Shown: positions 1 through 57,947 of the stretch, piece after piece
How the letters are laid out: each line of letters begins with the position of its first letter
How positions within the stretch are numbered: position 1 is the first letter of the stretch
Origin: Candidatus Poribacteria bacterium
GTDB lineage: Bacteria > Poribacteria > WGA-4E > JAJDTR01
DNA: 57,947 bases
Reading direction: 5' to 3'
NCBI GenBank assembly: GCA_028820655.1
Contig: JAPPIK010000036.1
Span: 1 to 57,947, forward strand
Notes under the pieces: generated by a model
Told to the model about the DNA's origin: nothing
Seen by the model: the letters and a program-made list of their open reading frames with translations, nothing else
Databases searched by the model: none
Translations under genes and position numbers: made by a program

Positions 1-486
1 CATCGCGATTCGGAGATCGCTCCTACAGACGACGTTGGGCATCGCGATTCGGAGACCGCTCCTACAGGCAACGTAGGGGATCGCGATTCGGAGATCGCTC
101 CTATAGGCAACGTAGGGAATCGCGACCTGGAGATCGCTCCTACAGACGACGTTGGGCATCGCGATTCGGAGATCGCTCCTACAGACGACGTTGGGCATCG
201 CGATTCGGAGATCGCTCCTACAGACGACGTTGGGCATCGCGATTCGGAGACCGCTCCTACAGGCAACGTAGGGGATCGCGATTCGGAGATCGCTCCTACA
301 GGCAACATAGGGGATCGCGATTCGGAGATCGCTCCTACAGGCAACATAGGGAATCGCGACCTGAAGATCGCTCCTACAGACGACGTGGGGAATCGCGACT
401 TGGAGATCGCTCCTACAGACGACGTGGGGCATCGTGACTTGGAGATCGCTCCTAGAGACAACGTAGGGAATCGCGATTCGGAGAAG
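1..486. repeat. 39-bp tandem repeat array (about 12.5 units)
   Basis: Twelve head-to-tail 39-bp units begin at 1, 40, 79, 118 and so on up to 430, followed by a partial unit from 469. The core of each unit reads GCGATTCGGAGATCGCTCC, in which GCGAT and ATCGC can pair around a 6-nt loop. Variation between units is concentrated in the linker (GACGACGTTGGG, GGCAACGTAGGG, GACGACGTGGGG), so at least three sub-types alternate. Because 39 is divisible by three, open frames run through the array on both strands; I regard these as by-products. There are no unique spacers between units, so this is not a CRISPR array. The window starts inside the array, and its true length is unknown. Confidence 0.95.
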
Positions 487-526
487 ATTTCCATCGCAGC
501 CATTATTCATTCCTTTGATCTGCTAC
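481..526 (+). repeat. Dispersed repeat, element C, copy 1
   Basis: The segment opens with GAGAAGATTTCCATCGCAGC and ends with TTTGATCTGCTAC. It aligns without gaps to 26579-26624 (GAGAAGATCTCTATCGCACT ... TTTGATCTCCTAC). Related copies lie at 29090-29125, 41286-41321 and 48548-48608 in the opposite orientation, and inside each unit of the right-end tandem array. It directly abuts the 39-bp array. Confidence 0.7.
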
Positions 527-601
527 GGACTACAAATTTGCTATTAAAACGGTCTCTCTTTTCTGTCAATAATGGGTGCAAGATAAGTGTTAGTGTGCGA
601 T

Positions 602-620
602 CACAATCTAACAGATTGTG
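602..620. repeat. Hairpin repeat, element A, copy 1
   Basis: CACAATCT and AGATTGTG form a perfect 8-bp inverted repeat around AAC, followed by GTGC. The same hairpin recurs at 38144-38164, and compensated versions (CGCAAACT-AAC-AGTTTGCG) occur at 57180-57198 and 57452-57470. The stem changes in the right-end copies preserve pairing, which suggests that the structure matters. Confidence 0.8.
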
Positions 621-704
621 GTGCAGAGCACGCCCAGGCATCTCAAATCTACCACCACTGTTGCTCGTTGGCGGCACTTCTATGAACAGAAGATCGTGTC
701 ATTA

Positions 705-713
705 TGATATAAT
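705..713 (+). promoter_or_regulatory. Extended -10 promoter for the membrane-protein gene
   Basis: TGATATAAT is an exact extended -10 element (TGnTATAAT). It lies 64 nt upstream of the start codon at 778. I see no good -35 box, as is common for extended -10 promoters. Confidence 0.55.
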
Positions 714-777
714 CAGCGAGAATGTGCCCATAATCTTCTCACATATGACCGATTAACGGAAGGGGAATACATACGGT

Positions 778-2703
778 ATGACCGCTGACGCAGCAAACCA
801 AAGGGTAAGCGTTACATGGCGATCGGTCATCATAGGTCTCCTTCTCATCCCGCTGAATACCGTCTGGATTATGCAGATGGAAGCGGTTTACTATTCCGCG
901 CATTCGACGTTGATTGCTCTCTTTTTTAACGTCGTGTGTAATCTTCTCATCCTGGTTCTGTTAAACATCCCCCTTCGAAAACTATTTCCAAACTTGGCGT
1001 TCAATCAAGGCGAACTGATAACTGTCTATGTGATGCTGAGCCTGTCCTCCGCTCTGGTTGGTCACAGCATGTTACAGATTCTGCCAGCCACGATGGCTGC
1101 TCCCTTGGCGCTTGCCACTCCGGAAAACGACTGGCGCGACCTCTTTTGGCGATACATTCCACAATGGCTCGCCATAAGCGACGAGAGGGCGCTTGAGGGG
1201 TATGTCCGAGGTGTAAAGAAGGGAGAGCCAACACTGTACTTACCGCGCAACATTGAAGCATGGCTTATGCCGGTTCTCGCATGGTCCGCATTTGTTGTGG
1301 TGTTAATGTTTGTCATGCTTTGCATCAACATCATCATCCGCAAGCAGTGGACCGACAGGGAGAAGCTTACATACCCGATTGCCCAACTGCCGTTCGAAAT
1401 GACAAAGCCCGGAACGAGATTATTTAGCAGCAAGCTGTTTTGGCTCAGTTTTTCGTTTGTCGGACTCATCGGAATCATCAATGGATTGAGTTTCTTTTTC
1501 CCTAACGTTCCCTATCTGCGTAACTCGCCTCCGCTTGACTTAGCGGTTTACTTTACCACCAAACCGTGGAACGCGTTGGGCAAAACGGCTCTTTTGATCC
1601 GACCCTTCATCTTAGGACTGGTGTTTCTTATTCCCCTCGACATCGCCTTTTCCTGCTGGTTCTTTTTCTTTTTCTGGAAGGCTCAGTTAATCTCCGCCAG
1701 CGCGTTGGGTTGGAGGGAACGACCGGAGTTTCCCGAGCAGAGCATGGGGGCGTACATCGCGCTGTTTGTCATCGCATCGTGGATGGGAAGACGTCATTTG
1801 ATACGCTTCTTTAAATCTACATGGACTTCAGAACTTCGGACAAGCGGCGATGAAGACGCCGGCGAACCGCTCCGATACCGGACGGCGGTGCTAGGACTCA
1901 TCCTGGGTTTTTCCTTGCTCGTTATCTTCTGTTGGTATGCCGGAATGTCAATGTGGGCGGCGGCAGTCTTCTTCGCACTCTTCTTGATGACAGAAATAGG
2001 AATTACGCGAATTCGCGCCGAGGTCGGGTCGCCCATCCACGACCTCCACTTTGCAGGACCCGAGTATCTGATGGTGGACGCGGTAGGGACACGTAAACTC
2101 GGGGCGAGCAGCTTGACGGTGATGTCATTCTTCTGGTTTTTGACGCGCGCTCATTACAGCGATGCGATGCCGCACCAACTCGAAGGCTTCAAACTGGCGG
2201 ACCGCGCTCGCATGAGTCAGCGCGGCCTTCTTATCGTCATGATCGTTGCGACAATCTTTGGAACGATCGTCGCATTCTGGGTGATTCTTGATGCCTCCTA
2301 CCGGTTCGGCAGCGCATGGAGCGGGAATGAACCGTTCCGCCGCTTGAGCGGGTGGTTAACCTATTCAAAATCGACGGACTTCGCCGGTCTAGGCTTCTTC
2401 ACTTATGGTCTGATATTTGGACTGTTCTTGATGGCTATGCGACTTCGATTCATCTGGTGGCCCTTTCACCCTGCTGGCTATGCCGTTTCTAGCACTTACG
2501 GTATGCGCGGATTGTGGTCGATGTTCTTCCTTGCTTGGTTGGTCAAACTGCTGGTTCTAAAACACGGTGGACTCAGACTGCACCGCCGGATTTTACCGCT
2601 GTTCTACGGTTTGATTCTTGGCGACTTCGTGGTAGGTGGATTCTGGGCGCTGTTTGGCGTGGTATTCCAAACACCCACCTACAATTTTTTGAAGTGGTGG
2701 TAG
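778..2703 (+). CDS. Polytopic membrane protein, DUF6785-like
   Basis: This 641-residue protein is strongly hydrophobic, with many predicted transmembrane helices. Examples are the segments around residues 16-36, 41-64, 160-185, 218-240, 275-305, 365-400, 485-510, 540-565 and 595-640. A hydrophilic loop with charged residues near 115-155 separates the first helices from the rest. It resembles the DUF6785/DUF6784 membrane proteins of Poribacteria, Armatimonadota and Planctomycetota, whose function is unknown. A transport role is plausible but unproven. The ATG at 778 follows an AAGGGGAA Shine-Dalgarno-like stretch. The gene has its own extended -10 promoter and is followed by the cupin gene. 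The family name comes from recognition of overall pattern, not from a search. Confidence 0.75.
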   Translation: MTADAANQRVSVTWRSVIIGLLLIPLNTVWIMQMEAVYYSAHSTLIALFFNVVCNLLILVLLNIPLRKLFPNLAFNQGELITVYVMLSLSSALVGHSMLQILPATMAAPLALATPENDWRDLFWRYIPQWLAISDERALEGYVRGVKKGEPTLYLPRNIEAWLMPVLAWSAFVVVLMFVMLCINIIIRKQWTDREKLTYPIAQLPFEMTKPGTRLFSSKLFWLSFSFVGLIGIINGLSFFFPNVPYLRNSPPLDLAVYFTTKPWNALGKTALLIRPFILGLVFLIPLDIAFSCWFFFFFWKAQLISASALGWRERPEFPEQSMGAYIALFVIASWMGRRHLIRFFKSTWTSELRTSGDEDAGEPLRYRTAVLGLILGFSLLVIFCWYAGMSMWAAAVFFALFLMTEIGITRIRAEVGSPIHDLHFAGPEYLMVDAVGTRKLGASSLTVMSFFWFLTRAHYSDAMPHQLEGFKLADRARMSQRGLLIVMIVATIFGTIVAFWVILDASYRFGSAWSGNEPFRRLSGWLTYSKSTDFAGLGFFTYGLIFGLFLMAMRLRFIWWPFHPAGYAVSSTYGMRGLWSMFFLAWLVKLLVLKHGGLRLHRRILPLFYGLILGDFVVGGFWALFGVVFQTPTYNFLKWW

Positions 2704-2712
2704 CAATCTTTC

Positions 2713-2721
2713 TGCTATAAT
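2713..2721 (+). promoter_or_regulatory. Extended -10 promoter upstream of the cupin gene
   Basis: TGCTATAAT matches TGnTATAAT exactly. It starts 10 nt after the stop codon of the membrane-protein gene and lies about 140 nt before the cupin start. The intervening leader contains the double-hairpin element B. Confidence 0.5.
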
Positions 2722-2767
2722 GAAATGAATATAAAGTAAATCCAACGATAATTCCTACACTGCGGTA

Positions 2768-2830
2768 GGTTCGGTTTCCTAACCGAACCGGTGTTTATGC
2801 GGCCTCGTAGGTGCGGTTGGAAACCGCACC
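2768..2830. repeat. Double-hairpin repeat, element B, copy 1
   Basis: Two strong stem-loops lie in tandem. GGTTCGGTT and AACCGAACC (loop TCCT) occupy 2768-2789, and GGTGCGGTT and AACCGCACC (loop GGA) occupy 2810-2830. The linker contains GCGGCCTCGTAG. Both stems are perfect 9-bp pairs. Diverged copies lie at 15763-15823 and 19776-19841, so this is a dispersed REP/BIME-like element and not a gene-specific terminator. It ends 31 nt before the cupin start. Confidence 0.85.
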
Positions 2831-2861
2831 AACCGAATTATGTGCAAATAGGAGATGGAAT

Positions 2862-3281
2862 ATGGCAAAAATCGAAACGTACAAAGGATATGATTCGGAT
2901 CCACCAATACCTAAACCGGAGGAGACGGTGCTGCCGAACATCGTCACAGTTCGAGACGGTATACCCGTCAAATATCCGAATTGTCAAGGTATCGGCGTAC
3001 GGGTTCTCCACCCGAGCAATCCAAAAGCGCCCGCTCAGAATATGAGCATCGTAATGTTTTATGTTCCTCCGCATGTCAAGCTGGAAGCGGGTACATCGCA
3101 CCATCCCGAGGAATGTTACGTTATCCTGCGCGGCAAGGGTATAATGACTCTGGCTGGCGAGAAGGTGGAAGTAGAAGCCGGCAAGTTCATCCACCTACCG
3201 CCGTGGTGCGAACACGGCATCGAAAACACAGGCGACGAGACATTGGAGATTCTGATCTGTACCGCGCCGCCAAACCCTTAG
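2862..3281 (+). CDS. Small cupin-domain protein
   Basis: This is a 139-residue single-domain cupin. Motif 1 is seen around residues 77-91 (GTSHHPEECYVILRG, with H80 and E84 as likely metal ligands). Motif 2 lies around 107-122, with H118 before GIEN. Small cupins of this type bind a divalent metal and act as sugar or acid isomerases, dioxygenases or sensors; the exact substrate cannot be read from the sequence. I chose the ATG at 2862 because AGGAG lies 7 nt upstream; an in-frame upstream extension to 2811 would run into the hairpin repeat. The foldase gene starts 46 nt downstream. A short CCTTAG/CTAAGG inverted repeat spans the stop codon (3276-3295). Confidence 0.85.
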   Translation: MAKIETYKGYDSDPPIPKPEETVLPNIVTVRDGIPVKYPNCQGIGVRVLHPSNPKAPAQNMSIVMFYVPPHVKLEAGTSHHPEECYVILRGKGIMTLAGEKVEVEAGKFIHLPPWCEHGIENTGDETLEILICTAPPNP

Positions 3282-3327
3282 CTTTCAAACTAAGGCGACA
3301 TAACTAAGCATTGAGACAGAACATGCT

Positions 3328-5121
3328 ATGAAAATACCATCCAATACTTTGCTAGAATTCTTAACTCTCGGGTTTATAGTCTACCAGTCTTTTTGGCTTA
3401 CCTACGCTGTTGCAGATTCCCCTGATAGCCAGGTTGTTGTTGCACAATACGAGTGGGAGGATGTCCAGTATCATATCTTGCTCGAAGACTTAGAGTCCTC
3501 CATCGACAAACTGCCTAGAAACCGCAGTGACGACTTTAAGTCCAGAGAACGCCGGGGGGAATATCTTCAGGAATTCTTGGATGAAAAACTGAAAATCCTA
3601 GATGCTATCAGCCGAAATTTGGATACGGATGCAACATTGCTCAAATCGGTAGAGGAGTATCAACAGCGACGGATGGTGCAGCGATTGATAGAGATGGAAG
3701 TCGATGAAAAAATCTCCTATACTGACCTTGAGCTTGAAGCGTACTATGCAGCGCACAAAGAGGACTACAGGGCGAAAGCGGAGTCGCACGCCACCTGTAT
3801 TAGCCTTACCAGCAATCGCCGGGCGCAAGAGGTGTTGGACGAGATAATAAACGGAAGAGACATCGAGGAACTGGCGGTAGAACTCTCTAGGAACGGGGAG
3901 CTAAGAGGACCCGGTGATATCGAATCCGATCCGGGCAATACACGTCTATTTGCCCAAACCGACTATCCACGTTGGAGAAAGTTCGTCGATGCCGTGTTCG
4001 CACTAGAGATTGGCGAGATGACTCGGGACGTTTTTGAAATCGAAGTCAGCAATGTGACCTATTTCATGATCTTCCGAAAAGACGCATATATTCCCGAACG
4101 GCAGATGTCTTACGATGAAGTGAGAGACGAAATAGAACAAAGAGTCGAAGACCGGAAGAAACGCAGCCGCTTCGCCCAGTGGATGAGCGCGGCACGAGAG
4201 AATGCCAGGTTCGACATATATTCAGATCGCCTTCCTGACCTGTCGGCCTTAAGCGGCAGTGCGTCGAAGGAAGGGGATATTGATGGAGACGGAACTGATA
4301 CCCTATCAATTGCCGAATTTGAGTGCGATGGCAGACAGTTTATCACGCTGGCGGAGGTAAAAGATGAGTTTAACGGACTTCCCGACTTTGCGAGAAAGAA
4401 ATATAAGGATAAATCGGGACTTGAGGAATATATCAATCTTATGGCGGAGAGTCGTTTGATGCTGTGTCTTGCCAAGGAACGGAAGATTGATGAAGATGCA
4501 AGAATCGTACAGGAAGTGAAAGATTATCAACACGACAGACTGATCGAGAAGATCACAGAATTGGAAATCGATCAGAAACTTCAACTCACCGAAGATGACT
4601 ATCGGCGTTTCTACGAGCAACACAAGGCTGACTATTTCCAACCGGAGAAGGTGCGCCTAATTTGCTTAACGTTAAGGAGCGAAGAGTTCGCGGAGCGAGT
4701 CTTTCAACGGATTCGGGAAGGTGAGGACATGATCGAGATTGCAACCGAACTGTCCGATAGGGGAGAACTGACGGTGGGACCGGGATCGAATCCCAAGAAA
4801 CCGGGTGACACCGGTTTCTTTACACACGCATCGTACGTTGAAAGAGCTGAGGCTTTCGCTGATGCCGCTTTTGCGCTTGAGGTCGGGGAGATGGTGAAGG
4901 AGGTTTTCCCGATTGAAGTGGAGGGGGAACAGTTTTACCTAATCTTTCGGAAAGAGGAGTATCGCGAGGCACGCCAACCGGAATTGGAAGAAGATTGGCT
5001 GCGTAGCCGCGTCGAAAACGACGCTGAACGCCGAAAGCGTCAAAGCCTTACAGAGGAATGGTTAACCCGACTCCGCGAACGGGCTAACGTTAAGACATTC
5101 CCGGACCGAATTCCCGAATAA
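3328..5121 (+). CDS. Periplasmic parvulin-type peptidyl-prolyl isomerase with internal duplication
   Basis: The 597-residue protein has an N-terminal hydrophobic segment (about residues 8-28), consistent with a signal peptide. Two homologous modules follow, at about 35-305 and 325-597. Each consists of a SurA/PrsA-like helical region (LxEYLxEFLDEKL in module 1, GLEEYINLMAESRL in module 2) and a PpiC-like region. Both modules carry the sequence of ELSxxGEL, a PGD spacer, FA-DAxFALExGEM and YxxIFRK. Proteins of this type assist folding of exported or outer-membrane proteins. The modules are joined by an acidic Gly/Asp linker around 310-320 (GDIDGDGTD). The start has only a weak ribosome site. 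The protein is roughly twice the length of a single-module PpiC protein. Confidence 0.85.
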   Translation: MKIPSNTLLEFLTLGFIVYQSFWLTYAVADSPDSQVVVAQYEWEDVQYHILLEDLESSIDKLPRNRSDDFKSRERRGEYLQEFLDEKLKILDAISRNLDTDATLLKSVEEYQQRRMVQRLIEMEVDEKISYTDLELEAYYAAHKEDYRAKAESHATCISLTSNRRAQEVLDEIINGRDIEELAVELSRNGELRGPGDIESDPGNTRLFAQTDYPRWRKFVDAVFALEIGEMTRDVFEIEVSNVTYFMIFRKDAYIPERQMSYDEVRDEIEQRVEDRKKRSRFAQWMSAARENARFDIYSDRLPDLSALSGSASKEGDIDGDGTDTLSIAEFECDGRQFITLAEVKDEFNGLPDFARKKYKDKSGLEEYINLMAESRLMLCLAKERKIDEDARIVQEVKDYQHDRLIEKITELEIDQKLQLTEDDYRRFYEQHKADYFQPEKVRLICLTLRSEEFAERVFQRIREGEDMIEIATELSDRGELTVGPGSNPKKPGDTGFFTHASYVERAEAFADAAFALEVGEMVKEVFPIEVEGEQFYLIFRKEEYREARQPELEEDWLRSRVENDAERRKRQSLTEEWLTRLRERANVKTFPDRIPE

Positions 5122-5262
5122 TTGTAGGGTAGAATCAAGCGACCGCACAGTGAATGAGCTAGGAACTTCCGCCCACCGTTTCTCGTGCGTGTCCCGTCTC
5201 ATTCCGGCTCGGTCCGGATTGTCAAATCCCGGCCCGATCCCTTCTCTCTCGTCAACCACAGA

Positions 5263-6510
5263 CTACCCAATCAGCGAAAGCACAGGCTCCGCCAAAAGCT
5301 GGCAAACCCTCTCCAAGAACCGTGCGGCGGGAGCGCCGTCGATGACGCGGTGATCGAACGTAAGACTCAACGACATCGTTTCGCCGGGGACAACCTCGCC
5401 GTTTAGGAGGACTGGTTCGCGGACTATACGGCCGACACCCAGAATTGCGGATTGCGGGAGGTTGATAATCGGAGTGAACGAATCAACGCCGTACCCGCCC
5501 AGATTGGTTATCGTAAAAACGCCGTTCTGTAACTGATCGACTTTCAATTCGCCTTTCCGCGCGGAGTCGACGATCTCTCGTGATTCGGCAGCTATTTTCG
5601 ATAGACTCTTTTCCGGGACGTCGAAGATCACCGGCGCCAACAGGCCGTTTTCCGTGTCAACGGCGAACGCGATATGAACATCCTCGGGAATGAATATCCC
5701 GTCCTCGCACCACTGCCCGGTAATCATCGGATGTTCGCCTGCCGCAATCGATGTGAGTTTCAACACCATGTCGGTGTATGTCGGGACGAACTGGTACTGA
5801 TCGGAGGCTTTGAACCGATCACGTAGCGCCACCAATCCGGAGGCGTCCACTTTAGTTGATATGGTGACCGGAGCAGCCTCATTCACACCGGCGACCATGC
5901 GTTCGGCAATCGTTTGCCGAATTCGCGTAATCGGAACTGTTGTCCCTCGCACTGCCGTTGCCGGAACTTCAACGGCAACTGGCGCCTTCGAAGCCCGGGC
6001 GGCAACTCTGATATCCGCTTCTCGGATGCGTCCCCCGACACCGGTTCCACGTAAACCTGACCATTCCACGCCAAGTTCGCGCGCTACACGCCGGGCACGC
6101 GGGGTAATTGCCGTTCTTTTCGATGGAGGTGCGCTTGACGGCTCAGGGACTTTCGATTCTGGCACCGGGGAGGGTGTTTCGGCTTGAGTTACCGGTTCCT
6201 CCTTGCGAGGCGGTTGGGGGGCTGCCGGTTTGGCGGCTCGTTCCAACTCGAACGGAGGGGTTTCACCCTCCTCCACCAAATAAGCCAGCATTTGGCTGAC
6301 GACCACTTCATCTCCGGGCTGCGGTGCATCCGGCGGTATTCGCAGAATCCCCGCGTCAAAGGATTCAATCTCTTGCGAAGCCTTCTCGCCTTCCAGGACA
6401 AACAGCATCTCGCCCGCTTCAACTCTCTCGCCATCCTGTTTCAGCCATTCCACAAACGTGCCTTCGTCCATAGACCAACCAAGGCGCGGCACTACAATTT
6501 CAATTGCCAT
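5263..6510 (-). CDS. Dihydrolipoamide acyltransferase (E2) of a 2-oxo-acid/acetoin dehydrogenase complex
   Basis: The protein has 415 residues. An N-terminal lipoyl domain covers about 1-78, with the lipoylated lysine in GEKAS (K43). A Pro/Ala/Glu-rich linker covers about 85-130. A peripheral-subunit-binding domain follows at about 133-170 (TPRARRVARELG). The C-terminal acyltransferase domain covers about 185-415 and has the catalytic DHRVIDG motif (His near 387). E2 passes the acyl group from E1-bound hydroxyethyl-TPP to CoA. The gene begins 12 nt after the E1 stop with a GAGGTG ribosome site, so it is the third gene of the SDR-E1-E2 operon. The sequence cannot distinguish pyruvate, branched-chain and acetoin complexes. 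No E3 gene (dihydrolipoamide dehydrogenase) is in the window. Confidence 0.93.
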   Translation of the reverse strand: MAIEIVVPRLGWSMDEGTFVEWLKQDGERVEAGEMLFVLEGEKASQEIESFDAGILRIPPDAPQPGDEVVVSQMLAYLVEEGETPPFELERAAKPAAPQPPRKEEPVTQAETPSPVPESKVPEPSSAPPSKRTAITPRARRVARELGVEWSGLRGTGVGGRIREADIRVAARASKAPVAVEVPATAVRGTTVPITRIRQTIAERMVAGVNEAAPVTISTKVDASGLVALRDRFKASDQYQFVPTYTDMVLKLTSIAAGEHPMITGQWCEDGIFIPEDVHIAFAVDTENGLLAPVIFDVPEKSLSKIAAESREIVDSARKGELKVDQLQNGVFTITNLGGYGVDSFTPIINLPQSAILGVGRIVREPVLLNGEVVPGETMSLSLTFDHRVIDGAPAARFLERVCQLLAEPVLSLIG

Positions 6511-6522
6511 TCATTCACCTCG

Positions 6523-8523
6523 TCATTCGGCGAGCAAGTCTCTTATTGCGTGCTCAATACTGTCAACGTTTGGGACCACTTCCTTCTCCAACGATGGACT
6601 ATACGGCGTTGGAGCAAAAGCGCCATTCAGACATTTTATCGGTGCATCAAGATCGTCGAACCCGGCATCCGCTACGCGCGCCGCAATTTCAGACGCCATG
6701 CTGCAAGGAGCAAAAACCTCGTCCACAATCAAGAGACGCCCCGTTTTGTGCACCGATTCGAGGACGCTGTCCAAATCGAACGGCGAGACAGTTCGCGGAT
6801 CGATGAGCTCCACGGATACATTATCGTTTGCCAACTGTGCCGCGACTTTTTCCGTATGATGACGCATCAACGCGAGTGCGACTACCGTGACATCGGTTCC
6901 TTCGCGCACGACATCAGCCTTTCCGAACGGAATCTCATACGTCTCCTCGGGTACAGGCCCCTTGATTGCCAACAACTCCCGATGCTCAAGAAATAGCACT
7001 GGATCCGTGCACCGAAGCGCGTGCATCATAAAACCTTTGGCATCATACGGAGTAGCTGGCATAACGACGCGCAGTCCCGGAATCTGGGCATAAATGGAAT
7101 GGTAGTTGCCCGAATGGTGGGTAGCCGCGGAGTGCCCAATCCCAACGCAGCCTCGCACAAGAACCGGCATCTTCAACCGTCCGCTGCTCATGTATTGCAT
7201 TTTGGCAATCTGATTGATAAGTTCCCCGAAACTGTCGTTAATAAAATCAAAAAACATGCAATCTATGACCGGTCGAGTGCCTGACATCGCGGCGCCGCCG
7301 CTAAGCCCGACAAATCCACGCTCGCAGATTGGAGTATCGCACAACCTATCCGCGCCATATTTCTCGAATAGGCCGTGGGTTGTCATGAAATTGCCGCCTC
7401 GTACTCCAACTCCCTCTCCCATGACAAAGATAGTATCGTCTTCCGCCATTGCCGCGTCGAGAGCTTCAAGCGTCGCGCCAACATACGTCGCCTCGCGATC
7501 TCCTTTGGACAATGGCTCCGAGATAGAATCGCCCGCAGGTACGGAATAGACGTGATCCGTAGCTGTTTTCCCATCCGGATAGCTGCTTTCTTCGGCAAAT
7601 TTGTGCGATTCGGCGACTAACTCCCGAATCTCCTCTTCAATAGCGTCCAACTCCGGGGCACCGGCTATACCTTTGTTTATTAACGTTCCCCGCAGTCGCT
7701 GTATTGGGCACCGCGTTTTCCATTCGTCAACATCCTCACGTGTCCGATACGTGAAATCTCCCATGCCTTCGGAATGCGCCCGCGTCCGGTAGGTCTTGCA
7801 TTCAATTAGCGTTGCGCCACGGCCGCTGCGAGCTCGCTCGATTGCCTCGCCCGCGATTCGATAAATCTCCAAGACATCATTCCCGTCAACCTCGTACCCG
7901 ACCAATCCATAGTTTGAGGCCCGTCGACCGACATCGGGAATCCCGCTCGCGTACTCGAATGGCACTTCGGTAGCGAACTGGTTGTTTTCGCAGACGAATA
8001 TGACGGGTAAATCCCAAATGCTCGCCATGTTCAATCCTTCGTGAAATGCGCCGTTGTTGACGCCGCCGTCACCAAAACAGGCCACCGCAACATTATCGGT
8101 CTTCTTGAGTTTGAAGGTATAGCCGCCGCCGCACGCTTGCAGGATACACGGTCCAACAATACCGCTCGTCCCCATCAACCCGATCTCCGGCTTGAACAGA
8201 TGCATGCTGCCGCCGCGTCCTTGTGAACAGCCGGTTTCTCGTCCATACAATTCCGCAATCAGTTCTCTGGGGTGAAGCCCCTTGGCTAACGCATGTCCGT
8301 GACCGCGATGAGTACTGAAGACAACATCGTCTTGTCGCAAATGGGCAAAGACGCCGGCCGCGATTGCCTCCTCGCCAACATATGTGTGACAGGCACCATG
8401 TACCAAACCGCGCTGATGAGATCTGGCAAGCTGTTCTTCAGACTGCCGAATCAACTGCATCGTGCGATAGCAGTCAAGCGCGGCGGTTTTGTTTAAGCCC
8501 AAATTTTCTTGTTGTACTTCCAT
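6523..8523 (-). CDS. Fused E1 alpha-beta subunit of a TPP-dependent 2-oxo-acid/acetoin dehydrogenase
   Basis: A single 666-residue chain carries both E1 subunits. The alpha half (about 1-325) has the TPP/Mg motif GDGGVNNGAFHEGLN beginning near 151 and ending in ENN near 181. The beta half (about 338-666) shows GEGVGVRGGNF, PVLVRG, LIDPRTVSPFD and the C-terminal transketolase domain. E1 decarboxylates the 2-oxo acid, or cleaves acetoin, and acylates the lipoyl arm of E2. I chose the ATG at 8523 over a GTG six bases upstream because AAGGAG lies 6 nt before it, embedded in the last codons of the SDR gene. That SDR stop is only 2 nt upstream, so translation is probably coupled. Many organisms encode alpha and beta separately; the fused form also occurs. 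Confidence 0.93.
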   Translation of the reverse strand: MEVQQENLGLNKTAALDCYRTMQLIRQSEEQLARSHQRGLVHGACHTYVGEEAIAAGVFAHLRQDDVVFSTHRGHGHALAKGLHPRELIAELYGRETGCSQGRGGSMHLFKPEIGLMGTSGIVGPCILQACGGGYTFKLKKTDNVAVACFGDGGVNNGAFHEGLNMASIWDLPVIFVCENNQFATEVPFEYASGIPDVGRRASNYGLVGYEVDGNDVLEIYRIAGEAIERARSGRGATLIECKTYRTRAHSEGMGDFTYRTREDVDEWKTRCPIQRLRGTLINKGIAGAPELDAIEEEIRELVAESHKFAEESSYPDGKTATDHVYSVPAGDSISEPLSKGDREATYVGATLEALDAAMAEDDTIFVMGEGVGVRGGNFMTTHGLFEKYGADRLCDTPICERGFVGLSGGAAMSGTRPVIDCMFFDFINDSFGELINQIAKMQYMSSGRLKMPVLVRGCVGIGHSAATHHSGNYHSIYAQIPGLRVVMPATPYDAKGFMMHALRCTDPVLFLEHRELLAIKGPVPEETYEIPFGKADVVREGTDVTVVALALMRHHTEKVAAQLANDNVSVELIDPRTVSPFDLDSVLESVHKTGRLLIVDEVFAPCSMASEIAARVADAGFDDLDAPIKCLNGAFAPTPYSPSLEKEVVPNVDSIEHAIRDLLAE

Positions 8524-8525
8524 TC

Positions 8526-9332
8526 TCACTCCTTAAATACTTCGGTACCGACCGATCCACCCGCGTTCATTGCAAGATTTCCACCGTCCATCGGGATAAT
8601 TGCACCCGTAATCCATGACGAAGCATCCGATGCCAGCAGTACCGAGAGCCCGCGGATGTCATCGGGACTGCCGAATCGCCCTCTTGGGATGCCGCTAAGG
8701 AATCGTTCCTTGATGCGCGGATCTTTGTCAATTCGTTGTTGCAGACCCGGGTTTAGAACCTGCGCGGGCAGGATTGCGTTCACACGCACACCGCGTCCCG
8801 ACCACTCGGTGCTCAGTTCCCTCGTCATTTGAACTACCGCTCCCATTGCCATGCTATATGCGATGTGTCCTCTGCCCATGCCCGTAATGCTGGCGAGCGA
8901 ACCAAGACTGACAATGCTGCCTCTTCCTGCGGCAAGCATGCGCCGTCCCGCTTCTTGAGCGCAACAGAACCGTCCGTAGACGAGATTGCGCCATGTCCAC
9001 TCTACATCGTCAAGGGAGATAACCTCCGGTTTGGCGCGTACCGCTTCGCCGGCGACGTTTCCTAAAAAGTCAACACGCCCGAACTCGTTGTCGAGTTGCA
9101 GGAACATGGCCCGAATTTCGTCCGGTCGGGACACGTTACAGTTCACCGGAACGGCACGGGGTCCCATGGATTCTATTTCACCGGCAGTTTTTTCGGCGCC
9201 TTCTATATTAATATCGAGAAGCATCAAGTCGGCGCCGGCCTCCCCCAGCGCAAGCGACATGGCGCGGCCCATTCCACTGGCGGCGCCCGACACAACGGCA
9301 ACTCGACCGGAAAGATCGAACATTTGTGTCAT
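8526..9332 (-). CDS. Short-chain dehydrogenase/reductase with Lys-to-Met change in the catalytic motif
   Basis: This is a 268-residue Rossmann SDR. The cofactor-binding motif GAASGMG lies at 16-22, NVAG is near 92-95, and a C-terminal SSWITGAIIPMDGG segment typical of FabG-like enzymes is present. The catalytic serine (S145) and tyrosine (Y159) are present. The motif reads Y-S-M-A-M, so position 163, normally lysine in YxxxK, is methionine (codon ATG, one base from AAG). Lysine loss usually cripples SDR catalysis, so the protein may be inactive, structural or unusual. It is the first gene of the SDR-E1-E2 operon. Its ATG has a GGGAGAA ribosome site, and a near-consensus promoter lies about 140 nt upstream. 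Confidence 0.9.
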   Translation of the reverse strand: MTQMFDLSGRVAVVSGAASGMGRAMSLALGEAGADLMLLDINIEGAEKTAGEIESMGPRAVPVNCNVSRPDEIRAMFLQLDNEFGRVDFLGNVAGEAVRAKPEVISLDDVEWTWRNLVYGRFCCAQEAGRRMLAAGRGSIVSLGSLASITGMGRGHIAYSMAMGAVVQMTRELSTEWSGRGVRVNAILPAQVLNPGLQQRIDKDPRIKERFLSGIPRGRFGSPDDIRGLSVLLASDASSWITGAIIPMDGGNLAMNAGGSVGTEVFKE

Positions 9333-9635
9333 AGCATTTTCTCCCTGTTCATGCGTGTCCTAAATTTGCCCTGTGGAGCAGTGGGTGGTTTTCAGTTTGT
9401 GATATAGGGATGCTCAAACAAAAAAAGCGTAGATTCCACTAACCAGCCCAACCTATTCGGCAAGAATCGCAGTATAGCATACACCGCGTTCGGTGTCAAC
9501 CTTCATGTCCATCAGCAGTTTGTGACTGAATGGCAGCCATTGATTTTGTCACGACCAGTAACTACGTCGTGAGTGTTTCATCTACGACCCGCAAAATTAT
9601 TTTCCCTTCCGACTTAATGACTTGGAGCAAAAACG
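9333..9635. other. Intergenic leader and spacer
   Basis: The 303-bp gap separates the Gfo/Idh/MocA stop from the SDR operon start. It contains the minus-strand promoter at 9471-9499 and an approximately 130-nt leader. I see no other gene or hairpin with a T-tract. Confidence 0.6.
9471..9499 (-). promoter_or_regulatory. Near-consensus sigma70 promoter of the SDR-E1-E2 operon
   Basis: On the minus strand TTGACA (9499-9494) and TATACT (9476-9471) are separated by exactly 17 nt. Eleven of twelve consensus positions match. It lies about 140 nt upstream of the SDR start codon and is correctly oriented. Confidence 0.8.
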
Positions 9636-10637
9636 TCAAATCCGTGGAATCGGTATCGCAACCTTCCCATTCCCCCGGCGCTGAGACTCCAGAAATCCGA
9701 CCATAATTTCGACGACATTGAGCGCCGCTCGTGCCGGTGATTTGGGTTCGCCGCCATTTTCGATTAATTGGACGAGTTCCACAACGCCCGCGGGGATTCC
9801 CTCCACTTCCCATTCGGGCGCCTCAACCGACTCAACGCTTTCCTGTCTGTAGATGGTGGAGCCGTGATTTCCTATGAGGATGTAGCCCGTAGAACCCACA
9901 ATCTCAAGGCGCACTCCGCTCCACATTGCCGATTTTGGTCCCCCGGCGTAGTAGCCGCGCACACCGTTGGCGAAGTGGATGTATCCGTGGGCTGACGGCT
10001 CGGTTTTCGGATCGTGCCCGCCATCCCCACGATACTCGGTATAGTCTTCGTAACCGTCTTCCAGTTCTGCGGACACCCATTCCGGATCGGAGTCGGCAAT
10101 GTAGCAGATTGCGTCGATCATGTGTGTTCCGTTACGGAAAAGCATCGCGCGAGGGCCGTTAAGAGTGCCGATTATATAGTGCACCGGCCCTATCTCACCG
10201 GCGTCGATCACTTCCTCCTTCGTATGACGCCACAAGGGAGTAAATCTGCGCGTGTGATCAATGGACAGGATGGTCCCGTTTCGTTCGGCCGTTTCCACCA
10301 TGCGGTCGGCATCATCCAGATTGGTCGCCATCGGCTTCTCGCAAAAGATTCCTTTTGCCCCCGCATTCGAAGCGTCGACGACGAGGTCGGCGTGCCGATG
10401 ATCCGAGGTCGCTACGGTGACGATATCGAGGTTTTCCTTCGCCAACATCTCTTGATGGTTTGTGTATAATCCAAGGTTGGGCCAGGTGTCCTTCCAATCC
10501 TCTTGGAAGCCGTCCAATGCCGGTTGCAGTAAGTCACAAGCAGCAACCAATTCGGCGTTGGGCAATCCGACCAAACCCTCCGCATGCTTTCTCCCGACTC
10601 CTTTACATCCGATAACTGCGGCACGAAGTTTTTGCAT
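9636..10637 (-). CDS. Gfo/Idh/MocA family oxidoreductase
   Basis: This 333-residue protein has an N-terminal NAD(P)-binding Rossmann domain (AVIGCKGVGRKHAEGL from residue 7) and the family signature C-E-K-P-M-A with K101. The C-terminal alpha/beta domain carries FRNGTHMIDAICY, which supplies the substrate-side Asp/His. Members oxidise or reduce hydroxyls of sugars, inositols or glycosides. The ATG is preceded by GGAGGAG. It lies 93 bp downstream of the ThuA-like gene on the same strand, and the two are probably co-transcribed. ThuA-like and Gfo/Idh/MocA pairs occur in disaccharide or keto-sugar metabolism, which supports a sugar substrate. Confidence 0.88.
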   Translation of the reverse strand: MQKLRAAVIGCKGVGRKHAEGLVGLPNAELVAACDLLQPALDGFQEDWKDTWPNLGLYTNHQEMLAKENLDIVTVATSDHRHADLVVDASNAGAKGIFCEKPMATNLDDADRMVETAERNGTILSIDHTRRFTPLWRHTKEEVIDAGEIGPVHYIIGTLNGPRAMLFRNGTHMIDAICYIADSDPEWVSAELEDGYEDYTEYRGDGGHDPKTEPSAHGYIHFANGVRGYYAGGPKSAMWSGVRLEIVGSTGYILIGNHGSTIYRQESVESVEAPEWEVEGIPAGVVELVQLIENGGEPKSPARAALNVVEIMVGFLESQRRGNGKVAIPIPRI

Positions 10638-10730
10638 TAATCTCCTCCATGTTTGTATGTACGCACGTTAAATACCCCTAAGGTGTAATGAAAAAAGCAA
10701 ACCCTCAATACCTCCAGTAAATCTATTTCT

Positions 10731-11366
10731 CTATAACTGTCTACCTACCCATAGCACACCGCGTCGAATAACCTCCTGGAAATTTGAATTCTCAAGGACA
10801 GCCATATCATGGCCCAGCGCTAAGTAGAAGACACGCCCATCCCCGAAGGTATGATGAAATGCCATGACGTGAGTCTCGTCGCAGGTTGGATCGTACGCTT
10901 GCATCAGATGGTGCGATCGTGACGGGTCATGTTTCAAATAATACAGTTCGTCCGTCACTACAAAATCGGAAAGCCCACGCGTGATTTCATGATCTGAATC
11001 TACAATATTGACGGTAAATTTCATATATTTACTGTGCCCGGCGAGGAACGAATTTAACATACGGTGGTAGCCCTTCGATTCATGGAAGGACGCCGCCGCC
11101 GTATGAAGTCCGAAGAATCCTCCGCCTTGCTCGATATACTCCAGAAGACCGTGTTCCTGAGCGTCTGTAAGTTCACCGATGTCAGTATAAAAAAGCACGG
11201 AACCGTAACTGTCGAGTCCGTCCGCCAAGACATCATAATCTCGAGAAAAGTCGGTATCAATGTCACCGTCTTTCGATACTGTTTCTGCGATGAATCGCCC
11301 TTGTCCGGCATGGTCGTGATAGATACCCTCGGTACCCACGAACACCAGAAGTTTTAGCGGCTCCAT
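10731..11366 (-). CDS. ThuA-like protein (glutamine amidotransferase-like fold)
   Basis: The 211-residue protein matches the ThuA/trehalose-utilization domain in pattern: KLLVFVGTEGIYHDHA at the N-terminus, a GGGFFGLHTAAASF nucleophile-elbow region near 85-98, HEITRGLSDF in the middle, and GDGRVFYLALGHD near the C-terminus. ThuA-like domains have a class I amidotransferase-like fold. Rhizobial ThuA acts in trehalose catabolism through 3-keto sugars; its precise reaction here is unknown. No signal peptide is seen, so it should be cytoplasmic. The start follows GGAGG at good spacing. The Gfo/Idh/MocA gene downstream suggests a joint role in oxidised-sugar metabolism. Confidence 0.88.
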   Translation of the reverse strand: MEPLKLLVFVGTEGIYHDHAGQGRFIAETVSKDGDIDTDFSRDYDVLADGLDSYGSVLFYTDIGELTDAQEHGLLEYIEQGGGFFGLHTAAASFHESKGYHRMLNSFLAGHSKYMKFTVNIVDSDHEITRGLSDFVVTDELYYLKHDPSRSHHLMQAYDPTCDETHVMAFHHTFGDGRVFYLALGHDMAVLENSNFQEVIRRGVLWVGRQL

Positions 11367-11923
11367 ACGTACCTCCTCATCAAGTTTTCCGGCTTCTCGC
11401 GCTAAAAATTATAATCATCAATACAAAGTGATTTCGCAGAATTGGTCGGTTGCAACGTCCTAATCTGTAACCCTAATCAAAGTATCACGAAAATCTGATG
11501 GAGTCAAGCGCCATAAACATGAACAATTCCACGAGATGTTCAACATTTCTACGTTGGATAAGTCGAATAACTGGGTTGAGCCAGCGCCAAGTAATTGCGC
11601 TGTCAGGTAAACAACCTTGAGTCTTATAGCGGCCGTGACAATAAAACGGTCGCTCGTTCTCCGTTTACTGCAATGGAATAAGTAAACTATGTCACACATC
11701 AGAAGTCCACGCGGGGTGACATTTGTTGACGCTTGGAACACTCAAATTTGCCGATTATTCCAGATACATCTCCATGACGAACGATGCCCTTGAGGCACCA
11801 CCGACCTGCTGCTCCGGTGTGGCTTCAGAAAAATGGCATCTGTTGACTCTTCACGCCTTTCACACCGCGAGTGCGCTAAAGTGCAAAACCCATGAATCCT
11901 AAAATTCGTGCCCGTGTTGATTC

Positions 11924-11937
11924 TTGTACGAGTACAA
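11924..11937. promoter_or_regulatory. TTGTAC-GA-GTACAA dyad, possible operator
   Basis: This is a perfect 14-bp inverted repeat centred about 53 bp upstream of the -35 box of the LamG1 promoter. The same half-sites occur twice in tandem at 48494-48537, downstream of LamG3 and upstream of the TonB receptor. An operator role is inference from symmetry and position. Confidence 0.45.
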
Positions 11938-11983
11938 TGCGGGATTTTCGATGTGTTCTCTTTTGAGCCCTAGGCTTAAAAAC

Positions 11984-12012
11984 TTGACACATTCTCTCGG
12001 CTCGTTTATGAT
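11984..12012 (+). promoter_or_regulatory. Near-consensus sigma70 promoter for LamG1
   Basis: TTGACA at 11984-11989 and TATGAT at 12007-12012 are separated by 17 nt. The first possible start codon of the LamG gene is at 12162, giving a leader of roughly 140 nt. Confidence 0.8.
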
Positions 12013-12161
12013 AGTTGTCTGTGCCGGAGTAGGTTCCCTGCGAGCCGATTGCGACCGATTACCACGGACATCTATCCTATCATGTGAAGTTACTTAATTC
12101 TAGCACCGTAGATTCGAAATCCTATTCTCCCTTGATTCTTTTCAATCCGTGAGGAGACACA

Positions 12162-13058
12162 ATGTTGCGCTACCGACGCTTCAATCCTCTCGTGCCTAAC
12201 ACCGGAGTCGCCCGTTACGCGAAATCGAATCTCTCACTTCAAATACGCAAAGGCGGGTGCAATATGAAAAAAACTCTCGTTTTCAAATTGAACTTACTCT
12301 TCATGCTTCTATCCATTCTCGCTACAACATTCGCCAGAATCTGCGACGCGAAACTGAACATGGATGGCGTCGTCGCGATGTGGCTGCTGGACGAAGGAGA
12401 TGGCGACCAAATTTCCGACACGTCTGATAACGGGCATAATGGAAGATTCGTGGGAGGTAATGTAAAATGGGCTGGTGGAAAGTTCGGCCGGGCACTTGAA
12501 TTTACTCAGCGGGGATGGGTCGAGATGAATGCGCCGGTCGTCGTGGACTCTGTGGATTGGTCAATGGGCTGTTGGGCGAAACCCAGGGACAGTCAAAAAA
12601 ATTGGGCGAATATTCTCTCTAGCCACAATGCACTCCGAGGAATCTCCTTCGAACAGCACGATAACAATGTCAATCGAATGGGAGTCGCCATGGGTGACGG
12701 CGAAACGTGGGGAGGCGCAGGTTTCGTAAAACTCAAAGCCGAGCAGTGGAACCACATGGTGTTTACACGAAAAAAGAGAATTGGGACATGGTACCTAAAC
12801 GGTAGGATGGATAATGTAAAGCAACTGGATTCGGCCAATCCGGTTGTTGCTTCACCTTCAAACTTTCGTATAGGAAATTGGGTGCTCGGCAGCCGTGCAT
12901 GGAACGGAATCGTCGATGAAGCATTTATCTTCGAAAGAGCGCTTAGCCAAGAGGAAATAAGAACCATCATGAATCATGGATTGGAGCGCGCACGACCCGT
13001 TAAGCCAAATGACAGAGTTGCGATATCGTGGGGCAAGATAAAGACTTCATACGAATAA
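12162..13058 (+). CDS. Secreted LamG-domain protein (LamG1)
   Basis: There are two candidate starts. The ATG at 12162 has a strong GAGGAGA ribosome site and gives 298 residues. The ATG at 12264 gives 264 residues and begins exactly at a signal peptide (MKKTLVFKLNLLFMLLS). The mature part is a concanavalin-like LamG/laminin-G jelly-roll fold with VVAMWLLDEGDGD, NGHNGRFVG, GKFGRALEF, W-S-M-G-C-W-A, W-N-H-M-V-F-T and FIFERALSQEEI. It ends with a short tail RVAISWGKIK that is shared with the other two LamG proteins here. Such domains bind carbohydrate or protein outside the cytoplasm. A strong promoter precedes it. The 12162 start would put 34 residues before the signal peptide, so 12264 may be the functional one. 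Confidence 0.88.
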   Translation: MLRYRRFNPLVPNTGVARYAKSNLSLQIRKGGCNMKKTLVFKLNLLFMLLSILATTFARICDAKLNMDGVVAMWLLDEGDGDQISDTSDNGHNGRFVGGNVKWAGGKFGRALEFTQRGWVEMNAPVVVDSVDWSMGCWAKPRDSQKNWANILSSHNALRGISFEQHDNNVNRMGVAMGDGETWGGAGFVKLKAEQWNHMVFTRKKRIGTWYLNGRMDNVKQLDSANPVVASPSNFRIGNWVLGSRAWNGIVDEAFIFERALSQEEIRTIMNHGLERARPVKPNDRVAISWGKIKTSYE

Positions 13059-13193
13059 CACGCGATCATCCCTGGCTCTCTCAAGACTGAAATTCAGCGA
13101 GGACTTGACATTCGGATTTGGCTAAAGCCGTATGGTTCTCCGACAACACTGGTACAATCGATAGTCCGTACAATAGGAAAGCAAATCCAAATT

Positions 13194-14240
13194 ATGGCAA
13201 ATGTCGCCCATGCCGAGCCATATAGAGTTGCCATTGTCGGAACGGGTAGCATTGCGACACGGCACGGCAGGGCGTGCAATGAGGTCGATTCCACCGAATT
13301 GCGGGCAATTTGCGACATTTCGGAGGACTCTCTCTCGTCTTTTGGAGAAGAGTTCGGTGTGGCGCGTCGTTTCACCAGCTTACAGGAGATGCTGGATACC
13401 GAGAAAATCGACATCGCTATCGTTTCCACATGGGGCCCCTCGCACGCCCAAACCACCACGCAACTTGCCGACTCCGGAAGAGTTAAAGCGATCCTCTGCG
13501 AAAAACCGTTTGCACTCACCACGGACGAGGTCGAAGGAATGGCTGACGCGGCGCGGCGGAACGGTGTTTTGCTTGCGGAGGGGTTCAAATATCGCCACCA
13601 CCCCATGCACCTTCGTGCAAAGGAGTTGGTCGATAGCGGTGCCATCGGCGACATCCGTTCGATCCGCAGCACACTCGTTACACCGCCCAGAGTGCTTCGT
13701 ATGAAGAACAGCGACGGACAGCTCCTTCCTGACCGAAACTGGCGATGGAACCGGCAAAAGGGCGGAGGAAGCATTTACGATGTCGGGTGTTACTGTATTC
13801 ATCACGCACGGTTTATCCTCGATGCCGAACCGGTGCGAGTCTTCGCCGTTGCGGAATTCGGACTGGAAGTTGATGATGCCACCTATATTATCCTTGAATT
13901 TGCCAACGACCGCGCGGCTCAAATTTCGGTCGGCTACACCTCTTGGGATTCCCAATACACAGAAATCTGTGGAACAGCAGGGATGATTCGCATGGATCGC
14001 GCATGGAGCAACGAAGACAAGTCCGTCATTCTCCAACTTCAAACCAAAGATGAAAGCGATAACATCGACTTTGAGCCGACGTTTCAATTCGCCAATCAAC
14101 TTCAACACCTCTGCGATTGTCTAAGCACGGGCGCCCCGCACCGTATTTCATTGGATAACAGTGTTCGTCAAGCTAGAGTCATTGACGCCACCTTTGAGTC
14201 ACTTGAAACCGGCACGGCGGTTGAAATACAACCCGCATGA
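13194..14240 (+). CDS. Gfo/Idh/MocA family oxidoreductase
   Basis: The 348-residue protein has the dinucleotide-binding motif AIVGTGSIATRHG near 13-25, the signature CEKPF with K104, and the C-terminal DVGCYCIHHAR segment, which matches the D-xylose dehydrogenase/glucose-fructose oxidoreductase-like branch. It probably oxidises a sugar or polyol with NAD(P). An AGGAAAG ribosome site lies about 12 nt upstream of the ATG. The gene lies 135 bp downstream of LamG1 and 103 bp upstream of a small orphan gene. No signal peptide is present, although the first eight residues precede the Rossmann strand. Confidence 0.88.
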   Translation: MANVAHAEPYRVAIVGTGSIATRHGRACNEVDSTELRAICDISEDSLSSFGEEFGVARRFTSLQEMLDTEKIDIAIVSTWGPSHAQTTTQLADSGRVKAILCEKPFALTTDEVEGMADAARRNGVLLAEGFKYRHHPMHLRAKELVDSGAIGDIRSIRSTLVTPPRVLRMKNSDGQLLPDRNWRWNRQKGGGSIYDVGCYCIHHARFILDAEPVRVFAVAEFGLEVDDATYIILEFANDRAAQISVGYTSWDSQYTEICGTAGMIRMDRAWSNEDKSVILQLQTKDESDNIDFEPTFQFANQLQHLCDCLSTGAPHRISLDNSVRQARVIDATFESLETGTAVEIQPA

Positions 14241-14343
14241 GCCATCATCCGTAGCCGACTCACACCTCGAAAGCCATGCTACGTCGTGTTTCCCGCATTG
14301 TGGGGTGGAAACCTCCTTCTGATCACCGTTTCTTGGGTAAAAC

Positions 14344-14715
14344 ATGGAAGGTCCATTTCAACTTGCAGAGAGCGTAATTGATGCGGTCGCCACAGAGACG
14401 GCTCCCGCCGTATATCTCGTTCGCCGCATCGAAGTAACCGAAAGATACGCCCACTACAAGGCACGAATTGAGAAGACCAACGGCAGTGCACTCAAGGAGG
14501 AACTCAAGAAATGGATTGGGTGCGGCTACCGCGTCTTCTGTTTCGAATATGTAGAGGATGAACTTACGGCATTCTATCGGCATTGCATCTTGTGGCATGA
14601 TATGGGTGGCGCCGCGAAAAAGCTTGATAACGAACGGCATCCAGAACCACGAGACAAATCAACAATCCTGTGTCCTATCTGCTCAAACGTGCGAGACAAG
14701 TCCGCTTCTAGTTAG
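14344..14715 (+). CDS. Small protein of unknown function
   Basis: The 123-residue frame has a good amino-acid composition and an ordered centre: APAVYLVRRIEV, KEELKKWIGCGYRVFCFEY and FYRHCILWHDMGG. The layout (a short strand with Val-Tyr, a central segment ending in Phe-Glu-Tyr, then a Cys plus Trp-His-Asp-Gly helix) recalls small GIY-YIG-like hypothetical proteins, but the catalytic signature is not clear. A CPIC pair lies near the C-terminus. The ATG has only a weak GGG upstream. The long frame on the opposite strand (14323-14640) is less convincing. I do not assign a function. Confidence 0.55.
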   Translation: MEGPFQLAESVIDAVATETAPAVYLVRRIEVTERYAHYKARIEKTNGSALKEELKKWIGCGYRVFCFEYVEDELTAFYRHCILWHDMGGAAKKLDNERHPEPRDKSTILCPICSNVRDKSASS

Positions 14716-14835
14716 CTTGAGTACAGTTTATGGAATGTCAATCGTTTGTGTTCATTAACCAAAGCTGAAGAGAATGGTCTTCCCAAGGGCGCACCACGCC
14801 CGCCCTTAGCGCAGATTTTCAAGGAGATATCCCAA

Positions 14836-15672
14836 ATGAAACTGTCTCAAGAGCAACAGAACTTCTTTGACACTTTCGGGTACCTGCTGATTCGGCAGCT
14901 ATTTAACCCGGAGGAAATAGAGAGGATTATCGAGAACTTTGAATGGTCTATCCAAAATTGCGGTGGTGGAAAAGACCATGATGGCTCCCGACGTACCATG
15001 TTTGGGGGTCCGATCGAGCGTCACGCGGAAATGTGCGCAATTCTCGATCACCCCTCAATACTTGGTCTCCTCGGTGGTGTAATGGGCGACGATTTCTATT
15101 ACTGCGGTGGTGACGGCAATTACTATAGTGGGAACACGGGTTGGCACCCTGATGGTAGTTGGGGGCGGCTCATCGCGACGAAAACCGCCTTTTACCTTGA
15201 CCATCTTACTCGTGACTCCGGAGCAATTCGTCTCATACCGGGCACTCATCATCCCGATCATTTCGTTCGCAAAGAGGGAATAGATGTCAACAATTCTCTC
15301 GAACTTTTTGGAGTCCCACCCTCGGAGTTTCCCGGTAGCATAGCCGTTGAAACCGATCCCGGAGACATTGTTATTTTTAGTCACGACCTCTATCATGCCT
15401 CATTTGGCGGCGGTACGAGAAGACGTATGTTCACGATGAACTGCACTATATGTCCGAAGACGTCAGACCAAGAGAAGGGGGTCCGCCAATATTTGCAGCA
15501 ACATTCCCCCGGCACCGGGAATTTCGTGACCGGAGCGGGAATGTATTTTCCGCCGATGGTGGATACTGCCAGCGACGATCGGATGACTCACCTACAGGGA
15601 CCGATAGCTATCCATGACCAGCTTTTCCCGCATTTGGCGAGAGATGTCGTGAATAAGCAGGCCGCTGTCTGA
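14836..15672 (+). CDS. Phytanoyl-CoA dioxygenase (PhyH)-like Fe(II)/2-oxoglutarate oxygenase
   Basis: The 278-residue protein has a double-stranded beta-helix oxygenase signature. The HxD iron motif is in WHPDG (H104, D106). The distal histidine is in HDLYHASFGGG (H187), followed by the 2-oxoglutarate-binding arginine region TRRRM. PGDIVIF precedes the distal motif, as is usual in PhyH proteins. The enzymes hydroxylate diverse small molecules, not only phytanoyl-CoA. The ATG at 14836 follows AAGGAGAT with good spacing; the upstream extension to 14746 is unlikely. It is closely similar in layout to the protein at 20361 (both end the core with FGGG-RRRMFTMN). Confidence 0.9.
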   Translation: MKLSQEQQNFFDTFGYLLIRQLFNPEEIERIIENFEWSIQNCGGGKDHDGSRRTMFGGPIERHAEMCAILDHPSILGLLGGVMGDDFYYCGGDGNYYSGNTGWHPDGSWGRLIATKTAFYLDHLTRDSGAIRLIPGTHHPDHFVRKEGIDVNNSLELFGVPPSEFPGSIAVETDPGDIVIFSHDLYHASFGGGTRRRMFTMNCTICPKTSDQEKGVRQYLQQHSPGTGNFVTGAGMYFPPMVDTASDDRMTHLQGPIAIHDQLFPHLARDVVNKQAAV

Positions 15673-15762
15673 ATTGCGGCGTTCGAATTCGCATTGGAGA
15701 ATCTTCACGGAACAAAGACATTATAAGAGTAAAGCCAACAATTTTGTGTTCACCGTGGTAGA

Positions 15763-15823
15763 TTCGGTTCTCTCACCGAACAATAATTATTCAGCCTTCT
15801 AGGTGCGGTTGGAAGCCGCACCT
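15763..15823. repeat. Double-hairpin repeat, element B, copy 2
   Basis: TTCGGT pairs with ACCGAA (15763-15780), and AGGTGCGG pairs with CCGCACCT (15801-15823). The linker retains CAGCCTTCTAGG, like GCGGCCTCGTAGG of copy 1, and the downstream flank ATTTGCAAATA resembles TGTGCAAATAG after copy 1. Here the element precedes the amidohydrolase gene. Confidence 0.75.
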
Positions 15824-15908
15824 ACGATGCATTTGCAAATATGAGAAAATTGCATAACGGAATGATGTAGCAAGCACTGAACATATCTCTTGAATAAACC
15901 ATATATCA

Positions 15909-17432
15909 ATGTGGCTCACAAATCAGCAAACCAAAAATTTGCAACGCGGATACACAAAGAAAGTCGAATCCCCCGTCCCTACACAGGTGATTTCGAGCGG
16001 GGAGTGCTATCCACCGCCGCAAACACGACAGCAGCTTCAGGTTGAATCGCTGATTCAGGAAAATGCCCAGGTGTATTCTCGTCGCCAAGGCTTGGAGCGT
16101 CAGACCTTTCTGCGCTCTCGCAGCGGGATGGCTAGCGCATTTCTCGCCATGAATCAGGTCTTCGGAGAAGTCTACGACATCCTCCCCGCCGAAGCCGAAG
16201 ATCAGGTTGCCGCCAGCGAACGACATGAAAAAACCGCGGATCAATTCGTCTTTGATGTCCATACCCATCATGTACACGACGATTACAGTTGGGACGGAAT
16301 TCTCTGGCTGCGCGACACTGCCCGCGGAAACAATCAAGCAAAGAAAGCGTGGAATCCGGCACTTGTCGAACTGGATCTTGACCTCAAATACTACAAGTTC
16401 GACTACTATCTCAAGGATATGTTCTTCGATAGCGATACTACGGTTGCCCTGCTCAGCACCTCCCCAGCAGTCGATCCTTACAAGAGGCTTTTATCCGACG
16501 ATCAGATGGTCGCCACCCGAAACCTCGTCAATCGGCTGTCCGGTACGCAGCGAATGTTTGCTCACGGTATCATCTGGCCGAGTGTTCCCGATTACACGGA
16601 GGCGATGGACCGCGCTGCCGCCGAGCTTAAAGTGGATTCGTGGAAGGGTTACACCGTCGGGGACATTCTCGGAGAAATACCGAGTTTTGAAAAGCCCTGG
16701 CGCATGGACGACGAGGAACTTACCTATCCAACCTACGAGAAAGCACGTACGCTTGGGGTCCCGATCATATGTGTTCACAAAGGGGTCTTGCCAATCGAGT
16801 ATGAGACCATTCCAAACTGGCAATTCGCGGCGGTGGACGATGTTGGAAAAGCGGCTCGGGATTGGCCCCACTTGAATTTTCATATCTATCACGCCGGCTT
16901 GAAAATGTGGCGGGACGCGCGTAGCGTTAGTGAAGAGTTTGAACGGACCGGTCGACTCGAGTGGATTGACGAGATGGCTGAGATTCCCGAAAAATACGGT
17001 GTCTCGAACGTGTATGCAGACATCGGGCTTTCGTTCGGCGCCTTGGCTATAACTCAGCCGAGGGTTGCCGCCGTTATGTTGGCCAAATTGATTAAAGGAC
17101 TCGGTGCAGATCACGTCCTTTGGGGCACGGATTCAATCTGGGCGGGTTCGCCGCAATGGCAAATCGAAGCATTCCGACGAATAGAAGTTCCACCGGAACT
17201 TCAGGAGAGGTACGACTTTGAACCGCTAGGTCCTCCAGATGGACCAATAAAAACCGCTATATTGGGGGGCAACGCCGCTCGGCAGTACGGCATCGAACTC
17301 GACTCGAACGGTTGTCCGATTGCAGATTACCGGAATGACGAACTGTCACGCCTTAAAGCCGAGTATTCGGATGCCGGCAATCAGCGCGACAATCTGTACT
17401 GGGGTTGGATACAGAAACAGAAAACCGACTAA
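15909..17432 (+). CDS. Amidohydrolase family (amidohydrolase 2-like) metal-dependent hydrolase
   Basis: The 507-residue protein is a TIM-barrel amidohydrolase. The metal-binding HxH is in VFDVHTHHV (H118, H120). Later ligands appear as H in CVHKG, H in IYHAG and D in WGTDSIWAG. An unusual N-terminal section of about 110 residues precedes the barrel. It includes RRQGLERQTFLRSRSGMASAF, which looks like a degenerate twin-arginine motif followed by a weak hydrophobic stretch. Family members decarboxylate or hydrolyse aromatic acids and lactones; the substrate here is unknown. The start codon ATG lacks a clear ribosome site. A minus-strand SDR gene converges 154 bp downstream. Confidence 0.85.
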   Translation: MWLTNQQTKNLQRGYTKKVESPVPTQVISSGECYPPPQTRQQLQVESLIQENAQVYSRRQGLERQTFLRSRSGMASAFLAMNQVFGEVYDILPAEAEDQVAASERHEKTADQFVFDVHTHHVHDDYSWDGILWLRDTARGNNQAKKAWNPALVELDLDLKYYKFDYYLKDMFFDSDTTVALLSTSPAVDPYKRLLSDDQMVATRNLVNRLSGTQRMFAHGIIWPSVPDYTEAMDRAAAELKVDSWKGYTVGDILGEIPSFEKPWRMDDEELTYPTYEKARTLGVPIICVHKGVLPIEYETIPNWQFAAVDDVGKAARDWPHLNFHIYHAGLKMWRDARSVSEEFERTGRLEWIDEMAEIPEKYGVSNVYADIGLSFGALAITQPRVAAVMLAKLIKGLGADHVLWGTDSIWAGSPQWQIEAFRRIEVPPELQERYDFEPLGPPDGPIKTAILGGNAARQYGIELDSNGCPIADYRNDELSRLKAEYSDAGNQRDNLYWGWIQKQKTD

Positions 17433-17586
17433 CCCCTCTGCACTCTGTCGATTCGTAGATGCCGGATATGCATCGTTTCAGTCATACCGTGCGTCGACTT
17501 CCCAAGCAGCCGTCTCGGCGACTCATAACACCGTTGGATAAAACTTCGGGAGTCTGTGCTCGACTGTCTAGCAGAGGCAATCGCCT

Positions 17587-18423
17587 TTACGGATTCGACG
17601 CGCGTTTCGGAGGTGTGGCCGACACCCCTTCCAAGCCTCCGCTTACCCTCAATACCTCGCCGGTTATCCAAGACGCTTGAGGACTGCTGAGGAACGCCAC
17701 GGCCTGTGCGATGTCGATCGGTTCACCCCATCGTCCTAAAGGGATTGCAGCCCGGATGCGTTCAATCATCTCATCCTCGGTGATGTCCAAGCTTTGACAG
17801 CGCTGTGCCATGTTTTGCCTGTTGAATTCCGTGTAAACGGGACCAGGACTCACGGCGTTCACGCGCACGCCGTAGGCCGCCAACTCAACCGCTAACGTTC
17901 GGGTCAGGCTGATAACTCCTGCTTTCGCAACATTATACGCCGCCACCAGTGCCGCCGGATTCTGACCATTGATCGATGCAACGTTGACGATGCATCCGGA
18001 TTCCTGCTGTTCCATAATGGTCCCGGCAGCCCGACAGCAGTAAAATGCTCCTGTCAATGTGGCGCCAAGTACCCGGTCCCACTCTTCATCACTCAGCGAG
18101 ACGACAGGTGCAACATTCTGTCCGACGCCTGCATTATTCACAAGAATATCCAACCGTCCATGTTCGCTTATCACATCACCAAAGAATTCCGTAACGCTGG
18201 CGCTGTACGTAATGTCCACGTGGGCGGCGTGTACTTTTAAGCCATCTGCCTGCAGACGTGCGGCTTCAGTCCTGCCCTTGTCGAGTTGAAGATCCGCAAT
18301 GATTGCAGTGGCTCCATCGCGAGCGAGTTGCTCGGTTATACCCAAACCCAACCCTTGAGCTCCTCCGGTCACCACCGCAATTAAACCATCAAGGTCCCCC
18401 GTGGATGTCGCACCATTGTTCAT
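17587..18423 (-). CDS. Short-chain dehydrogenase/reductase
   Basis: This 278-residue classical SDR has TGGAQGLG (19-26) for cofactor binding, NNAG at 96-99 and the complete catalytic set S150, Y163 and K167 (YNVAK). The C-terminal SWITGEVLRVSGG segment is typical. It should reduce or oxidise a small alcohol, keto acid or sugar. A GGAGGGAG ribosome site precedes the ATG. It lies 47 bp downstream of the TIM-barrel sugar isomerase-like gene and is probably co-transcribed with it, which favours a sugar-derived substrate. Unlike the SDR at 8526-9332, the active site is intact. Confidence 0.9.
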   Translation of the reverse strand: MNNGATSTGDLDGLIAVVTGGAQGLGLGITEQLARDGATAIIADLQLDKGRTEAARLQADGLKVHAAHVDITYSASVTEFFGDVISEHGRLDILVNNAGVGQNVAPVVSLSDEEWDRVLGATLTGAFYCCRAAGTIMEQQESGCIVNVASINGQNPAALVAAYNVAKAGVISLTRTLAVELAAYGVRVNAVSPGPVYTEFNRQNMAQRCQSLDITEDEMIERIRAAIPLGRWGEPIDIAQAVAFLSSPQASWITGEVLRVSGGLEGVSATPPKRASNP

Positions 18424-18470
18424 GAAACTCCCTCCTAGGATTCAAAAGCCGCCTCAAAATTCACGCCCCG

Positions 18471-19523
18471 TTACTCGCTTAAACCAAGAATCTTTCGATT
18501 GCGTTCAAGATTCACTTCACCGCCCACAAAGTCATCAAACGCCACTTCGGTGGTTTCGATGATTTGATCGGCAATAAAGGGTGCCCCCTCCGCTGCACCT
18601 TGCGCCGGGCTTTTCACACAACACTCCCATTCGAGTGTAGCCCAACCGTCGAAACCAGCCTCCGACAAGAGCGTGAACACACGCCTGAAATCAACCTGAC
18701 CGTCCCCTAGTGAACGGAACCTCCCCGCACGTCCCGTCCAAGGTTGATATCCTCCATAAACCCCCACGCGTCCCGTTGGACGAAATTCGGCATCCTTGAC
18801 GTGAAATCCCCTTATACGCTCTCCATAAATCCTGATGAATTCCAAGTAGTCGAGCTGTTGCAATAGAAGGTGGCTGGGATCGTAATTCAGACACGCCGCC
18901 GGATGATTGTCCGTAAAATCAAGGAACATCTCGTAGGTGGCGCCGTCATAAATGTCGGAGCCGGGATGCAACTCGTAGGCGAAGACAGTTCCGTTCTCAT
19001 GCGCCAAATCGAGTATTGGTCGCCATCGCTTAGCCAACTCCTTGAACGATTCCTCGATAATCCCATCGGGACGCTGGGGCCACGGATAGACCATGTACCA
19101 CGCAAATCCTCCGGACAGCGCCGGGATGACATCGGTGCCCATGTTGACCGAGGCGTGGATGCATTTTTTCAATTCTTCCGTAGCCCATTCGGTTCTGGCA
19201 TCACCCTTTAAGCCTGCCGGGTGAAACACTTCAAACATGACTTCGTAAGCCGGATGCACCGCGAGCACCTGTCCGGCGTGATATCCGCCCAATTCGGTCG
19301 GCTCGAGACCTATCTCTTTAAGTTTTCCCTTATAATCATCACAGTATGCCTTCGATTGCGCCGCCCGATCAAGATCTATAATCCGTATGTCCCACGTCGG
19401 GATCTGTACCCCCACGTATCCCAACCCCGCGACCCATCGTCCAATGTTTTCGATGTTGTTAAACGGTTCCTCATCTCGCATGAATTGGGCAAGCAATATC
19501 CCCGGGCCTTTCATCTTCGGCAT
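18471..19523 (-). CDS. Sugar phosphate isomerase/epimerase-like TIM barrel (AP endonuclease 2 fold)
   Basis: The 350-residue protein shows the metal-binding pattern of the xylose-isomerase-like superfamily: E in FAYELHPG, D/H in LNYDPSHLL, H in GFHVKDAE and the late E in ATLEWE. A substrate-side segment GRAGRFRSLGDGQVDF lies before the last strand. Members isomerise or epimerise sugars, or act on keto-glycosides together with Gfo/Idh/MocA enzymes. The start follows AGGAGAG. It heads a two-gene minus-strand operon with the SDR at 17587. The cysteine pair near ECCVKSP is unusual but not diagnostic. Confidence 0.88.
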   Translation of the reverse strand: MPKMKGPGILLAQFMRDEEPFNNIENIGRWVAGLGYVGVQIPTWDIRIIDLDRAAQSKAYCDDYKGKLKEIGLEPTELGGYHAGQVLAVHPAYEVMFEVFHPAGLKGDARTEWATEELKKCIHASVNMGTDVIPALSGGFAWYMVYPWPQRPDGIIEESFKELAKRWRPILDLAHENGTVFAYELHPGSDIYDGATYEMFLDFTDNHPAACLNYDPSHLLLQQLDYLEFIRIYGERIRGFHVKDAEFRPTGRVGVYGGYQPWTGRAGRFRSLGDGQVDFRRVFTLLSEAGFDGWATLEWECCVKSPAQGAAEGAPFIADQIIETTEVAFDDFVGGEVNLERNRKILGLSE

Positions 19524-19775
19524 GATATTTCCATCTCTCCTATTTGGGTAGGTAGTTCGTACAGTAAATCCAAGAATGTAACTGTTTAGTCCATCGATCT
19601 GGATTTTTCAATCCGGATCGAGCGGGGCGCAGGGAATCCATCGAGTAGGACTGTACATTGTTAATTCCGACTCCCCGAGGCTTCCCTGCCTTGACCGAAG
19701 GTGGGACGCATTGTAACACCATGAACGAAACAATGCACTAATCAGATGCCCAAAAATCATTGATACGCCGCGGCG

Positions 19776-19841
19776 GGTCCGGTTTCCTAACCGAACCGGT
19801 GATCATCCAGCCTCGTAGGTACGGTTTCCAACCGCGCCTAC
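19776..19841. repeat. Double-hairpin repeat, element B, copy 3
   Basis: GGTCCGGTT pairs with AACCGAACC (one mismatch, loop TCCT) at 19776-19797. GTAGGTACGGT pairs with ACCGCGCCTAC (two mismatches) at 19815-19841. The linker ATCCAGCCTCGTAGG matches copy 1 closely. The stem mismatches suggest that this copy is decaying. Confidence 0.8.
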
Positions 19842-20107
19842 CGAAAACTTAGGTACACATGAATGGAATTAACCATAGAAGACTTTGGCAATCTTACGCA
19901 AGCTAGTATATCACCCGCGGCATGTCGTGTCAAACGTGAGCACTGTGGACGAATTGGACCTGCGGCGGACTCCCGTAAAATTCTGCGCTTCTGTATACGC
20001 GTGCCATACAATACACCCACTCCTCGTGATTCAGTCACACACCGGGTTATTTTTGACAAGTAACTTCATCCTCTACAAGATTTTACTTCCTCGCTTTTTC
20101 CCGAATA

Positions 20108-20116
20108 TGTTATAAT
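20108..20116 (+). promoter_or_regulatory. Extended -10 promoter for the 20-26 kb operon
   Basis: TGTTATAAT matches TGnTATAAT exactly. It lies about 245 nt upstream of the first gene of the operon. A TTGACA at 20053-20058 is too far away to be its -35 box. Confidence 0.5.
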
Positions 20117-20360
20117 CGAGTCAAAGCAATTTGGAGTCTTGCGACACAATTATACAGGTATGTTATGACATGCAGCGCCGTCACCGAGCGAGACTATAAC
20201 GCGTGTTGTTCAGACGATCTATACAGGATAATACCTCTTTACGCATAGTTGCAGATAAGCGATTTGTGATAGCTTTCCGAGGCACTTACCAGCCTCGGAC
20301 GTTTGGTCGATTCAAGTAATGATCACTTCCAACGACTTGACGAATTCGAGGGATTAGAGA

Positions 20361-21212
20361 ATGGCAGATCAAAGTTTCAGACTCACGGAACACCAGATTA
20401 ACTTCTACGACGTATTCGGTTATCTTAGTTTTCCCGGACTGGTAGCCGATCGAATAGATGAAATTGTACGAGAGTTCGAAAACGTGTGGGCGGAGCGCGG
20501 CGGCGGGCATTACGGCAAGCCGCATGAAGGCAAAGCCCGTTCATGTATTGTGCCCTTCATCGATCAGAGCGAAGTTCTCTGTACACTGCTTGACGACCAC
20601 CGCATTCTCGCCATTGCCAAAACGTTGCTCGGCGACGATTTCAACTACATGGGAAGCGATGGAAATTTTTATGTCGGCGACACGGGCTGGCACTCCGACG
20701 GCGGACACGGGCCCGATGACCCGATGCACATCAAAATCGCATTCTACCTTGATGTTTTGACCGGTGACACGGGATCGTTACGAGTCATCCCCGGTAGTCA
20801 TCGATTGGGAGATCATTATGCGGAAGCTCTGAGCGGCCAAATCGGGCAGAGCGCCGACCTGTGGGGAATTCACGGACGTGATGTGCCCGCCACTATCTTT
20901 GACACCCAACCGGGAGATGTTGTGCTGTTCAATCATAATTGCAAGCACTCGGCATTCGGCGGCGGCGGTCGGCGGCGCATGTTCACGATGAACTTATGTC
21001 AACGCTACCCGGACGACCGATTGGAAGATCTGCGCAACTACATCAGCGGCGGCGCCCGTTTCTGGGTCGAACGCGCCTTTAGTGAGAAAATGGTGAACAC
21101 AGCTGGGCCCGAGCGGATGCGGCATCTTGAGCAAGTAATGGCGAACGATGGACACCTAGCCGAAATGTCACGCCAAGCACGGGCGAGGATGTCAGAACCG
21201 TCACGCGGTTGA
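20361..21212 (+). CDS. Phytanoyl-CoA dioxygenase (PhyH)-like oxygenase
   Basis: This 283-residue Fe(II)/2-oxoglutarate oxygenase has the HxD motif in WHSDGG (H111, D113), the distal histidine in CKHSAFGGGG (H196) and RRRM for 2-oxoglutarate. PGDVVLFNHN precedes the distal motif. It is a close paralogue of the protein at 14836, sharing GDDFxYxGxDGNxYxGxTGWH. A GAGGGATTAGAG ribosome region precedes the ATG. It is the first gene of a six-gene plus-strand run leading to sugar-phosphate enzymes, and may hydroxylate an intermediate of that pathway or simply be co-regulated. The substrate is unknown. Confidence 0.9.
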   Translation: MADQSFRLTEHQINFYDVFGYLSFPGLVADRIDEIVREFENVWAERGGGHYGKPHEGKARSCIVPFIDQSEVLCTLLDDHRILAIAKTLLGDDFNYMGSDGNFYVGDTGWHSDGGHGPDDPMHIKIAFYLDVLTGDTGSLRVIPGSHRLGDHYAEALSGQIGQSADLWGIHGRDVPATIFDTQPGDVVLFNHNCKHSAFGGGGRRRMFTMNLCQRYPDDRLEDLRNYISGGARFWVERAFSEKMVNTAGPERMRHLEQVMANDGHLAEMSRQARARMSEPSRG

Positions 21213-21255
21213 TTATTTCGTTCCACACATTCATGTCTCATCAGTTATTGTTGTA

Positions 21256-22164
21256 ATGACCCAACAAGAATATACTAACGACAATATCGAAGTTGATTAC
21301 ACGCGCATCGTTGCTGACACCGAGGAGTCAACCCGGTTTCTACCCGGAAGCCCGATCGAGATAATTCGCTCGGTTAACTTCACCGGTCCTCCCGAATATG
21401 CCCTCTTTGACTTCGACGGCACGCTGAGTCTCATACGCGAGGGGTGGATGAATGTGATGATCCCGGTGATGGTCGAGGTTTTGCGTGAAACGGGAACCGG
21501 TGAATCACGTGAGCAGTTGCACAATCTTGTCTATAAGTTCGTGACCGAGCTAACGGGTAAGCAGACAATCTATCAGATGATTCGGTTGAAAGAGGAGGTA
21601 GCGCTACGAGGTGGTACTCCGCTGGATCCGCTTGATTATAAACGTGAATACCACAACCGCTTGATGGAGCGCATAAACTCGCGGCGAGAGGGGCTACGCA
21701 CCGGTCGAACTGCCCCGGGTGAAATGCTTGTTCCGGGAAGCGTTGAGCTACTTAACGGTCTCAAACGGCGGGATGTGCAAATGTATCTTGCCAGCGGCAC
21801 GGACGAGCACTATGTCCGCGAGGAGGCATTGCTGTTGGGGATCGACTCTTATTTCGGGGAAAACATCTACGGCGCCATCGACGATTATCGCTCATTTTCA
21901 AAAGCGCAAGTCATTCGTAACATCCTCGACAATGCAGATGTCGTGCCATCCAAGCTAGTGGGTTTCGGTGACGGCTATGTCGAAATCTTGAACGTGAAAG
22001 AGGCGGGAGGTACAGCGGTCGGTGTCGCGAGCGATGAATCCGAGCGCAGCGGCAAACCCGATGTTTGGAAACGCGAGCGGCTAATCGGGGTCGGAGCCGA
22101 TTTGATCATACCGGACTTTCGCCACCATGAAGACCTCATTGAATACCTCTGGCCGTCGCGTTGA
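21256..22164 (+). CDS. HAD-superfamily phosphatase
   Basis: The 302-residue protein has all HAD motifs: I in FDFDGT (nucleophile D52, general acid D54), II in LASGTD, III lysine in SFSKAQVI, and IV in GFGDGYVEI. An N-terminal extension of about 45 residues precedes motif I. It is a Mg-dependent phosphomonoesterase or related phosphotransferase. In this operon, with PfkB kinase and a GmhA-like isomerase, it could play a GmhB-like or sugar-phosphatase role, although it is not a classical GmhB. No strong ribosome site precedes the ATG. Spacing to the neighbours is 43 and 36 bp, as expected in an operon. Confidence 0.88.
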   Translation: MTQQEYTNDNIEVDYTRIVADTEESTRFLPGSPIEIIRSVNFTGPPEYALFDFDGTLSLIREGWMNVMIPVMVEVLRETGTGESREQLHNLVYKFVTELTGKQTIYQMIRLKEEVALRGGTPLDPLDYKREYHNRLMERINSRREGLRTGRTAPGEMLVPGSVELLNGLKRRDVQMYLASGTDEHYVREEALLLGIDSYFGENIYGAIDDYRSFSKAQVIRNILDNADVVPSKLVGFGDGYVEILNVKEAGGTAVGVASDESERSGKPDVWKRERLIGVGADLIIPDFRHHEDLIEYLWPSR

Positions 22165-22200
22165 TGAGGCCGTTGACCAACCCACATCTCGGAGAAAACC

Positions 22201-23268
22201 ATGAAAGCAGCCGTATTTTACCAGACCAATGTTCCCGTTTCAATCGAGGAACTTGAAATCGAGGCACCGCAAGAAGGCGAAGTCCTGCTTGACATCGTAG
22301 GGGCGGGAGTGTGCCATAGCGATTACCACTTCGTGGATGGCCACGTCAAACGCGAGGTGACGCCTTGGGTCATGGGACACGAAGGCGCTGGCGTCGTCGT
22401 GGAAACCGGTCCGGGTGTGTCAAACCTCGCCCCTGGCGACAAGGTCATTCTTTCGCTTGACGCTATGTGCGGATACTGTCGAACGTGCAGCCAAGGAAGC
22501 CCGGCGCTATGCGAAACGCATCCGGACAACCCCGTCAGCCGTATGAAGAAGGATGGACAGCCGTTTTATCACATTCGTCCCACGTTTGCGGAACAGACTA
22601 TAGCTCTGGCAAATGCCTGCGTCAAGGTGCCGAATGAAACACCGCTTGAGAAAGCGTGTCTTATTAGCTGTGCGGTGATTACGGGCATTGGAGCGGTCGT
22701 AAATAGGGCAAAAGTCGAGGCGGGGTCCGCCATGGTGGTGTTTGGATGCGGCGGCGTTGGCCTTAACGCCATTCAGGGAGGCGTCTTGGCGTCTGCCGGC
22801 AAAATCATTGCCGTTGACAGGGTTCCATACAAGCTGGAGTTAGCGGAACAATTTGGGGCTACTCATTTAGTGAACGCCGACAAAGAAGATCCCGTCCAGA
22901 GAATCAAGGAGATTACGGGCGGCGGAGCGGACTACGCCTTTGAGGTTGTCGGTTTTCCCGCCTTGGTTCGCCAAGCAATCGACTCGGTTCGCCCAACCGG
23001 GACAGCCGTAGTGGTGGGAGTACAGCCGGCGGGACAGGATATTTATGTTGATGGCTGGGACCTTCTGCACGACCGCGCCCTTATGGGCGGTTGGCACGGC
23101 GCCGCCAGAGCCAGAGTTGATTTCCTCTGGCTGCTCGACCTCTACAATCAGGGTAAGATTAAACTTGACGAGTTGATTTCGCGTTATCGACCACTGGACG
23201 AACTCAACGAGGCATTCGATGACATGAACCAAGGAAAGGTAGCGCGCACTGTAATCGTCTTCGACTGA
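22201..23268 (+). CDS. Zinc-dependent alcohol dehydrogenase (MDR superfamily)
   Basis: The 355-residue protein has the catalytic zinc ligands C38, H60 and E61 (GVCHSDYH, MGHEGAG). The structural zinc site has four cysteines, C90, C93, C96 and C104. The NAD-binding motif is GCGGVGLNAIQ. It is similar in pattern to class III or aryl/benzyl alcohol dehydrogenases. A GGAGAA ribosome site lies just before the ATG. Its position between a phosphatase and a sugar kinase suggests oxidation or reduction of a polyol or aldehyde intermediate, but its precise substrate cannot be told from the sequence. Confidence 0.92.
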   Translation: MKAAVFYQTNVPVSIEELEIEAPQEGEVLLDIVGAGVCHSDYHFVDGHVKREVTPWVMGHEGAGVVVETGPGVSNLAPGDKVILSLDAMCGYCRTCSQGSPALCETHPDNPVSRMKKDGQPFYHIRPTFAEQTIALANACVKVPNETPLEKACLISCAVITGIGAVVNRAKVEAGSAMVVFGCGGVGLNAIQGGVLASAGKIIAVDRVPYKLELAEQFGATHLVNADKEDPVQRIKEITGGGADYAFEVVGFPALVRQAIDSVRPTGTAVVVGVQPAGQDIYVDGWDLLHDRALMGGWHGAARARVDFLWLLDLYNQGKIKLDELISRYRPLDELNEAFDDMNQGKVARTVIVFD

Positions 23269-23389
23269 TTGACCTGTAGTAGCATGTTTCCCAGTGCCTC
23301 AGGATGGAAACCTACGATTGAAGCCTGAAAATCGGCGATGCCGAAATATACTGACCACTGGCACCTAACCATCGACCACAGTTTTTCAC

Positions 23390-24505
23390 ATGCCCTTTCC
23401 TCAATTCGATCGTTTCACGGTCCGCATGCAGCCGCTCTCGACAAGGGAGAATAAGAAGAATATCGTTCAAGACCACGTTTCTCCGGAGGCCGTACCAAAC
23501 CGGTTGAGTGCGACGGCACAAGCGCTGATTAGCAAATGCGGCGAGCGAGTGAGAAAAGCGAGGCGGGAAGATCTTCCGGTGATTCTTGCCTTTGGCGCCC
23601 ATGCGATCAAGAACGGACTCGCTCCCGTTTTTCTGAGCCTGATTGAGCGAGGATGGGTCACGCATTTGGCGACCAACGGCGCGGGAATTATCCATGACTG
23701 GGAGTTTGCGTTTCAAGGCAAGAGTTGCGAAGATGTCGAGTTAATGGTGCAGGAGGGACGTTTCGGCAATTGGGAAGAAACCGGGTTCTATATCAACCTT
23801 GCACTGAACGTCGGTGCTTATGAGGGGAAAGGGTACGGGGAGTCAATCGGCGCCCTAATTCAGAACGAAGGGTTAACCATCCCATCAACCGGCGAACTGG
23901 AGCGCTTCATCCAAAATGAGACCGCCAAACAGCCTGAAGCGGCTGCCGCAGCCGCGGACCTGCTTGGAGTGTTGCAGAGATTTGACTTACCAAGCGGTGC
24001 GTTAGAAGTTCCTCATCCGTGGAAACAATTCAGCATCCAAGCCGGGGCGTATCGGCAATGCATACCGTTCACCGGACATCCCATGATTGGACACGACATC
24101 ATCTATAACCATCCGATGAACTGTTGTGCCAGTCTCGGTAGAGCCGCGCAACGCGATTTTTTGACATTCGCCGAAAGTGTTAACCGTTTGGATGGCGGGG
24201 TCTATATTTCCGTCGGCTCGGCAATTATGAGCCCCATGATATTCGAGAAATCGCTCTCTATGGCGCAGAATCTTGCAATTCAAAACGGTGGACACATTGA
24301 CAATCATTTCATTTTAGTGAACGATCTCGCAGAATCAGATTGGGATTGGTCACGAGGCGAGCCACCTGAAGAGAATCCCGCCTATTACCTGAGATATAAC
24401 AAGACATTTAGCAGAATGGGCGGTACGATGCACTATCTGGGTGCGGACAATCGGGACTTCCTACTCGCTCTGTCCCACCAGTTATCGGGGGAGGCTAAAG
24501 TTTGA
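23390..24505 (+). CDS. Conserved protein of unknown function, possibly deoxyhypusine-synthase-like
   Basis: The 371-residue protein belongs to no family I can name confidently. Its core reads VILAFGAHAIKNGLAPV, then VTHLATNGAGIIHDWEFAF, then a Gly/Tyr-rich stretch (GAYEGKGYGESIGAL) and later GGVYISVGSAIMSPMIFEKS. The order of a glycine-rich strand, an NGL turn and a T-NGAG loop faintly recalls the NAD-binding fold of deoxyhypusine synthase, which is a weak analogy. The stop overlaps the TTG start of the PfkB kinase by 3 nt, so the two proteins are probably made in a coupled way. The gap upstream (121 bp) is the largest in the operon, and the ATG at 23390 has no clear ribosome site. Confidence 0.7.
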   Translation: MPFPQFDRFTVRMQPLSTRENKKNIVQDHVSPEAVPNRLSATAQALISKCGERVRKARREDLPVILAFGAHAIKNGLAPVFLSLIERGWVTHLATNGAGIIHDWEFAFQGKSCEDVELMVQEGRFGNWEETGFYINLALNVGAYEGKGYGESIGALIQNEGLTIPSTGELERFIQNETAKQPEAAAAAADLLGVLQRFDLPSGALEVPHPWKQFSIQAGAYRQCIPFTGHPMIGHDIIYNHPMNCCASLGRAAQRDFLTFAESVNRLDGGVYISVGSAIMSPMIFEKSLSMAQNLAIQNGGHIDNHFILVNDLAESDWDWSRGEPPEENPAYYLRYNKTFSRMGGTMHYLGADNRDFLLALSHQLSGEAKV

Positions 24506-25554
24506 GCAACGCGCTGCTTTCTCAGGATGGTCTGCATCAACTCATCGAACGATTCCCGAATTGCCGCATAGCCGTTCTCGGCGATTTCTTCTTGGACAAA
24601 TACTTGGACACTGATCCGGCGCTCGTTGAAACCAGTGTTGAAACAGGCAAAGAAGCGCACCAAGTCGTTCGCATCCGTTGCAGCCCGGGAGCCGCCGGAA
24701 CGGTTGTCAATAACCTAGCGTCGCTGAATCCCGGTCAATTGCACGCTATCGGTCTCACCGGCGACGACGGTGAAGCCTTTGAGCTGCGGCGCGGCCTTGC
24801 CGCTCGGAACTGCACGACTGACCATCTAATCCGGTCGTCTTCGCACAATACACCCACGTACCTCAAACCGAGAGACAACTCGATACCGGGGTTGGACGGG
24901 GAAATATGCCGCTATGATACAAAAAATCGGGATCCTATGTCACCCGAACTGGAGGCGCAGCTTATCCAAGCGCTTGACGTGCTTCTGCCGGAACTTGACG
25001 CCGTAATAATTTTGGATCAGGTTGAGGAAGCGGTGGGAGGTGTGCTCTCTTCGGCCATCCGCGACGCTGCCATTGAGCGTGCTCAACGATTTCCCGGCGT
25101 CGTATTCTGGGTGGATAGCAGGGAACGCGTCCACGAATTCCGACGCATGACGTTAAAATCAAACGAATATGAAGTGCTCGGCATGAAACAGCCCCCACCG
25201 GGAACTATAATAGATTTGAATAAAGTAGAGGTTGAAGCTCGTAAACTCCGGCGGAGAAACGGCGCCCCGGTCGTCGTTACGTGCGGTGACAAGGGTGTCT
25301 TGATCAGCGATCCCGACTGGAAGTGGGTTCCAGCCGTACGCGTAGACGGCGAAATTGATGCCACCGGGGCGGGAGACAGCTTTAACGCCGGAGCCACGCT
25401 TGCCCTAGCTGCCGGCGCTTCTTTCGCTGAAGCAACGGTTGTCGCGCACCTTGTCGCATCGATTACTATCCAACAACTCGCTACAACCGGAGTCGCGCGC
25501 CCCTATCAGTTGCCGGACCGGCTCAGTCTTTGGATTCAACAGCAAAAGGAATGA
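24502..25554 (+). CDS. PfkB-family sugar kinase, HldE/RfaE kinase-like
   Basis: The 350-residue ribokinase-fold enzyme has IAVLGDFFLDKYLD at the start, a CSPGAAGTVVNNLASL segment similar to the glycine-rich substrate loop of heptose kinases, and the C-terminal signature DATGAGDSF (286-294) with catalytic base D292. It phosphorylates a sugar or sugar phosphate with ATP. The TTG start at 24502 overlaps the upstream TGA (TTTGA) and has a strong GGGGGAGG ribosome site, which supports translational coupling. The GmhA-like SIS gene follows after 4 nt. The combination argues for a heptose-like or related sugar-phosphate pathway. No nucleotidyltransferase domain is fused, unlike in E. coli HldE. Confidence 0.9.
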   Translation: MSNALLSQDGLHQLIERFPNCRIAVLGDFFLDKYLDTDPALVETSVETGKEAHQVVRIRCSPGAAGTVVNNLASLNPGQLHAIGLTGDDGEAFELRRGLAARNCTTDHLIRSSSHNTPTYLKPRDNSIPGLDGEICRYDTKNRDPMSPELEAQLIQALDVLLPELDAVIILDQVEEAVGGVLSSAIRDAAIERAQRFPGVVFWVDSRERVHEFRRMTLKSNEYEVLGMKQPPPGTIIDLNKVEVEARKLRRRNGAPVVVTCGDKGVLISDPDWKWVPAVRVDGEIDATGAGDSFNAGATLALAAGASFAEATVVAHLVASITIQQLATTGVARPYQLPDRLSLWIQQQKE

Positions 25555-25558
25555 TCGC

Positions 25559-26128
25559 ATGGAAAATTCGTCATTTGCTTCCCAGTATCTAGAATCGCTT
25601 TCGGGAATCCTCTTGGGAATCGATGCCTCACAAGTCCAACGGGCGGTTGAAACGCTGCGAGACGCACGCGACCGGGGAAGCACTATCTACTCGTGCGGCA
25701 ATGGCGGAAGCGCAAGCATCGCTTCGCAGATGGTTGTCGATCTCGTGAAAGGCGGTTCCTACGGAAAGCCGACACCACGCATCAAGATGATCGGGTTGAC
25801 CGATAGCATTGCTACTGTGACCGCCTACGCCAACGATGTAAGTTACGATTCCGTATTTGTAGAACAGCTTAAGAACTGGGCAGCGCCCGATGACGTGCTC
25901 ATAGCCATTAGCGGCAGCGGCAACAGCCAAAATGTGCTAAATGCCGTTGAATACGCTAACGAATGCAATGTCATAACAATTGCGTGCACCACCGCTGAAG
26001 GTGGGAAACTCAGAGATCTCGTCCGCATACCGCTTCTCGTTCCGTCGTCGCACATGGGCCACCTCGAAGATTGTTTCTTTGCGATGACGCACGTCCTCTG
26101 TTACGCATTCATCGAAGAGCGCGTGTAA
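25559..26128 (+). CDS. SIS-domain phosphosugar isomerase, GmhA-like
   Basis: The 189-residue protein has the SIS fold with CGNGGSAS (46-53) and AISGSGNSQNVL, which bind the phosphosugar, and a C-terminal HMGHLEDCFFAMTHVLCYA segment typical of GmhA/DiaA. Its length matches sedoheptulose-7-phosphate isomerase (about 190 residues). I chose the ATG at 25559, which follows AAAGGAATGA and sits 4 nt after the kinase stop, over an upstream extension to 25439 that overlaps the kinase gene. It may convert a ketose phosphate to the aldose phosphate used by the neighbouring kinase. Other SIS functions remain possible. Confidence 0.88.
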   Translation: MENSSFASQYLESLSGILLGIDASQVQRAVETLRDARDRGSTIYSCGNGGSASIASQMVVDLVKGGSYGKPTPRIKMIGLTDSIATVTAYANDVSYDSVFVEQLKNWAAPDDVLIAISGSGNSQNVLNAVEYANECNVITIACTTAEGGKLRDLVRIPLLVPSSHMGHLEDCFFAMTHVLCYAFIEERV

Positions 26129-26188
26129 ATGCATGAATGAGAATATACCCATGCCCTATATCCATAGTTCAAGTTGAACGCTTTCGAT

Positions 26189-26220
26189 GCGGGGCAAGAT
26201 GCCCCGCCTGCGGGTTTTGG
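26189..26220 (+). terminator. Probable terminator of the sugar-kinase operon
   Basis: GCGGGGCA and TGCCCCGC form a perfect 8-bp stem with an AGA loop (26189-26207). CTGCGGGTTTTGG follows, so the T-run is short and not immediate. The hairpin sits 61 bp after the SIS gene stop. It may instead be a dispersed repeat that serves as a terminator. Confidence 0.45.
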
Positions 26221-26578
26221 TGTACCGATTACGGTTAATATCGATTTTTTCACGATCGCGTGATCGGAAACACAATACCCGATGTCATAAAGCGAAATGA
26301 CAATTTGAGGCGGGATTAGACCAATTAACACGAGCGACTCGCTGTTGGAGACGGTGCAATTCCTTATAGCTGTTCAGTCCGTTTGTTCCAAGTGTTTTCA
26401 ATTCAGGCGGAACTTCGTTCGCCTCATTCGACTCCGGTTTCTTGACCATTATAGTCATTTGCGACCATAGTTACACATATTTAGATCGTATGCTACTCGG
26501 TTTGATAGTTGTAGATTGTTACGACAAATCAACTACCTGCAGAGGAGATCCTTGCTCAAGACAAGAGATCGCGACCGG

Positions 26579-26624
26579 GAGAAGATCTCTATCGCACTCG
26601 CTAATCGCTCGTTTGATCTCCTAC
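26579..26624 (+). repeat. Dispersed repeat, element C, copy 2
   Basis: The segment GAGAAGATCTCTATCGCACT ... TTTGATCTCCTAC aligns without gaps to 481-526. Its inner part ATCGCACTCGCTAATCGCTCG is found almost exactly, reversed, at 41286-41321. Confidence 0.75.
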
Positions 26625-26745
26625 AAAAGATACGTATGAGGTGCGTAAATTTAAGATCAAACTGTGTAGTTCCAAATGTATAATTATTAGTTGGAATGAC
26701 TATAGTCATTCACACAGATTCTTCCGAGATGTACAACCATATAAA

Positions 26746-27585
26746 ATGATGAAGACAATAGCTATCAGAATCGCATTTTGCTGTATGAGTATTCACATCG
26801 CAAGTCTAATTTTTCCAAGCGTCACTCATGCACAATTCTTGAAAGACGTGGTTGCCATTTGGCTTTTTGACGAGGGTAACGGCAAGAAAATCAAGGATTA
26901 TGCCCGAAAGGGCCATGATGGTGTGTTCCTTACCGGTAAACCCGACTGGGTCGAAGGAAAATTTGGCACCGCTCTGCAATTTCACGGTGTAGATGAAATG
27001 GCGTGGGTGGACATTGAAAAACCGGTGGCTATGGACTCTGTTGACTTCAGCATAGGATGCTGGATGAAACCCGCTAAGCCGCAGCGCACTTGGGCAAATT
27101 TGCTCGCCGGTAGAGACGAAGAAAAATCGAACACGGGAATCTCCCTACTCCAATATGAAAATCATGTCAACCGCTATAGAATTGCCATCGGTGGCGTATT
27201 CGCGTGGGAGGGACTGGGCAATCCGAGGCACGGCGCCCAACTGAAAACAGACGAATGGAATCACCTCGTGTTCGTCCGGAATGGCAGAAATGGAACTTGG
27301 TATCTGAACGGCGAACCGGATCGTCCAATGAGAAACGGATTTCACATAGACCTCGGATCGGAAAAAAGGCTGGCACGTGCAAGGAAGAATTTCCGGATAG
27401 GCACAGCCGTATTCGACGATGCGCGCCGCTGGCGAGGCATACTTGATGAGACATTTATTTTCGAGAGAGCACTGAGTCAAGAGGAAATCATCAGGATCAT
27501 GAACGACGGTATCGTGGAGGGACAACACGTGGATACAAAGGGAAAAATCGCGACTGTTTGGGGCAAGATTAAATCATCGAATTGA
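26746..27585 (+). CDS. Secreted LamG-domain protein (LamG2)
   Basis: The 279-residue protein starts at ATGATGAAG with a signal peptide (MMKTIAIRIAFCCMSIHIAS ... THA-Q). The LamG domain follows with VVAIWLFDEGNGK, KGHDGVFLTG, GKFGTALQFHG, WMKP, WNHLVFVRNGRNGTWYLNG and FIFERALSQEEI. It ends with the tail KIATVWGKIK. Extension to an upstream GTG at 26641 would add 35 charged residues before the signal peptide and is unlikely. It probably binds glycan or protein at the cell surface. A strong intrinsic terminator lies 6 bp after the stop, so it is a separate transcription unit from the dehydratase gene downstream. Confidence 0.88.
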   Translation: MMKTIAIRIAFCCMSIHIASLIFPSVTHAQFLKDVVAIWLFDEGNGKKIKDYARKGHDGVFLTGKPDWVEGKFGTALQFHGVDEMAWVDIEKPVAMDSVDFSIGCWMKPAKPQRTWANLLAGRDEEKSNTGISLLQYENHVNRYRIAIGGVFAWEGLGNPRHGAQLKTDEWNHLVFVRNGRNGTWYLNGEPDRPMRNGFHIDLGSEKRLARARKNFRIGTAVFDDARRWRGILDETFIFERALSQEEIIRIMNDGIVEGQHVDTKGKIATVWGKIKSSN

Positions 27586-27590
27586 CACAC

Positions 27591-27617
27591 AAGCCGCATC
27601 CGGCTTCGCTTTTTTTT
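27591..27617 (+). terminator. Intrinsic terminator after LamG2
   Basis: AAGCCG and CGGCTT form a 6-bp stem with loop CATC, followed after CGC by eight T residues. This is the clearest rho-independent terminator in the window. Confidence 0.85.
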
Positions 27618-27765
27618 CTGTTGAGAACAATAGGCCATGACCTCAGATTCCACCACGATTGACGTCTTGTGTATGAATCGAAGCGTCGGATGTATGTGAC
27701 GTTGCAATCCCGGGTCGTGCATCCCACCGGTAGCTGAACACATTTTCTCTATCGAGTGACTCCTT

Positions 27766-28983
27766 ATGAAAATTACCGATCTCAAGACATACGTAGTCGC
27801 AAATCCACCTCCCCACCGGGGCGGGCCCTATTTTGTCTTCCTGAAACTCACCACCAACGACATCGTCCATGGCTTCGGTGAGGTGTACGGCGTGCCGTTC
27901 CAACCCGGCAAAGTTACGGCACTCATTGAGGACGTTGTCGGTCGAAACGTCATAGGGAGAGATCCGTTCCAGATCGAAAAACTGTGGCGGATAGTGTACT
28001 CAAGAGGCTACACGCAGCACCCCGATCTTACCTTGGTCGGAATACTTAGCGGAATCGAAAAAGCCTGTTGGGATATTATCGGAAAAGCCCTGAATCAACC
28101 CATCTACAACTTGCTCGGCGGGCAGGTTCACGAGAAATTGCGTTCCTACACGTACTTGTACGCCGATTCCGATGTGCCTCCACCAACCGACACCGCTCAC
28201 GACCGCAGGATACCCGTCAACTTGCACAGTCACCCGCAGCTCGCCGCTGAACGAGCTGCTGCGTACGTTGAGCATGGGTTCACCGCCGTGAAATTCGATC
28301 CCGTCTGGGGAATGTCCGCCTTTGACCCGCGCCAGCTTTCTTTAGAGGTTCTGGACAACGCCGAATGCGTCACAAAGACTATTCGAGAAGCGGTCGGCAA
28401 CAGGTGCGACCTGCTCATCGGCACTCACGGACAGATGACCACTTCCAGCGCAATCCGCCTCGCCAAGCGCCTGGAGCCATTCGATCCACTTTGGTTCGAG
28501 GAGCCGGTGCCGCCGGAAAACCCGTCGGAAATGGCACGTGTCGCCCAATCCACCAGCATCCCGGTTGCTACCGGCGAACGCTTGACGACAAAGTACGAAT
28601 ACGCAGAACTATTGCAAAGACAAGCCGCCGCGATCCTTCAACCCGCTCTCGCTCGAGTTGGGGGAATACTTGAGGCAAAGAAGATTGCGGGAATGGCGGA
28701 GGCGCATTACGCGCAGATTGCCCCTCACCTCTACTGCGGTCCAATCGAAGCCGCCGCTAACATTCAACTCGGAACATGCAGCCCGAATTTCCTCATTCAG
28801 GAAAGCATTGAGACGTTCGGCGGCTTTCACGCCGAACTTCTCAAAGAACCCATCAGATGGGAGGACGGCTACATTATACCGTCGGACAAACCGGGATTGG
28901 GCGTTGAACTGGACGAGGAAGTCGCGGCACAGCATCCGTATTCCGGACCCATCTTTCCCGAAATGACCGAAAGACCGATTTAG
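27766..28983 (+). CDS. Enolase-superfamily sugar acid dehydratase-like protein (mandelate racemase/muconate lactonizing family)
   Basis: The 405-residue protein has an N-terminal capping domain and a modified TIM barrel. Visible landmarks are K176 in AVKFDP, H221 in IGTHGQ, E245/E246 in WFEEPVPPEN, E271 in ATGERL and H321 in APHLYCGPIEAAANIQ. These resemble galactonate and mannonate dehydratases, which turn aldonic acids into 2-keto-3-deoxy acids. At the first metal position, where related enzymes usually have Asp before x-His-Gly, this protein has Gly (G219-T-H221-G). The ATG has only a weak ribosome site. It lies after the LamG2 terminator and before the sialidase-like gene. Confidence 0.88.
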   Translation: MKITDLKTYVVANPPPHRGGPYFVFLKLTTNDIVHGFGEVYGVPFQPGKVTALIEDVVGRNVIGRDPFQIEKLWRIVYSRGYTQHPDLTLVGILSGIEKACWDIIGKALNQPIYNLLGGQVHEKLRSYTYLYADSDVPPPTDTAHDRRIPVNLHSHPQLAAERAAAYVEHGFTAVKFDPVWGMSAFDPRQLSLEVLDNAECVTKTIREAVGNRCDLLIGTHGQMTTSSAIRLAKRLEPFDPLWFEEPVPPENPSEMARVAQSTSIPVATGERLTTKYEYAELLQRQAAAILQPALARVGGILEAKKIAGMAEAHYAQIAPHLYCGPIEAAANIQLGTCSPNFLIQESIETFGGFHAELLKEPIRWEDGYIIPSDKPGLGVELDEEVAAQHPYSGPIFPEMTERPI

Positions 28984-28998
28984 TGTAGCTTTCGGTAA

Positions 28999-29187
28999 TA
29001 GGACTTGCGCAGGTGGAAATCTCAGTGTGTCGTAATGACGATTCATTATGCGTAATACGTGATGCGTAACTGATTTTCTCACGTATTGCGATCACGCGAC
29101 TCGATAAGGAGCACGATAGAGTTCCTACTACGTATTACTTGCACCTAAATCTCCACTATGCATTGAGGCAACTTTCGTAAGTCCTAC
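28999..29187. mobile_element. MITE-like element with TAGGACTT-type inverted ends
   Basis: The segment begins with TAGGACTTGCG (28999-29009) and ends with the inverted sequence CGTAAGTCCTA (29177-29187), one mismatch apart. In between is a second dyad, AATACGTGA (29054-29062) and TCACGTATT (29079-29087), and element C copy 3. There is no coding capacity. It fills almost all the space between the dehydratase and sialidase-like genes. The length (189 bp) and terminal inverted repeats fit a non-autonomous element. I see no clear target-site duplication. Confidence 0.5.
29090..29125 (-). repeat. Dispersed repeat, element C, copy 3 (inverted, diverged)
   Basis: Read on the minus strand it gives GGAACTCTATCGTGCTCC then TTATCGAGTCGCGTGATCGC. 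This matches GGAAGTTCTATCGCGTTCC then TTATTCAGTCACTTGATC of the copy near 48.6 kb. Confidence 0.5.
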
Positions 29188-29213
29188 ACAATTATGTGCG
29201 AGGCCGACCTGCC

Positions 29214-30581
29214 ATGACTGGGGCGATTCTCTTCTTAGCACAATCCTTGCTACAAGCCAAAACCACTTCCCCTGGACCAAATATGTCCGCAATTGAGTCA
29301 GAAGTTCCCGGCAAAAGATCCACCAAACCCAAAAAACTCGAAGGGTGGAAATGGGATGTGACAATCTATGACCGCCCCGGTTGGTCAACGCCGTGGATTG
29401 CCGGACCCAGGCTTGTTGGGGATGAGATTCTCGTCCAATGCATCTCACATCCGGAGGACATCTACTACGACGATTGGTATGCGGAGCACAGCGAAACAGT
29501 CACACTCTCGTCAACAGATGACGGCTTGTCATGGACGGAGACCTCCAACGAACGCATCGCCAGCGGCGTAACGAATTCCCCTGACGATTTCATGGTCGAT
29601 GTGTCCACATGTTCCGCCCTAACGGAAGAAGAAGCTGAGGAAAGAAAACGACGATTGGAGGCAGCCGGGCTTGGTCATTTGTACGATACAACCCTCGGTG
29701 ATGGGCAATCTGGCTGGCTAATCTACCCTGACTCAATGGCGGCGGAACTCAAGGCAAAAGGATATTCTGTTTTCGACGAACATCCGATTATTCCCGAAGG
29801 GCAAGCCGCGGTCTACGCACGAGCGATTCAGGGGAGATTCTCTACAAACCGTGGAGAGACTTGGATCGACGCGGACATACAGGGATTGCCGGTTTTCGGA
29901 CATGGCCCCGTTCCCAGCGGAAGCCTTGAACTGTCCGACGGTACAAGACTCGAATTCTTTTACGGCTGCGAGCTTCACGAGCAGATGCGCTCCGTTTACG
30001 TGCTCCGGTCCACCGACGGCGGGAAGAACTGGCAGACATCAAAAATACCCGCCGATCCCGAACTCTCCCTCACTGAAACCTCGATGGCGGCGTTCCCCGG
30101 CGGTAGGGTGCACATGATGATGAGGTGCGACGTTGGAGGCGACGGCTTTGTCTACTCGACCAATTCCGATGACGGCGGCTTGACTTGGAGTCCGGCGAAG
30201 CGCACGCCCGTACGCGGGCAACCGCTACTGCTGCTTAAGCTGCGGGATGGAGGTATACTGTGTACCTACTGCCACCGTTTGTTTCCCGGCGGAATTCGAT
30301 CCTGTCTCAGCTACGATGAAGGGGAGTCTTACGATATTGAGAACGAAAAAATCTTGAGAGACGACGTGATTCCCGGTCCCTGGATTTCTCCGTGCGGTCC
30401 TCCCTCGATTGAACTCGGCGACGGCACAATCTTCAGCGTTTACACACTTCCGAAAGTAACCCAATTGAAGCCGGGAGAAACAGCGGACGGGGGCTTGTTC
30501 TGCGTCCGACCAAAGTACCACTGCTATGTTGCAGGCAGCCGTTATACTCTGGACTATGTGCGTCCCCTACCGGGCAAATAA
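29214..30581 (+). CDS. BNR/Asp-box beta-propeller protein (sialidase-like)
   Basis: The protein of about 455 residues has several Asp-box repeats: SSTDDGLSWTE, STNRGETWI, RSTDGGKNWQ, SNSDDGGLTWS-type and SYDEGESY, spaced through a six-bladed propeller fold. Sialidases and related exo-glycosidases use this fold; I do not see a clear RIP motif, so activity and substrate are open. An insertion rich in Glu and Arg (ALTEEEAEERKRRLEAAG) sits between blades. The start is uncertain: ATG at 29214 and ATG at 29283 are possible, both without a good ribosome site, and a GTG at 29196 is also in frame. It is followed after about 100 bp by the six-hairpin protein gene. Confidence 0.82.
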   Translation: MTGAILFLAQSLLQAKTTSPGPNMSAIESEVPGKRSTKPKKLEGWKWDVTIYDRPGWSTPWIAGPRLVGDEILVQCISHPEDIYYDDWYAEHSETVTLSSTDDGLSWTETSNERIASGVTNSPDDFMVDVSTCSALTEEEAEERKRRLEAAGLGHLYDTTLGDGQSGWLIYPDSMAAELKAKGYSVFDEHPIIPEGQAAVYARAIQGRFSTNRGETWIDADIQGLPVFGHGPVPSGSLELSDGTRLEFFYGCELHEQMRSVYVLRSTDGGKNWQTSKIPADPELSLTETSMAAFPGGRVHMMMRCDVGGDGFVYSTNSDDGGLTWSPAKRTPVRGQPLLLLKLRDGGILCTYCHRLFPGGIRSCLSYDEGESYDIENEKILRDDVIPGPWISPCGPPSIELGDGTIFSVYTLPKVTQLKPGETADGGLFCVRPKYHCYVAGSRYTLDYVRPLPGK

Positions 30582-30684
30582 TTATCGTCCCCGTCGAAAA
30601 TTGCACTTGTAGGGTGCGCATGGTGTAGCGGCGTTTCAGACCAACCGAATCTTCCGACTATCCACATCAGAGCGAGTGAAGAGT

Positions 30685-33012
30685 ATGATTGATCAATCAC
30701 ACGCAATGTTACTGAGAATGGCTTCACTGGCGTTCGGGGACACCGGACAAACTTGCTCAACAGATGTATCTCATTCTGCCAATGATCTTCGCGGCTTGGA
30801 TGGCTGCATCGTCGAGGTCGATCCTCGGATCCTGGGTGACAGGGGTGAATCCGCAAAGCCGCTTCGGTGGAGATGCCGGGAACTTTTGATTGAGTGGGGG
30901 TTCAAGAAGGGAACCGAGAATCTGGCGTTCGACGGTGACATTCAATCCACTCACTTTCTCGGCAAAGTCGCCACAGTCAAACCGTTATCCGGAGACAACT
31001 CGACCGAAATGACCGCCGAACACAGTTGGAAATCGCCTCCAAGCGGCGGCCCACGCCGCGGGATTGTCGTTTCCGTGCTATATTCGGACACGGTCCGCGG
31101 TCCCGGGCGAACGATACTCACCGTGCGGACGTGTTCGGGAAGTTTCTCCTTTCAACCGGTCGACCTAGATGACGGACCAATTTTGGCGCCGGCACACGGA
31201 TTTTTCGTAACGGACACTTCATCGAACCTAACCGCGGCGGCATTCCAAGACGATTTGGCATCAAAGAGCCTGAAGTCGATTCGTCAGATGGTTCGTGAAC
31301 ACGCGGAACAGACGTGGGAAGGCGCGATGAAAACCATTCACGGAAAAATAGAGTTCTCCGGTCTCCCCACTCCGCCATGCCATCCGCGCATGGATGTGAC
31401 TGTGCCTGATGAAAATCTGACCGCGCTTTGGCGTATTGGTGCTTGGCAACTCATCAAGAATTGCCCGAGGATTCACCGCGACGACATTCAATTCGTCGGC
31501 AAAACGGGCGATGTCGGCAGTTGCAGGCGAATTGATGACCCGGACGACCCAAAGGGTATGTATGTCGTGCGTAACCACCCGTTTCCTCCGCTGAGTTGCG
31601 AAACCGAGCGTATCCTATTGGCGCTAGACCACATGGGAATGCACGACGTGGCGCGCGACGGTATATCCATTTGGTTAGAAAACCAACAACCGAACGGAGC
31701 ACTGTTCGTCAATTCGGGAATCGAAGCCGCGCACAGACAGGGTGCGTTGCAACTTCCGTGGATCTTGGCGGAACACGCGCGGTTAACGGGAGATCGAAAA
31801 TGGCTAGAGCAGGGTGCACCCAAGCTGAAAGCGGTGGCGGAGTGGATCATTGATCGGCGCCGTTGCACGATGAAAGAGAGTCTTTCGCGCGAAGAAGCTT
31901 CAGGGATTAAAGACGGAACATGGTCTCCCTATGGACTGCAACCTCCAGCTTCAATGGGCGATTCCGATGCCAGAGGTTCGGTTTATTTCTTTCTGGCAGA
32001 CGCGTTTGCATACCGTTCCGTGAAACTCTTAGCAGATGCCCTCTTGCAAATAGATTCGCAGACCGGCGCTGCCCTGTCGGCGGAGGCAGAAAACTACGCA
32101 CAAGATTTAATTGCAGTGTTGGACGAAACCTTCATTCGGTCTCCACTAATCAAAACCCGAAACGGCACGTACGGATCGTTCCTGCCTCAAGGGTTTCAGG
32201 ACCGTGGTCCCCGTGCCCGAACGCTGCCCGAAGGAGTAGATGTCCATTCCCACTGCGGTCCTCTGTCGGGCGATATCACCGTCACCTCATCGTCGGTTGA
32301 CGCTTGGCTGGGAGCCGGAATGCTCTCCGCCGAAGACCCGCGAATCGACGCTCATTTCGACGTGTTGGAGGATGTCCTTCTGCTGGACAACCCTTGGGGG
32401 CGTGAGTGGCAAAATCGCACCATAGCGAGGGGCGATACCGTGGACGAGGCGTGGTTTAATCACGCAGGATTTGGTTATCAGAGCGGTTGGGAAAGGGTAC
32501 CGGACTATTACCTTATCAAAGATGACATACCGAATTTCCTCCGCGCTTGGTTAAACCGGTGTGCGGTGGACCTGAACATGAAAAACTGGACGTTCAATGA
32601 ACACACCATTCATGTGGAATGCGACAAATCACATGGGAATGCTGCATTTCTGTCAAACTTCCGAAAAATGCTGGTGATGGAGTTGAACGAATCACTCTGG
32701 CTTGCTCGAGGAACACCTAGAGTCTGGCTGGAGCAAGGCAATAGAATCTCGGTGAAGAATGCGCCGACACATTTCGGCAATGTCGGTTTTGAAATCGTGT
32801 CGGACGTGGACAACGGTATCGTTGCCGCTACGGTCGATCTGCCATCGCGATATTTTCCTGACTCCGTATATTTGAGGCTGCGCCATCCGAAATCTCTATC
32901 CATCAAACACGTCACAGTTAACGGTAAACCGTGGCCGCATTTCAGTAGGGAGTTGGAATCAATTGTGCTCTCGGACCTCACTGGAAAATTATCGTTGCTT
33001 GCGTCATACTAA
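30685..33012 (+). CDS. Six-hairpin glycosidase-like protein
   Basis: The protein has 775 residues from the ATG at 30685; a GTG at 30676 is also in frame. The N-terminal part (about 1-240) looks beta-rich. The central part (about 245-640) is an (alpha/alpha)6 barrel pattern with repeated helix-loop segments: NLTALWRIGAWQLIKNC, FPPLSCETERILLALDHMG, HRQGALQLPWILAEHARLTG and FNHAGFGYQSGWERVPDYYL. The C-terminal part is beta-sandwich-like. The arrangement resembles GH families with six-hairpin catalytic domains (GH15/GH78/GH95-type). No family can be fixed by eye. No signal peptide is evident. It belongs to the glycan cluster. Confidence 0.7.
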   Translation: MIDQSHAMLLRMASLAFGDTGQTCSTDVSHSANDLRGLDGCIVEVDPRILGDRGESAKPLRWRCRELLIEWGFKKGTENLAFDGDIQSTHFLGKVATVKPLSGDNSTEMTAEHSWKSPPSGGPRRGIVVSVLYSDTVRGPGRTILTVRTCSGSFSFQPVDLDDGPILAPAHGFFVTDTSSNLTAAAFQDDLASKSLKSIRQMVREHAEQTWEGAMKTIHGKIEFSGLPTPPCHPRMDVTVPDENLTALWRIGAWQLIKNCPRIHRDDIQFVGKTGDVGSCRRIDDPDDPKGMYVVRNHPFPPLSCETERILLALDHMGMHDVARDGISIWLENQQPNGALFVNSGIEAAHRQGALQLPWILAEHARLTGDRKWLEQGAPKLKAVAEWIIDRRRCTMKESLSREEASGIKDGTWSPYGLQPPASMGDSDARGSVYFFLADAFAYRSVKLLADALLQIDSQTGAALSAEAENYAQDLIAVLDETFIRSPLIKTRNGTYGSFLPQGFQDRGPRARTLPEGVDVHSHCGPLSGDITVTSSSVDAWLGAGMLSAEDPRIDAHFDVLEDVLLLDNPWGREWQNRTIARGDTVDEAWFNHAGFGYQSGWERVPDYYLIKDDIPNFLRAWLNRCAVDLNMKNWTFNEHTIHVECDKSHGNAAFLSNFRKMLVMELNESLWLARGTPRVWLEQGNRISVKNAPTHFGNVGFEIVSDVDNGIVAATVDLPSRYFPDSVYLRLRHPKSLSIKHVTVNGKPWPHFSRELESIVLSDLTGKLSLLASY

Positions 33013-33093
33013 GAAGCGATTACGAATGGAGACGGGTTCGGATCGATTGTAGATCACGATGTAGCCGAATCGACTCAAGATAAGGTTTCTGAC

Positions 33094-33870
33094 ATGACGA
33101 TAGAGAGAATCCTCCAAAACGAAGCGAAACTTCACCGAGATTTCTTTGGAGAAAAGTTCGACTTAACTGAATTTGAAGCCGCGCTTCAGAAATATGGAGA
33201 AGAAAAAGTTAGAAGGTGGAACGCGTTAGGTCTGGAGCCTCACTTTTTGCCCGAGATTACAATGAGCCGAGAGACCGAGTTTCCCGGTTGGAAAGTTAAA
33301 CCCGAAGAGTGGCTCTATCTTAAAGTCAAAGAGGGCAAAATTCTTCGCCAACGGTTCGACGGGGAACTTCAAGTCGATCACAAAGCCTTTGCATTGGAAG
33401 GTGTCACTGTTCTTGTGGATACCCGATTGAAACCGACTCACAAAGAGGACAAGCAGATGTGGGCGGATGACCACCTTTTTCTCGGTCCGATCATGGAGAG
33501 GCTGCGCGACGAGAAGAGAATTACTGAAAACTATTACGGTCTTCAATCCTCGCGCTTTGATGTCTCGATCGATGAATGGGCAGACGAAATCCGGCCTGCC
33601 GTGGCTGATTTTCTGGGATTCGGGCGTTCTCAAATTCGATTGGAACGGGCGATAGAAATGAATGTTATTCCCCAACTGTATCCGCACATGCCTCGAAAAG
33701 ACGATCTCGCAACGGACAGAGGATTTTCTTGGATTTGGCTTGAAGAACACTTCGCGGTGCGTGCCAATCGGCTTGTTGGAGGCCAGTTTTATTACGGTGG
33801 GTTCGCTTTTGTCTTCTGGCCCGACGCGCTCCGAAGTTACGGCTGTTTTCGTCCTCTTGCCGTGATTTAA
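33094..33870 (+). CDS. Protein of unknown function
   Basis: The 258-residue protein is predicted to be soluble, with an N-terminal helical part (about 1-45, rich in Glu and Lys) and a mixed remainder. Distinctive segments are FPGWKVKPEEWLYLKVKEG, QMWADDHLFLGPIMERLR and DRGFSWIWLEEHFAVRANRLVGG. I recognise no domain or signal peptide. An AAGG stretch lies 8 nt before the ATG. It lies 81 bp after the six-hairpin gene and is probably co-expressed with it; a strong promoter for the next gene starts 36 bp after its stop, marking the end of the unit. Confidence 0.75.
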   Translation: MTIERILQNEAKLHRDFFGEKFDLTEFEAALQKYGEEKVRRWNALGLEPHFLPEITMSRETEFPGWKVKPEEWLYLKVKEGKILRQRFDGELQVDHKAFALEGVTVLVDTRLKPTHKEDKQMWADDHLFLGPIMERLRDEKRITENYYGLQSSRFDVSIDEWADEIRPAVADFLGFGRSQIRLERAIEMNVIPQLYPHMPRKDDLATDRGFSWIWLEEHFAVRANRLVGGQFYYGGFAFVFWPDALRSYGCFRPLAVI

Positions 33871-33905
33871 ATCCCTTCCCGGGTTTCACGGAGGGGAGAA
33901 TGCGG

Positions 33906-33934
33906 TTGACAGTCGTCCAGCCCGTCCCTATAAT
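33906..33934 (+). promoter_or_regulatory. Consensus sigma70 promoter for the GHL10-like gene
   Basis: TTGACA at 33906-33911 and TATAAT at 33929-33934 are both perfect, separated by exactly 17 nt. The first ATG of the next gene is at 34066. Confidence 0.85.
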
Positions 33935-34065
33935 GGGAATACCAATTAGCCTACGCACCATCTCGAAATATCCTCAGAAACGCTGGGGCTGTTCCGATAT
34001 TCAGGCCAACACGAGCCGTGACCAATGAGGGCGATGTACATTTATAGGCACCGAATAGTCACAAA

Positions 34066-35958
34066 ATGCATCCGTCTAACTCTTGTCGATCTACGGTAAA
34101 GCAAGTCCCTTCCTATATCGTAATCCTAGGCAGTTTTTTTTATATTTCAAGCCTTGTTTTGAGAATGCAGGAGAACGCCACCATGGCTTCAGATTCCGTT
34201 GAATCGCCGGTTGTACGTTACATCACCCAAATGGATGCCTGTCAACCCCGGGGTGCCCTCTCGGATAGAATGGAACAGGGCAAATGGCAACTGATTACTT
34301 ACGAAACGGAAGAACTCAAGGGTGTTATGATCGGAGCGCTTTCCATCATCAATGCCCCCAATCTGACCATTCCGCTAGACGCTGCCGGCTGGCACAAGGT
34401 CTATATCGGCTACTGGAACCCCTCCCATCTGTACGACGACGACCCAATCATAAAAGTCAAGTTGAGCGGCCAACCGGCTTTTCGTATCTTTCACGAAGGC
34501 ATAAGCGCCGATAGACAGGATTCCACCTTCCTGCGCGAAGCGTTTTTCGACCATGCCGATCTCACCGGTCAAGATCTTGTAATCGGCAAGTCAAACGGAA
34601 TCCTGGGCAAGCAGATGTTCTTTGCTTATGTCAAGTTGGTACCCATGAGATTGGAGGAAGTTGAGCAACTCACAAACAATCGCGCGGATCTAAGCAAACG
34701 AAACTTGGCTGTCAGCATTGATGGAGCTAGTTTTCTCCACCTCTGCGAGTTTAGCAGTCCCAACGACATACTCTCTCTTGTCGAACCATACCGTCATTCC
34801 GATGTCGGTAGAATCTTCTGGGCAGTTTGTTACGGTGCTCTTACCAACTATCCCACGAAGGTTAAGGGCGCGCAATTTCGCACGGACGGCGCATGGCCAA
34901 ATCTTATTGATCAGGTATTTGAGGATCGCGATCACGGCATCACATCCAGGCATCGAGGCGAAAAACAGACATTGAACACGTTAAGAGCGCTGGCTGCCGA
35001 CGGAATCATCCCCCAGCAATTGGCTGCCGACCACGTCCACAACATGGGGGTGGGTATCAAGTTCGATTTGATGTTTCGCATGGGCATCTTGGGAGTTCTT
35101 CCGCGTCAACCCGACAGGGGCGATTTTGTCTCGGAGCATCCCGAGTACCGCCAAGTGCTCCGAGACGGCACCGTGGTCGAAAAAGCCAGCTACGCCTTCC
35201 CCGAAGTACAGAACCTGATGCTGAATCTCATTCTAGAAGCCACAACCCTGATCGACGCTGATGGTATTAATCTCTGCTATACCCGAGGTCCTCGCTTTCT
35301 ATCCTATGAACAGCCGATACTGGATGCTTTTTCAAGCAAGTATGGCGAGGATGCCCGCAGCGTGGATCCGTCTGATCCGCGCCTACTTCAAACTCGCGCC
35401 GGTATCATGACGGAATTCATGCACAAGGTGCGTCGGACGCTTGATGAAGTGGGCGCCGCGAAGGGCAAAAGGCTGGAACTGTCAATTTGGGCTTGGCCGC
35501 ACGACCAGGACGTGTGGCTCGGGAATCGCCCTATTGACGAAGGGCTCGACATTCTAGCGTGGATAAAGGCGGGACTGCTGGATAGCGTTGTCTCTCGCGG
35601 TCGTGACCCCGACACGGGAATATACGGCATCGACAGCGATTACATTTCCCTCGGCAAAGCGCATAACTGCGAGTTCATTCTGGCTGACGGCGAATACATG
35701 CACGGGCTTGGCGAAGAACGTAGGAAACACTGGTTGTCAGCCGCTAAAGAGGCAGGCGCTGAATATTTCGCTTACTGGGATGCCGATTTCGCGCAAATCA
35801 ATCCGGAGTTGTGGGCGTGGCTGCGCCGTATGGGCCATCAAGACGAGCAACTCAACTGGGATCCCGAAGCGCATCAAATCAAATCCATTCGCCTCCACAA
35901 GATTGACGGGATTGATATCCTGCAGGGCTTGTCTCAGACGGTGTATTCAGGAGGTTAG
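34066..35958 (+). CDS. GHL10-like TIM-barrel putative glycoside hydrolase
   Basis: The protein has 630 residues from the ATG at 34066. A hydrophobic stretch (YIVILGSFFYISSLVLRM, about 17-34) may be a signal peptide or anchor. An alternative ATG at 34183 has an AGGAGA ribosome site and would remove this segment. The region of about 60-200 is beta-rich and may bind ligand. The C-terminal half has TIM-barrel segments: RIFWAVCYGALTNY, HVHNMGVGIKFDLMFRMG, LIDADGINLCYTRGPRF, LELSIWAWP and ILADGEYMHGL. These resemble GHL10 (putative glycosyl hydrolase-like) proteins. The substrate is unknown. It opens a unit followed by two dioxygenases. Confidence 0.7.
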   Translation: MHPSNSCRSTVKQVPSYIVILGSFFYISSLVLRMQENATMASDSVESPVVRYITQMDACQPRGALSDRMEQGKWQLITYETEELKGVMIGALSIINAPNLTIPLDAAGWHKVYIGYWNPSHLYDDDPIIKVKLSGQPAFRIFHEGISADRQDSTFLREAFFDHADLTGQDLVIGKSNGILGKQMFFAYVKLVPMRLEEVEQLTNNRADLSKRNLAVSIDGASFLHLCEFSSPNDILSLVEPYRHSDVGRIFWAVCYGALTNYPTKVKGAQFRTDGAWPNLIDQVFEDRDHGITSRHRGEKQTLNTLRALAADGIIPQQLAADHVHNMGVGIKFDLMFRMGILGVLPRQPDRGDFVSEHPEYRQVLRDGTVVEKASYAFPEVQNLMLNLILEATTLIDADGINLCYTRGPRFLSYEQPILDAFSSKYGEDARSVDPSDPRLLQTRAGIMTEFMHKVRRTLDEVGAAKGKRLELSIWAWPHDQDVWLGNRPIDEGLDILAWIKAGLLDSVVSRGRDPDTGIYGIDSDYISLGKAHNCEFILADGEYMHGLGEERRKHWLSAAKEAGAEYFAYWDADFAQINPELWAWLRRMGHQDEQLNWDPEAHQIKSIRLHKIDGIDILQGLSQTVYSGG

Positions 35959-36127
35959 TCTAATCTTTGTTCTAATGCACTTCATGACCGAATTGGCATG
36001 ATCGCAGGTGATTGGCGCGCTGCGAAATCCTACAGAGTAAGGGCGACGTTTCTTCGATTACAGTTCGGTTTCTCTCGGCGAATTACGGGCGCGCCTCGGG
36101 CGGCGGTCATTTGGGTATTTTTTGTGA

Positions 36128-36952
36128 ATGAATATGGGATTCCAACTCACCTACCAGCACATCGACGATTTTCAACTGCAGGGATACACAGTATTTCGCA
36201 AGATTCTTCCCACATCTCTAATCCGCGATCTTCGCCGCGTGAGCCATTCCGCAAGACACATCGCCCGTGACCGTCTGGGATCGCAGGCTCAACGGCTGCA
36301 ACCAGTCGGCAGCTTCGATATCGATCAACCACCTTTCATCGACTATGCCGAACTGCCGGATCTTGTGAAGGCTATCGCCGAGTTGCTATCGCCGCGTCAT
36401 CAGCATGGTAACAGAAACCACCTCGGCGTCCTCATTGAGCCTGCGGAAGAACCTTACTGTACACCGTGGCATCGCGATTGGCGAGACAACCTTCCAGGCA
36501 TGAATTTGGATCGATGGAATCAGCGATTCCAAGACACGAACCTTTTCAATCAAATAAACTGCGCGCTGTACAACGATAACTGCACGTGGCTCGTACCGGG
36601 CAGCCACTCGCGGCACGACCTAGCAAGCGAAATGGAACGGTTCCCGAATCGCCCCATCAGTGGTCCGAATCTTAAGAACAAGAATACAGAGGAACGTGAG
36701 CAAATCTGTCTGGAATACTGTCGAAGTATGCCCGGCTGCCTCCAACTGCACCTCGAAGCAGGTGATTTTGCCCTGTATAGAAGTTCAGTGTGGCATATAG
36801 GAAACTATGTCCCTTACAGCATCCGAGCGACACTCCACGACAGCGCTATGACACCGGAATTCGAGGCATGGAGCGAACAGGTGCAGCAGGAGGCGTCCGT
36901 GCGACGAGAAGCCGGAGTTGTGATGGACAACCCCAATATTGATCGATTCTGA
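36128..36952 (+). CDS. Phytanoyl-CoA dioxygenase (PhyH)-like oxygenase
   Basis: The 274-residue oxygenase has its iron HxD motif in PWHRDWRDN (H115, D117) and distal histidine in SVWHIGNY (H223); an arginine follows in SIRATLHD. It belongs to a different sub-branch from those at 14836 and 20361, lacking their GGG-RRRM ending. The ATG at 36128 (or ATG at 36134) lacks a strong ribosome site. The next oxygenase gene starts 17 nt downstream, so the two are co-transcribed. Substrates may be sugar or lipid derivatives made nearby. Confidence 0.85.
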   Translation: MNMGFQLTYQHIDDFQLQGYTVFRKILPTSLIRDLRRVSHSARHIARDRLGSQAQRLQPVGSFDIDQPPFIDYAELPDLVKAIAELLSPRHQHGNRNHLGVLIEPAEEPYCTPWHRDWRDNLPGMNLDRWNQRFQDTNLFNQINCALYNDNCTWLVPGSHSRHDLASEMERFPNRPISGPNLKNKNTEEREQICLEYCRSMPGCLQLHLEAGDFALYRSSVWHIGNYVPYSIRATLHDSAMTPEFEAWSEQVQQEASVRREAGVVMDNPNIDRF

Positions 36953-36969
36953 CAAGGAAGGAAAAACTG

Positions 36970-37926
36970 ATGACCGCAATTCAAACCTACATGGACGCCT
37001 TTGAGCGCGACGGTTATGTCGTCGTGCCTGACGTTTTCGATCCGGACCGCGCCGCAGCAGCTTGTCGGGAAATGGAAAACCTCTTCTACGGCATGAGTTT
37101 TGACGAATATTTAGCGAAGTCGGAGAAGGAGGGAGAATACGCGCCGCTTGAGACGGCTTACGGACACCAGTTTCCGTGCGGCAGAGCTCCTCTTGACAGC
37201 CTCATTGAAAACGACTACCTTCTCGACCTGATGGAAGCCATCCTCGATACAGACCAAATCCGATTCCTTTTCGGCGGGTTGTTCTTGCGATCAGGTCCGA
37301 CAGACACCGTACCCGGCGGATTCGGCATTGAACACCCCTGGCAAGGCTACCACACCGACCATCATACAGCCTGCTATCTACCGCATACGCAGGACTCACA
37401 TCTCAACGCCTATCTGATTGCAGGCGCCTTTCTTCACGATATCGAAGACGACAATGTCCCCATGCAAATCATACCGGGATCGCACAAGCAGATTCCCGGA
37501 TTGATACCGCGATTGATAGAGGAGGGCATTTTTAGCCACTGGTGCTCAATCAATGACATCCGGAAGATTCCCGAATTTGCGGCGCCGGTTCCCGCAAAGG
37601 GTAAAGCCGGCAGCGTTCTGTTGCGGTCTTCGTACGGCGTTCACGCCGCCATCCCGTTCCGAAACAAGCGCAACCGAAGGGCGACATGGGGATTTACGGT
37701 CTGTTCCGCGGGGTCAAGCGCGTGGATGACACGCCACATTGGCGAACGCGGACTGGATACGGAGTTCACGCACACCTTCTGGGCAAAAACTACGCCCCGC
37801 GTCCGGTCATTGTTCGGTTGGCCCACCCCCGGTCACCCGTATTACACGCGCGAAACACTGGGCCTCCTCGCCGCTTGGTACCCGGGGATAGATTTAACGC
37901 CGTATGAGGAACAACTTGCTGCCTAG
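36970..37926 (+). CDS. Phytanoyl-CoA dioxygenase (PhyH)-like oxygenase
   Basis: The 318-residue protein has HxD in YHTDHHT (H128, D130) and a distal histidine in YGVHAAIPFRNKRNRR (H225). IIPGSHK and GSVLLRSS give the expected spacing. It is only distantly similar to the preceding oxygenase, so the pair is not a recent duplication. AAGGAAGG lies before the ATG with suitable spacing. Unlike the HPD or HSD proteins, it carries two extra histidines next to the iron motif. Confidence 0.88.
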   Translation: MTAIQTYMDAFERDGYVVVPDVFDPDRAAAACREMENLFYGMSFDEYLAKSEKEGEYAPLETAYGHQFPCGRAPLDSLIENDYLLDLMEAILDTDQIRFLFGGLFLRSGPTDTVPGGFGIEHPWQGYHTDHHTACYLPHTQDSHLNAYLIAGAFLHDIEDDNVPMQIIPGSHKQIPGLIPRLIEEGIFSHWCSINDIRKIPEFAAPVPAKGKAGSVLLRSSYGVHAAIPFRNKRNRRATWGFTVCSAGSSAWMTRHIGERGLDTEFTHTFWAKTTPRVRSLFGWPTPGHPYYTRETLGLLAAWYPGIDLTPYEEQLAA

Positions 37927-38225
37927 GTCCTACAGTTTTTGAGCTCTTGGGAATCCAATTCAATAGTTACGTACGAGCGCAGCTCCGAGCCGGATCAAAT
38001 CAAAGACACCGGCATCGAATCTACTTGTATTCCACCTGCCGTACGGCCCACGGATATCATTAGAACCAACTGGAGTGCGAAATCTTGTCATTACAGTAAT
38101 CATCAGACTCGTCTTGGTAGCGCGAACTGTTAGTTTGCGCATGCCACAATCTAACAGATTGTGGTACAGGCGAATGTCATAATCATACGTATCAATGACT
38201 CCCGCCGTAGCGGAGGAGACTTTAC
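37927..38225. other. Intergenic region before GH2-1
   Basis: The 299-bp gap contains element A copy 2 (38144-38164) and the sequence CTGTTAGTTTGCGC just upstream, which also precedes copy 1 in similar form (GTGTTAGTGTGCG). I see no gene. Confidence 0.6.
38144..38164. repeat. Hairpin repeat, element A, copy 2
   Basis: CCACAATCT and AGATTGTGG pair perfectly over 9 bp around AAC, followed by TAC. It is nearly identical to the copy at 602-620. Confidence 0.8.
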
Positions 38226-41069
38226 ATGAGCTCGATTTCGACGTTGGACCTCGACGGGGATAGCTGGATGTTGAGCACCGATCCCGAGAACGTTGGCGAG
38301 GGTGAACGATGGTATGAAGGAGTGACAGGTGAGGCGAATGCCGCCCGCGTCCCCGGCATCATCCAAGAAACGTTCCCAACCTACCACGGCGTCGTTTGGT
38401 ATTGGCGCGAGTTTGCTCCGCCGGAAAATCCACATGAAGATGGACGATACGTGCTGAAGTTCTGGCAGGTGGATTACCTCGCGGACGTTTGGGTTAACGG
38501 CGAGTATGTTGGGCAGCACGAAGGCACGGGAGATCCGTTTACGCTGGATGTGACGGACACAATCGTGGCGAATGCAGTGAATCGGGTTGCCGTGCGCGTC
38601 CTGAACCCGACGAATGAACCCATTGACGGCATCTCCCTCATGGAATCTACCGTCTGGGCACGAGGAATCCCGTGTACCCCGGGGCTCGCCCTCAATTACG
38701 GCGGAATTACAGATTCAGTGGAACTTTATATCGTACCTGCTGTTCGGGTGTCCGACCTGTATGTCAAGCCGGACTGGAAGACTGGTAACGTGGGCGTGAG
38801 TGCAAGTCTACACAACGCGAGAAATCGGACGGTTTCGACAGAACTTATCTTCTCTATCGCGCCAGCCACTAGCGGAAGCACTTTGAACTCGCAACGACTG
38901 GTCTGTGAGATTCCACCCGGCGAAAGCCTTGTCGAAGCCGAGTTGACGATAGGAACGCCGCATCTGTGGGAGCTCAACGATCCCTACATGTACCGCGTTA
39001 GCGCTAGTGTAAATGAGAACCAGTCGGCCTCAATCGATGAGCACTCGACTCGTTGTGGATTCCGTGATTTCCGATTTGAAGACGGTTATTTCCGTCTCAA
39101 CGGGCGGCGCATTTTCGTCAAATGCGCTCAGACCGACGCCAGGGCACCGATCGGACATCTCGTGGCGCACGATCCCGATCTGCCGAGGCAAGATTTGATT
39201 CACTGCAAAGCCACACGTCACAACATGATTCGCTCCTTTGGGGGTCAAACGCCGCGCTACCAAATAGAGCTCTGCGACGAAATCGGATTGCTCGTATATC
39301 AGGAGCACGCCGCCGCGTGGCGAATGGCGCCGTCGCCCAAATTGCCCGAGCGGTTTCGCAGATCAGTGCAAGCCATGGTAAAGCGTGATCGAAACCACCC
39401 AAGCATCGTCATTTGGGGAATGTTGAATGAAACGGTCGAAGGTCCGGTTTACGACCAAGCCTTGGGAGCACTGCCGTATGTGCGCGAACTCGACGATACG
39501 CGCGTGGTTCTGCTCAACAGCGGCGACTTTGCCGGTACCGGAAATTCCATTGCCGATGCCAGACTCGAAAAGTGGGAGTCAACGCTTCTCGACACCCACC
39601 CCTACAAGACGGTGCCGCATCGCGCCGATGTCATCCAAGAGCTACGAACTCTGGACAAAGACGGCAAACCCATATTCCACTCGGAGGGAGGAATCGGTAG
39701 CGCTATAGATGTTGTGCGTCTCACGCGCCATTACGAACAGTTGGGAAGTACTGACTGTGAAGATGCTGCCGTGGTACGCCGCGCTTTGGATCGGTTCACC
39801 GCCGATTGGGAACGCTGGAATCTCGGGGATACGTTTGCCAATCCCGAAAATTACTTCCACCAGTGCATCGCTTGGATGGCGGAACTGCGCAAATTGGCTG
39901 CCAACGCGCTTCGAGCCAATCCGAACCTGATCGCCCACAATATCACGGGACTGGTTGACCCCAGCACAACAGGCGAAGGCATGCTTTCCAGTACGTTTCG
40001 GGAGTTAAAGCCCGGGGTTATAGACGCCATGTTCGACGCTTTTGCCCCGTTGCGCTGGTGCTTGTTCGTCGAACCGGTTCAGGTTTTCTGCGGGGGTCCG
40101 GTGCGCATCGAAGCCGTACTGGCCAATGAGGACGTGCTATCGCCCGGAGAGTACCCGGTTCGGTTTCAAGTTGTAGGTCCCCAAAATGTATCAGTATTCG
40201 ACCGAACCGAGACACTCACAATTCCCGATACGGCGACAGCCTCCGAGCCAAGTTTCGCGCTGCCAGTGCTTGATGAACAGGTCGTGATTGAAGGCCCGCC
40301 CGGGAAGTACCGTTTCTTCGCCACTTTTCAGAAGAATGCCGCAGCGGCCGGTGGACAGATCGAGTTCTACGCGGCAGATGCAGGTGAAATGCCTGAGCTC
40401 GAGTTCGACGTGGTGCTTTGGGGGGATGATGCTGTGGCTGCAAATTGGCTGGATACGAGTGGCATCCCAACTCGAGAGTTTGAGCTGGGTACAGACGAGT
40501 CACCGAGTGTCATACTCGTGGGCGCCGCGCCTCCCGTCGACAAATCGGAAGCGTTCCGGGAACTCGCCAAACAAATTGCCCGAGGCTCGCACGCCGTGTT
40601 CCTGTCGCCGGATGTCTTCGCGGAAGGAGAGCACCGGGCCCGTTGGCTCCCGCTTGCGAACAAAGGAGATATTGTCGGTTTGACCGTAACGTTATATCAC
40701 AAGGACGACTGGGCAAAAAACCATCCGATATTCGAAGGGCTGCCGGCAGGCCGCGTACTGGAACACACCTTTTATCGCGAAATGCTCAGCGGAACCGCAT
40801 TTTCCGGCCAGGATGTTCCATCCGAGGTAGTTGCCGGGGCGATAAATACGTGCCTCGGATACAGTTCCGGTCTCACCGTGGCAGTCTATGACCTCGGCGC
40901 GGGAGGGTTTACCCTCAACAGCCTCCGCATTCGTGATGTTCTTGGATCCGACCCGGTCGCGGAGCGTTTGCTGCGGAACATGCTGAACCATGCCGGTCGC
41001 CGCGTCAATCCGCAGCCGACTCCCCTACCCGCCGACTTTGACGAATATCTCAGCGCGATAGGTTATTAG
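38226..41069 (+). CDS. GH2-family glycoside hydrolase (GH2-1), probably cytoplasmic
   Basis: This 947-residue GH2 protein has an N-terminal jelly roll (about 1-170: YWREFAPPENPH, DVWVNGEYVGQHEG), an immunoglobulin-like domain (about 175-285) and a TIM barrel (about 290-600). The acid/base is E402 in WGMLNE and the nucleophile E487 in HSEGG. Beta-sandwich and alpha/beta regions follow. The last approximately 220 residues (VVLWGDDAVAANW ... DWAKNHPIFEGLPAG ... GGFTLNSLRI) resemble an amidotransferase-like fold. There is no signal peptide. GGAGGAG precedes the ATG. It may act as beta-galactosidase, beta-glucuronidase or similar exo-enzyme. It is a paralogue of GH2-2 at 53534. Confidence 0.92.
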   Translation: MSSISTLDLDGDSWMLSTDPENVGEGERWYEGVTGEANAARVPGIIQETFPTYHGVVWYWREFAPPENPHEDGRYVLKFWQVDYLADVWVNGEYVGQHEGTGDPFTLDVTDTIVANAVNRVAVRVLNPTNEPIDGISLMESTVWARGIPCTPGLALNYGGITDSVELYIVPAVRVSDLYVKPDWKTGNVGVSASLHNARNRTVSTELIFSIAPATSGSTLNSQRLVCEIPPGESLVEAELTIGTPHLWELNDPYMYRVSASVNENQSASIDEHSTRCGFRDFRFEDGYFRLNGRRIFVKCAQTDARAPIGHLVAHDPDLPRQDLIHCKATRHNMIRSFGGQTPRYQIELCDEIGLLVYQEHAAAWRMAPSPKLPERFRRSVQAMVKRDRNHPSIVIWGMLNETVEGPVYDQALGALPYVRELDDTRVVLLNSGDFAGTGNSIADARLEKWESTLLDTHPYKTVPHRADVIQELRTLDKDGKPIFHSEGGIGSAIDVVRLTRHYEQLGSTDCEDAAVVRRALDRFTADWERWNLGDTFANPENYFHQCIAWMAELRKLAANALRANPNLIAHNITGLVDPSTTGEGMLSSTFRELKPGVIDAMFDAFAPLRWCLFVEPVQVFCGGPVRIEAVLANEDVLSPGEYPVRFQVVGPQNVSVFDRTETLTIPDTATASEPSFALPVLDEQVVIEGPPGKYRFFATFQKNAAAAGGQIEFYAADAGEMPELEFDVVLWGDDAVAANWLDTSGIPTREFELGTDESPSVILVGAAPPVDKSEAFRELAKQIARGSHAVFLSPDVFAEGEHRARWLPLANKGDIVGLTVTLYHKDDWAKNHPIFEGLPAGRVLEHTFYREMLSGTAFSGQDVPSEVVAGAINTCLGYSSGLTVAVYDLGAGGFTLNSLRIRDVLGSDPVAERLLRNMLNHAGRRVNPQPTPLPADFDEYLSAIGY

Positions 41070-41757
41070 GTTCTGTTGACATTCTTCCGGGGAATGACTG
41101 TAATTGGCAGAGAAATACCTAACTAGGAGACGAGGCCGCCTTGTTCCGACGATATAGGGTTATGTAACAAGCTGGTATTTCGAAATTGTCCCAAATCGCT
41201 AAAAACGCACTAGATCGAAAACTTGGAATGGCGATTGATTCAGTCTGTCAAATTCCAACAGATAATCGGTAGATTAGTTTGAACTATCAAGCGAGCGATT
41301 AGCGAGTGCGATTGAGATCTCGCCAACTAAAGAAAAGCCCAGCTTTCCTTTGAGGGTAGGTGCTTAATCACGCATAAAACCAAACAGAGCATTGTGAATC
41401 CCAACGGAGACGCAATTCAGGAAACATAGCTGTTGGGTTCACTCTCTCTATGCACAAGACAGCGTTGTTGCAAGATGAATTCTCTCTTGGTGCTGACAAG
41501 GACTCGTGTTTGACCGTTTAACCCAACCTACGAGGATCGGTCGCTGTCCAAGATGTCGCCCCGCTGGGGCTATTATGTGGGCGCGGTTGACGTTGCTATA
41601 CACCTGTCGCCCTGCCGGGGCTTCTGATGTGCGGCGAATCAGTGTACAGTCTATCTTCAGGAACATATCTTGCGTTTGATGAAGATTGATTTCTTAGAAT
41701 CAGACATGTTTTCCCTCGGATATTTGTGCCACACAGATTCCAGAAACTAGGTGTAGT
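41070..41757. other. Intergenic region with several short repeats
   Basis: The 688-bp gap contains element C copy 4 (41286-41321, inverted). It also has two similar short hairpins, GCCCC-GCT-GGGGC at 41558-41570 and GCCC-TGCC-GGGGC at 41609-41621, each in a TGTCGCCC context, and an AACCCAACCTAC motif near 41520. No convincing gene is present. Confidence 0.6.
41286..41321 (-). repeat. Dispersed repeat, element C, copy 4 (inverted)
   Basis: On the minus strand it reads GAGATCTCAATCGCACTCGC then TAATCGCTCGCTTGAT. This differs from the copy at 26579-26624 at only a few positions. Confidence 0.75.
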
Positions 41758-44268
41758 ATGTACATTCTTGGTTCAGTTCTAGCGCTTTCGGCGCTCAGTT
41801 TTTGTGGGACAACGGAAAACAACCCACCACGGGTGGAAGCGGTGCCCTCGATTGCGGCGCATCGTCTCACGTCGCCTCCGATCATTGACGGGAAACTATT
41901 GGACGATTGTTGGCGAGAAGCCGATGTTGCCTCCGAATTTTGGCGCTCTGATGGATCATCGCGTGCCAATCCCTCTGCGTCCGTTCAGCTTGCCTTCGAC
42001 GATGAAACCCTTTTTGTTGGATTCCGATGCCCATTACCCGACCCACAATCCGTGACGAATCAGCGGGATCAGATGTTCGGCAAGAATACCGCACAAGTGT
42101 TCCTGGATCCGCTTTTGGATCACCGGCGTGATGTTGGCCTTGCCGAAGACCCGGACGCTCTTTTTTACGCACACCCCGGCCCAAAGATTTTCCGATTTGC
42201 GGTCAACGCCGCTAACGGTCAGTTTTCAGACTTAATGGGGATTCCGTGGTGGAAAGTCCCTTGGCAAAGCGCAACGCACATTGGCGACAATTTCTGGAGC
42301 GCGGAACTGGCAATTCCCTTTGCGTCGTTCGCGTTCTTCGAGTCGACGGATCGGAGCGGACTGCAGCCCGGCTGGGAATCGACTTGGGGAATCAATTTTG
42401 CGATTGATGATACCGCCTGGGTGCGAAACGCTGAATCACGGGACGCTACTACCTCGCTCGGAAAGTTTAATCTCAATGCCAGTGAATCCCATTACCCTAC
42501 CGCATTCGGCTCAGCTACCGCTATCGACGTGGATCCGACTCCGCACCGGTGGGCATATCTGATCGGTATCGGTCCGAAGACCGTCGGCGAAGTTCCCATC
42601 GTCCTCACCATGAGCAACCACACCGGCGTCCATCGCAAGATTAAAGTCATTGCCTCGGCTGTCTCTCATGAAGACACGGAAATCGAGAATATGTTTCCCC
42701 CTCAAGAGGGTATTTGGGAAGTCGCACCGGAAGGCATCCATTGGGCGCACGGGAGTCTGTCAATTCCAATCCATTCACCGGGTGATCAACTTTTGCTGAT
42801 GTCCGTTCAAGACTTAGAAACCGGGAAGATCGTAGCACATCGTCCCGTACTACTTGACGGAGTCGATGCCGGACTAGCCGTGTGGGACCGCTCGTTTTAC
42901 ATGAACGAAGATTCCGCAAATTTGACGATTCGGTGTCATCGCACGATAGAGAACCTTGGAGAGGCCCAATGTGACCTGCGTAAAGCTGGAGAAACCGAAA
43001 TCTTGCAAAGCCGAACCGTTCCTTTCGATAGCCGGAACACCGCCCGCGCCGCCTTTGACCTCGAAGCCCTGCCACCGGGTAACTATCCCGTGACCCTCAC
43101 TGTAGACGGATATGACCAGGCGCCTTTCGCGACGAATCTACGTAAATTACCGTGGCGCGCGGGAGGCGTGCAGTACACGGAACGCGGAACGCTGCTGCGC
43201 GATGGGGAGCCGTTTTTTCCGTTCGGAATGTACTATGTCACAAACTATCTTAGTGGGGAATTTCGAGAAGAATACGCCGACGCCGGGTTTAACACCTATG
43301 TTATGGAATGGATGAACGCAAGTTCCTATGTCACCATGGCGCGCGGCATGGAACCTTTTGGACTCGTGCCGATAGTAGGTATTCAGAATATGAGTGAAGT
43401 TTACGGATACGAATCCGGGCGCGATTACTCCTGGAAAGGAATGCGCGAGGGCAGGCTACCGAAAGCACGAGAAGCGGTCCGGATGATCTCATCTGAAGTA
43501 CCGGAGAACATTCTCGCTTGGTACACTCGCGATGAACCGAACGAATTGATGTATCCGTTGGTAAAGGGGTTGCATGACATCGTGAACGAGGAAGATCCAT
43601 ATCATCCGAGTTTCACTGTTATCTTTACGCCCCACCTATTCCCGGCATATCATAGTGCGACAGACATTCTAGGACCGGATATATACCCCGGGTTTCCCGG
43701 TGGCCGCGTCGGGAGAGTAGGCGAAGCGATGGGAATAGCCGTCGACGACATGCGCGGCAAACCCGTAATTGCGGTTCTCCAGACCTTCTATGAAGACAAC
43801 GGAGGACGGATGCCGAACCGGGCGGAGCTTCGCTGCATGACCTATCATAGCATTGTCCGCGGGGTAGCCGGAATTCTATACTTTTCTTACCACTTTGGCG
43901 GCCCAATGAAAGAACGGGATCCACAGACTTGGGAGGATCTCAAGGAACTTGCCGGCGAAATCCGATCCCTCGCGCCAATCCTTCTTTCAAACCCGCCATC
44001 AGATCTACTACTCGAAGTCGATCCCGCGAATAGTGTTGATGCCAGGTTGTATTCCCAAGAGGGCGTTTACCATGTAATAGCCGTCAATTATGAGAACCAT
44101 CCCGTCAATGCCTCGTCGTTCAAGATTCAATCCAGATCCAATTCAAATCCCCGCATTGAGAATGTGAATGTCCTATTCGAAAATCGAGACATTCAGGCTG
44201 AAGAAGGCGCGTGGAAGGACGACTTTGCCCCCTATGAAGTCCATCTGTACGCGATTCGCCCGAAATAA
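41758..44268 (+). CDS. CBM9-like domain plus TIM-barrel glycoside hydrolase-like protein
   Basis: The 836-residue protein starts with a signal peptide (MYILGSVLALSALSF) and a Cys at 16, possibly an atypical lipobox. Residues of about 25-260 form a CBM9-like sugar-binding domain (PPIIDGKLLDDCWREAD, TLFVGFRC, WSAELAIPFASF). A middle beta region covers about 270-470. The C-terminal catalytic-type barrel (about 475-830) starts with RGTLLRDGEPFFPFGMYY and has WYTRDEPNE, where a Glu could be acid/base, and SYHFGGP. The GH family cannot be fixed by eye. An AGGTG ribosome site lies near the ATG. The protein is likely exported to the periplasm or surface. Confidence 0.8.
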   Translation: MYILGSVLALSALSFCGTTENNPPRVEAVPSIAAHRLTSPPIIDGKLLDDCWREADVASEFWRSDGSSRANPSASVQLAFDDETLFVGFRCPLPDPQSVTNQRDQMFGKNTAQVFLDPLLDHRRDVGLAEDPDALFYAHPGPKIFRFAVNAANGQFSDLMGIPWWKVPWQSATHIGDNFWSAELAIPFASFAFFESTDRSGLQPGWESTWGINFAIDDTAWVRNAESRDATTSLGKFNLNASESHYPTAFGSATAIDVDPTPHRWAYLIGIGPKTVGEVPIVLTMSNHTGVHRKIKVIASAVSHEDTEIENMFPPQEGIWEVAPEGIHWAHGSLSIPIHSPGDQLLLMSVQDLETGKIVAHRPVLLDGVDAGLAVWDRSFYMNEDSANLTIRCHRTIENLGEAQCDLRKAGETEILQSRTVPFDSRNTARAAFDLEALPPGNYPVTLTVDGYDQAPFATNLRKLPWRAGGVQYTERGTLLRDGEPFFPFGMYYVTNYLSGEFREEYADAGFNTYVMEWMNASSYVTMARGMEPFGLVPIVGIQNMSEVYGYESGRDYSWKGMREGRLPKAREAVRMISSEVPENILAWYTRDEPNELMYPLVKGLHDIVNEEDPYHPSFTVIFTPHLFPAYHSATDILGPDIYPGFPGGRVGRVGEAMGIAVDDMRGKPVIAVLQTFYEDNGGRMPNRAELRCMTYHSIVRGVAGILYFSYHFGGPMKERDPQTWEDLKELAGEIRSLAPILLSNPPSDLLLEVDPANSVDARLYSQEGVYHVIAVNYENHPVNASSFKIQSRSNSNPRIENVNVLFENRDIQAEEGAWKDDFAPYEVHLYAIRPK

Positions 44269-44656
44269 TACTTCCTTGCAATACCCATTGCGATTCTTTT
44301 CTCGGTCATGTAGGTTGGGTTGAACGTTCAAGCACGAATATGCGTCTACCACAAAAGAAAATCCAACTTACATACAAAGATGGTCTTGCGAGTAGAATGT
44401 GCGAAGCCCAACGCCCAGGATTCCTGTATCGCGACTTAGTTGGGTTTTACTATGCTCCGTAAGCATTTGGAACTATCAGGCATCGGAGTTAGATAGAAGA
44501 CCGCGATTTTTATGTTTGGCGCCGTTCAATCCATCGTAAGGATTATCGCTGATATATCAGAAGCGTTTTCCCTAGACATGGATAAATATCCACTTTGCCT
44601 TAGGACAAAATCATGCTAAAATTGAGGTTGTTTAATCGGGATCAAGGATAGAGGAA
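44269..44656. other. Intergenic region with inverted repeat
   Basis: In this 388-bp gap, ATGTAGGTTGGGTTG (44308-44322) is nearly complementary to AAATCCAACTTACAT (44359-44373), which could form a long stem. Motifs with GTTGGGTT also occur near 44439 and, inverted, near 41520. The gap ends with the promoter at 44595-44622. Confidence 0.6.
44595..44622 (+). promoter_or_regulatory. Promoter for the sialidase-like/GH36/LamG3 operon
   Basis: TTGCCT at 44595-44600, 16 nt spacer, then TAAAAT at 44617-44622 preceded by TGC (extended -10). It lies 35 nt before the start codon at 44657, leaving a short leader. Confidence 0.6.
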
Positions 44657-45652
44657 ATGTCGACTGTTACACAGAGTAACCCCAGCCAACCAATACGCAT
44701 TGCGAATGTCATCGGCGGACACATCCACCCGTCGATTTGCGCTACCAGAAGCGGAGACCTTCTGGTCGTTTACAATAAAGAGGGCGGAGGCGGGGTGGAA
44801 CTCCTCTTGAGCCGTTCTGGCGATGGCGGAAGGACATGGTCCGATTCAGAGCCTATCCCTGTTATCCGAAACTGCTCCATCTACCCCGGATCGCTGACGA
44901 CATTGGGCGATGGTCGAATTCTACTCAATTGGTCTTGTTATCGTGACGCTGGCGACAAGCTTTGGCGTCAGCCGCAATTCTCGATGAGCTGCGACGATGG
45001 CGAAACGTGGTCCGACCCGCGCGATTATCCGATTTCCGATTGCAGCAACTACACCTGTATGCGCCATGGTGTGCTTGAATGGGAAGCGGATGAATGGCTT
45101 TGTCCCTTCTATGATCGGAGCGTCCTGTATAACGCTCGGACGCACAAGATCAGTGCTTTTGGCGATGGACGAAACCACGGTATGGTGCCCATTGTAAGAA
45201 CCTCTCAAGGGACACTCATTAGCGGCGCGCCACAGACCGTGGCGACAGTGCCTGTAGGAGTCCCGGGTAATATGGTTCGAGGCCTTCGGTCAATCGACAA
45301 AGGGCTGACATGGGAAGCGCTGAACTATTTTCCGCACTTCGGCGTTGCCGGTTACGATCTGTCCGTGTTGAACAACGGCCGGGTTATATTGACGTACATC
45401 GTGTACGGTGTTGGCGTTGATGGAGAATTCAGTTACGAAATAGCCCAATCCCGTGATGACGGCAAAACTTGGGATTTTGATACCGCTTATGAAGTCCACA
45501 ACCCCGGTCGAAGAATCATGGGACGCGGTTGGCCGCGCACCGTGCAAATTGATAACGAAACACTTGGGACAATTTTCTACGATTTAGACGCGGAACAACC
45601 CGGCGGTCCCGGAGTGTTCATAATCCGAACGCCGTTGAGCGATTTGGGTTAA
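44657..45652 (+). CDS. BNR/Asp-box beta-propeller protein (sialidase-like)
   Basis: The 331-residue protein has Asp-box motifs SRSGDGGRTWSD, SCDDGETWSD, SIDKGLTWEA and SRDDGKTWDF at regular intervals, typical of a six-bladed exo-sialidase-type propeller. The start is HIHPSICATRSGDLLVVYN without an obvious RIP sequence, and it lacks a signal peptide. It may be a cytoplasmic exo-glycosidase or a binding protein. AGAGGAA precedes the ATG. It is the first gene of a unit with GH36 and LamG3, which suggests action on the same glycan. Confidence 0.85.
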   Translation: MSTVTQSNPSQPIRIANVIGGHIHPSICATRSGDLLVVYNKEGGGGVELLLSRSGDGGRTWSDSEPIPVIRNCSIYPGSLTTLGDGRILLNWSCYRDAGDKLWRQPQFSMSCDDGETWSDPRDYPISDCSNYTCMRHGVLEWEADEWLCPFYDRSVLYNARTHKISAFGDGRNHGMVPIVRTSQGTLISGAPQTVATVPVGVPGNMVRGLRSIDKGLTWEALNYFPHFGVAGYDLSVLNNGRVILTYIVYGVGVDGEFSYEIAQSRDDGKTWDFDTAYEVHNPGRRIMGRGWPRTVQIDNETLGTIFYDLDAEQPGGPGVFIIRTPLSDLG

Positions 45653-45708
45653 TACAACCAGACGTGTAAAATCATAAACCTACCGCAAAAATCGGGATTT
45701 TCCAAAGT

Positions 45709-47688
45709 ATGATAGACATTTTGACCTCGTTGTTACCGCACGTATACACAGTTTCCCCCACTACCGAGGAGATGGACGATGCCCGCCAATGGGAGTCGGG
45801 AAATTCCAGCGTGGAAAGACAGGAATCGCTCTTCTCATTTCTTTACGATGGGGTGCATTCCAATGAACTCCTACAATCTTGGGACTTTCAATGCAGCGAA
45901 GTGGAACTTGACAAGCACCGCTCCCAGCGAACGACCACGTTCACCGATTCAAAGACAGGTCTGCAGGTGCGGAATGAGTTCGTGAATTGGAAGAACTATC
46001 CCACCATAGAATGGACGGCGTATTTCAAGAATACCGGCGACACGAATACCCCCATTCTTTCCTCCATTCAAGCGGCAGATACCGTATTCGAACGCAGTCC
46101 GGATGGCGAGTTTGTACTGCATCATCACATTGGCGACAAGTGTACCATCGATAGCTTCGCGCCGATTGAAACAAGGCTTGACCCGGGAATATCGAAGGCC
46201 TTCGTCCCCGATGGCGGCCGCCCGAGCAACGGTGAATGGCCATACTACAACCTGGAGTGTCCGAATGAGGGAAAGGGCGTAATAATAGCAATCGGCTGGC
46301 CGGGGCAGTGGAAATCTCAGTTTGCCCGCGACGACGGTGTGGGGCTTCATTTCACCGCCGGACAGGAGTTAACCCACTTGACACTTTATCCCGGAGAGGA
46401 GATACGCACACCACTGATAGCGCTGCAATTCTACAGAGGCGGCTGGCTTCGAGGACAGAACATCTGGCGGCGGTGGATGCTCGATCACAACTTTCCGAAA
46501 GACTACGATAAGCCGCTGGCGCCAAAATTGGGGGCGGGAAGTGTTCAGTTTTACGGATTCAATTGCACTCATGATGGCGATATTGAGTTTCTAGACCGTT
46601 TTCGCGACGCCGGTATACAGCTTAGCTATTGGTGGATGGATGCCGGCTGGTACGACACCCGAGGCGCTGGCTGGGGTAAGGTAGGTACGTGGGAAGCCGA
46701 CAACCAACGTTTTCCGAATGGGTTAAAGCCAATCGGTGACCGGTGTCATTCCGATGGTATTGAACTCATGGTCTGGTTCGAGATGGAGCGTGTCTCCGCG
46801 GACACATGGTTGTCTCAAAACCATCCCGAATGGATTCACGGGGGGAAAAAGGGCGGCTTGCTAAAACTTGATGAACCCGAGGTAGTGGGTTGGGTTATCG
46901 ATCGTGTGGATGGCATAATCTCCGAATCCGGCATCGATCTGTACCGGTCAGACTTTAACATTGATCCGCTTCCCTTTTGGAGAGCAAACGATGCCGAGGA
47001 TCGCCAAGGCATTACCGAGATTCGTTACATTGAAGGATATCTCGGCTACTGGGACGAACTGCGCCGACGACACCCGGGAATGATGATTGATTCCTGCGCG
47101 AGCGGCGGACGCCGGGATGATTTGGAAACGATGCGGCGCGCCATTCCTATCCTACCAACGGATGTCGAAAATGACGCGGAGGCATATCAGTGTTGCACCT
47201 ATGGGTTCGGGCTATGGCTGCCATTCTTTGATCACACAAACTACGAACGGTTCGACGACTATTATTTCCGCAGCAGTATTGCGCCATTCATGCAGTGCAA
47301 CTGGGATGTTCGGAACGATGATTTTGATGTCGATGCTGCGCAAAAAAGCCTCGCTCAATGGCGAAATGCCGCCGAATATTTCTTCGGCGATTTCTGGCCG
47401 TTAAGCGCCTACAATATTGGGAAAGATGTCTGGATGGCTTGGCAGTTCAGTCGTCCCGACCGCTCCGAGGGCATGATCCAAGCATTTCGACGTCCCGATT
47501 GTCCCTACGTCTCGGCACAATTCAAGTTGCATGCACTCGAATCGTGTGCGGTGTACTGCGTGTCGGATCACGATACCGGTAAAACTCGCCACTTGACTGG
47601 AAGAGAACTCATGAATGACGGATTTACGATAACCATCTCGGACCAGCCTGGGGCGTCACTTTTCACATACGAAAAATTTGAGGTATAA
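45709..47688 (+). CDS. GH36-family alpha-galactosidase-like glycoside hydrolase
   Basis: The 659-residue protein has an N-terminal beta-sandwich (about 1-250), a TIM barrel with GIQLSYWWMDAGWYD, and WFEMERV. The catalytic nucleophile is D415 in YRSDFNID and the acid/base D470 in SCASGGRRDD, in the usual order for GH36. C-terminal beta domain features follow (PDRSEGMIQAFRR). It probably removes alpha-linked galactose or N-acetylgalactosamine. No signal peptide is present, so cleavage would be in the cytoplasm unless export is unusual. The ribosome site is weak. Its stop codon is one base from the LamG3 ATG. Confidence 0.9.
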   Translation: MIDILTSLLPHVYTVSPTTEEMDDARQWESGNSSVERQESLFSFLYDGVHSNELLQSWDFQCSEVELDKHRSQRTTTFTDSKTGLQVRNEFVNWKNYPTIEWTAYFKNTGDTNTPILSSIQAADTVFERSPDGEFVLHHHIGDKCTIDSFAPIETRLDPGISKAFVPDGGRPSNGEWPYYNLECPNEGKGVIIAIGWPGQWKSQFARDDGVGLHFTAGQELTHLTLYPGEEIRTPLIALQFYRGGWLRGQNIWRRWMLDHNFPKDYDKPLAPKLGAGSVQFYGFNCTHDGDIEFLDRFRDAGIQLSYWWMDAGWYDTRGAGWGKVGTWEADNQRFPNGLKPIGDRCHSDGIELMVWFEMERVSADTWLSQNHPEWIHGGKKGGLLKLDEPEVVGWVIDRVDGIISESGIDLYRSDFNIDPLPFWRANDAEDRQGITEIRYIEGYLGYWDELRRRHPGMMIDSCASGGRRDDLETMRRAIPILPTDVENDAEAYQCCTYGFGLWLPFFDHTNYERFDDYYFRSSIAPFMQCNWDVRNDDFDVDAAQKSLAQWRNAAEYFFGDFWPLSAYNIGKDVWMAWQFSRPDRSEGMIQAFRRPDCPYVSAQFKLHALESCAVYCVSDHDTGKTRHLTGRELMNDGFTITISDQPGASLFTYEKFEV

Positions 47689-47689
47689 A

Positions 47690-48472
47690 ATGATGAGAAC
47701 GGTAATCCTGATCTGTGTCATATTGGTCGGTTTGGCGTCGAATGCCTTGTGCGAGCCCCTAATAAATAAAGCGGTGGGAATCTGGCTTTTCGACGAAGGC
47801 AAAGGACTAGATGTGAGAGATGGCACGTCGCACGAGAACCATGGCAGATTGAAAAGCGAAGTTGCATGGGTGGATGGAAAGTTTGGCACGGCTATCGAGT
47901 TTGATGGTGAAGAAGATTATGTCGATGTGCCCGACAGTGCAAGCCTCAACATCACCGAAGCAATTACGATCGTGATGTGGGCGAAACGAAACACCACAAG
48001 CAACGATGATCATGAAAGAGCCGTGATAAAGGGTAGTAAAGGAGAACCGGGGGCGTACGCGCTATCCGTTAGACTTGGGAGATTTCATTTCGGTGTTCAT
48101 GTCGATGGTCGCTGGCATTTCTCCGATAGAGAGACTTGGAGAGACACAGATTGGCACCACGTCGCGGGAACCTATGATTTCGTGACGAAAGAATATAACT
48201 TGTATAAGGACGGGGTCAATGTACACAAACGAGTATTGGACGGCTTGAAAAAGTACAGGATCGATACTGTGAAAGAGGATCTTGCCATAGGAAGATGGGC
48301 TTTTGAACGTAAATACTTCAACGGCACAATCGACGAAGTTGGAATCTTTAACGAAGCGTTGAGTGAGGAAACCATCAACGGAATCATGACGAACGGACTG
48401 CAGGACGTGTTGGCGATTGCGCCATCGGGAAAACTCGCAGCAGTATGGGGTGCGATAAAAATGCAGGAATGA
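47690..48472 (+). CDS. Secreted LamG-domain protein (LamG3)
   Basis: The 260-residue protein has a short signal peptide (MMRTVILICVILVGLASNALC). The LamG domain follows: AVGIWLFDEGKGLDV, HENHGRLKS, GKFGTAIEFDGEEDYVDVPDS, ITIVMWAKR, WHHVAGTYD and NGTIDEVGIFNEALSEETI. It ends with KLAAVWGAIK, the tail common to the three LamG proteins. The start at 47690 follows GAGGT, which is part of the final codons of the GH36 gene, with only one nucleotide between stop and start. Translation is therefore likely coupled. The Asp/Glu-rich edge around EDYVDVPD is typical of calcium-dependent LamG domains. It probably binds glycan at the surface. Confidence 0.9.
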   Translation: MMRTVILICVILVGLASNALCEPLINKAVGIWLFDEGKGLDVRDGTSHENHGRLKSEVAWVDGKFGTAIEFDGEEDYVDVPDSASLNITEAITIVMWAKRNTTSNDDHERAVIKGSKGEPGAYALSVRLGRFHFGVHVDGRWHFSDRETWRDTDWHHVAGTYDFVTKEYNLYKDGVNVHKRVLDGLKKYRIDTVKEDLAIGRWAFERKYFNGTIDEVGIFNEALSEETINGIMTNGLQDVLAIAPSGKLAAVWGAIKMQE

Positions 48473-48493
48473 ACCGCCGGTTTAAGCTCGACT

Positions 48494-48537
48494 TTGTACA
48501 AAAGTACAACGTTTGGATTGTACGGAAAGTCGTACAA
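48494..48537. promoter_or_regulatory. Two tandem TTGTAC-GTACAA dyads, possible operator
   Basis: TTGTAC-AAAA-GTACAA occupies 48494-48509, and TTGTACG-GAAAGT-CGTACAA occupies 48518-48537. Both dyads are perfect with different spacers. The same half-sites occur at 11924-11937 upstream of LamG1. The region is 22 bp after the LamG3 stop and about 200 bp upstream of the possible TonB receptor promoter. A terminator function is less likely because no T-run follows. Confidence 0.45.
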
Positions 48538-48547
48538 GACCAAATCC

Positions 48548-48608
48548 GTAGGCGGGAATCAAGCGAGCGTATAGATCAAGTGACTGAATAAGGAACGCGA
48601 TAGAACTT
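48548..48608 (-). repeat. Dispersed repeat, element C, copy 5 (inverted, diverged)
   Basis: On the minus strand it reads GAAGTTCTATCGCGTTCC, TTATTCAGTCACTTGATCT and CGCTCGCTTGATTCCC. Two sub-parts of the element are present. Confidence 0.45.
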
Positions 48609-48730
48609 CCAGTGCAATAGAGATCCCCTTGCCCCGCCGTGATCGCACTGGAAATCGCTACCGACTATTTCACAGGTCAACCCAAAAGACCAGATAGTTA
48701 AAATCTCACCCACTTTTCTGGAACGTATGA

Positions 48731-48759
48731 TTGACACCATCTCTCATACTGCTTAAATG
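48731..48759 (+). promoter_or_regulatory. Possible promoter of the TonB-dependent receptor
   Basis: TTGACA at 48731-48736, a 17-nt spacer, and TAAATG at 48754-48759, a poor -10. The receptor ATG is about 200 nt downstream. Confidence 0.3.
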
Positions 48760-48961
48760 CACAAAGTCGAGCTTAGGGTCTACATTCTCATTTGACTAAC
48801 TCATTCCTTCACAAGTTTGGTAGCTGCACAGCCTAGTTCAGAATTTACTATTGGAAGAAAAACCATGCGTGATGAGAAAAAGGGTACCGGAGCATCCGGC
48901 AACGGTTCAAGGCCTAATAACTCGGCTGGGGATCAACAGTTTGATGATTAAAGGCTGGAGC

Positions 48962-51439
48962 ATGATACATACGACAATAAAGAATCTGGTGGTGATCGGA
49001 TTGATTGTCTGCACGATCGGCGGGGGCTCCGTTGCCGGCGATCCGGACGAACTGCCGGTCGCCGCCTTTGACGCTGTGGTTGTAACAGCAACTCGCGTCG
49101 AGATGCCCTTGCAGCAGGTGCCGCTCAGCATCTCGGCGTTGACCGGCGCAGATCTCGAGCAGCGGGGCATCGGGAACCTTACGGAGCTGGCGAGCTGGAT
49201 GCCCGGTTTCACTGTCGTCGATCAGGGTGCGCGCGGCAGCAACGTCATCATCGCCCGTGGTCTCAACACGGATTCGTTGAACGGATCGGAGTTCAGCGGC
49301 AACAACTACAACAACGGCGTCGCCACATATCTCGGGGACATCCCTCTGGCGGTCGACTTACGGCTGCACGACATCGAGCGGATCGAAGTACTACTCGGAC
49401 CGCAGGGGACGCTGTACGGCGCTGGCACGTTGGCGGGGGCGGTTCGCTACCTGCCTCGCCGCCCCGACACCGGGCTACGCACGTTCGAGGTGCGCGGCAA
49501 CCTGTTCGCCCTGGCGCATGGCGGCGCGCCCGGCTCGGATGCCGGCCTCACGTTCAACCTACCGCTGGTCTCGCGCAAGCTAGCTCTGCGCGGCTCGGTC
49601 GACCGCTACGTCGATCCCGGTTTCATAGACTATGACTATCTGCTGCGCGCCCCGGGCATCTCCGAGCCGGAGCCGGACCTGAGCGACCCCGGCGCGGTGG
49701 AAGCAAACCTACGCAGCGAGCCGGACGCCAACACCGAGGAGACGTTTTCGGCGCGGCTCTCCCTGCTGTGGGAGGCGACCCCAGAACTGTCGGCTATTTT
49801 CACCTATCACCTGCAGGATCAGCAGGTCGGCGCGCGTCAGATCAATCACGCCCGATCGTTCGACACCGGCCGATACGTCTCGGCGCATCGCTACCTGGAG
49901 CCAAACGACCGCAAAAACCAGCTGTGGAGTCTGGAACTGACGTGGGCGCCGCATTGGGCGGAGTTTATCACCGCCGTCGGCTACTCCCGATTCGCTGAGC
50001 AGGGCCAGCGCGACCAGACCGACCTGCTGATTCAGGCCTTCGGTATCGGGGGTCTACTGCCCGGAGAGTTTCCAGCGCTAGAGCGGGCTAGGGCGCTCGA
50101 TCCAAACGTCTCTGTCGCCGACCTAACGGCGCGGTTCCGGAGCTTCTCGGCTTACACGAACGAAGACTCTCGGGAGGAGCGCTTCAACTGGGAGACGCGG
50201 CTGGTCTCAATGGGCGAAGGACCGTGGCATTGGGTCGGCGGCGTCTTCTTCAACAACTACGACAGTAGCGGGACGAGTTTCGAGTTCACACCCGGGCTAA
50301 CGGAATTCTCGGGCATCACGCCCATCCTGGAAGGCATGGCAGCATCCGATCCGGTCGAGTTTTACAGTTTTGACAGCCAGTCAGTAACGGAGCGCGCGCT
50401 GTTCGGGGAAATCTCGCGCGACTTGGGTGACCGCTGGCGCTTGACGGCCGGCGCACGCTGGTTTGGCTACCGCATCGACACCGGCAGCCTGACCGAGTTC
50501 CCTTACACCCCGATATACAATTCGCCTTTCACCGCTTTCGAGTCCGACGATAACGGCGCGCTGCTCAAGGCAAGCGTCAGCCACCGCTTTGACGACCAGA
50601 CGTACGCCTACTTCACCCGCTCGGAAGGCTACCGTATCGGCGGCGGCAACAACTTCCGGGTCTGCACCGACGAGGAGATCGCACTGCTCAGCGACGCGGA
50701 TCCCGACAACGACCCGCCGCAATCCGGCTGCATCTACGAGGATCAGGCCCTGATCAGTCCCGACAGGACGACCAACTACGAGGTGGGGCTGCGTCGCTCG
50801 TGGAGCGACGGACGTTTCACCGCCAGCGGCACGCTGTTCCACGTGGACTGGACGGATATCCAGGTCGCGGGCGAGACGCCTTTCAGTGCGCAGCCGATCA
50901 TTTTGAACGGTGCCGCAGCCGTAAGCCGTGGTGTGGAGGTCGCCGGGGCCGCCGGTCTGACGAATGCTTTGCACTTGCGTGGGGCGTGGTCGTACACGCA
51001 CGCGGCGTTGAGCCAGGACTCGCCGGGCTTACTCAATGACGACGCGGACACCTTCAAGGGTGACCGCCTGTCGGGCGCGCCGCAACTCCAGGGCAGCCTG
51101 CTGGCTTCCTACGGCACGATGCTTGGCAGCGGAACCGCGCTGAAATTGCTGTACGGCTATACCTACGTTGGCGACGTGTTCACGCGGATCGGTTTGCGTG
51201 CCGACGGTGAAGTGCTGCCGGCGTACGACCTCCACAACTTCTCGGCGGCGGTCTCAAGGGGCGGCTGGACGCTTACGTTCTATGCGGCCAACCTGTTCGA
51301 CGAGTACGCCGTAACCGGCGTGCGCCAGACTCCCGCCCAAATCGGTACCACGGAGGACGGTTTCCGTGCACGCCGCTACTTCGCCAACGTGCTCACCCCG
51401 CGGCGGGTGGGCACGCGCATCCGCTACACGTTTCAGTAA
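48962..51439 (+). CDS. TonB-dependent outer-membrane receptor
   Basis: The protein has 825 residues from the ATG at 48962, which begins a signal peptide (MIHTTIKNLVVIGLIVCTIG). Residues of about 35-150 form the plug, with a TonB-box-like segment DAVVVTATR, and PLSISALTGADLEQRGIGNL; the LGPQGTLYGAGTLAGAVRYL segment closes it. The rest is a 22-stranded beta-barrel ending in RVGTRIRYTFQ. Such receptors import siderophores, cobalamin or glycans with TonB energy. The gene is markedly more GC-rich than its neighbours and its barrel sequence resembles proteobacterial receptors, so recent acquisition is possible. No SusD partner follows. Confidence 0.92.
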   Translation: MIHTTIKNLVVIGLIVCTIGGGSVAGDPDELPVAAFDAVVVTATRVEMPLQQVPLSISALTGADLEQRGIGNLTELASWMPGFTVVDQGARGSNVIIARGLNTDSLNGSEFSGNNYNNGVATYLGDIPLAVDLRLHDIERIEVLLGPQGTLYGAGTLAGAVRYLPRRPDTGLRTFEVRGNLFALAHGGAPGSDAGLTFNLPLVSRKLALRGSVDRYVDPGFIDYDYLLRAPGISEPEPDLSDPGAVEANLRSEPDANTEETFSARLSLLWEATPELSAIFTYHLQDQQVGARQINHARSFDTGRYVSAHRYLEPNDRKNQLWSLELTWAPHWAEFITAVGYSRFAEQGQRDQTDLLIQAFGIGGLLPGEFPALERARALDPNVSVADLTARFRSFSAYTNEDSREERFNWETRLVSMGEGPWHWVGGVFFNNYDSSGTSFEFTPGLTEFSGITPILEGMAASDPVEFYSFDSQSVTERALFGEISRDLGDRWRLTAGARWFGYRIDTGSLTEFPYTPIYNSPFTAFESDDNGALLKASVSHRFDDQTYAYFTRSEGYRIGGGNNFRVCTDEEIALLSDADPDNDPPQSGCIYEDQALISPDRTTNYEVGLRRSWSDGRFTASGTLFHVDWTDIQVAGETPFSAQPIILNGAAAVSRGVEVAGAAGLTNALHLRGAWSYTHAALSQDSPGLLNDDADTFKGDRLSGAPQLQGSLLASYGTMLGSGTALKLLYGYTYVGDVFTRIGLRADGEVLPAYDLHNFSAAVSRGGWTLTFYAANLFDEYAVTGVRQTPAQIGTTEDGFRARRYFANVLTPRRVGTRIRYTFQ

Positions 51440-51600
51440 ATCTCGGGCGAGCGATCAGTGTTTGTGTTTTTACGTCATTATTTGTATACTTTTAGAGCCT
51501 GTTTGAATGGAAATCCTTTATAGTGCGTGTTTCGGATCAATCACAACAGTTCAATCTTGAAACCGTCCAACTTAAAACCATTTGATCGAATATTTCAGAA

Positions 51601-51617
51601 GCCGGTCTTTAACCGGC
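51601..51617. other. Hairpin upstream of the ABM gene
   Basis: GCCGGT and ACCGGC pair with a 5-nt loop, 20 nt before the ABM start codon and immediately upstream of its ribosome site. It could influence translation, but this is speculative. Confidence 0.4.
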
Positions 51618-51637
51618 AAACTTAAAGAGGAGACATT

Positions 51638-51976
51638 ATGTTCGCAATTTTCGTAACGATTAACGTCAAAGAGGAACATTTGGATGAATTTACCCAGGCC
51701 AGTTTCGGCGACGCGCAAGGCGCATGCCGAGACGAGCCCGGATGTTTTCGCTTTGACATTAACCAAGACGCAGAAGTTCCCACTCGTTTCTATCTTTACG
51801 AAGTGTACCGCGACGAGGCGGCGTTTCAGGATCACATAGAAACTCCGCATCTCAAGAAATGGATATCAATCGTCAAGCCGATGTTCGAAACCGAAATCGA
51901 GAAGGTAACGATGAACACCATCTTTCCATCTGACGATGGTTGGGAAGCGCAGAAACCAGGGCTACTGAACTGGTAA
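51638..51976 (+). CDS. Antibiotic biosynthesis monooxygenase (ABM)-domain protein
   Basis: This 112-residue single-domain protein has the ferredoxin-like dimeric alpha/beta ABM pattern: MFAIFVTINVKEEHLDEF at the start, a PGCFRFDINQDAEVPTRFYLYEVYRDEAAFQDHIET middle and a C-terminal WISIVKPMFE helix. Related proteins include LsrG and quinol monooxygenases, or function as heme-degrading or isomerising enzymes. An AGAGGAGA ribosome site precedes the ATG. It lies about 200 bp after the receptor and is followed by a hairpin terminator. The reaction cannot be assigned. Confidence 0.88.
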   Translation: MFAIFVTINVKEEHLDEFTQASFGDAQGACRDEPGCFRFDINQDAEVPTRFYLYEVYRDEAAFQDHIETPHLKKWISIVKPMFETEIEKVTMNTIFPSDDGWEAQKPGLLNW

Positions 51977-52005
51977 TCCCGTGGCATTGTCGCTGCTAAG
52001 ACCTT

Positions 52006-52042
52006 CTCCCAAGGTTGTTGGAGCTTGAATCAACCTTGGGAG
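52006..52042. terminator. Hairpin between convergent genes
   Basis: CTCCCAAGGTTG (52006-52017) and CAACCTTGGGAG (52031-52042) form a perfect 12-bp stem with a 13-nt loop. It sits between the convergent ABM gene and Gfo/Idh/MocA gene and could act on both strands, though neither side has a long T-run. Confidence 0.6.
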
Positions 52043-52074
52043 TTCTTCGCTTGAAAGTCATAACGACTTCTACT

Positions 52075-53166
52075 CTATACTATCTCCTCCGGGCTCACTT
52101 CACGCCCCTCTTTGGCGGAAAGTTGAATAGCGCGGCAGATTTGCAGAACCAACTTTCCCTCTTCACCTGACTGTCTCACTTGCCTTCCTTCAATTATGCC
52201 ATCGATAAAGTCGTTGATACCGGCGATGAAACTCGATCCCCAATCCGCCGGCATATTCGAATACTCAGTAGTCACCCCGTCCCGATACATGATTAACGGA
52301 GGGCGATCTAGCAGGTTGGTGGTACAGCGGGTAATCCACAGGAATCCTCGAGATCCGCTGAGTTCCACCCACTCATCCTCCGCGCGTCCCTTTCTGCCTT
52401 TCACCAACGTCTTGGATTGTACCAACATATCGTCCGAGGAAATCACCTCGTAGGAACCGTACTTTTCGCCGTCTTTGTATTTCCATATCGCCACCGCCGG
52501 ACTGTCGAGAATCCACCCGTACTGAATCGGACGGTAGGTGATCCAGGAAAACACCTTTTCGATTTCTCCCAGGTACCACCTTGCGATTGAAAAAAGGTGG
52601 TAACCGTAGTCAAAGATGACGCGCCCGCCGCCGCTCTGTGCCGGATCAAACCGCCACGCCCAGCGGCGATATGGAATCTCTCCACCTTTTCCGGTCTTGC
52701 CTTGCACGCACTTTATCCGGATAGATAGCGGCTCGCCGATGGCGCCCGAATCAAGAAGTTCCTTGGCTTTCGCCATCGGAGGATAATACTGAAAGTTCTC
52801 GAAGACTCGAAACACTTTATCCGAACGACTAGTGGCTTCGATCAATGTATCGCATTCGGCAACGTTAATCGCAGGAGGCTTCTGCATTGAGACGTGCTTG
52901 CCCGCTTCGAGCGCGGCTACACCCATTTCACAATGCAAATGGTGGGGAGTTATGATTTCAACTGCATCTATATCAGGATTGTCGAGGAGTTCCCGGTAGT
53001 CGGTATATGTCCTTTCGATTCCCCACTCGGCGGCTCGCTCATTGAGTTGGTTCTCGTCGGAGTCGCAGATGGCGTACAATTCTGCTTTGGGGTTGTCTTT
53101 GTAAGCGGGATAGTGTAGCTCAGTAATACCACCCGAGCCAATAAAACCGACGCGTAGTTTCCTCAT
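52075..53166 (-). CDS. Gfo/Idh/MocA family oxidoreductase with QKP in place of EKP
   Basis: This 363-residue oxidoreductase has VGFIGSGGITELHYPAY for NAD(P) binding and the second-domain segment IFDYGYHLFSIARWYLG. The conserved motif reads S-M-Q-K-P-P (K96), with Gln instead of the usual Glu; the catalytic lysine is kept. GGAGGA precedes the ATG. The gene converges with the ABM gene and diverges from GH2-2, suggesting that it may be co-regulated with the glycan cluster. Substrate is probably a sugar or polyol. Confidence 0.88.
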   Translation of the reverse strand: MRKLRVGFIGSGGITELHYPAYKDNPKAELYAICDSDENQLNERAAEWGIERTYTDYRELLDNPDIDAVEIITPHHLHCEMGVAALEAGKHVSMQKPPAINVAECDTLIEATSRSDKVFRVFENFQYYPPMAKAKELLDSGAIGEPLSIRIKCVQGKTGKGGEIPYRRWAWRFDPAQSGGGRVIFDYGYHLFSIARWYLGEIEKVFSWITYRPIQYGWILDSPAVAIWKYKDGEKYGSYEVISSDDMLVQSKTLVKGRKGRAEDEWVELSGSRGFLWITRCTTNLLDRPPLIMYRDGVTTEYSNMPADWGSSFIAGINDFIDGIIEGRQVRQSGEEGKLVLQICRAIQLSAKEGREVSPEEIV

Positions 53167-53533
53167 CTAATTCCTCCGTGGGGGCTCTCTTTCTAAGCTG
53201 CAATCGTAAACTCGAGTAACTTAGAAATCAAACTTGCGTCATGTTGATTTGTGAATAATTCAGATGACAATTGCAAGTTTTCATTGTAGCACGAGGGCAA
53301 AGAAGGCACAACACCAAAGACGTGATACCTCGCCGGCTGGAACTCTGATTGCGCGAATTTTGAGGTCAGCAATCATCGAAGTACCTGCGGAATCCAAAGA
53401 CTTTGACTTGAAGACAGCGATGGATTATAATCGTAATTTATCAGTTTTAATCCCAAGACGAATTTGACGTGTATCGGGAGCGTCCCACATCCACCGCTGG
53501 ATTGAACTTCCACGATTTTCACGGAGTACCTGA
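53167..53533. other. Divergent intergenic region before GH2-2
   Basis: The 367-bp region holds the GH2-2 promoter at 53403-53431. No repeats of the A, B or C type and no convincing genes were seen. Confidence 0.6.
53403..53431 (+). promoter_or_regulatory. Near-consensus sigma70 promoter of GH2-2
   Basis: TTGACT at 53403-53408 and TATAAT at 53426-53431 are separated by exactly 17 nt. It lies about 100 nt before the TTG start codon at 53534. Confidence 0.8.
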
Positions 53534-56500
53534 TTGAAAAAGAAATTCCGACTCACTGCCCTCAATCTAGTTGCGGCATGCGTGATTCTCTCGGGAGCAA
53601 GTTGTGCCGCCAATTTAGAAGATGTGAATGCAGCGTGGCCCATCAACAGATATCAAGACAGGAAATCCGATGATGTTTCGAAAGATCGTGGTGACAGCAA
53701 GCCGTCAAAGAAACTGGAACAGATCGCTGGAAACTATGATACTACATTGGGAGCTGGAGAGACACATCAGGATGCGGCTGTCAATGAATCAATGAGTTCA
53801 ACAGTGATGACATCAGAAAAAAACTTGCAGCCAACGCGTATTGTATCACTGGACGGCGAATGGCTGCTTGCTATCGATCCGGATAATATCGGACGCGAAC
53901 AGGGTTGGCACGTCGGTCCCATATCGGAATCCAAGCGAACCAAGGTGCCGTGGATTGTTCAGGAAGCGTTTCCCGGATATTTCGGTGGGGTGGCATGGTA
54001 CTGGCGAGACTTCCATGTACCGGCTAATCCTCACAAGGGCGGACGATATCTACTGCGCTTCTGGACAGTGTCTTACAAATCGGATATATGGGTGAATGGC
54101 GTTTCTGTTGGTGAACATGAAGGCGGGGAAGACATGTTCTTTCTGGATGTCACCGAAGCCGTAACGCCAACCGAGACAAATCAAATCGCGGTGCGCGTCC
54201 TTAACCCTACCGAGGAGCCAATTGATGGAATCGTCCGTAGCGAGATTCCTCAAATGGGTCTTGAAAGCGGTATTCTTGATTCGGTAGAACTAGTGATCGC
54301 GCCGGCAGTTAGAATCGAAGACCTGTACGTCATACCCGACTATGGTACTGGAGATGTTCGCATTCAGGCGAACCTACGTTACACTAAGAACTTGAAAGAC
54401 CATCCAACACAAATGGGTGATCAGGAAATCACAGAGACACGCGACTCAAACAAACCGAAAAAAGTTACCCTTGAATTTACCGTCGCGCCGGCAAATAGCG
54501 GCGAAACGCTGGATGCAGTACGGACCAATCACGACCTTCCGCCGGGCGATACACTGATAAACGTCACACTGAACGTCAAAAACTATCGACTCTGGGAGCT
54601 AAATTCTCCTAACCTTTACAGGGTGACAGCTCGCGCTCGCCTACAGGATTCAAATTCGTTCGACGAACTATCCACCCGCTGTGGGTTCAGGGACTTTCGA
54701 TTCGAGAAGGGATATTTCCGTCTAAATGACCGTCGTATCCTCGTGCGGGGGGCGCTCGCCATGCCCGTCACTCCCATTAGCGGCCGCGTGCCATACGATC
54801 CGCACCTGCTCCGACTGGACCTGCTTCAACTCAAAGTGATGGGATTTAACACGGTTCGTTTCTTCTCGGGTGTTCCTCGGCGATTTCAACTCGACCTTGC
54901 AGACGAGATTGGCATCATGGTCTACGAGGAGAGTTTTGCCAGTTGGGAATGGGGTGACTCACCGAAAATGCCGGAGCGGTTTGACAATTCGATCATTGGC
55001 ATGATTAAACGAGACAGAAACCATCCGAGTGTAGTGATGTGGGGACTCATGAACGAAAATTTTGGCGGCGAGATGCTGCGTTATGCCGTGAATTCACTCC
55101 GGTTGGTACGATCGCATGACAATAGCCGCGTTGTGATATTGAACAGTGGCCGCTCAGACCATCAAGCCGGACTCGGTTCAATCTCCAATCCAGGATCAAC
55201 GGTGTGGGAAGATGTCCTAGATGAGGGTCATCCGTACCGGGGAGTGCCCCACGGCGCAGATGTCATCAAATTCCTGCGAACTGTCGGCAAGCGGGCATAT
55301 TTTATGTCTGAATTCGGTAACGGCACAGCACAGAATCTCGCAGTGCTCACGCGACAATATGAGCTCCATTCGGCGGAATTCGCAATAGGAAATTACCGAC
55401 ACCAACTTGATGGATTCATGGCTGACTGGAATAGCTGGAACATGGGGGATACTTTCGCGAGCCCGGAAGACTACTTTAGGAGGTCCATGGCTAAGTTGGC
55501 TGGGCAGCGCCTAGTTGGCTTTAATGCCATACGAGCCAATCCGAATGTCGTAGGTTATCTGCTGTCCGGCATGAATGATTTTGGACGCGGCACAGGGCTG
55601 AACACTGTGTTTCGTGAGCTCAAACCGGGCACGGTTGATGCGCTCTCAGACATAAACGCCCCGTTAAGATGGTGCCTCTTCGTCGAGCCGGTTAACATCT
55701 ATCGGAATTCAACCGTGCGACTGGAGGCAGTGCTCGCTAACGAAGATGTCCTGCAACCCGGAAAATATCCTGTACGTGTGCAGGTGATTGATTCTAACCA
55801 AACGCGCGTTTTTGAGCGCACCGTGACCGTTACAGTGCCTCCTCGAGACGACGTGTCAGAACCGTCGTTTGTTATCCCGGTTCTGTCCGAGGACGTAGTC
55901 ATTGGCACCCCCGAAGGTAAATACCGGTTCATGGCGGTGTTTGAAAAGGGTGCCGCTGCCGCTGGCGGAGAAGTGGAGTTTCATGTTGCGGATCCGGCAA
56001 AAATGCCGCCTGTAGAAACGGAAGTCGTTCTGTGGGGCGAAGACGCCGAACTAGCGAAGTGGCTTTCGGATCACGACATTCGAACGCGCGCATTTGATCC
56101 GGACGCTACGAATGGTCGGGAACTGATATTGGTCTCGCACAAACCCCACGCCCAAGGTGGTAGAGAAACCTTTCAAGAGTTAGCGCGGCGTCTCGGTCGA
56201 GGTTCGACCGCGGTGTTTCTTTCACCCGATGTCTTTCATAAACCGGCGGATTGGTACCAGCGTCCCGATCAGCCACTTGGCTGGCTTCCACTTAAAAACA
56301 AGGGGGCATTATCAAAAATTGCAAACGCCCCGGCGGTGTTTCCCAAGGATGAGTGGGCTAAGAACCACCCCATTTTTGAGGGGCTCCCTTCCGGAGGGCT
56401 AATGGACCACCTCTTCTACCGCGAGATTGTTCCTGATATAGGGTTTACCGGTCAAGATGTTCCTGCCGAAGTCGTCGCGGGAGCTATCAATACCGGTCAG

Positions 56501-56716
56501 GGTAGTTATGCTTCCGGTCTGCTACTTTCGGTCAATGATTTGGGCGCCGGAAGATTCATCTTGAACACACTGCGAATCCGAGAAAACCTTGGCAACGACC
56601 CGGTCGCAGAGCGTTTACTGCGGAATATGCTGCGGTACGCTGCGCGTGATATTTCAGAGCCGCTTGTGAATTTGCCCGCCGATTTTGATGCACAACTCGC
56701 GGAGATGGGTTTATAG
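53534..56716 (+). CDS. GH2-family glycoside hydrolase (GH2-2), exported
   Basis: The 1060-residue protein is a paralogue of GH2-1 with an N-terminal signal peptide (MKKKFRLTALNLVAACVILS, Cys at 24) and about 80 extra low-complexity residues before the first jelly-roll domain. The barrel has the acid/base E508 in WGLMNE and nucleophile E593 in MSEFG, 85 residues apart, as in GH2-1. The C-terminal approximately 220 residues match GH2-1 (DEWAKNHPIFEGLPSG, GRFILNTLRI) and end in LPADFDAQL. The TTG start at 53534 has GGAG 8 nt upstream, and a strong promoter is present. It may be a surface or periplasmic lipoprotein, though the lipobox is not typical. Confidence 0.92.
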   Translation: MKKKFRLTALNLVAACVILSGASCAANLEDVNAAWPINRYQDRKSDDVSKDRGDSKPSKKLEQIAGNYDTTLGAGETHQDAAVNESMSSTVMTSEKNLQPTRIVSLDGEWLLAIDPDNIGREQGWHVGPISESKRTKVPWIVQEAFPGYFGGVAWYWRDFHVPANPHKGGRYLLRFWTVSYKSDIWVNGVSVGEHEGGEDMFFLDVTEAVTPTETNQIAVRVLNPTEEPIDGIVRSEIPQMGLESGILDSVELVIAPAVRIEDLYVIPDYGTGDVRIQANLRYTKNLKDHPTQMGDQEITETRDSNKPKKVTLEFTVAPANSGETLDAVRTNHDLPPGDTLINVTLNVKNYRLWELNSPNLYRVTARARLQDSNSFDELSTRCGFRDFRFEKGYFRLNDRRILVRGALAMPVTPISGRVPYDPHLLRLDLLQLKVMGFNTVRFFSGVPRRFQLDLADEIGIMVYEESFASWEWGDSPKMPERFDNSIIGMIKRDRNHPSVVMWGLMNENFGGEMLRYAVNSLRLVRSHDNSRVVILNSGRSDHQAGLGSISNPGSTVWEDVLDEGHPYRGVPHGADVIKFLRTVGKRAYFMSEFGNGTAQNLAVLTRQYELHSAEFAIGNYRHQLDGFMADWNSWNMGDTFASPEDYFRRSMAKLAGQRLVGFNAIRANPNVVGYLLSGMNDFGRGTGLNTVFRELKPGTVDALSDINAPLRWCLFVEPVNIYRNSTVRLEAVLANEDVLQPGKYPVRVQVIDSNQTRVFERTVTVTVPPRDDVSEPSFVIPVLSEDVVIGTPEGKYRFMAVFEKGAAAAGGEVEFHVADPAKMPPVETEVVLWGEDAELAKWLSDHDIRTRAFDPDATNGRELILVSHKPHAQGGRETFQELARRLGRGSTAVFLSPDVFHKPADWYQRPDQPLGWLPLKNKGALSKIANAPAVFPKDEWAKNHPIFEGLPSGGLMDHLFYREIVPDIGFTGQDVPAEVVAGAINTGQGSYASGLLLSVNDLGAGRFILNTLRIRENLGNDPVAERLLRNMLRYAARDISEPLVNLPADFDAQLAEMGL

Positions 56717-57947
56717 AGTGGTCTGTGCAGTGGGTTTCGAGGAGAATGTGGGGCGTTGAAACAGCAATTGAAGACAATCGCGGAATAGGGAGAATCCCGA
56801 ACTATGGGCAGAATTTTCGGTTCCAAATTCGTTTCCAATTGCTCTTGAGGTGATTCAAGGATTGCACATCAGCTATAGCAGCATGCACGGCAGCGGCAGC
56901 GGTCTGGTGGTGCTTGATAAAGCAATCAAATGTTCCCGACGTTGATTCGTAACTCGATAGCTCCAAGTTCTGTTGAATCTCTCAAGAAACATTCGACATT
57001 GCCGGGATCTCTATCGCGGTCGCTATCCACTTCCTTGATCCTCTGGAGTGCAGACGTAGGGAGGATTCATGTTCTATTGACACCTCACTCCGCTGGAGTG
57101 AAAACCAGACGACGAAGGAACACTTTTTACAGCCAGTCATAAAGCGATAAATGAATGTGTCCCGCTGATGGATTGCGATCGCAAACTAACAGTTTGCGGT
57201 ACAAAAGTGTTGCTTGCTGAATGAATTATCCCGACAGGGATAATGGGGTGCTCTCAAGTAACACTCGACATTGCCGGGATCTCTATCGCGGTCGCTATCC
57301 ACTCCCTTGATTCGCTGGAGTGCAGACGTGGGGAGGATTCATGTTCTATTGACATTTCACTCCGCTGGAGTGAAAACCAGACGACGAAGGAACACTTTTT
57401 ACAGCCAGTCATAAAGCGATAAATGAATGTGTCCCGCTGATGGATTGCGATCGCAAACTAACAGTTTGCGGTACAAAAGTATTGCTTACTGAATGAATTA
57501 TCCCGACAGGGATAATGGGGTGCTCTCAAGAAACATTCGACATTGCCGGGATCTCTATCGCGGTCGCTATCCACTTCCTTGATCCTCTGGAGTGCAGACG
57601 TGGGGAGGATTCATGTTCTATTGACATCTCACTCCGCTGGAGTGAAAACCAGACGACGAAGGAACACTCTTCACGGCTAGTCATTGAGCGAAAAAACCAG
57701 TGTTACTTGCTGAATGAATTATCGCGACAGGGATAATGGGGCGCTACCAAGTAACACTCGACATTGCACTCCGCTGGAGTGCGGTGATTGGACGCATCAC
57801 GATTCTATTGACATAGCACTCCGCTGGAGTGCAGACGCGAGGAGGAGTCGTGTTCTATTGACATCTCACTCCGCTGGAGTGAAAACCAGACGACGAAGGA
57901 ACACTCTTCACGGCTAGTCATTGAGCGAAAAAACCAGTGTTACTTGC
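56717..57947. repeat. Tandem array of about 272-bp units at the right end
   Basis: Units begin with CTCTCAAG at 56979, 57251 and 57523 (period 272). A shorter, diverged unit begins at 57744. Each full unit contains element C (57004-57040, 57276-57312, 57548-57584) and a TTCTATTGACAT stretch next to CACTCCGCTGGAGTG-type palindromes. GATTGCGATCGCAAACT hairpins (element A, 57180-57198 and 57452-57470) lie in the first two units, and CCCGACAGGG follows. The third unit has lost the element A part and is 221 bp long. The window ends inside the array. No reliable gene is present; open frames in the units are repetitive. Confidence 0.9.

Follow-up and report, generated by a model that had tools for sequence, protein, structure and literature searches.

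The described pathway closest to the gene set analyzed here is the ADP-heptose route, which runs through GmhA, HldA or HldE, GmhB and HldC. In Geobacter, a distant paralogue of the orphan protein discussed below is encoded between hldE and gmhA (GSU2085–2087), and all three genes score in an electrode-growth screen (PMC5585712). As for protein folds, the nearest described systems are the C-terminal ornithine cyclodeaminase domain of AgrE/ArgZ and the LOR/SDH proteins (PDB 6lrg, 6juy and 3c2q), together with deoxyhypusine synthase (DHS; PDB 7cmc and 1dhs).

We analyzed a 57,947-nt stretch of Candidatus Poribacteria DNA (here referred to as the window), in which six ORFs lie on the plus strand at 20361–26128. 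In order, they encode a PhyH-family Fe(II)/2-oxoglutarate dioxygenase (20361–21212; Pfam PF05721, 6.9e-11), a beta-phosphoglucomutase/AlnB-like HAD-superfamily hydrolase with a C1 cap (21256–22164; Pfam PF00702, motifs, Foldseek and co-occurrence), a zinc-dependent medium-chain alcohol dehydrogenase (ADH, 22201–23268; profile matches), the orphan, which is a 371-aa GSU2086-family protein of clade C (23390–24505; NF052581, AlphaFold2 and Foldseek), a PfkB-family sugar kinase that is a paralogue of HldA/RfaE domain I (24502–25554; PfkB domain and GAGD motif) and a SIS-domain sugar-phosphate isomerase of a GmhA-like subfamily (25559–26128; profiles and active-site alignment). The intergenic gaps are 43, 36 and 121 nt, followed by a 4-nt overlap, where the TTG start of the kinase at 24502 precedes the orphan stop at 24503–24505, and then by 4 nt between the kinase stop and the SIS ATG at 25559. 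An earlier note on this DNA had described this tight packing exactly, and its assignments of PhyH, HAD, ADH, PfkB and SIS proved correct in profile searches. A sister genome (G001) shows complete operon synteny, with the same gene order and 81–94% identity. Its kinase ORF begins about 170 nt past the orphan, so a conserved translational overlap of the two genes was rejected. Because of this synteny and the association of HAD, PfkB and orphan genes in many phyla, the operon is more than a chance arrangement.

The orphan, presented earlier as a protein of unknown family, belongs to NCBIfam NF052581 (GSU2086 family protein), with 315.4 bits over a curated cut-off of 250; what stood of that claim concerns function, as the family name carries none and no role is assigned to it. 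Residues 5–363 align to positions 1–300 of the 301-position model, which amounts to a whole-model match. The orphan differs in its greater length, in an insert at about residues 160–210 that the alignment shows for clade C as against types A and B, and in its partners, which are HAD, PfkB and SIS-2 proteins and not HldE and GmhA. The HMM search and structure prediction suggested in the earlier note led to this functionally blank family and to a predicted DHS/AgrE fold. For the AlphaFold2 model (pLDDT 90), the top PDB folds in Foldseek are AgrE with NAD and ornithine, DHS and archaeal LOR/SDH (E about 1e-6); among the matches listed, all 50 are AgrE/ArgZ, DHS or LOR/SDH, with a prob of 1.00 and a TM of about 0.45. 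Moreover, AgrE/ArgZ and archaeal LOR/SDH rank first in the PDB-sequence profile search, aligned over a stretch ending in an HDxE motif, and hhalign of the orphan profile against true DHS gave a probability of 82%. Among 96 family sequences, conservation reaches 97% or more at 31 near-invariant positions, which include G69, H71, H102, D103, E105, D236, H241, K287, N294, D312 and R335. AgrE/ArgZ and LOR/SDH thus have the best folds and share the HDxE region, but the orphan is only about 13% identical to them and has sugar-enzyme neighbours, whereas theirs is arginine metabolism. By its predicted fold, the orphan falls within the DHS/AgrE NAD-binding superfamily, and we infer that it is an NAD-binding enzyme and not a DHS. 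Since its TM to DHS and AgrE is so low, NAD binding and redox-neutral chemistry are only suggested by this fold. The 82% of hhalign is another limit of the DHS match.

The HAD protein possesses motifs I–IV of its superfamily (DFDGT, ASGTD, the K of FSK, and GDGYVE), and its AlphaFold2 model (pLDDT 88.5) has a C1-cap fold closest in Foldseek to beta-phosphoglucomutase and the alnumycin P phosphatase AlnB, while a search against PDB sequences gave no match. The window kinase is a PfkB protein (77 bits for the domain, with the GAGD catalytic motif at 289) that reaches 122.9 bits against the HldA profile, whose cut-off is 345. Likewise, the window SIS scores 104 bits against the GmhA profile, under the cut-off of 276. 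At the equivalents of the GmhA active-site positions His61, Glu65, Gln172 and His180 (E. coli numbering), its residues are Gln, Asp, Glu and His; among the other SIS-2 proteins, most retain His61 yet have the same Asp.

We examined homologous loci in the best 80 of 579, a sample biased to clade C. At 44 of these 80 loci, the orphan homologue has a HAD or PfkB relative no more than 3 kb away, whereas 32 of the 80 have none of the module genes nearby. In all, 58 HAD/PfkB matches were found near the orphan homologue versus 0 in the 286 kb of flank at a distance of 5–8 kb in these loci. PfkB and HAD are fused into one protein beside the orphan homologue at 24 of the best 80 loci, as in the 641-aa protein of locus L115, with PfkB at 65–320 and HAD at 377–590. 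The architectures include HAD-DHSL-PfkB, HAD-PfkB-DHSL, SIS-ROK-HAD-PfkB-DHSL and ROK-SIS-HAD-DHSL-PfkB, where DHSL denotes the orphan homologue. Other neighbours at the best 80 loci are SIS (at only 19), AGE epimerase (14), ROK (13), SSS symporter (9), GH38 (7) and DUF1080 (5). Among genomes without an adjacent HAD, 17 of 25 have a HAD elsewhere, several of them beside PfkB. The PfkB matches in such genomes with E of about 1e-25 to 1e-35, whose ORFs are some 500 aa long, may be HldE and were left out of the counts. The neighbourhood search proposed in the earlier note for orphan, PfkB and SIS therefore bore out the linkage, with HAD in addition: a functional link of the orphan with these three genes in many genomes is supported. 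As part of our best explanation, the conserved core probably comprises a ROK kinase, a GmhA-like SIS, an HldA-like PfkB, a C1-cap HAD and the GSU2086-family protein.

These genes are also inherited together. Of 73 genomes with type B or C, 66 have an ortholog of the HAD (E <1e-60), as against 1 of the 25 genomes that lack both types. For the 59 relatives, in which only five or six genomes of the order are without type B, the PfkB ortholog was found in 53 of 54 with type B/C versus 0 of 5 without (G004, G013, G020, G034 and G053), and the ROK ortholog in 51 of 54 versus 0 of 5. A second GmhA-like SIS occurs in 40 of 41 genomes with type B/C and 0 of 4 without, among 45 genomes searched. All these co-occurrence counts depend on E-value cuts, and types A and B were distinguished by score. 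Fisher values overstate this evidence because the genomes are related, and most of those lacking the set come from one genus (g2). In the order relatives the module genes are scattered, though ROK and SIS are adjacent, so linkage does not account for their co-inheritance. The module-specific ROK was not found in the genus of the window, where the best match is 39%, and this counts against the pathway reading given below.

The tree of 96 proteins can be divided into three groups, namely types A and B and clade C. Types A and B occur in the order relatives of the window. Clade C has 83 rows, which are the window protein, those of G001 and G075 and the proteins of the 80 loci; these loci belong to Planctomycetota, Hydrogenedentota, Bacteroidota, Spirochaetota, Verrucomicrobiota, Lentisphaerota, Latescibacterota, Gemmatimonadota and others. 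The window and G001 orphans nest within Planctomycetota (support 100/98), while the order relatives carry A and B, which argues for horizontal gain. Relatives of the neighbouring genes are found in Planctomyces L167 (SIS 62% and PfkB 56% versus the window genes) and at L057 (HAD 61%). On balance, we favour the reading that this interval, a Planctomycetota-like operon gained horizontally, encodes an uncharacterised sugar-phosphate pathway and that the NAD-dependent step of the orphan would be redox-neutral. The operon would then be, with the same fair degree of confidence, a borrowed version of a widespread and uncharacterised set of sugar-phosphate enzymes inherited with a DHS-like protein.

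We infer the order kinase, isomerase, kinase and phosphatase for this pathway. A sugar would be phosphorylated first, and the SIS would interconvert aldose phosphate and ketose phosphate. PfkB would add a second phosphate, perhaps at C1, and the HAD, as phosphatase or mutase, would remove or move one phosphate. The orphan is likely to carry the NAD-dependent step on the sugar: with NAD+ bound, it may oxidise the pathway sugar, which would be rearranged, epimerised or eliminated and then reduced, in parallel with the chemistry of DHS and AgrE on amines. As a working picture, the GSU2086 family acts on sugar phosphates like those of GmhA/HldA-type enzymes, with paralogous sets for different sugars. 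A broader proposal, which we put forward tentatively, is that of a widespread undescribed bacterial pathway in which a DHS-superfamily enzyme was recruited from amines to NAD-dependent, redox-neutral epimerisation, cyclisation or elimination of sugar phosphates, the A and B/C paralogues serving the heptose route and the module, respectively. A family named only by its locus thereby gains a testable context, as it is co-inherited with defined sugar-phosphate enzymes across many phyla, including the cultured Sphaerochaeta and Mariniphaga. If the orphan acts on sugars, this would be a third chemistry of the DHS fold besides hypusine/polyamine formation and ornithine cyclodeamination.

Other explanations were weighed against this one. 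The earlier note had likened the operon to the heptose-7-phosphate route, and the likeness is real in part: SIS is paralogous to GmhA and PfkB to HldA, and the logic of isomerase, kinase and phosphatase recurs. The operon might therefore be a variant of the ADP-heptose route, with the SIS as GmhA, the kinase and HAD backing up HldA and GmhB, and the orphan as an accessory heptose enzyme. The genome of the window has its own HldA (363.5 bits, over the cut-off) on contig C22, next to a GmhB-like gene assigned by sequence reading, and an HldC on contig C18. The operon, as the earlier note observed, has no nucleotidyltransferase. Besides the operon SIS, no GmhA-type gene was found in this genome (G000) or in G001, and the window SIS might for that reason moonlight as GmhA; with a completeness of 95%, however, the assembly may have missed such a gene. 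Type A tracks canonical GmhA in the relatives (34 of 36 versus 2 of 9). The resemblance noted earlier is upheld by the Geobacter paralogue between hldE and gmhA and by a Lambdaproteobacterium (L128), where a basal clade C gene lies with a GmhA-like SIS and an RfaE-like cytidylyltransferase-type protein in a nucleotide-sugar-like cluster that also has a sugar nucleotidyltransferase and a split transketolase. The ADP-heptose route itself, however, was rejected: the kinase and SIS are far under the heptose cut-offs, the SIS active site is changed, the canonical genes are separate, and the HAD is of a different class, with no detectable similarity to the GmhB of the same genome (E 0.42). Moreover, an HldC-like gene is nearby at 1 of the best 80 of 579 loci, many order relatives hold canonical GmhA alongside the SIS-2 set, and the module adds a ROK kinase and a putative NAD-type enzyme. 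We consider such a variant unlikely.

A role in sugar catabolism is less probable than our preferred reading, although it stands above the heptose variant. Here transporters and glycosidases would supply sugars, AGE epimerase and ROK would prepare them, SIS, PfkB and HAD would process them, and the orphan would open or epimerise the sugar. In Bacteroidota and Spirochaetota, the core indeed occurs with the AGE epimerase, SSS symporter, GH38 mannosidase and DUF1080 genes counted above, as well as with sugar ABC permeases and LacI regulators, but the loci showed neither an aldolase nor any other obvious exit enzyme, the genes are scattered in the order of the window, and the L128 cluster looks biosynthetic. 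The catabolic reading refines the preferred explanation and does not contradict it. It is very improbable that the operon contains, by chance, an ordinary deoxyhypusine or homospermidine synthase in the form of the orphan. Its predicted DHS-type fold and a weak match to Pfam DS (E 0.0015, 18.3 bits) would agree with such an enzyme, but the match is under the 27-bit cut-off, and the SWGK lysine motif, seen in most true DHS-family sequences fetched for comparison, occurs in 0 of the 96 family sequences, so this candidate was rejected. The strong linkage to sugar enzymes in bacteria also speaks against it, and true DHS genes were found in no order relative.

The earlier note had also thought the whole operon the likeliest undescribed pathway in the window. 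This holds insofar as we found no paper on such a pathway in the literature pairing deoxyhypusine synthase with heptose or sugar-kinase enzymes and the orphan family has no known role, but it does not extend to ADH and PhyH, which are outside the conserved set. At the best 80 of 579 loci, no PhyH was found near the orphan homologues and ADH gave weak matches only, so a conserved role of either was rejected; they are local, lineage-specific additions. ADH and PhyH may adapt the pathway product. The PhyH protein has a weak PDB match to ectoine hydroxylase, and its gene is retained as the first of the operon in G001.

The genome from which the window comes carries HldA, GmhB and HldC. A canonical GmhA was searched for in this genome and in its sister genome and was found in neither, and the only GmhA-type SIS protein found in the two is that of the operon itself. 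The operon lies in a sugar-rich region, flanked by genes for a Gfo/Idh/MocA oxidoreductase (13194-14240), an IolE-like TIM barrel protein (18471-19523, minus strand) and an MR/MLE dehydratase (27766-28983), which are not assigned as operon members.

Among loci with GSU2086-family genes in other genomes, a lambdaproteobacterial cluster (L128:3600-10516) encodes a sugar nucleotidyltransferase, a SIS protein, an RfaE-like protein, a radical SAM protein, a GSU2086-family protein and a split transketolase, and possibly represents a nucleotide-sugar pathway. In relatives, type B genes adjoin a LarA-like protein or lie a few genes away from it (L034:6988-8286, L046:9585-10853 and L164:8830-10107); that of L046 scores 592 bits, above the cut-off of NF052594, “nickel-dependent putative hexonate epimerase”. 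Type A genes, as read from the sequence, share overlaps with a gene for a GT9 heptosyltransferase-like protein and with one for an O-antigen ligase-like protein (L042:7149-8159; L043:9406-11073). In Candidatus Alistipes intestinigallinarum, a tandem pair of clade C copies is located downstream of a HAD/PfkB fusion (L106:8001 onward).
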